From Oscillibacter sp. (GTDB lineage Bacteria > Bacillota > Clostridia > Oscillospirales > Oscillospiraceae): 33,964 nucleotides of DNA. The stretch's first letter is position 1; each line of letters begins with the position of its first letter. Shown piece by piece: positions 1 through 33,964 of this stretch. Both the position numbers and the translations under genes were made by a program. The stretch is from the NCBI GenBank assembly GCA_014799915.1, contig JAAVHD010000054.1, positions 10,837-44,800 of the forward strand, read 5' to 3'. The notes below the pieces were generated by a model. That model ran no database searches and was not told the origin of the DNA. It was given only the letters and a program-made list of their open reading frames with translations.

Positions 1-2
1 CC

Positions 3-1010
3 ATCGACTTCCGTGACCCGAAGATCTGGCAGGAGGAGGACGGCGCCTACTACGCCGTTATCGGCAACCGCACAGAGGACGGCAGCGGAGCCATCCTGCT
101 CTACCGCAGCGCCGACGCGATCAACTGGGAGTATGTCCGCACTCTGGACCGCTGTAATAACCAGTACGGCAAGATGTGGGAGTGCCCGGACTTCTTCCCT
201 CTGGACGGAAAGCATGTCCTGCTGACCAGTCCCCAGGAGATGAACCCCGTGGGGCTGGAGTTCCACGCGGGCAACGGCACGGTGTGCCTGATCGGGGACT
301 ATGACCCCGACGGAAAGGGATTTACCCGGCAGTTCGTGCAGGCCATCGACTACGGTCTGGACTTTTACGCCCCCCAGACCCTGCTGACCCCTGACGGGCG
401 GCGGATCATGATCGCCTGGATGCAGAACTGGGGTACCGTAGGGGCAAAGCCCTATCACTGCCGCTGGTTCGGCCAGACAACTCTGCCCCGCGAGCTGTCT
501 GTGAAGGATGGGCGGCTCTATCAGAACCCGGTGCGGGAGCTGGACGCCTATCGGGGGCAGTGCGTCATCCACCGGAATATCCCCGTCAGCGGCGAGATCA
601 ATCTGCCGGGTATCCAGGGACGGACGCTGGACATGACGGTCACCGTCAAGCCCACCGGCACCGATCCCTACCGCTGGTTCCGCATCCGCGTGGCCAAGGA
701 TGGGGAGCATGAGACGATCATCCGCTACCGTCCCAGCGACGGCACGCTGAAGATCGACCGGACACGCAGCGGCCTGCCCCATGACATCGTGCATACCCGG
801 AGCTTCTTTGTGCGCTACCAGGGCGGAGAGATCAAGCTGCGGATCGTTCTGGACCGGTTCAGCCTGGAGGTGTTCGTCAACGACGGCGAGCAGGCCGCCA
901 GTTCTGTGATCTATACCCAGCAGGAGGCGGACGTTATCAGCTTCGAGGCCGGCGGCGCGGTGCTGATGGATGTGGAGAAGTACGACCTGGTTTTTGATGA
1001 GGAGGCGTAA
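3..1010 (+). CDS. Glycoside hydrolase family 32 (sucrose-6-phosphate hydrolase/fructanase-like), 5'-truncated by window edge
   Basis: Open frame from the window start reads IDFRDPKIWQEEDGAYYAVIGNR...MWECPDFFPLDGKHVLL; the FRDPK and WECPDF motifs are GH32 hallmarks. Followed by fructokinase. Confidence 0.93.
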   Translation: MDFRDPKIWQEEDGAYYAVIGNRTEDGSGAILLYRSADAINWEYVRTLDRCNNQYGKMWECPDFFPLDGKHVLLTSPQEMNPVGLEFHAGNGTVCLIGDYDPDGKGFTRQFVQAIDYGLDFYAPQTLLTPDGRRIMIAWMQNWGTVGAKPYHCRWFGQTTLPRELSVKDGRLYQNPVRELDAYRGQCVIHRNIPVSGEINLPGIQGRTLDMTVTVKPTGTDPYRWFRIRVAKDGEHETIIRYRPSDGTLKIDRTRSGLPHDIVHTRSFFVRYQGGEIKLRIVLDRFSLEVFVNDGEQAASSVIYTQQEADVISFEAGGAVLMDVEKYDLVFDEEA

Positions 1011-1012
1011 AA

Positions 1013-1978
1013 ATGGCGGCGAAACGGTTTGACGTAGTGGCTCTGGGCGAGCTGCTGATCGACTTTACGGAAAACGGCCTCAGCGGCCAGGGCAACACCC
1101 TCTTTGAGGCCAACCCGGGCGGCGCGCCCTGCAACGTGCTGGCGATGCTGAAAAAACTGGACCGGGACTGTGCCTTCGTGGGCAAGGTAGGCGACGACAT
1201 GTTCGGCCAGATGCTGCGGAAGGTGGCAGAGGACGCGGGCATCTGCATGGATCATCTGGTGACGGACAGGGATGTCCGGACCACGCTGGCCTTTGTGAAG
1301 AAGCTGCCCAACGGCGACCGGGATTTCTCCTTCTACCGCAACCCCGGCGCGGACATGATGCTGATGGAGGACGAGATCCCGGAGGATGCCGTCGCGGGCT
1401 GCCGGATCTTCCACTTCGGTACGCTCTCTATGACCCACGAGGGCGTACGGAAAGCCACCTGTAAGGCGATCGATATTGCGAAAAAGGGCGGCGCGCTGCT
1501 CTCCTTTGACCCCAATCTCCGGCCTCCGCTGTGGGCGGATTTGGAGGAGGCGAGGGCGCAGATCGCCTATGGTCTGGCCCAGTGTGATATTTTGAAAATC
1601 GCCGACAATGAGCTGGAGTTCATGACCGGCGAGACGGATTTTGATAAGGGAGCCGCCATCCTGAAAGAAAAATATCCCAACATCCGCCTGCTGAACGTAA
1701 CGGCAGGGCCGGACGGCAGCTATTCCTACTACGGCAGCGAGCGGGTATTCGTATCCGCCATCAACCGGCCCGACACCATTGAGACCACCGGTGCCGGGGA
1801 CACCTTCTGTGCCTGCGTGCTGAACTTCGTGCTGGATCACGGCCTGGAGGGACTGATGGCGGATGATCTGACAGCTATGCTGCGTTTCGCTAACACGGCG
1901 GCCTATCTGGTCACCACAAAGAAGGGTGCCATCCGCTCCATGCCGGAGCGGGAGCAGGTGGAAGCGCTGCTGCACTGA
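1013..1978 (+). CDS. scrK: PfkB-family carbohydrate kinase, probable fructokinase
   Basis: 321 aa; GELLIDFTENG, NPGGAPCNV, and C-terminal DTIETTGAGDTFCA PfkB signature; directly follows GH32. Confidence 0.9.
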   Translation: MAAKRFDVVALGELLIDFTENGLSGQGNTLFEANPGGAPCNVLAMLKKLDRDCAFVGKVGDDMFGQMLRKVAEDAGICMDHLVTDRDVRTTLAFVKKLPNGDRDFSFYRNPGADMMLMEDEIPEDAVAGCRIFHFGTLSMTHEGVRKATCKAIDIAKKGGALLSFDPNLRPPLWADLEEARAQIAYGLAQCDILKIADNELEFMTGETDFDKGAAILKEKYPNIRLLNVTAGPDGSYSYYGSERVFVSAINRPDTIETTGAGDTFCACVLNFVLDHGLEGLMADDLTAMLRFANTAAYLVTTKKGAIRSMPEREQVEALLH

Positions 1979-2039
1979 AGAAACGGTATACAAGGCCGGT
2001 CATCGCAGCCGCTATAGCCACAAAATATATAGTCAAAGA

Positions 2040-2080
2040 GGCGTTAAGGAAGTCGAAATTCCTTAACGCCCCTTGCTTTC
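2040..2080 (+). terminator. Stem-loop terminator after fructokinase
   Basis: GGCGTTAAGGAA-gtcgaaa-TTCCTTAACGCC then ccttgctttctttc. Confidence 0.7.
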
Positions 2081-2210
2081 TTTCGCTTCCATTTTGCTGT
2101 TTCTAAAATGCACCGGTTATATCTGAAAAAGGAGCCGAAAAAACTTCCCCTTTACGAACGCCGGCTTTTCATGTAGAATAGGAGCAGAAAACAACGAACG
2201 GGAGGGGAAC

Positions 2211-3176
2211 GTGATAAGCGACTTGATTCTCCGCCTGCCGGAGGAGGAGAGCATCGTCCTCTCCGGACCGGCGGCACAGCGTCTGCTCCAGGGCGGCAAT
2301 GGGGACGCGGCCCTGCTCTATATCGCGGCTCTGAAAAATCGCGGCTGCGGCAGCGAGAAGCTCCGGGCCCAGCTGCGGTGGGATCAGGAACGGTTTCAGC
2401 GGGCATCCGCCGCGCTGGCGCAGATGGGACTGGTCTCCCTGCCTGCGGGGGCGGAAAAAACGCCGCCTCCTCCCGTTGAGGAGCGGCGGAATGAATACAC
2501 CCGGGCGGACGTGGTCCGCTCCCTGGAGGAGGATAAGGCCTTCGCCGGGCTCACCAGCGCGGTGGAGGGAACACTGGGGAAGAAGCTGAACACCCCTGAT
2601 CTGATGATCCTGCTGGGACTGTACGACCAGCTGGGGCTGCCTGCGGATGTGATTTTCCTGCTGGTGAACTTCTGCGCCGAGCGGATATCTCAGCGCCACG
2701 GCGCGGGGCGCAGACCCGCCATGCGGCAGATCGAGCAGGAGGGCTACCTCTGGGCGCGGCTGGGGCTGATGGACCAGGAGAGCGCCGCCGCCTACATCAA
2801 GAAATACCAGCAGAGCCGGACGGCCCTGCCCCGGCTGATGCGCCTGTTGGGCCTGGGGGACCGCCTGCCCGCGCCCAGCGAGGAGAAGTATCTGCTGGCC
2901 TGGATCGAGATGGACTTTGAGGATGAGGCCATTTTGCGGGCCTATGACCGGACGGTGGTCAAATGCGGGCAGCTGAAGTGGGCCTATATGAACCGGATCT
3001 TATGCTCCTGGCATGAGAAGGGGCTGCACACCGTGGCCCAGGTGGAGGCAGGGGACCGGCCCGGGCGGCGGCAGAATGGCCCAATCACCAAGGAGAGCGC
3101 CGACACGGTCCTGGAGGATATGGCCCGGATGGCAAAATATTACCAGCAGCTGGGTCAGGAGAAGGAGGAGAAGTAA
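2211..3176 (+). CDS. DnaD domain-containing protein
   Basis: 321 aa; DnaD-like segments (LGLYDQLGLPADVIFLLVNFC; WAYMNRILCSWHEKGLHTVAQVE) and immediate junction with a DnaC-like ATPase. Confidence 0.8.
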   Translation: MISDLILRLPEEESIVLSGPAAQRLLQGGNGDAALLYIAALKNRGCGSEKLRAQLRWDQERFQRASAALAQMGLVSLPAGAEKTPPPPVEERRNEYTRADVVRSLEEDKAFAGLTSAVEGTLGKKLNTPDLMILLGLYDQLGLPADVIFLLVNFCAERISQRHGAGRRPAMRQIEQEGYLWARLGLMDQESAAAYIKKYQQSRTALPRLMRLLGLGDRLPAPSEEKYLLAWIEMDFEDEAILRAYDRTVVKCGQLKWAYMNRILCSWHEKGLHTVAQVEAGDRPGRRQNGPITKESADTVLEDMARMAKYYQQLGQEKEEK

Positions 3177-4178
3177 GTGCCGCGGGATGGAAATATCATG
3201 GCTGAGGCCTACCGCCAGTTCCAGGCGGACAAGGCCCGGCGTCAGGCGCAGCTGGACCAGAGGACGGCGGAAGTCTACCTCCGCGTCCCGGCCATTGCGG
3301 CCATTGACCGGCGGCTGCAAAGCACGGCGGCGCAGATCGTGCTGGCGGCCTTCGAGAGCGAGAGTGAGCCGGAGGAGGCGCTGAAAAAGCTGGCGGAGAA
3401 CAACCTGGCGCTCCAGCAGGAGCGGGTGGACTGCCTGGTTGAGGCGGGATATCCCAGGGACTACCTGGACGAGACCCCGGTCTGCGGGGTGTGCGGGGAC
3501 ACGGGGTATCTGCCCGGCGGGAAGCCCTGCAAATGTCTGATGGCGTACTACACCCGGGAGCAGAACCGGCGGCTGAGCAAGCTGATGGATCTGGAGAACC
3601 AGTCTTTTGCCGCCTTTTCGCTGGAGTGGTATCCGGAGAAGGTCTGGCCGGAATACGGGGTCAGCCCCCGGGAGAATATGCGAATGGTCCGGGGGCTCTG
3701 TGAGCGGTATGCCAGGAATTTCCCGCAGGGGAGCTCCAATCTGCTGTTTACCGGTGCGCCGGGACTGGGGAAGACGTTTTTATCCGCTTGCATCGCCCGG
3801 GAGGTCAGCGGACGGGGATTCTCGGTGGTGTATGACACCGCGGCCCATGTGCTCCAGCAGTTTGAGATGCGGAAGTTCGGGCGGGAGGACCCCTATGAGG
3901 AGGACCCGGAGCAGGACGTCAACCGGTATCTCAACTGCGATCTGCTGATGATGGACGACCTGGGGACGGAGATGAACCTGCCCTCCTCCCAGTCGCTGGT
4001 GTACCAGATTGTGAACGACCGGCTGGTCAACGGACGGAAGACGGTGCTCTCCACCAATCTCCGCCTGGACGACATGGGCCGGCGGTATGGAGAGGCGGTG
4101 CTGTCCCGGATCCGGGGGGAGTATCAGATCATCCGGTTCTTCGGGCAGGATATCCGGCAGTTGAAGCGGAACCGGTAA
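3177..4178 (+). CDS. ATP-binding DnaC/DnaI-like helicase loader
   Basis: Walker A GAPGLGKTFLSACIAREV, Walker B LLMMDDLGTE, Cys motif CGVCGDTGYLPGGKPCKC. GTG start at 3177 or ATG at 3198. Confidence 0.87.
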   Translation: MPRDGNIMAEAYRQFQADKARRQAQLDQRTAEVYLRVPAIAAIDRRLQSTAAQIVLAAFESESEPEEALKKLAENNLALQQERVDCLVEAGYPRDYLDETPVCGVCGDTGYLPGGKPCKCLMAYYTREQNRRLSKLMDLENQSFAAFSLEWYPEKVWPEYGVSPRENMRMVRGLCERYARNFPQGSSNLLFTGAPGLGKTFLSACIAREVSGRGFSVVYDTAAHVLQQFEMRKFGREDPYEEDPEQDVNRYLNCDLLMMDDLGTEMNLPSSQSLVYQIVNDRLVNGRKTVLSTNLRLDDMGRRYGEAVLSRIRGEYQIIRFFGQDIRQLKRNR

Positions 4179-4254
4179 TGCTCTTTCTTGATAGAAAAAG
4201 TATCAAAAAGAACTTGTGATTCATAGCTGGGAAATCACCCAAAAAGACACGCCT

Positions 4255-4292
4255 AAAAAGGGACCGGCAATGCCGGTCCCTTTGATTATTCT
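4255..4292. terminator. Bidirectional Rho-independent terminator
   Basis: aaaaaGGGACCGGCaatGCCGGTCCCtttgattattcttttt between convergent genes. Confidence 0.85.
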
Positions 4293-5671
4293 TTTTCCAA
4301 TTCCGCCATAGCGGGTCGGAAGACGAAGAAAAAAGTAATGGCTGACGCGGTGACGGAGATAAAATCGCTGACCGGCTCCGCCAGGAAGACGGCGAAGACC
4401 TTGTTCTCGAAGAAATTCGGCAGGATGAAGATCAGGGGGATCAGCAGTATCACCTTCCGCAGGCAGGCAATGAACAGAGAAGCCTTGGCCTTGCCGATGG
4501 CCATAAAGGTCTGCTGCACCGACATCTGGACGCCGAACAGCCCCAGCACCGCCGTGTATACCCGCAGGGTCCATACCGCCGTGTCCACCAGCGCCGGGTC
4601 ATTGTTGAAGATCCCGATGAACACCCGTGGGAACAGCTGCACCAGCAGCCAGAAGGTCATCATCAGCACGCAGCTCACCTTCAGCAGTGCCCAGAACGCC
4701 TCCTTTACCCGCTTGGCGTTGCGGGCGCCGTAGTTGTAGCTGATGATGGGCTGAGCGCCCTGGCCCAGGCCCTGAGAGGGAATCCACACCATTTGCAGCA
4801 CCGTGCTGGCGATGGTCATGGCACCCACGGCCACGTCACCGCCGTAGCGCTGGAGAGAGGAGTTGAAGGAGATGTTCAGCAGCGCCTCCGTGGTCTGCAT
4901 CACAAAGGGGGAGACGCCCAAAGCCAGCACCGGGGCCATAAGCCGCCAGCTGGGCCGCAGACAGCCCCGCCGCAGCCGCAGGGTGGTCTTTTTCCCCATC
5001 AGGAAATACACCACCCAGATACCGGAGACCGCCTGGGAGATCACCGTGGCCAGTGCCGCGCCCTGGACGCCCATATGGAATCCATAGATAAAAATGGGGT
5101 CCAGGACGATGTTGCACACCGCCCCGATGAGCACCGTGCGCATACTGACGGTAGCAAAGCCCTGGGTGCTGACGAACAGGTTCATCCCCAGCGCCATCAT
5201 CACGAACAGGGACCCGCCGGAGTAAATGCGCATATAGGGCAGGGCGTAGACGATGGTCTCCTCGCTGCACCCGAAGATCCACAGCAGCCGCTCCCCGAAA
5301 ATCCAGAACAGCACGGTCAGCACGACCGCCGCGGCCACCAGGCAGGTGAAGCAGCTGCCCATGATCCTCTCCGCCCGGTCGTTGTCCCCCTCGCCCATGG
5401 CGATGGCGGCGCGGGGCGCGCCGCCCTGGGCCACCAGCATGGTGAAGGCTGTGATGAGGTAGACCACCGGGAAGCACAGGCCGACGCCCGTCAGGGCCAC
5501 CCGGCCCACGTCCGGCATGTGGCCGATGTAGATACGGTCCACGATGTTATATAAGAGATTGACCAGCTGGGCCACCACCGTGGGCGCGGCCAGCTTCAAA
5601 AGCAGTTTCCCTACAGGGGCGGTGCCCAGCTGCTGGGAAACATCCGCGTTGCGTTCGATGCTCATGATCAA
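4286..5671 (-). CDS. MATE family efflux transporter
   Basis: 461 aa polytopic protein; LLLKLAAPTVVAQLVNLLYNIVDRIYIGH, GLGQGAQPIISYNYGA. Confidence 0.92.
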   Translation of the reverse strand: MIMSIERNADVSQQLGTAPVGKLLLKLAAPTVVAQLVNLLYNIVDRIYIGHMPDVGRVALTGVGLCFPVVYLITAFTMLVAQGGAPRAAIAMGEGDNDRAERIMGSCFTCLVAAAVVLTVLFWIFGERLLWIFGCSEETIVYALPYMRIYSGGSLFVMMALGMNLFVSTQGFATVSMRTVLIGAVCNIVLDPIFIYGFHMGVQGAALATVISQAVSGIWVVYFLMGKKTTLRLRRGCLRPSWRLMAPVLALGVSPFVMQTTEALLNISFNSSLQRYGGDVAVGAMTIASTVLQMVWIPSQGLGQGAQPIISYNYGARNAKRVKEAFWALLKVSCVLMMTFWLLVQLFPRVFIGIFNNDPALVDTAVWTLRVYTAVLGLFGVQMSVQQTFMAIGKAKASLFIACLRKVILLIPLIFILPNFFENKVFAVFLAEPVSDFISVTASAITFFFVFRPAMAELEKE

Positions 5672-5684
5672 GGAACTTCCTTTC

Positions 5685-7046
5685 CTATTTTCCCACGCAG
5701 AACCGCTCGAAGATCCGGGCGGTCAGGTCCTCCCGGAGGGTCTGTCCGGTGACCTCACCCAGGGCGTTCATGGCCCGCTCTGCGTCGGAGAGGACCGCGT
5801 CCGGGGTCAGTCCGGTCTCCAGGGCGGCTCTTGCGCCGCGAATGGCCTCCAGTGCCCGGCTGACAGCCTCCGTCTGCCGGACGTTGGTGAGGATCTCACC
5901 GGAGGGAGCGTCCCCATCCGGAAACAGCGCGGCGACCGAGTCCTCCAGCGCGTCCAGACCGGTCCCCTCCACGGCGGACACGGATAGGACCGGCCCCAGT
6001 CCCTCCAGCTCCGCTGTGTCCAACGCCTGCAGCAGATCGCTCTTGTTCCGGAGGACGATCCTGCGTGGGGCCAGCCGTGCGGCCTCCGCCGCGGCCCGGT
6101 CCTCCTCTGTCAGCGGCCGGGAGCCGTCCAGCACCAGCAGGGCCAGCTCCGCTTCCTCCGCCGCCCGCCGGGAGCGCTCCACGCCCAGCCGCTCCACGGC
6201 GTCCCCGGTATCCCGGATGCCGGCGGTGTCAATGAGGCGCAGCAGCACGCCGCCCAGATTGGCTTTTTCCTCCACCGTGTCGCGGGTGGTCCCGGCGACG
6301 TCGGTGACGATGGCCCGGTCGTAGCCCACCAGGGCGTTGAGCAGGGAGCTCTTGCCCACGTTGGGACGGCCCAGGATGGCGGTAGGCACGCCCTGGCGCA
6401 GGATCTGTCCCCGTCCGGCGGTGGCCAGGAGCGTTTGCAGGGTGGTTTCCGCCTGGGTCAGGGTTTGCAGGATATCTTCACGGGTCAGGTCCTCAATGTC
6501 CTCGTCGGGGTAGTCTACCACGGCGTAGAATTGGCTGGCGATGTTGAGGAGGATGTCATAGACCGGCTCGATCCTGCGGCGCAGAGCGCCGCCCAGCTGC
6601 TCCACGGCGTTATGGGCCGCTTGAACAGTCTCGGATTCGATGAGATCGATCACCGCCTCCGCCTGGGTCAGGTCCATGCGGTCATTCAGAAACGCCCGCT
6701 TCGTAAACTCGCCCCGTCCCGCCTGCCGGGCCCCGGCGGCAAAGAGGGCAGTCAGGGCTTCATGGAGCACCACCGGGGAGCCATGGCAGTGAAACTCGGC
6801 GCAGTCCTCACCGGTATAGCTCCCGGGGCCGGGAAACCGGACGGCAAGGCAGGAGTCGATGGCCCGGCCCTCCCGGTCCAGCAGCTGGCCCAGGACCATC
6901 TCCCGGGGTTGGGCGGCGGAGAACAGCCCGCCTTTGGCGGGCTGAAAGACTTTATTGCAGATGTTGAAGCACCCCTCCCCGGATACCCGGACGATGCCGA
7001 TGGCGGAGAGGGCGTTTGCGGTGGAAATGGCGGCAATGACGTCCAT
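5685..7046 (-). CDS. mnmE: tRNA modification GTPase MnmE (TrmE)
   Basis: 453 aa; MDVIAAISTANALSAIGIVRVSG, GRPNVGKSSLLNAL, DVAGTTRDTVEE, C-terminal FCVGK; RBS aaaggag upstream. Confidence 0.97.
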   Translation of the reverse strand: MDVIAAISTANALSAIGIVRVSGEGCFNICNKVFQPAKGGLFSAAQPREMVLGQLLDREGRAIDSCLAVRFPGPGSYTGEDCAEFHCHGSPVVLHEALTALFAAGARQAGRGEFTKRAFLNDRMDLTQAEAVIDLIESETVQAAHNAVEQLGGALRRRIEPVYDILLNIASQFYAVVDYPDEDIEDLTREDILQTLTQAETTLQTLLATAGRGQILRQGVPTAILGRPNVGKSSLLNALVGYDRAIVTDVAGTTRDTVEEKANLGGVLLRLIDTAGIRDTGDAVERLGVERSRRAAEEAELALLVLDGSRPLTEEDRAAAEAARLAPRRIVLRNKSDLLQALDTAELEGLGPVLSVSAVEGTGLDALEDSVAALFPDGDAPSGEILTNVRQTEAVSRALEAIRGARAALETGLTPDAVLSDAERAMNALGEVTGQTLREDLTARIFERFCVGK

Positions 7047-7061
7047 TTCAGGTCGCTCCTT

Positions 7062-7553
7062 TCACAGGGGAAGAATATAGCTGTGGCCTTTCGCGGTTTT
7101 CGCTTCCTCCCGGAATCCCAAAGAGGTAAACATACGTCGGGAACCATCGTTGAAATCGTAGACGTCACCCACCCGGACCTTTTCCCAGCCCAGAGCGCGG
7201 GCGCGGTCAATAAGGGCCGACACCACCGCTCTGCCTACGCCTTTCCCACGGAAGTCCTTTTCCCCGATGACGATGGCGAAATCGTCCAGGGAGAGGCACA
7301 CATCCCCGATGGGCTTCCAGCTGTCGTTTTCCCGGAACTCGATGAAATATAATTCCCCATGGGTGTCCTGATGGGTGTACATTTTGTCCAGCAATTCCGG
7401 CGTGTAGATGTCTTTGTCGCCGTCTACCAGCCAGACCGTTTCCGGGTCCAGATACCAGGAGAGGGCGAAATCGTGTTTGCCGTCATATTTCCGCAGGCGG
7501 AGGCTATCGGAAACGGGCAGCACCTCCGGCTGCTCTATGTTCTCAATGGGCAT
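7062..7553 (-). CDS. GNAT family N-acetyltransferase
   Basis: 163 aa; IGEKDFRGKGVGRAVVSALIDRARALGWEKVRVGDVYDFNDGSRRMFTSLGF. Confidence 0.85.
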   Translation of the reverse strand: MPIENIEQPEVLPVSDSLRLRKYDGKHDFALSWYLDPETVWLVDGDKDIYTPELLDKMYTHQDTHGELYFIEFRENDSWKPIGDVCLSLDDFAIVIGEKDFRGKGVGRAVVSALIDRARALGWEKVRVGDVYDFNDGSRRMFTSLGFREEAKTAKGHSYILPL

Positions 7554-7564
7554 GGAGGTAGTCC

Positions 7565-8080
7565 TTTCTGCCCCTGCCGGGGCTAACTTTTCGCGCGCGC
7601 GAAAAGTTACAAAAGAGCGCTTAGGAAACTACGTTTCCTAAGAACCTTCCTGAATTACGGGGGATATTATTTACGCTACGACGTAGCTGGTTTGGTTCTA
7701 CCGTGGTGCCTACCCACATGCTCGGTGCTTACTTCTACCCCTTTGTTCTAACGAAGATACAGCATGATCCGCTTCTATTCCTACTACCTGGCCACCGCCA
7801 GGAGGACAAATCTATTTCCCCGCACCCCGGGGAGCTCCCCTCGCGTGATACGGTAGGGACCAAGTCAACATCCTGAAATAGACGCTAAGCAGGTGAAACC
7901 ACACCCGCAGTCCGGTAGACCGGACGGACTACAGGATCAGCGCAAAAACAATTACCCCCGTAATAAATAAGGGATTCTTAAACCGTAGGTTTAAGCACGC
8001 TTTTGCCTACTTTTCCCGTGGGGGAAAAGTAGGCCCGGGGTCCGGGGGCGGGTAGCTCCCGGGCTAAAGGGCAGAAGAAT
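7565..8080. repeat. Non-coding element copy A: conserved ~296-nt core (7671-7966) flanked by inverted hairpin modules; candidate structured RNA or MITE-like element
   Basis: Core aligns with copy B: identical GGTTTGGTTCTACCG; 41/43 over GCACCCCGGGGAGCTCCCC...GGGACCAAG; near-identical AGACCGGACGGACTACAGGATCAGCGC block. Flanking hairpins 7584-7609, 7620-7642, 7977-7995, 8005-8034. Confidence 0.8.
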
Positions 8081-8109
8081 CTGCCGTTTGCCGCCAGAGG
8101 CGACAAAGA

Positions 8110-8529
8110 TCACTTCCCCGCCTGCGTCTCGCAGTACAGGCACCGGTAAACCCTTTTCTCCCGGTTGGTCAGCTTAAACACCTGCGGTAGCTCCTGCTCA
8201 ACGGAAGTAATACACCGGGGGTTCTTGCAGCGGATCACGTTGGTGATACGCTCCGGCAGCTTGAGCAGCCGCTTCTCCACCCGTTCGCCGTCCTTAATGA
8301 TATTAACAGTAATGTTGGGGTCCACGTAGCCGATGATGTCCCAATCCAGATCCAGATTGGTGTCGATCTTGATAATATCCTTCTTCCCCAGCTTGCCGCT
8401 GGTGACGTTTTTCAGAATGGCCACTGAGCAGTCCAGCCTGCCCAGACCCAGGATGTTGTAAAGCTCCATGGCTTTCCCGGCGGCGATGTGGTCGATCACA
8501 ATACCGTTTTTAATGGAATCAATCGTCAT
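8110..8529 (-). CDS. pyrI: Aspartate carbamoyltransferase regulatory subunit
   Basis: 139 aa; MTIDSIKNGIVIDHIAAGKAMELYNILGL, CKNPRCITSVEQ...YRCLYCE zinc motif; adjacent pyrB. Confidence 0.95.
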   Translation of the reverse strand: MTIDSIKNGIVIDHIAAGKAMELYNILGLGRLDCSVAILKNVTSGKLGKKDIIKIDTNLDLDWDIIGYVDPNITVNIIKDGERVEKRLLKLPERITNVIRCKNPRCITSVEQELPQVFKLTNREKRVYRCLYCETQAGK

Positions 8530-8544
8530 GTTTTTGTTCCTCCC

Positions 8545-9459
8545 TTACTCAATGCCCAGCAGCTTCATGATGAGGGCCATGCGGATATAGCGGCCATTGC
8601 GGACCTGGCGGAAGTAGGCGGCCCGGGGGTCCTTGTCCACCGCCACGGAAATCTCGTTGACGCGGGGCAGGGGATGCAGGATGCTCAGATCCTCCTTGGC
8701 GTTACGCAGCTTGTCCGGGGTGAGGATATAGCTGTCCTTCAAGCGGAGGTAGTCCTCCTCGTTGAAGAAACGCTCCCGCTGGACGCGGGTCATGTAGAGG
8801 ATATCCAGCTTGGGCATGACCTCCTCCAGGTCGGTGGTCTGCTCGTATGGAATGTCGTTCTTTTTGAGGACTTCCTTCTTCACGTAGCTGGGCAGCTTCA
8901 GCTCGTCCGGGGAGACCAGCACGATCTTTGTCCCCTTGTACCGGCTCATGGCGGAAATCAGGGAGTGGACCGTGCGGCCGAATTTCAGGTCGCCGCAGAA
9001 GCCCACGGTCAGGTCCTCAAAATGGCCCTTCTCATGGTGGATGGTCAGCAGATCGGTGAGGGTCTGGGTGGGATGGTTGTGGCCGCCGTCACCGGCGTTG
9101 ATCACCGGAACCAGAGAGTGCTGACTCGCCACCAGGGGCGCGCCCTCCTTGGGGTGGCGCATGGCGATGATGTCACTGTAACAGGAGACGGTCCGCACGG
9201 TGTCGGCCACGCTCTCGCCCTTGGCGGCGGAGGAGCTGGACGCCTCGGAAAAGCCCAGCACCTGGCCGCCCAGGCTCAGCATGGCGGACTCAAAGCTGAG
9301 GCGGGTGCGGGTGGAGGGCTCAAAAAACAGGGTGGCCAGGATCTTGCCGTCGCACTTGTGGGCGTAGGCGGCGGGATCGGCGATGATCTTCGTCGCCACG
9401 TCCACCAGATCGTTGATCTCTTCGGTGGACAGCTCCAGGATGTCAATCAAACTTCTCAT
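8545..9459 (-). CDS. pyrB: Aspartate carbamoyltransferase catalytic subunit
   Basis: 304 aa; [42 protein letters not shown]. Confidence 0.97.
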
Positions 9460-9498
9460 AAATATCCTCCCATTCGGATGATTCTGCTTGAAAGCAGC

Positions 9499-9708
9499 TT
9501 ATAACATGTGAAAATGTTCAAACGCCTGCCGGATATCACTCTGCTTATCCACCGGGCAGGGGATCTGCCTGCTGTTGGGGTTCCAGCGGTTCGGGGCCTG
9601 CCGGACGGGAAGCCCGCAGACCTCCTTCATATGCGCGATCCAGCAGGTCTTGGGGTTATAGCCGTAGTTATTCCTCACATAGTCCTGAATTTGCTTATAG
9701 GTTGCCAT
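9499..9708 (-). CDS. Conserved small protein, function unassigned
   Basis: 69 aa MATYKQIQDYVRNNYGYNPKTCWIAHMKEVCGLPVRQAPNRWNPNSRQIPCPVDKQSDIRQAFEHFHML; lies between pyrE and pyrB in the same orientation. Confidence 0.75.
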   Translation of the reverse strand: MATYKQIQDYVRNNYGYNPKTCWIAHMKEVCGLPVRQAPNRWNPNSRQIPCPVDKQSDIRQAFEHFHML

Positions 9709-9711
9709 GTG

Positions 9712-10353
9712 TTACCTCTTGATCCAGCTCTCATCCGACGGATTGTTCCGGAAGGCGATCAGCCGGGCAATATCCTCGGGCTTGATATAGTTTTCATCCG
9801 CTGCTACTTGGGCGATGGTGTCAAAATTGGTGAGGCTGATGTTCTTCACGTCTGCCGCCGCCAGGCGGTCCAGACCCTTCTGCATCCCGTAGGTGAAGAT
9901 GCTGACCACGCCCAGCACTTCCGCGCCCGCTTCCCGCAGGACGTTGACGACTTCGATGACGCTGCCGCCGGTGGAGATCAGATCCTCAACAACGACCACC
10001 TTCTGGCCCTTCTCCAGCCTGCCCTCGATCTGGTTCTGACGGCCGTGATCCTTATTGCCAGAGCGGACATAGCCCATGGGCAGGCCCATGATGTGGCCGG
10101 TGATGGCGGCGTGGGCGATGCCGGCGGTGGAGGTGCCCATGAGGACTTCCGCATCGGGATATTCCCGGCGGATGGTCTCCGCCAGGGCGTTTTCCACGTC
10201 ATTGCGGACTTCCGGGGCGGTGAGGGTCAGGCGGTTGTCGCAGTAGACCGGGCTCTTGATGCCGCTGGCCCAGGTGAAGGGTTCTTCCGGGCGGAAGAAA
10301 ACGGCCTTGATTTTTAATAAATCTTTTGCAATCAGATTAGAAATGTTTTCCAT
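9712..10353 (-). CDS. pyrE: Orotate phosphoribosyltransferase
   Basis: MENISNLIAKDLLKIKAVFFRPEEPFTWASGIKSPVYCDNR; PRPP motif VVVVEDLISTGGS. The ATG at 10353 has a ggaggatcat RBS and is preferred to the longer ORF start. Confidence 0.95.
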   Translation of the reverse strand: MENISNLIAKDLLKIKAVFFRPEEPFTWASGIKSPVYCDNRLTLTAPEVRNDVENALAETIRREYPDAEVLMGTSTAGIAHAAITGHIMGLPMGYVRSGNKDHGRQNQIEGRLEKGQKVVVVEDLISTGGSVIEVVNVLREAGAEVLGVVSIFTYGMQKGLDRLAAADVKNISLTNFDTIAQVAADENYIKPEDIARLIAFRNNPSDESWIKR

Positions 10354-10421
10354 ATGATCCTCCTTCTTTGTAGAACGCAAAATCTTTTGTCGATAATCAT
10401 CTGTGACCGATGGCCGCACCT

Positions 10422-10503
10422 GTAGGGGCCGATGTCCTCATCGGCCCGTTTCTAACGGGACAGCCAGGGGAGCGAACGGGCCGATGGGGACATCGGCCCC
10501 TAC
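10422..10503. repeat. Nested palindromic REP/MITE-like repeat, 27-bp inverted ends
   Basis: GTAGGGGCCGATGTCCTCATCGGCCCG ... CGGGCCGATGGGGACATCGGCCCCTAC, arms complementary except one position. Confidence 0.85.
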
Positions 10504-10509
10504 GAGTAA

Positions 10510-10731
10510 TCAACGGTTCACCTCCGGGTTATCCGTCCGGCCCAGCAGGTAATCGGTGGATACACCGAAAAAGTCTGCCAGAATCATGAGGTTGCGCACT
10601 TCGGGATAATGTTTTCCCGCTTCATATACAGATATTGAATCTCTTTTGACTCCGATAATTTTTCCCAACGCTTCCTGCGTCATGCCCCGTTCACAGCGCA
10701 ATGCTTTGATTCTTTCTGAAAAATCTGCCAT
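10510..10731 (-). CDS. XRE-family helix-turn-helix regulator
   Basis: MADFSERIKALRCERGMTQEALGKIIGVKRDSISVYEAGKHYPEVRNLMILADFFGVSTDYLLGRTD; RBS ggagg before ATG at 10731. Confidence 0.92.
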   Translation of the reverse strand: MADFSERIKALRCERGMTQEALGKIIGVKRDSISVYEAGKHYPEVRNLMILADFFGVSTDYLLGRTDNPEVNR

Positions 10732-10748
10732 GATGCCTCCAACCCCTC

Positions 10749-10777
10749 TTGACATCGCGAATTAAATTCGCTACAAT
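10749..10777 (+). promoter_or_regulatory. Near-consensus vegetative promoter: TTGACA - 17 bp - TACAAT
   Basis: TTGACA 10749-10754, TACAAT 10772-10777; drives the rightward small ORF. Confidence 0.85.
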
Positions 10778-10797
10778 AGATCGTGAACTAAATTCAC
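10757..10797. promoter_or_regulatory. Two matching palindromic operator candidates
   Basis: GCGAATTAAATTCGC (10757-10771) and GTGAACTAAATTCAC (10783-10797), centres 26 bp apart, consensus GYGAAYTAAATTCRC. Confidence 0.7.
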
Positions 10798-10817
10798 GAT
10801 ACAGGAGTGTTATAAAA

Positions 10818-11066
10818 ATGAACCAACTTATGGAAACCCTGTTTTCAGCCCTTGGACCTTCCCAGCAATCGGAAGCAGAAGCGCAGGCTGTCAAAGCCGC
10901 TAAGGAAGCGGTTCAAACAGCGGAACAGCGCCTGACCCATCAGGAATTTGATCAGCTGTGGAATGCTGTTATGGACATCGGAAATGCCAGCCTGCAGGAC
11001 AGCTTTACCCTAGGTTTTCGTCTTGGCGTCCAGCTGACGTTGGAGGGCCTGCGGCCGGTATCCTGA
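10818..11066 (+). CDS. Small DUF6809-like protein
   Basis: MNQLMETLFSALGPSQQSEAEAQAVKAAKEAVQTAEQRLTHQEFDQLWNAVMDIGNASLQDSFTLGFRLGVQLTLEGLRPVS; the FxxGFRLGxxLxLE ending resembles DUF6809 (family named from memory). Confidence 0.7.
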   Translation: MNQLMETLFSALGPSQQSEAEAQAVKAAKEAVQTAEQRLTHQEFDQLWNAVMDIGNASLQDSFTLGFRLGVQLTLEGLRPVS

Positions 11067-11092
11067 TGGATTTTTCGATTACCACCAATCCG

Positions 11093-11174
11093 TGTAGGGG
11101 CGCACAGTGTGCGCCCGTTCTAACGGCACGCACAGCAGTCCTTGAGAAGTGGGCGCACACTGTGCGCCCCTACA
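11093..11174. repeat. Nested palindromic REP/MITE-like repeat, perfect 24-bp inverted ends
   Basis: TGTAGGGGCGCACAGTGTGCGCCC ... GGGCGCACACTGTGCGCCCCTACA; same architecture as 10422-10503. Confidence 0.88.
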
Positions 11175-11203
11175 TTGGCCTGGCGGTTGTCAGGCCCTCT
11201 GCG

Positions 11204-11848
11204 TTACCGGTTCAAAAGTAGTTCTCGCAACTGGTCCATATCCTCCGCGATAAACGCCGCCCCGGCTTTCTCCAGCTCCTCCCGGCCTCCATAGCCGTAC
11301 AGGACCCCGATGCAGGGCAGGCCGGTCTCCCTGGCTCCCGCCACATCGTGCCGCCGGTCGCCCACCATGACAGTCTGGGACAGATCCTCCGCCCATTCGA
11401 GGGCCCGGCGGATGATGGAGGACTTCTTCGCCCCCTCCTCGTTATCCGGCGGCGCACCGCAGATGTGGTCAAAATACTGCGCCAGCCCGAAGTGCTTCAA
11501 TATCCGCACCGCCTGCACCTCCGGCTTGGAGGTGGCGACCATGAGCTGCTTCCCCGCCGCCTGCAAATCCCGCAGCAGCTCAGCAACCCCGGGATATGGC
11601 GCGTTCTCGCACCAGCCCTTTTCTACAAAATATTCCCGGAAAACCGTGATGGCCTCCGTCGTCCGCTCCGGGGAAAAGCCGTAAAATTCCGCGAGGGATT
11701 CATTCAAAGGCGGGCCGATGAATTTCAGCAGATTTTCCGGCTCCTCGTGGATGCCAAAGTGGGCCAGCGCATAGGACACCGAGTTGGTGATGCCCGGCGC
11801 GGAATCCGTCAGGGTTCCGTCCAGGTCAAATAAAATCGTCTTCCACAT
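11204..11848 (-). CDS. HAD-superfamily hydrolase, phosphoglycolate phosphatase-like
   Basis: MWKTILFDLDGTLTDSAPGI...VMVGDRRHDVAGARETGLPCIGVLYGYGG. Start chosen at internal Met. Confidence 0.88.
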   Translation of the reverse strand: MWKTILFDLDGTLTDSAPGITNSVSYALAHFGIHEEPENLLKFIGPPLNESLAEFYGFSPERTTEAITVFREYFVEKGWCENAPYPGVAELLRDLQAAGKQLMVATSKPEVQAVRILKHFGLAQYFDHICGAPPDNEEGAKKSSIIRRALEWAEDLSQTVMVGDRRHDVAGARETGLPCIGVLYGYGGREELEKAGAAFIAEDMDQLRELLLNR

Positions 11849-11852
11849 GATC

Positions 11853-12557
11853 TTAACCCACAAACTCCGCCACGCACCGGCGGTACGCGGCCACCGGGTC
11901 CTCCGCCTGGGTGATGGGACGGCCTACCACAATGTAGTCGGAACCAATTTCCTTCGCTTTCGCCGGGGTAGTTACCCGCACCTGATCACCCACCTCGCCG
12001 TCAGCGAACCGCACGCCAGGGGTGACAGTCAGGAAGTTCTCTCCGCAGGTCTCGTGGACCTTCCCCGCCTCCAGCGGCGAGCAGACCACGCCCGCAAGGC
12101 CAGCGTCTGCCGCGCATTTTGCGTAGTGCAAGACCACCTGATCCAGAGGCTTCTCAATGAGCAGGTCCTGCTCCATCCGCTCCTGGCTGGTAGAGGTCAA
12201 CTGCGTGACCGCAATCAGCAGGGGCCGGGTGCCGTCAGGACGGGTCAGGCCTTCCAGAGCGGCCTCCATCATGGCCTTGGTTCCACCGGCATGGAGGTTG
12301 GTCATGTCCACATCCAGCCCGGAGAGGACAGCCATAGCCTTTTTGACCGTGTTGGGGATGTCGTGGAGCTTCAAATCGAGAAAAATCTTGTGGCCCCGGG
12401 CCTTGATCTCCCGGACGATGGCCGGCCCCTCAGCGTAGTACAGCTCCATGCCGATCTTCACGAAAGGCTTGCGCTCCTCCCCCGCGAAGCGGTCCAGGAA
12501 GGCCAGCGTTTTCTCCCGGCTGTCGAAATCCAGTGCAATGATGACGTCTTTACCCAT
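11853..12557 (-). CDS. pyrF: Orotidine 5'-phosphate decarboxylase
   Basis: 234 aa; [38 protein letters not shown]. Confidence 0.96.
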
Positions 12558-13467
12558 TGTGTGCGCCTCCTATAATATCAGATAATCTGTTGATCCCATA
12601 TTGCTCCATCACCCGTGGCAGGTCCTCGATGATATCCCGGCAGGCGAAGGGGTTCACCAGATTGGCTGCGCCAACCTCCACCGCCGTGGCTCCCGCCAGC
12701 ATCATCTCAATCACATCCTCCGCCGAGCTGACCCCGCCCATACCGATGATGGGAATCTTGACCGCCTCGTATACCTGGTACACCATCCGCACCGCCACCG
12801 GGAACACAGCGGGGCCGGACAGTCCCCCTGTGCCATTAGCCAGCAGAGGTTTTCTGGTTTTCAAGTTGATGCGCATAGCCAGCAGAGTATTGATAAGACT
12901 CACCCCGTCGGCCCCCGCGTCCTCGCAGGCTTTCGCCACAGCGGCGATGTCCGTGACGTTGGGGCTGAGCTTCATATAGACCGGCTTGCCGGTGACGGCC
13001 TTCACAGCCCGCGTCACCTCCGCCGCGGCCTCCGGACTGGACCCGAAAGCCATGCCGCCGCCGTGGACGTTGGGGCAGGAGATGTTGACCTCCAGCCAAC
13101 CCACCTGTTCCTCCCTGTCAAGCCTGGCGCAGGTGTGGGCGTAGTCCTCGATAGAGAACCCGCTGACGTTTGCCATCACCGGCTTGTGGAAAATCTCCCT
13201 CATCCGGGGCAGCTCCTGGGCAATCACGTGCTCCACGCCGGGATTTTGCAGCCCTACGGCGTTGAGCATCCCGCCAGGCGTCTCCGCGATGCGGGGGGTG
13301 GGATTGCCGAAGCGGGGATCTTTCGTAGTGCCCTTGAAGGAGAAGGTCCCCAGGCAGTTGATGTCGTATAACTCCGCGAACTCCTGGCCGTAACCGAAGG
13401 TCCCGCTGGCAGGGATAACGGGGTTGTCCAGCGTGATGCCGGAGAGGGTCACACTTGTATCTACCAT
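12550..13467 (-). CDS. pyrD: Dihydroorotate dehydrogenase, class 1B catalytic subunit
   Basis: [52 protein letters not shown]. Start at 13467 with ggaggagatcat RBS. Confidence 0.95.
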
Positions 13468-14189
13468 ATGATCTCCTCCTTTTCCAGCACCGGGCCATCC
13501 TTGCAGATGCGCTTGTTCCCATATTTTGTCTTGCAGGAGCACCCCATGCAGGCCCCGAACCCGCAGCCCATGCGCTCCTCGAAGCTCATGAGCCCGGAGG
13601 TAGCTGCGGCATTGTAAACCGCCTTCAACATGGGCAGAGGTCCGCAGGCGCAGAAGTAATCATAGCTTTCCGGCAGCGCGTCGGTAACAAAGCCCTTTGT
13701 CCCGTAACTGCCGTCCACCGTGGTGACGGTGGTTTCGATTCCCAGAGCCCGGAACTGCTCCTCATAGAAAATCTCGCTTTTCGTATTGAACCCAAGGATA
13801 GCCGCCGGAGTTTTCCCGGCTTTCAGCAGAGCCTTCGCCAGACCGTACATAGGCGGCGTACCCGCGCCGCCGCCTATAACCAGCGCCTTGTCCCCGCACT
13901 TGGACACATCGAACCCGTTGCCCAAACCGCAGAGGATATCCAGATCCTGCCCCGGCTCCATTCCGGCCAAAGCCTCCGTGCCCCTGCCCACTACCTTATA
14001 TATAATGGTAAGCCCGCGCTCATCCCAGTCACAGATGGAGATAGGACGGCGGAGGAAAAGTCCGTCCAGCCTGATGTTGATAAATTGTCCCGGCGCGGTG
14101 ACGGCGCTGGTATCTCCAGACAGGCGCATTTCCCAGACGTCCGGGGCCAGCTGCCTGTTGTATTCCACTCTGTAAATCCCCTGCATCAT
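13461..14189 (-). CDS. pyrK: Dihydroorotate dehydrogenase electron-transfer subunit
   Basis: FAD/NAD domain and C-terminal 2Fe-2S cysteines (RMGCGFGACMGCSCKT); adjacent pyrD. Confidence 0.95.
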   Translation of the reverse strand: MMQGIYRVEYNRQLAPDVWEMRLSGDTSAVTAPGQFINIRLDGLFLRRPISICDWDERGLTIIYKVVGRGTEALAGMEPGQDLDILCGLGNGFDVSKCGDKALVIGGGAGTPPMYGLAKALLKAGKTPAAILGFNTKSEIFYEEQFRALGIETTVTTVDGSYGTKGFVTDALPESYDYFCACGPLPMLKAVYNAAATSGLMSFEERMGCGFGACMGCSCKTKYGNKRICKDGPVLEKEEIIW

Positions 14190-15457
14190 TGCTTTTCCTC
14201 CTGCCAGACGATTTTCCCGTCCACCATAGTCAGTTTACACGTCCCGTACAGTTCCATCCCCGCAAAGGGCGTGGCCCGTCCCATGGTCTGGAATCGTTCC
14301 GGGTCCACGGTGAAGGACTTGTCCAGATCAAACACCGTCAAGTCCGCCGGCTGACCAACCTCCAGCGGAGTACCAAACCCGAAGCGCTTCGCCGCGTTGT
14401 CGTGCAGCAACTCCATCAGCCGCTCCATGGACAGAATACCCGGTTTGACCAGATGTGTATATACCGCCGCAAAGGCCGTCTCCAGCCCTACCACGCCCAT
14501 GGCACTCTTTTCCAGTCCTTTGCCCTTCTCCTCGGCGGAGTGGGGGGCATGGTCGGTGGCGATCATGTCAATGGTGCCGTCCAGCAGACCTTCAATCAAT
14601 GCCGCCCGGTCCTCCCCGGACCGGATGGGGGGATTCATCTTGAACCGCCCGTCCTCCTGCAAATCCCTGTCACAGAATACCAGGTAGTGGGGCCCGGTCT
14701 CACATGTTACATCCACGCCCCGCGCCTTGGCCTTGCGGATCAGATCCACGCTCTCCCTCGTGGAGATGTGGCAGACGTGGTACTTGCACCCCGTCTCCGC
14801 CGCCAGCTCCAGGTCCCGGGCAATCTGTCCCCACTCGCTCTCGGAGCAGATACCCCGGTGGCCGTGGGCGCGGGCGTACTCGCCGTCGTGGATATATCCG
14901 CCGCGCAGCAGACTGTTGTCCTCACAGTGGGCGGCGATGATCTTCCCCAGCCGTTTCGCTTCCAGCATGGCCGCGCGCATGACATCCCCGCTCTGAACGC
15001 CCCGTCCGTCGTCGGAAAACCCGGCCGCATAGGGGGCCATGGCCTCCATATCCGCCAGAGCCTCGCCCTTCTCGCCGCAGGTGATGGCCCCGTAGGGATG
15101 CACATGGACCGCCGCGTCCCGGGCAATGATCTCCCGCTGGACGTTCAGCGCCTCCAGAGAATCCGGCACCGGATCCAGATTGGGCATGGCGCACACATGG
15201 GCGTACCCGCCCCGGGCAGCGGAGAGAGTGCCGGTGCGGATGGTCTCTTTATAAGAAAAACCCGGCTCTCGAAGATGAACGTGGACATCAACGAAACCGG
15301 GAAATATAGCGGCATGATGAAGATCAATGGTAACAGTGCCAGCGGCAGCGTGCAGCTCCCTGGCAATGGAAACAATGCGCCCCTCCGCAATGGAAATATC
15401 AGTGGGGAGGAAACCCTCTTCAGTAAACAGCATTCCGTTTTTCAGCAGGCAGTTCAA
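14186..15457 (-). CDS. pyrC: Dihydroorotase
   Basis: FPGFVDVHVHLREPGFSYKETI; IATDHAPHSAEEK. TTG start at 15457 preceded by gagaggag fits better than the upstream ATG at 15538, which lies at or above the promoter. Confidence 0.93.
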   Translation of the reverse strand: MNCLLKNGMLFTEEGFLPTDISIAEGRIVSIARELHAAAGTVTIDLHHAAIFPGFVDVHVHLREPGFSYKETIRTGTLSAARGGYAHVCAMPNLDPVPDSLEALNVQREIIARDAAVHVHPYGAITCGEKGEALADMEAMAPYAAGFSDDGRGVQSGDVMRAAMLEAKRLGKIIAAHCEDNSLLRGGYIHDGEYARAHGHRGICSESEWGQIARDLELAAETGCKYHVCHISTRESVDLIRKAKARGVDVTCETGPHYLVFCDRDLQEDGRFKMNPPIRSGEDRAALIEGLLDGTIDMIATDHAPHSAEEKGKGLEKSAMGVVGLETAFAAVYTHLVKPGILSMERLMELLHDNAAKRFGFGTPLEVGQPADLTVFDLDKSFTVDPERFQTMGRATPFAGMELYGTCKLTMVDGKIVWQEEKQ

Positions 15458-15509
15458 GGAACACGCTCCTCTCTCCGGCCCGATAGCCGGTGCAGACTGT
15501 ATCTGGGTT

Positions 15510-15538
15510 ATTATACTTGAAGGGACAGCTGCTGTCAA
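15510..15538 (-). promoter_or_regulatory. Consensus promoter for the pyr operon: TTGACA - 17 bp - TATAAT
   Basis: Reverse strand TTGACA (15538-15533), 17-bp spacer, TATAAT (15515-15510). Confidence 0.85.
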
Positions 15539-15681
15539 TATGGAAATCCTGATTTTGGAATACTAATCTCCAATATTTATACAGGCTATCCAAAAAGAAG
15601 GGGCTATAATTGTCCAATTTTGACAAAATATTTTTTTTGGAAAAAAAGAGGATGAATGGTCTGTTTTTTTGAAATAAGTTA

Positions 15682-15690
15682 TGGTATAAT
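15682..15690 (+). promoter_or_regulatory. Extended -10 promoter candidate for the nucleoside salvage operon
   Basis: TGGTATAAT (TGnTATAAT) with no good -35; ~100 nt upstream of the lipoprotein start. Confidence 0.55.
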
Positions 15691-15791
15691 CATCTGTACG
15701 CTGGCTCTTATTCATATGGAGGAGATAAGGGCCGGATCGCAAATGCAGAAATTCTTAAAAAAGCCGACAATTTGAAGGAGGAAACAGATTT

Positions 15792-16967
15792 ATGAAGAAA
15801 CTCATTGCGATGATCCTCGCATCCCTGATGGTCCTGTCCCTGGCCGCCTGCGGCGGTGGAGGCGGCTCCAGTTCCGGTTCCGGCAGCGGCGATATGAAGG
15901 TCGCCATGATCACCGACTCCGGCGACATCACCGACCAGAGCTTCAACCAGACCACTTACGAGACCGCCAAGGCCTGGAGCGAGGCCAACGGCGCCAGCTT
16001 CACCTACTACAAGCCCGAGAAGGACTCCGACGAGGCCCGCAACGCCGCCGTCGACCTGGCTGCCGCTGACGGCGCCAACATCATCATCATGCCCGGCTAC
16101 ATGTTCGCCGCCACCCTGGTGGCCCAGACCAACAACTATCCCGACGTGAAGTTCATCGCCCTGGACGTGGCCGATGGCGACATCTGCGAGAAGGGCGTTG
16201 GCGAAGGCTACGATTACAACCCCTCCAACTGGAATGTCTCCGACTACTATAACACCGACAACACCTACTGCGCCGTTTATCAGGAGCAGATCTCCGGTTA
16301 CATGGCCGGCTACGCCGCCGTCAAGCTGGGCTACCGTCACCTGGGCTTCCTGGGCGGCATGGCTGTCCCCGCTGTCATGCGTTTCGGCTACGGCTATGTC
16401 CAGGGCGCCAACGCTGCCGCTAAGGACCTGGGCGTTTCCGGCGACGTGACCGTGGAGTACGTCTACGGCGGTCAGTTCTATGGCGACGCGGACATCACCG
16501 CCGCTATGGATACCTGGTACAACACCCTGGGCGTTGAGGTAGTCTTCGCCTGCGGCGGCGGCATCTACACCTCCGCTGCTGAGGCTGCTGCCAAGGTGGG
16601 CGGCAAGGTCATCGGCGTGGACTCCGACCAGTCCTCCAAGATCAACGAGTACGGCGCTGACATGACCGTTACCTCCGCCATGAAGGGCCTGGACGCCACC
16701 GTCAACATGGTCCTCACCGATATCAAGGACGGCAAGTGGTCCGATCACGTGGGCAAGATCGAGAGCCTGGGCCTGATCTCCGACGACCCCGCTGAGAACT
16801 ATGTCCAGCTGCCCCGTGCCACCACCCAGTGGGGCGACGGCTTCTCCGAGGATGACTATCTGAACCTGGTCAAGGACATCCATGCCGGTACGATCAGCAT
16901 TTCTGATGACATCTCCGCCATGCCCTCCGTGGACATCACTGTCAACGAGGCCGGCAGCATCAAGTAA
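15792..16967 (+). CDS. BMP-family substrate-binding lipoprotein, probable nucleoside ABC transporter
   Basis: 391 aa; lipobox MVLSLAACGGG; KVAMITDSGDITDQSFNQTTYE; VIGVDSDQSS; upstream of cognate ABC genes. Confidence 0.93.
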   Translation: MKKLIAMILASLMVLSLAACGGGGGSSSGSGSGDMKVAMITDSGDITDQSFNQTTYETAKAWSEANGASFTYYKPEKDSDEARNAAVDLAAADGANIIIMPGYMFAATLVAQTNNYPDVKFIALDVADGDICEKGVGEGYDYNPSNWNVSDYYNTDNTYCAVYQEQISGYMAGYAAVKLGYRHLGFLGGMAVPAVMRFGYGYVQGANAAAKDLGVSGDVTVEYVYGGQFYGDADITAAMDTWYNTLGVEVVFACGGGIYTSAAEAAAKVGGKVIGVDSDQSSKINEYGADMTVTSAMKGLDATVNMVLTDIKDGKWSDHVGKIESLGLISDDPAENYVQLPRATTQWGDGFSEDDYLNLVKDIHAGTISISDDISAMPSVDITVNEAGSIK

Positions 16968-17004
16968 TCCGCCCCAGAGGCAAAACAAAGCAAAAAGCGC
17001 AAAA

Positions 17005-17034
17005 GGCAGCGGGAGCGTGAAAGCTCCCGTTGCC
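17005..17034 (+). other. Intergenic stem-loop between lipoprotein and ABC ATPase genes
   Basis: GGCAGCGGGAGC-gtgaaa-GCTCCCGTTGCC (12 bp, one G-U), no U tract. Confidence 0.75.
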
Positions 17035-17096
17035 TGTTCCCGGAGGGATTTTTGCACTATTTCAAACTGAAAAATGGAGAAGGAGGCGTGTAACCT

Positions 17097-18626
17097 ATGG
17101 CCGAGTATGCGGTCGAGATGCTGAACATTACCAAGCGTTTCCCCGGCATTATTGCCAATGACAACATCACCTTGCAGCTGAAAAAAGGCGAGATCCACGC
17201 CCTCCTGGGCGAGAACGGCGCCGGAAAATCCACGCTGATGAGCGTGCTTTTCGGTCTGTACCAGCCGGAGGAGGGCGAGATCCGCAAGGACGGCAAAAAG
17301 GTGACCATCAACGATCCCAATGACGCCAACGATCTGGGCATCGGCATGGTCCACCAGCACTTCAAGCTGGTGGAGTGCTTCAGCGTCCTGGACAACATCA
17401 TCCTGGGCGTGGAGACCACCAAGGGCGGCTTCCTCCAGAAGGACGAGGCCCGGAAGAAGGTCCTGGCCCTGTCGGAGAAGTACGGCCTGGCCGTGGACCC
17501 CGACGCCATCATTGAGGACATCACCGTCGGTATGCAGCAGAGAACGGAGATCCTCAAGATGCTCTACCGCGACAACGAGATCCTGATCTTCGACGAGCCC
17601 ACCGCCGTACTTACCCCCCAGGAGATCCAGGAGCTGATGACCATCATGAAGAACCTGGCCGCCGAGGGCAAGAGCATCCTGTTCATCACCCACAAGCTGG
17701 CGGAGATCATGCAGGTGGCCGACCGGTGCAGCGTGCTGCGCAAGGGCAAGTACATTGGCACTGTGGACATCAAGGACTCCACCCCCGAGAGCCTGTCCGC
17801 CATGATGGTGGGCCGGGACGTGAACTTCGTCGTCGAGAAGGAGCCCGCCAAGCCCGGCGACGTGGTGCTGGACATTAAGGGCATGACCGTGGCCTCCAAG
17901 CGGCACAAGAACAACGCCGTGAACAACGTGTCCTTCCAGGTACACCGGGGCGAGATCGTGTGCATCGCGGGTATCGACGGCAACGGCCAGACCGAGTTCG
18001 TTTACGGCCTGAGCGGTCTGGAGCCCCTCAAGAGCGGCACCATCGCCATGAACGGCGTGGACATCACCCACATGCCCATCCGCAAGCGTCTGACCTCCGG
18101 CATGAGCCATATCCCCGAGGACCGGCACAAGCACGGCCTGGTGCTGGACTACTCCCTGGAGGACAACATCGTGCTCCAGCGGTACTTTGAGCCCCAGTTC
18201 ACCAGCAAGGCGGGCTTCCTGAAGCGGAAGGCCATCCGGGAGTACGCCAACCGGCTTATCGAGCAGTACGACGTGCGCTCCGGCCAGGGTCCCATCACCA
18301 AGGCCCGGTCCATGTCCGGCGGCAACCAGCAGAAGGCCATCATCGCCCGGGAGATCGACAAGGACCCGGAGCTGCTCATCGCCGTGCAGCCCACCCGAGG
18401 CCTGGACGTGGGCGCTATTGAGTACATCCACAAGCAGCTGGTGGCCCAGCGGGACGCCGGGAAGGGCGTGCTGCTGGTGAGCCTGGAGCTGGACGAGGTC
18501 ATGAACGTGTCCGACCGCATCCTGGTGATGTACGAGGGCGAGATCGTGGGCGAGTTTGACCCGAAGACCGTCACGGTGGAGGAACTGGGCCTCTACATGG
18601 CCGGTTCCAAGAGAAAGGAGGCCTGA
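17097..18626 (+). CDS. Nucleoside ABC transporter ATP-binding protein (duplicated ATPase)
   Basis: 509 aa; LLGENGAGKSTLMSVLFGLY; LIFDEPTAVLTPQEI; MSGGNQQKAIIAREI. Confidence 0.95.
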   Translation: MAEYAVEMLNITKRFPGIIANDNITLQLKKGEIHALLGENGAGKSTLMSVLFGLYQPEEGEIRKDGKKVTINDPNDANDLGIGMVHQHFKLVECFSVLDNIILGVETTKGGFLQKDEARKKVLALSEKYGLAVDPDAIIEDITVGMQQRTEILKMLYRDNEILIFDEPTAVLTPQEIQELMTIMKNLAAEGKSILFITHKLAEIMQVADRCSVLRKGKYIGTVDIKDSTPESLSAMMVGRDVNFVVEKEPAKPGDVVLDIKGMTVASKRHKNNAVNNVSFQVHRGEIVCIAGIDGNGQTEFVYGLSGLEPLKSGTIAMNGVDITHMPIRKRLTSGMSHIPEDRHKHGLVLDYSLEDNIVLQRYFEPQFTSKAGFLKRKAIREYANRLIEQYDVRSGQGPITKARSMSGGNQQKAIIAREIDKDPELLIAVQPTRGLDVGAIEYIHKQLVAQRDAGKGVLLVSLELDEVMNVSDRILVMYEGEIVGEFDPKTVTVEELGLYMAGSKRKEA

Positions 18627-18632
18627 GGTATC

Positions 18633-19760
18633 GTGAGTCAGGATCTGAAGAAGAAAGAGAGCATTCTGCGCAACGCGGGCTTCCAGACCATTCTGGCGTC
18701 CCTGCTGTGCATCGTTCTGGGCCTGCTGATCGGCTTTATCGTGCTGCTGTGCATCAATCCCGGCGGCGCGGTGGGAGCCATCGCGGCCATTTTGAAGAAC
18801 TTCCTCTACTACCCCAGCGCCGCGGCGGCCACAAAGTATTTCGGTACTACCCTGGTCAACGCTTCCGCGCTGCTGATGTGCTCGCTGTCGGTGCTGTTCG
18901 CCTACAAGGTGGGCCTGTTCAACATCGGCGCGGCGGGCCAGTACGTGGTGGGCGCGGGCGCGTGCCTGTACTTCGCCCTGTCGCTGAAGATGCCCTGGAT
19001 CGTGTGCCTGCTCGCGGCGGTGGTGTTCGCGGCCCTGGTGGGCGGCATCTCCGGTGCGCTGAAGGCATACTTCAACGTCAACGAGGTCATCTCCTGCATC
19101 ATGCTCAACTGGATCTCCCTGTACTGCGTGAACATGCTGCTCACCGGCGTCAAGGAGCAATCCACTCCCTACACCACCCCCCTGTCCACCGGCAACAAGG
19201 GCGCGCTGCTGCCCTCTCTGGGACTGGATAAGCTGTTCTCCAACAACGAGTTCGTCACCATCGGCCTGCCGCTGGCGGTCATTATGGCGATCCTGGTGTG
19301 GGTGGTGCTGGAAAAGACCAAGTTCGGCTACGAGCTGAAGGCCACGGGCCTGAACAAGCACGCCGCCAAGTACTGCGGCATGAAGGAGCAGCGTAACATC
19401 ATCCTCACCATGATGATCGCCGGGGGCCTCTCGGGCTTTGCGGCGGGCATCTACTACCTCACCGGTATCGAGCAGTGGATGGTGCAGCAGACCAGCGTGC
19501 CGGCCATGGGCTTCAACGGCATCGCCGCCGCCTTCCTGGGCGGCCTGCACCCCATCGGCACCATCTTCGCTTCCTATTTCATCCAGCATATCACCAGCGG
19601 CGGCACGTACGTGGACAAGAGCATGTACTGTGCCCAGATCTCGGATCTGATCTCCGCGTTCATTATTTACCTGTGCGGCTTCGTCCTGTTCTTCCGGCTG
19701 TGGCTCAACCGCTATCTGGATAAGCGGGACGAGAAGGCGAAGAAAGGAGGCAATGCGTAA
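18633..19760 (+). CDS. Nucleoside ABC transporter permease
   Basis: 375 aa polytopic; KYFGTTLVNASALLMCSLSVLFAYKVGLFNIGAAGQ. Confidence 0.93.
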   Translation: MSQDLKKKESILRNAGFQTILASLLCIVLGLLIGFIVLLCINPGGAVGAIAAILKNFLYYPSAAAATKYFGTTLVNASALLMCSLSVLFAYKVGLFNIGAAGQYVVGAGACLYFALSLKMPWIVCLLAAVVFAALVGGISGALKAYFNVNEVISCIMLNWISLYCVNMLLTGVKEQSTPYTTPLSTGNKGALLPSLGLDKLFSNNEFVTIGLPLAVIMAILVWVVLEKTKFGYELKATGLNKHAAKYCGMKEQRNIILTMMIAGGLSGFAAGIYYLTGIEQWMVQQTSVPAMGFNGIAAAFLGGLHPIGTIFASYFIQHITSGGTYVDKSMYCAQISDLISAFIIYLCGFVLFFRLWLNRYLDKRDEKAKKGGNA

Positions 19761-20698
19761 TGGTGCTTCTGATCCAATACACCCTGATTTTTGCTTCCGT
19801 GCTGGTGCTGGTGGCACTGGGCGGCTGCTTCTCTGAGCACAGCGGCGTCATCAACATCGGTCTGGAGGGCATCATGGTCATGGGCGCCCTGGGCGGCGCT
19901 CTGGCGATGAAATACGCCACCGGCGTGCCCGCTATCGTGATGATCCTGCTGGTCATCATCGCCTCTGTGGGCGTGGGGATGATCTTCTCCCTGCTGCTGG
20001 GCGTGGCGGCCATCCGCTTCAACGCGGACCAGACTCTGGTCGGCACGGCTTTGAACCTGCTGGGCCCCGCCGCCGCCGTGGTGCTGGTGCGGGCCATCAA
20101 CATGGCCGAGAGCGCCGACAACGTGTCCTCCACCGTGGCTTACGGCCAGGCGAAGAAGGCGTTTTTCCTGAACATCGGCCGGTTTGAGTTCAACTGGTTC
20201 ATGCTCATCGCCCTGCTGGTGCTCATCGCGTCCTATGTGGTGCTGTACAAGACCAAGTTCGGCCTGCGGCTCATGGCCTGCGGCGAGCACCCCCAGGCGG
20301 CGGACTCCGTGGGTATCAATGTGTACAAGATGCGCTACGCGGGCGTGCTGATCTCCGGCGCGCTGGGCGGACTGGGCGGACTGGTGTACATCACCGCCGG
20401 CGTCAGCGAGTGGAAGTTTGAAAACGGCGTGGCCGGCTTTGGCTTCCTGGCCCTGGCGGTCATGATCTTCGGTCAGTGGAAGCCCGTCAACATCGGTCTG
20501 GCGGCGCTGCTGTTCGGTTTGTTCCGGGCGCTGTCCAACGTGTACACCGGCTTCCCCACGCTGCGGGATCTGAACCTGCCCAGTACAGTGTACAACATGC
20601 TCCCCTATATCATCTCCCTGGTGGTGCTGGTGTTTGTCTCCAAGACGTCCAAGGCTCCCAAGGCGGAAGGTATCCCATACGATAAGGGGCAGCGGTAA
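19760..20698 (+). CDS. Nucleoside ABC transporter permease
   Basis: 312 aa; LGGCFSEHSGVINIGLEGIMVMGAL; starts in the stop of the preceding permease. Confidence 0.93.
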   Translation: MVLLIQYTLIFASVLVLVALGGCFSEHSGVINIGLEGIMVMGALGGALAMKYATGVPAIVMILLVIIASVGVGMIFSLLLGVAAIRFNADQTLVGTALNLLGPAAAVVLVRAINMAESADNVSSTVAYGQAKKAFFLNIGRFEFNWFMLIALLVLIASYVVLYKTKFGLRLMACGEHPQAADSVGINVYKMRYAGVLISGALGGLGGLVYITAGVSEWKFENGVAGFGFLALAVMIFGQWKPVNIGLAALLFGLFRALSNVYTGFPTLRDLNLPSTVYNMLPYIISLVVLVFVSKTSKAPKAEGIPYDKGQR

Positions 20699-20706
20699 AC
20701 CATGGT

Positions 20707-20744
20707 TTATTACAGCGGCAATTAAATAATTGCCGCTGTAATAA
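20707..20744. other. Perfect 17-bp stem-loop with AAAT loop
   Basis: TTATTACAGCGGCAATT-aaat-AATTGCCGCTGTAATAA between permease and uridine phosphorylase genes; no U tract. Confidence 0.85.
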
Positions 20745-20770
20745 CTTCGTAGAAGGATGAGTGAAGAACG

Positions 20771-21553
20771 ATGAAAAACTATTCTGAGGACGCCAGCCGC
20801 CTCTATCATATCCAGGTGGCACCCGGCGAGGTGGGACGCTATGTGATCCTGCCCGGCGACCCCAAGCGCTGCGCAAAGATCGCCCAGTATTTTGACGATC
20901 CGGTGATGATCGCCGACAGCCGGGAGTATGTGACCTACACCGGCACCCTGGACGGGGTGAAGGTCAGCGTCACCTCCACAGGTATCGGCGGCCCCTCCGC
21001 CTCCATCGCCATGGAGGAGCTGGTGCGGTGCGGCGCGGATACTTTTCTGCGCGTCGGCACCTGCGGCGGGATGCAGACCCCGGTGAAAAGCGGCGACATC
21101 GTGGTCGCCACCGGCGCCATCCGCATGGAGGGCACCAGCCGGGAGTACGCTCCCATCGAGTTCCCCGCCGTGGCGGACCTGGAGGTCACAAACGCCCTGG
21201 TGGCCGCGGCCAGGAGCAAGGGCTTCGATTTCCACACCGGCGTGGTCCAGTGCAAGGACTCCTTTTATGGGCAGCACGAGCCGGAAGTCAAGCCGGTGAG
21301 TTATGAACTGCTCAATAAGTGGGAAGCATGGAAACGTCTGGGCTGTCTGGCCTCCGAGATGGAGTCGGCGGCGCTGTTCGTGGTGGCCAGCGCGCTGAAG
21401 GTGCGCTGCGGGTCCTGCTTCCTGGTGGTTGCCAACCAGGAGCGGGAGAAGTTAGGACTGGACAACCCCGTGGTCCACGACACCGACGGGGCCATCCAGG
21501 TGGCCGTGGAGGCCATCCGGAACCTGATCCGGGCGGACCAGAAAACCAAATAA
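20771..21553 (+). CDS. udp: Uridine phosphorylase / nucleoside phosphorylase
   Basis: [61 protein letters not shown]. Confidence 0.92.
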
Positions 21554-21571
21554 GATGGAGGAGACTTTTCC

Positions 21572-22240
21572 ATGATGGATGTCAAAGAAATTCTCAAGCA
21601 TGTAGACCACACCCTGCTGCTCCAGCCCTCCACCTGGGCGGAGATCAAGCAGATCTGCGACGACGCCGTGAAGTACGGCACCGCCTCCGTGTGCATCCCG
21701 CCCTGCTATGTGAAGGAGGCGGCCGACTATTTGCAGGGCAAAATGGCCGTCTGCACCGTCATCGGCTTCCCCAACGGCAACGTGACCACCGCCGTCAAGG
21801 AGTTCGAGACGAAGGACGCCATTGCCAACGGCGCGTCGGAGATCGACATGGTCATCAACATCGGCTGGCTGCGGGACGGACGTTATGACCTGGTGGAGAA
21901 TGAGATCCGCACGCTGAAGGCGGCCTGCGGGGACAAGATCCTGAAGGTCATTATTGAGACTTGCCTGTTGACCGACGAGGAGAAGGTCAAGATGTGCGAG
22001 CTGGTCACCAACGCCGGTGCGGACTATATCAAGACCTCCACCGGCTTCTCCAAGGCCGGAGCCACCTTCGCGGATGTGGAGCTGTTTGCAAAACACGTAG
22101 GCCCCAACGTGAAGATCAAGGCTGCGGGCGGCATCTCCTCCCTGGACGACGCGGAGAAGTTCCTTGCCCTGGGCGCGGACCGACTGGGCACCAGTCGGAT
22201 CGTCAAGATCGTGAAGAACGAAGAGGCCTCCGGCTATTGA
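21572..22240 (+). CDS. deoC: Deoxyribose-phosphate aldolase
   Basis: [47 protein letters not shown]. Confidence 0.96.
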
Positions 22241-22255
22241 GAGGAGCGGTGCGCA

Positions 22256-22675
22256 GTGGAAAAGGCACTTGTGCAAAAGCTGATCGACACAGCCATTGAG
22301 CAGCTGAACTTCTCCTACACTCCCTATTCCCATTTCAAGGTAGGAGCCGCGCTGCTGGCCAAAAACGGGACGATCTACGGCGGCTGCAACATTGAGAACG
22401 CCGCCTACACGCCCACCAACTGCGCCGAGCGGACTGCCTTCTTCAAGGCTGTCAGCGAGGGCGTGCGGACCTTCGACGCTATCTGCGTCGTGGGCGGCAA
22501 GGATGGCGTGCTGACGGAGTACGCCGCCCCCTGCGGCGTGTGCCGTCAGGTGATGATGGAGTTCTGCGATCCGGACAGCTTCCAGGTCATTCTGGCCACC
22601 AGCCGGGAGCAGTACGACGTCTACACCCTGCGGGAGCTGCTGCCTCTGGGCTTCGGACCGGCAAATCTGGCATAA
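22256..22675 (+). CDS. cdd: Cytidine deaminase
   Basis: [56 protein letters not shown] start. Confidence 0.96.
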
Positions 22676-22688
22676 TACAAAAAAATTT

Positions 22689-22722
22689 CAGCCCTCCCCG
22701 GTATCCTTGCCGGGGAGGGCTG
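22689..22722. other. Strong GC-rich stem-loop between cdd and deoB
   Basis: CAGCCCTCCCCGG-tatccttg-CCGGGGAGGGCTG; U tract (gaaattttttt) occurs only on the minus strand. Confidence 0.8.
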
Positions 22723-22745
22723 GAAAGAAAAGAGGGAAAACCGAT

Positions 22746-23939
22746 ATGAGCGAGTATAAACGGGTATTCGTCGTTGTTCTGGACTCCCTGGGGATCGGCG
22801 CTATGCCGGACTCCCCCAGCTTCGGCGACAACGGCGTGGATACCTTCGGACATATTCTGGAGCGCATGGGGAAGCTGGATATCCCCAACCTGCAAAAGCT
22901 GGGGATGCTGAACCTGCATCCCGGCGGAGAGATGAAGGGTGTGGAGCGGCCCATGGGGCGCTATATGCGCATCGCCGAGGCCAGCAACGCCAAGGACACC
23001 ATGGCGGGCCACTGGGAGATGATGGGCATCCACACCACCAGCCCCTTCCGCACCTTCACCGACACCGGATTCCCGCCGGAGCTGGTGGCGGAGCTGGAGA
23101 AGCGCTGCGGCAAGCGGGTCATCGGCAACAAGAGCGCCAGCGGCACGGAGATCCTGGAGGAGCTGGCGGAGGAGGAGATCAATACCGGCGCGATGATCGT
23201 CTACACCTCCGCCGACTCGGTGCTGCAGATTTGCGGCAACGAGGAGACCTTTGATCTGCAAAACCTGTACCGCTGCTGCGAGATCGCCCGGGAGATCACC
23301 CTGTCCCGTGACGAGTGGCGGGTGGGCCGCGTCATCGCCCGGCCTTATGTGGGAAAGAAGAAGGGCGAGTTCAAGCGCACCAGCAACCGCCACGACTACG
23401 CCCTCAAGCCCACGGGCCTGACCACGCTGAATGTGATGAAGGACGCGGGCTTGGACGTCATCGGCGTGGGGAAGATCAACGACATCTTCTGCGGCGAGGG
23501 CATCACCGAGACCTACCACTCCAACAGCTCTGTCCACGGCATGGAGCAGACCATTGAGCTGGCCGGAAAGGATTTCCACGGCCTCTGCTTCACCAATCTG
23601 GTGGACTTTGACGCCCTGTGGGGCCACCGCCGGAATGTACAGGGCTACGGCGAGGAGATCGAGAAGTTTGACAAGAACCTGGGCGTGCTGCTGGAGAAGC
23701 TGCGGGAGGACGATCTGCTGATCCTCACAGCGGACCACGGCAACGACCCCACCTACACCGGTACGGACCACACCCGTGAGTATGTGCCCTTTGTAGCCTA
23801 TTCCCGGAAGATGGCAGAGGGCGGCGCGCTGGAGGAAGCGGACACCTTCGCGGTGATCGGCGCTTCCATCGCGGAGAATTTTGGCCTTGCCATGCCGGAG
23901 GGGACCATCGGGCGGTCCATCCTGGATAAGCTGGTCTGA
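22746..23939 (+). CDS. deoB: Phosphopentomutase
   Basis: [61 protein letters not shown]. Confidence 0.97.
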
Positions 23940-23958
23940 GAAGCGAAAGGAGCAACGG

Positions 23959-24780
23959 ATGAACGATATATACCGCAAGCTGATGACATGCCTGGAGAGC
24001 GTCCGGGCGAAGACAGATTTCAAGCCAGAGGTGGCTTTGATCCTGGGCTCCGGCCTGGGCGACTACGCCGACGGGATCAAAATCGAGCAGACCATTGATT
24101 ACACCGAGATCGAGGGCTTCCCCACCTCCACGGTGGCGGGGCACAAGGGCCGGTTTGTCCTCGGCTATGTGCAGGATGTGCCGGTGGTCATCATGCAGGG
24201 CCGGGTCCACTACTATGAGGGCTACCCCATGTCCGACGTGGTGCTGCCCACCCGGCTGATGGGCCTCATGGGAGCGAAAAAGCTGGTGCTCACCAATGCG
24301 GCGGGGGGCGTGAACACCTCCTTCCACCCCGGCTGCTTCATGCTGCTGACAGACCACATCACCACCGGCATCCCCTCCCCGCTGATCGGGCCGAATCTGG
24401 ATGAGCTGGGTCCCCGCTTCCCCGATATGAGCGAGGTCTACAGTCTGCGGATGCGGGAGATCATCAAGAAAGAGGCGGAGAAGCTGAACATCCCTCTGGA
24501 GGAGGGCGTGTACGTCCAGCTCACCGGCCCCGCCTATGAGACCCCCGCCGAGGTGCGTGTGTGCCGCGTCTGGGGCGGCGACGCGGTGGGCATGAGCACC
24601 GCCTGCGAGGCCTTGGCCGCCAGACACATGGGTCTGGAGGTGTGCGGCATCTCCTGCATCACCAATATGGCCGCGGGCATCTCCAAGCAGCCGCTGGATC
24701 ACAAGGAGGTTCAGGAGACGGCGGACCGGGTGGCGGTACAGTTCAAGCAGCTTGTGACCGCCGTAGTCAGTAATATCTGA
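23959..24780 (+). CDS. Purine-nucleoside phosphorylase
   Basis: VALILGSGLGDYAD; GRVHYYEGY; LTNAAGGVN; CITNMAAGI. Confidence 0.95.
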   Translation: MNDIYRKLMTCLESVRAKTDFKPEVALILGSGLGDYADGIKIEQTIDYTEIEGFPTSTVAGHKGRFVLGYVQDVPVVIMQGRVHYYEGYPMSDVVLPTRLMGLMGAKKLVLTNAAGGVNTSFHPGCFMLLTDHITTGIPSPLIGPNLDELGPRFPDMSEVYSLRMREIIKKEAEKLNIPLEEGVYVQLTGPAYETPAEVRVCRVWGGDAVGMSTACEALAARHMGLEVCGISCITNMAAGISKQPLDHKEVQETADRVAVQFKQLVTAVVSNI

Positions 24781-25835
24781 TGCGGCTGGTCTGGCTGGGT
24801 GGATACACCCAGGATATACCGATGGCCTCCGGCGAAATCGTACCGGGGCGCAGCAAGGGAATCGCCTGCTGCGCTCTGGACGAGGAAACGGGGCGGCTGG
24901 AGCTGTTGAACGTGACGGAAGACGCTGTCAACCCGTCCTATCTGGCGGTGCGGGGGAATGTACTCTGCTGCGCTAACGAGCTGGAAACGGTTGGCGGCGT
25001 ACCGGGGTCCACGGTATCAGCTTACGTCATTGAGGGGACGCAGCTGCGTCTCCTCGGGCGGCGTATGGCCGCCGGGCCGCTGGCCTGCCATGCGGTGTTC
25101 TCGCCTGACGGCAGGCACGTACTGGCCGCCAGCTATAACGGCGGTGTCTGTGTCCTGCCTCTGGGGGAGGAGCTGGAGGATATGTCCTGCTCCTTGCGCT
25201 TTCAGGGGAGCGGGCCGGATTTGAACAGGCAAGAGGGGCCTCATCCCCACCAGATCCTGATTCATCCTAACGGGAAACAGGTGTATGTCTGCGACCTGGG
25301 TGCGGATCGGATACGGCGGTTCCGGGCGGACTGGAAGCGGGGATGGCTTACGCCGGACGGCGAGCTGTGTACCCAGCCGGGTCAGGGGCCACGTCATGGC
25401 ACATTCGACGCTTCCGGGCAGCGGCTCTACGTGTTGACGGAGCTGTCCGGCGAGATAGACGTATTTGACGTGGAAACCGGGACACTGATCCAGGTTCTGC
25501 CCGCTATGCCGGAGGGCTTGCAGGGACCGGCCATGGGCGCGGCGGTACGGATGCACCCCAGCGGGAGATTCCTGTACACCTCCCTGCGGGGCCCCAGTCT
25601 GATTGCCGTCTTCCCGGTCCGGGAGGACGGAGGTCTGGAAACCCCTGCCTTCTATCCCAGCGGCGGAAAGACGCCGCGTGATTTCTGCATCACCCCGGAT
25701 GGCCGGTATCTGCTCTCAGGCGGGCAGGATGACTGCTCCGTCTGCGTCCACGCCGTGAATCCGGAAACCGGCGCACTGCGTCAGGTCTGGCACATGGAAG
25801 ACGCCGGGTCGGTGACGACGGTGGCGGTCCTGTAA
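24780..25835 (+). CDS. Lactonase-family beta-propeller protein (6-phosphogluconolactonase-like)
   Basis: MRLVWLGGYTQDI; CHAVFSPDGRHVLAASYNGG; GPRHGTFDASGQRLYVLTELSGEIDVF; TGATG overlap with the preceding gene. Confidence 0.88.
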   Translation: MRLVWLGGYTQDIPMASGEIVPGRSKGIACCALDEETGRLELLNVTEDAVNPSYLAVRGNVLCCANELETVGGVPGSTVSAYVIEGTQLRLLGRRMAAGPLACHAVFSPDGRHVLAASYNGGVCVLPLGEELEDMSCSLRFQGSGPDLNRQEGPHPHQILIHPNGKQVYVCDLGADRIRRFRADWKRGWLTPDGELCTQPGQGPRHGTFDASGQRLYVLTELSGEIDVFDVETGTLIQVLPAMPEGLQGPAMGAAVRMHPSGRFLYTSLRGPSLIAVFPVREDGGLETPAFYPSGGKTPRDFCITPDGRYLLSGGQDDCSVCVHAVNPETGALRQVWHMEDAGSVTTVAVL

Positions 25836-25844
25836 GGGAAGCAA

Positions 25845-25901
25845 AAATCCCCGCGCACATCCTGGCGGAAAATTTTCCTGCCAATCCGTGCGCGGGGATT
25901 T
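25845..25901. terminator. Bidirectional terminator between convergent genes
   Basis: AAATCCCCGCGCAC ... GTGCGCGGGGATTT, enclosing TGGCGGAAAATTTTCCTGCCA. Confidence 0.8.
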
Positions 25902-25925
25902 ATTCATTCTTTCCTAAAATAGACT

Positions 25926-27095
25926 TTACCGCCGGCCTCCTCCGAAGCCGCCTCCTCTGGAGCCTCCCCCAAAGCTGCCGCCTCCACGGGAACCCCCGCC
26001 GAAGCCTCCGCCCCGGGAACCTCCCCCGAAGCTGCCGCTCCGCGAGTTTCCTCCGAAACCGCCGCCTCTGGAACCGCCTCCAAAGCTGCCGCTGCGCGGC
26101 TGCGAAGGACGGGAGCCGCCGCTCACCGGCGGCTTGATGTTTCCGGGCCGGGAACTTCCACCAACTGGCGGTCTGGAACTCCCACCCATAGGAGGACGGG
26201 GGCTTCCGCCCATTGGGGGTCTGGGACTGCCGCCCACTGGCGGCCTGGGACCTCCGCCTGCCGGGGGGCGGGGACCTCCACCCATAGGAGGCCGGGGACC
26301 GGGCCCGCCGGGCCCTCTGGGCGGGGGCGGGGGAGGCGGCGCATGCCGCCGCCGGAACCACCGGCTGCCGGGCCGGTGCCACCAGAAGACAGGCCGGTAC
26401 ACCACAGGCGGCGCGGCCATCGTGCCATAGCGGCCATACCAGCTGCTGTAGCGGATGCTGTCGATGATGTTGAACAAAACGATCAGCACGACCAGCAGGA
26501 TAATGACCGGGATCAAAGCGGTGATGATCCCGAAAGCACCGCCGCCGGTAAAGAAAGCATCTTCCCCGTAGGAAGCACCAAAGAGCAGATGGATCTGTCC
26601 AAACAGGGACAGCGCCGCCGCGCCGTAATCCCCGGCCTTGATCCCGTCGGCCAAGGCGGCGTCCACGAAGCTGCCGGACTGTGCGGCCAGCCGCTCATAG
26701 AACCGCCCGCTGGCTACCACGCAGCCCTCCTTTGCTCCGGTATCCAGCAAAAGGATGGCGTCGTTCTCTCCCAGCTCCAGGTCATCGGCCCAATCCCAGG
26801 CGGCGTCCTCCAGGTTTCCACCCGCGTCCCGGACGGTGACCACGGCCATGATGCTGCCGGTCAGATCCCAGTTGGCGTTGTAGAGGCTCAAGGATTTTTC
26901 AGCCTTGCCGGAGAGCACGTTCGCGTTGTCGATGATAAAATCCTCGTACTCCGTGGTGGACAGATTTTCATTCAGGGCCGCGCCGCCCTGGGGGACCTCC
27001 ACCTCCGGCTTTTTAGACAGGCCGTAGAGTGAGGAAAGGACAATGGCCGCGATCAGAACGACTGCGGCAAAGCCCCGGTTTTTCAATAATTTCAT
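25926..27095 (-). CDS. TPM-domain membrane protein with Gly/Pro/Arg-rich repeat tail
   Basis: 389 aa; N-terminal TM, TPM-like region (DFIIDNANVLSGKAEKSLSLYN...ILLLDTGAKEGCVVASGRFYE), second TM, then PRPPxGG and SFGGGSRGGGFGG repeats. Confidence 0.8.
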   Translation of the reverse strand: MKLLKNRGFAAVVLIAAIVLSSLYGLSKKPEVEVPQGGAALNENLSTTEYEDFIIDNANVLSGKAEKSLSLYNANWDLTGSIMAVVTVRDAGGNLEDAAWDWADDLELGENDAILLLDTGAKEGCVVASGRFYERLAAQSGSFVDAALADGIKAGDYGAAALSLFGQIHLLFGASYGEDAFFTGGGAFGIITALIPVIILLVVLIVLFNIIDSIRYSSWYGRYGTMAAPPVVYRPVFWWHRPGSRWFRRRHAPPPPPPPRGPGGPGPRPPMGGGPRPPAGGGPRPPVGGSPRPPMGGSPRPPMGGSSRPPVGGSSRPGNIKPPVSGGSRPSQPRSGSFGGGSRGGGFGGNSRSGSFGGGSRGGGFGGGSRGGGSFGGGSRGGGFGGGRR

Positions 27096-28265
27096 TTAAC
27101 CCCTTAGCTCCATCAGCTTCTGCTTGAGCTCGCCCTCGATGCGGCCCAGCTCCACCTCGGCCTCCCGGCGCTTCTGCGCGCCGTCGCGCTGGATCTGGAT
27201 CACCTCGTCCAGGGTGGAGATCAGCTGCTGGTTGGTGTGCTGGAGGGTCTCGATGTCGATGATGCTCCGCTCGGCCTCCTTGGCGGTGGCGATGGTGCCC
27301 ATCTTCAGCATGTCGGCGTTCTTCTTGAGCAGCTCGTTGGTGGCGTTGGTCACAGCCGTCTGGGCGGCAGTGGCCCGGCGGCTGTTCTCCAGACCCAGGG
27401 CCATCACCATCTGGCTTTTCCACAGGGGGATGGTATTCACCAGGGAGGACTGGATCTTCTCCACCATCAGCGTGTCGTTGTTTTGCAGCATCCGGGTCTG
27501 GGGCCCCATCTGGATGGACACCATCCGGGTCAGCTCCAGATCGTGGAGCTTCTTGTCAAACCGGTCGCACATCTGCACCAGATCGTTGTACGCCTGGGCG
27601 TCCTCGGGGGCACCGCTGGCCTCGGCCTTCTTGCGCAGCTCCTCCAGCTGGCCGGACCGGACCTCCGCCAGGCGCTTCTTCCCGGCGATGATGTACATGG
27701 TCAGTTCCTTGTAATACTTCAGGTTCAGATCGTACATCTGGTCAAACATGGCGATGTCCTTCATCAGGGTCCGCTGGTGCTCCTCCAGCTCCCGGACGAT
27801 CTTGTCCACGTTGGCCTCGGCCTTGCTGTACTGGGCCTTCATGGTCTCCATCCGGTTGCCGGCCTTCTTGAAGATGCCAAAGAGCCCCTTCTCCTCTTCC
27901 TCCTGGCCAATGGAGCGGACCTCCGTCACCAGGTTGGTCAGCGTATCGCCGACCGCACCCAGGTCCTTGGTGCGCACGCTGCTCAGGGCGCTCTCGGAGA
28001 ACTGGGCAACCCCCTTCTGGGCGGCCACGCCGTATTGCAGGATCATCTGGGAGTCGTTGAGGTCGATCTTCTTGGCGAAGTCGTCCACCACCTTCTTCTC
28101 CGCCTCGGTGAGCATACTGTCGTCGATGACGACGGGCTTCACCTCCGGCTTGGCGGGCTCAGGAGCGGGCTCAGGGTCCGTGCTCAGCGTCAGGGTGGGG
28201 GTCTCCACCCTGGCGGCGTCGGCGTTCAGGGTCAGCTCGGGCATCATGCCCTCCATATCACTCAT
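27096..28265 (-). CDS. Toxic anion resistance protein TelA/KlaA family
   Basis: 389 aa; YGVAAQKGVAQFSESALSSVRTKDLGAVGDTLTNLVTEVRS; IQMGPQTRMLQNNDTLMVEKIQSSLVNTIPLWKSQMVMALG. Confidence 0.92.
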   Translation of the reverse strand: MSDMEGMMPELTLNADAARVETPTLTLSTDPEPAPEPAKPEVKPVVIDDSMLTEAEKKVVDDFAKKIDLNDSQMILQYGVAAQKGVAQFSESALSSVRTKDLGAVGDTLTNLVTEVRSIGQEEEEKGLFGIFKKAGNRMETMKAQYSKAEANVDKIVRELEEHQRTLMKDIAMFDQMYDLNLKYYKELTMYIIAGKKRLAEVRSGQLEELRKKAEASGAPEDAQAYNDLVQMCDRFDKKLHDLELTRMVSIQMGPQTRMLQNNDTLMVEKIQSSLVNTIPLWKSQMVMALGLENSRRATAAQTAVTNATNELLKKNADMLKMGTIATAKEAERSIIDIETLQHTNQQLISTLDEVIQIQRDGAQKRREAEVELGRIEGELKQKLMELRG

Positions 28266-28288
28266 TGTTATCTCCTCCGTTTTGTTAT

Positions 28289-28540
28289 TCAGTCAGTTAT
28301 CTCGTCAGGGTTCCAGAACTCCGGCGCTTCGTCCTCGCCGGCCTTCTCCCGTCCGGCGGCTTTCAGCGCTCTGGCGCCCTCTACGCCGTCCAGCACCGAG
28401 AGGATGAACCAGGCGGCGCTGGCGATATACATGAGCACCTTGCACTTCTTGTCCTTCTCCTGTCCCGCGTAATAGAAAATCGCGCCGGACAGTCCTCCCT
28501 CCAGAATGGAGAGCACAAAGGATAAAATCACGTCTGCCAT
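28289..28540 (-). CDS. Small hydrophobic protein, probably two TM segments
   Basis: 83 aa MADVILSFVLSILEGGLSGAIFYYAGQEKDKKCKVLMYIASAAWFILSVLDGVEG; lies between TelA and XpaC-like genes. Confidence 0.7.
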   Translation of the reverse strand: MADVILSFVLSILEGGLSGAIFYYAGQEKDKKCKVLMYIASAAWFILSVLDGVEGARALKAAGREKAGEDEAPEFWNPDEITD

Positions 28541-28561
28541 AAAAAACCTTCCTTTCTCCTC

Positions 28562-29269
28562 TTAAAACTCCAGTTTTATATCCGTACCGTCAGCGTTCTT
28601 GATGGTCTGGGCCTCCATCTGATTCCCTGCCAGACCCTCCCGGGCCAGCAGATTTTCCATCACGGCGATGTCGGTGGAGATATCCATGGCATACTCCCCA
28701 AACAGGCCGTCCAGCTGCTTCTCAAAGGCGGTGACGATGGTGTCCATCATACTCTCCACCTTCTCCTTGGTCCCGGTGATGTTGTCCCCGGCCACGCCGG
28801 TGGAGTCCATGCGGTCATAGGCGTTGAGGAGCTTCAGCGTGGTGGGCAGGTAGTAGTCCATGAATTGCCGGATCTGGGGCAGCTTACTGGGATCGGCCTT
28901 CACGTTGTCGAAAATCTGCTGAGACACCGTCTCCAGGCGGCGGATGTCCTGGGAGATCTTCTCGTCCTCGATCGCGTCATCCAGGCGCTTCATCTCAGCG
29001 ATGGCCTTCTGTCCATCAGAGATCATCTTGTCCAGCTCCGCGTTGCCGGTGGGCTTCTCCGTCTCCTTGGGGGGATCGGGGACCACGGTCTCGATGACCT
29101 CGTCCTTGCACACCGCTCGCAGCAGCAGGAACACCCCCGCCGACAGCACCGCCACAAAGGCAAACTGCCCCGGCTTGTACAGGTCCCGCAGTGCCGCCCA
29201 GGCGACCCACACCGCCGCCGCCGCGTAGTAGGGGACGGCGGACTTCCTCGTCTTCTTCACAGTTGCCAT
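28562..29269 (-). CDS. XpaC-like (5-bromo-4-chloroindolyl phosphate hydrolysis family) protein
   Basis: N-terminal TM pair, then IRRLETVSQQIFDNVKADPSKLPQIRQFMDYYLPTTLKLLNAYDRM; genomic link to TelA. Confidence 0.85.
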   Translation of the reverse strand: MATVKKTRKSAVPYYAAAAVWVAWAALRDLYKPGQFAFVAVLSAGVFLLLRAVCKDEVIETVVPDPPKETEKPTGNAELDKMISDGQKAIAEMKRLDDAIEDEKISQDIRRLETVSQQIFDNVKADPSKLPQIRQFMDYYLPTTLKLLNAYDRMDSTGVAGDNITGTKEKVESMMDTIVTAFEKQLDGLFGEYAMDISTDIAVMENLLAREGLAGNQMEAQTIKNADGTDIKLEF

Positions 29270-29443
29270 TGATGGCCCTCCTATACCGTGATACAGCATC
29301 TAATGCCACAACATAAAGTATACCGCGAAATATCCGCCAGGTCAAGAGAAACCGCTCCGCATTTTCCGCCGGGAAAAGAAGATATCATACAAGAAATCCG
29401 GGAGAGAATCTGATAGAATGATGGAAGACAAGGAGGGCTTGCC

Positions 29444-30262
29444 GTGAAAAACGAACTGCGTACCCTTTGCCACGATGGGGATCTCGGTCTGGACGCCTGC
29501 CAGTTTCAGGGGATGGAGCAGCCCTTCCCCCACCACTTCCACGATTACTATGTCCTGGGCCTCATGGAGGCGGGACACCGGCGGCTGTTCTGCAAAAATG
29601 TGGACTATATCATCGGGCCGGGGGACATTCTCCTTTTTCAGCCGGGGGACAGCCACGGGTGCGCTTCCTCCGGCGGAGAAAAACTGGACTACCGCTCCCT
29701 GCATATCCCCCAGGAGACCATGCTGGCCCTGGCGGAGGAGGTGACAGGGGTAAGGGAGCCGCCGGTCTTTTCCGAGAACGTGATCCGGGACCAGGAAATG
29801 GCGGAAAATCTTCTCCGGCTCCACCGGATGGTGATGGAGGGCTCCCGGGAGTTTGAGAAGGAAGAAGTCCTGCTCCTCCTGGCTGCCCGTCTGGTGGAGA
29901 GGTATGGCCGCACGGTCAGTCCCCCGGCCTGTGCCGGGGATGAAGTGGCGCGGGCCTGCGCCTATATGGAGGCGCACTTCAGTGAGCGCGTCACACTGGA
30001 TCAGCTCTGCCGGGAGAGCGGCCTGAGCAAGTCCGCTCTGCTCCGCGCCTTTACCGGCAGCAGGGGCGTCACGCCCTACCGGTATCTCCAGGCCCTCCGC
30101 ATCGGACAGGCCAAAATTTTGCTGGAGCAGGGCGTTCCCCCGGCGGAGGCGGGACTGCGGACGGGCTTTTCGGATCAGAGCCACTTCTCCCGGTTCTTTA
30201 CCCAGTTCATCGGCCTGCCCCCTGCCGCCTATGCCAGAATGTATCAGGAGGATAAGAAATGA
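29444..30262 (+). CDS. AraC-family transcriptional regulator
   Basis: N-terminal cupin (HHFHDYYVLGLMEAGHRRLF) and C-terminal double HTH (VTLDQLCRESGLSKSALLRAF...GFSDQSHFSRFF). GTG start. Confidence 0.93.
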   Translation: MKNELRTLCHDGDLGLDACQFQGMEQPFPHHFHDYYVLGLMEAGHRRLFCKNVDYIIGPGDILLFQPGDSHGCASSGGEKLDYRSLHIPQETMLALAEEVTGVREPPVFSENVIRDQEMAENLLRLHRMVMEGSREFEKEEVLLLLAARLVERYGRTVSPPACAGDEVARACAYMEAHFSERVTLDQLCRESGLSKSALLRAFTGSRGVTPYRYLQALRIGQAKILLEQGVPPAEAGLRTGFSDQSHFSRFFTQFIGLPPAAYARMYQEDKK

Positions 30263-30675
30263 ATCAGGAAAAATGTGTGATCGTCTTGGACGGTTCCCTG
30301 CCCACCGGAGTGGCCGCCAACACGGCCGCCATTCTAGGGATCACCATGGGACAGAGGAGGCCTGACGTGGTGGGCGGTGATGTGTGCGACGGCGGAGGGC
30401 GGACACATTCGGGGGTCATCCGTTTTCCGGTGCCGGTCCTCCGGGGAACACCGGAGATTTTGGGAGAGATTCGTGCCAAACTCTCCGAGCCTGCATTCTC
30501 CGGCCTGACAGCGGTGGACTTCACCGACCTGGCCCAGGGCTGCCGGACCTACGAGGAGTTCATTGAGAAAATGGCCGTCACGCCGCCAGAGGCCCTGAGA
30601 TACCTGGGTCTCGCCCTCTGCGGCGAGGGGAAGCTGGTCAGCCGCCTGACCGGCAGTCTGCCCCTCCTGCGCTAA
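30259..30675 (+). CDS. DUF2000-like protein
   Basis: 138 aa CVIVLDGSLPTGVAANTAAILGITMGQRRPDVVGGDV; 4-nt overlap with the AraC gene. Confidence 0.75.
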   Translation: MNQEKCVIVLDGSLPTGVAANTAAILGITMGQRRPDVVGGDVCDGGGRTHSGVIRFPVPVLRGTPEILGEIRAKLSEPAFSGLTAVDFTDLAQGCRTYEEFIEKMAVTPPEALRYLGLALCGEGKLVSRLTGSLPLLR

Positions 30676-30680
30676 AAAAG

Positions 30681-30709
30681 TTGCAAGCTCTCTCCCGCTG
30701 TGATAGAAT
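30681..30709 (+). promoter_or_regulatory. Promoter candidate TTGCAA - 17 bp - TAGAAT for the GNAT gene
   Basis: TTGCAA 30681-30686, TAGAAT 30704-30709, start codon 30745. Confidence 0.6.
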
Positions 30710-30744
30710 ACGCTCATTCTATCAAAAACAGGAGGGATAAGCCC

Positions 30745-31218
30745 ATGGTGCGTTTTGCGGAAGAAAAGGACCTCCCCCGGGTCAATGAACTGCGGAAACA
30801 GGTCAGCGAGCTCCATGTCAACGGACGGCCCGACATCTTCAAGCCCGGATTCTGTCAGGAATTACAGGAGCGTGTATATGAGATGTACCGGAGCGAGGAC
30901 AGCGACGTGATCGTAGCGGAGCGGGACGGCGTGATCTACGGCATGGCTGGCGTGGAGTATCTCAACAAGCAGGAGTCCCCCTATAGCCGGGAGAGGAAAA
31001 TCTATTATGTCACAGAGTTCGGCGTGGACACGGCCTTCCAGCGCCAGGGTGTGGGCCGGGAGCTGATGGCGTTCATGGGGGAGGACGCCAGGGCCAAGGG
31101 CTTCACCCGGATCGAGCTGGACATGTGGACTTTCAACGAAGGGGCTTTACAGTTCTATGAAGCCGTCGGCTTCCGGACCTTCCGCCGGTTTATGGAGTGG
31201 GATCTAAACGAGGAATAG
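30745..31218 (+). CDS. GNAT family N-acetyltransferase
   Basis: MVRFAEEKDLPRVNELRKQVSELHV...VDTAFQRQGVGRELMAFMGEDARAKGFTRIELDMWTFNEGALQFYEAVGF; RBS aggaggg. Confidence 0.9.
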   Translation: MVRFAEEKDLPRVNELRKQVSELHVNGRPDIFKPGFCQELQERVYEMYRSEDSDVIVAERDGVIYGMAGVEYLNKQESPYSRERKIYYVTEFGVDTAFQRQGVGRELMAFMGEDARAKGFTRIELDMWTFNEGALQFYEAVGFRTFRRFMEWDLNEE

Positions 31219-31220
31219 AA

Positions 31221-31262
31221 AAAGCGGTCCCGCGTTGGAGTGCAACGCGGGACCGCTTTCTA
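31221..31262. terminator. Bidirectional terminator-like stem-loop
   Basis: AAAGCGGTCCCGCGTT-ggagtgc-AACGCGGGACCGCTTT. Confidence 0.85.
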
Positions 31263-31278
31263 TGATACGATCTCTCTT

Positions 31279-31359
31279 TTATTCATCCAGTTTCAAAACC
31301 GCCATAAATGCCTCCGTCGGCAACTGTACGGTGCCCAAATTCCGCATCTTCTTCTTGCC
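31279..31359 (-). pseudogene. lepA: Second copy of the lepA 3' end (27 codons including stop)
   Basis: 78/81 identity to 31523-31603; reads [26 protein letters not shown]; all three differences synonymous. Confidence 0.9.
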
Positions 31360-31522
31360 CGCCCCATAAAATCATTGATTTTATGGGGACCTCCTTTATT
31401 TTGAAATGCTCGGGCGGAGTGAATCCGCCCTCCGCCAAGGTTTTGCTTCGCAAAACGCTTGTACGCCGCTTCCGCGGCGGCTCGCTTGCGCTCGCGGAAG
31501 GCAAGAAGATGCTCCTTCTCCT

Positions 31523-33325
31523 TTATTCATCCAGCTTCAAAACCGCCATAAATGCCTCTGTCGGCAACTGTACGGTGCCCAAATTTCGCATCTTCTTCTT
31601 GCCTTCCTTCTGCTTCTCCAGCAGCTTCTTCTTCCGGGTGATATCGCCGCCGTAGCACTTGGCAAGGACGTCCTTGCGCATGGCCTTCACCGTCTCACGG
31701 GCAATGATCCGTCCGCCAATGGCCGCTTGGATAGGCACCTCAAAGAGCTGGCGGGGGATGTTTTCCTTCAGCTTCTCACACAGCCGCCGGGCGCGGGGGT
31801 ACGCCTTGTCCCGGTGGGCAATGAAGCTGAGGGCGTCCACCTGATCCCCGTTGAGCAGCAGGTCCACCTTCACCAGATCGCTCTCCCGGTAGTCGGAAAG
31901 CTCGTAATCCAGGGAGGCGTAGCCCTTGGTGTGGGCCTTCAGCGTATCGAAGAAGTCGTAGATGATCTCGTTGAGCGGCATCTGATAATGCAGTTCAACC
32001 AGATGGGTGTCCAGATACTGCATATCCTTGAACTCGCCCCGGCGGTCCTGGCACAGGGGCATGATGTTGCCCACGTACTCGTTGGGGGAGATGATGGAGA
32101 CCTTGACATAAGGCTCCTCCGAGGAGGTGATGACGCTGGGATCAGGGTAGTTGTGGGGGTTGTCCACGTTGACCACCGTGCCGTCGGTCTTGGTGACCTT
32201 GTAGATAACGGAGGGCAGGGTGGTGATCAGATCAAGATCAAACTCCCGCTCCAGACGCTCCTGGATGACCTCCATGTGGAGCATCCCCAAAAATCCGCAC
32301 CGGAAGCCAAAACCCAGGGCCACCGAGCTCTCCGGCTCGAAGGTCAGGGAGGCGTCGTTGAGCTGCAATTTCTCCAGCGCGTCCCGCAGATCGGGATACT
32401 TACTGCCGTCCTCGGTGTAAACGCCGCAGTAGACCATAGACTGGGCCTTCCGGTAGCCGGGCAGGGGCTCGCTGGCGGGGTTTTCCTGACCAGTGATGGT
32501 GTCGCCCACCTCGGTGTCCCGGACGTTTTTGATGGAGGCGGTGATATAGCCCACCTGGCCTGCCTGGAGCTGGTCGCAGGGCTCGTAGCCCAGAGGACGA
32601 AGAAGACCGCACTCCAGCACCTGATACTGGGCCCCGGAGGCCATCATTCTGATAGGCATACCCTTTTTTACGGTGCCATCCACGATCCGGAAGTAGACGA
32701 TCACGCCCTTATAGGCGTCGTAGTAGCTGTCGAAGATCAGCGCCCGCAGGGGAGCGTTGGGGTCGCCCTCGGGGGCGGGGATGTTCTGCACCACGTCCTC
32801 CAGTACGGCGGGGATATTGATGCCGACTTTCGCAGAGATCTCCGGCGCATCCAGCGCCGGAATGCCAATAATATCCTCGATCTCGTGCTTGACCCGCTCC
32901 GGGTCGGCGGCGGGGAGGTCGATCTTGTTGATGACGGGGCGGATCTCCAGATCATTGTCCAGGGCCAGGTAGGTGTTGGCCAGAGTCTGGGCCTCGATGC
33001 CCTGACTGGCGTCCACCACCAGGACAGCGCCCTCGCAGGCCGCCAAGGAGCGGCTGACCTCGTAGTTGAAGTCCACATGGCCCGGGGTGTCAATGAGATT
33101 AAGGGTGTAAGTTTCCCCATCCTGAGCTTCATAGCTCAGGGTGACTGCCCGTGCCTTGATAGTAATGCCTCTTTCTCTCTCCAGGTCCATGTTGTCGAGG
33201 AGCTGGCTCTCCATCTCACGCTCGGAGACGGCTCCGCAGACCTCTAACAGACGGTCGGCAAGTGTGGACTTGCCGTGGTCAATGTGGGCGATAATCGAAA
33301 AATTTCTGATTTTCTTCTGATCCAT
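31523..33325 (-). CDS. lepA: Elongation factor 4 (LepA)
   Basis: 600 aa; [59 protein letters not shown]; full-length C-terminus. Confidence 0.98.
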
Positions 33326-33399
33326 CGTAACTTACCTCTTTTGCCGCCGCGCAGCGGCGGCACCAGTTTAATCTGCGGCCCTGCGGGCCGCGGTCGATT

Positions 33400-33945
33400 T
33401 TTCTTTATTATAGATTCGCGCCTCGCCGGCGCGGGGGCCTTCTTTTCCCTTGTGGGAAAAGAAGCAAAAGCACCCTCAAGGGGGCTCCGCCACCCTTGAG
33501 AATCCCCTAATGTATTTGTCTAGTTACGCTACGACGTAACGGGTTTGGTTCTACCGGGGGGCTTACCTACATGCTCGGTGCCTTGCATCTACCCGTTCGC
33601 CCTAACGGAGCCAGCAGCAAAATCTGTTTCTACTCCTACTACTTGGCCACCGCCAGGAGTACCATCTATTTCCTAGCACCCCGGGGAGCTCCCCTCGCGT
33701 AATACGGTAGGGACTAAGATAACATCCTAAAATAGCACCACCGCAGCAGAAACCGCTAAAAATCCGATTTAGACCGGACGGACTAGAGGATCAGCGCAAA
33801 AAACAATTACTCCCGTAATAAGGTGTCGCCGCCAGGCGATGCCCGAGGGAGTCTTGAACCGTAGGTTCAAGCGCGTTTTTGCCTTCTTTTGTCGCGCGAC
33901 AAAAGAAGGCGCGGAGTCCGGGGCCGCGTAGGTCCCGGGCTGACG
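33400..33945. repeat. Non-coding element copy B: ~298-nt conserved core (33524-33821) flanked by inverted hairpin modules
   Basis: Aligns block by block with copy A; flanking hairpins 33439-33464, 33475-33500, 33853-33871 and 33881-33910 (30-nt perfect palindrome). Outer edges approximate. Confidence 0.8.
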
Positions 33946-33964
33946 GAAGAAAAAAGTCCCGTTC

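Follow-up and report, generated by a model that had tools for sequence, protein, structure and literature searches.

A multicopy intergenic repeat with covarying hairpin ends and exchangeable cores in Oscillibacter and relatives, probably a non-autonomous mobile DNA element

The window analysed here is a stretch of 33,964 nucleotides from an Oscillibacter-like genome. It contains a non-coding block of about 300 nt that recurs within the window and carries conserved, mutually complementary segments, which raises the question of whether the block is a structured RNA or something else. The initial annotation, made from the letters of the sequence, described a conserved core at 7671-7966 that was present twice and proposed that it was a folded RNA. 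The blocks that it named are indeed present in both copies, which align at 76.7% identity over 447 nt (blastn), far above chance, and no open reading frame of 80 or more amino acids lies over 7671-7966, so the region is non-coding as claimed. The complementary segments also exist, but they belong to a unit that exceeds the described span, which covers just the middle of a repeat of about 540 bp. Inverted ends extend the repeat to approximately 7570-8109; in copy A they pair 7577-7607 with 8009-8039 and 7654-7672 with 7946-7964.

The element consists of two facing terminal modules around a core (Table 1). The terminal modules are inverted terminal repeats, with arms that are 77-86% complementary, and the core itself consists of two half-units in inverted orientation, drawn in several combinations from a set that includes LC, RC and X, RC being the commonest. 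The long-range complementarity noted in the core therefore follows from its layout, two inverted half-units between inverted ends.

Table 1. Features of the two copies in the window, their neighbours and the gene pairs found between element halves. R1 denotes the covariance model built for end modules.
Feature	Position	Strand	Details	Basis
GNAT-like flanking gene	7062-7553	-	start faces copy A	named from translation
Copy A, whole element	7570..8109	+		alignment of 14 copies with flanks; orthologous intergenic spacers
Copy A, left terminal module	7580..7653	-	H1 7584-7609, H2 7620-7642	R1, 64.0 bits; inverted repeats
Core half-unit LC	7665..7805	+	blocks CGCTACGACGT, GGTTTGGTTCTACC, CCACCGCC	module HMM, layout
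Core half-unit RC	7819..7958	+	blocks GCACCCCGGGGAG, ACGGTAGGG, ATAGACGC, GACCGGACGGACTACAGGAT, GCGCAAAA	module HMM, layout
Copy A, right terminal module	7966..8036	+	H2 7977-7995, pairing triplet CAC, H1 8005-8034	R1, 78.2 bits; inverted repeats
Outer hairpin	8042..8062	+	CCGGGGGC...GCTCCCGG, compensated between copies	read off 14-copy alignment
Outermost hairpin	8087..8107	+	TTTGCCGCC..., sequence differs among copies	read off alignment
pyrI-like flanking gene	8110-8529	-	stop faces copy A	named from translation
Copy B, same element	33435..33964	+	cut by contig end	blastn against copy A; layout
Copy B, left terminal module	33435..33511	-		R1, 63.5 bits
Copy B, right terminal module	33842..33912	+		R1, 76.1 bits
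Divergent XRE and small-protein pairs	G000:C41:36821-37359, C41:42812-43448, C22:30945-31490		between element halves; also G008 copies	

Each terminal module comprises two near-perfect palindromic hairpins and a segment of 3 nt with complementarity to the outer hairpin's loop. The hairpin structure of the ends is a covarying fold, and the support for this is strong. Among 42 diverse ends, two-sided changes over the two hairpins and the loop-triplet pairing numbered 177, compared with 45 in shuffled alignments. Standard pairs made up 98.0% of cells in the same 42 ends and at most about 53% in slid controls; these ends were picked for diversity after a hairpin requirement, so the H1 percentage comes partly from selection, while the triplet and H2 were unselected. 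In 171 of 194 ends the triplet that precedes the outer hairpin complements the apex of that hairpin (shuffled mean 75, maximum 89). G-U cells account for a few per cent of the end helices at most, a rarity that would favour near-perfect palindromes over RNA helices, though the conserved hairpins could also have a role at transcript level. An Rfam match of an end hairpin to Clostridiales-2 was dismissed, since it scored 16.7 bits against a gathering score of 58.6.

The covarying hairpins thus lie just outside the span proposed as a folded RNA, and the core itself behaves differently. The helices proposed for the core are paired in 77.2% of cells in 26 LC/RC cores from three genomes, and in 75.0% after shuffling. 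Their two-sided cells number 24, compared with 14.3 in shuffled alignments, but 29 are obtained when the partners are slid by three columns. The RNAalifold consensus of the cores has an energy of -4.85 kcal/mol, and when gap-rich columns are dropped and RIBOSUM scores used, the energy of the consensus falls below that of column shuffles (z -3.1 on the plus strand, -4.6 on the minus strand). The predicted consensus fold gains no covariation over column-shuffled alignments on either strand (53 versus 45±13; 76 versus 58±16). LC/RC cores folded alone have mean z scores of -0.95 and -0.63 on the two strands, little beyond shuffles, and extreme values are limited to palindromic RC'/RC types and one further copy. 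The core blocks may therefore be closer to binding motifs than to helices.

These results bear on the proposal that the core is a structured non-coding RNA, for example a recombinase guide, that either travels with a mobile element or forms the mobile unit itself. Such an RNA would fit the near constant length of about 300 nt across core types, the strong conservation of short blocks and the consensus energies given above, and also the fold of copy A over 7640-7990 (z -4.1 on the plus strand, -3.6 on the minus strand), a stretch that includes the complementary ends. Against it stand the core covariation, not clearly above controls, and the near-shuffle folding of LC/RC cores, together with searches that found no sigma-70 promoter-like site and no Rfam covariance model matching above threshold, and the lack of any orientation bias relative to genes (see below). 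The suggestion of a known RNA class, with raiA as one idea, was not borne out, raiA giving no match even at E values up to 10. An RNA core is left unsupported by the absence of clear covariation in the named helices, of an Rfam match and of folding beyond shuffles in LC/RC cores, and we regard it as unlikely. The initial annotation had itself set a family of transposon ends and a lack of covariation against an RNA, and for the core this is largely what was found.

The element is far more numerous than its two copies in the window indicate. A 351-nt query gave 50 blast matches in the same genome, many of them at contig ends, and R1 gave at least 150, of which 142 strong ones were mapped; with at least 142 terminal modules, the count of two was a large underestimate for the genome. 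The mapped modules face each other at distances below 1 kb in 25 pairs, 14 of them at 302-330 nt and 11 at 432-907 nt, and no pair in this genome is spaced by 0.9-3.6 kb. The repeat is probably a cause of fragmentation in these assemblies: 29 of its end modules sit no more than 450 nt from where a contig begins. A short element that lacks a transposase and is present in many copies has two of the properties expected of a MITE.

The half-units are arranged as LC-RC, as palindromic RC'-RC or as X'-RC, among other layouts, and may have inserts between them, either palindromic hairpin filler or small genes. Among the genes are divergent pairs of an XRE regulator and a small protein, the latter matching DUF6809 in several cases; these pairs are possible cargo. 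In one copy (L152 1641-3178, G012:C65) a 1.4-kb interior between end modules contains small ORFs, some of them ribbon-helix-helix-like, that differ from the remaining cargo. Several copies, including L019 and L015, have arrays of short palindromes of the GTAGGGGCGnnCAnTGnnCGCCC type between half-units, and such arrays also occur upstream of solo RC units; they seem to form a second repeat family, inserted into or beside the element. A T-box leader near one copy (L069 1968-2174, minus strand) scores 89.3 bits, slightly below its gathering score of 93.

Comparison between species reveals sites with and without the element. The thiI-cinA spacer is about 44-118 nt long, and empty, in G000, G016, G022, G002, G005, G009, G014 and other genomes; in G012 and G018 it is about 650 nt and contains an LC/RC element, in opposite orientations. 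At a second site different cores are present in G000 and G008, and the spacers are short in G012, G023, G006 and G001. Insertion polymorphism with empty sites, a further MITE property, is therefore seen between species at these two loci. The pyrI-GNAT site is occupied in four species (G000, G020, G008 and G006), with cores that differ. Core replacement is thus observed as a pattern, in which the type or orientation of the core at one intergenic site differs from species to species. No target-site duplication was established in these species-level comparisons, in which the flanks are too diverged. Core matches are confined to the genus in our sample (10 of 40 relatives). R1 matches extend to other families and occur in 49 of the 247 genomes examined from the order, although many of the weaker ones may be chance. 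In a further family (f7) two loci, L259 and L264, have facing end modules around unrelated cores of about 290 nt.

Copies group by genome and not by site. The LC tree has 3 changes of genome label over 41 copies (shuffled mean 19) and the RC tree 20 over 121 copies (shuffled mean 66). Same-site pairs are overall no closer than other cross-species pairs, and the terminal modules are too alike across the family to separate same-site orthologues from other copies. The shared sites could instead be old insertions homogenised by gene conversion, and not the result of ongoing transposition. A rival proposal is a structural repeat of the REP/BIME type that does not move but is retained at fixed intergenic positions because it serves the host, for instance in transcription termination or mRNA protection, and is homogenised within each genome by gene conversion. 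The grouping by genome and the sites common to several species are compatible with it, as are the intergenic, hairpin-rich character of the repeat and an excess of terminator-like hairpins in the region (6, versus 1.1 in shuffles). It is difficult to reconcile with clean empty sites beside intact genes, with opposite orientations at one site and with cargo genes inside some copies. Nor do the elements have an orientation bias relative to genes: by simple longest-ORF gene calls, 37 have tandem, 19 convergent and 15 divergent neighbours, which resembles the background of 229, 92 and 73. A stationary repeat of this kind seems quite unlikely. A cis-regulatory role by orientation to genes was rejected for the same mixture of orientations.

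We therefore consider that the block is probably the core of a non-autonomous mobile DNA element, MITE- or REPIN-like, of a family that we did not find described; open-access literature searches on such repeats or on DUF6809 returned nothing relevant beyond general REP and MITE papers. A trans-acting recombinase would recognise the ends in the form of DNA hairpins, and the cores would be swapped or flipped when copies recombine through the ends that they have in common. No mobilising enzyme was found, as Y1, IS110-type and reverse transcriptase families do not track the element in these incomplete assemblies, and no autonomous relative that combines these ends with a transposase was observed, the interiors of the longer complete copies being without a transposase ORF. 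Searches for a phage, plasmid or viral-contig origin gave no match. Movement as a REPIN-like system by a Y1 (HUH) REP-associated transposase, which the paired palindromes, extragenic position, many copies and within-genome similarity might suggest, is very improbable, because Y1 genes occur in 6 of 25 genomes, a set that does not match the carriers, no Y1_Tnp was found in the many-copy carriers G012 (97% complete), G018, G020, G023 and G006, and the Y1 genes that were found have no R1 hairpin nearby.

The mobile-element reading may be carried further, to a widespread class at the level of the order. Its ends would be recognised by structure, a hairpin pair with a loop-pairing triplet comparable to a built-in guide. 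The elements would serve as landing cassettes, in which a recombination system, possibly with a core-encoded RNA, would exchange or flip cores with or without XRE-DUF6809 genes at fixed intergenic sites. We hold this extension to be doubtful. If the reading as a mobile element is correct, much of the intergenic hairpin content in many Oscillospirales genomes from the gut belongs to a single repeat family, which plausibly also causes some of their assembly breaks. The family would then provide a natural system in which ends are recognised by structure and cores are exchanged in place. It is also a warning for RNA-motif searches, in which conserved, complementary, multicopy intergenic blocks may be transposon ends.

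The element resembles MITEs in being short, intergenic and without a transposase, with inverted ends, high copy number and empty sites in relatives. It differs from them in that its ends are multi-hairpin modules conserved in structure and not one conserved terminal sequence, its cores are exchangeable half-units, and no parental transposon or target duplication was found. REPINs and BIMEs with RAYT transposases are a known system for comparison (e.g. PMC3116915, PMC2817692). The element shares with them paired inverted palindromes, an extragenic position, mosaic combinations and amplification within genomes, but the unit is far larger, with its core of about 300 nt, and no Y1 enzyme tracks it. 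Like raiA and other large Firmicutes non-coding RNAs it is large, conserved, non-coding and found in Clostridia; unlike them it is a high-copy mobile repeat without an Rfam match above threshold, in which clear covariation is a property of the ends and not of the core.
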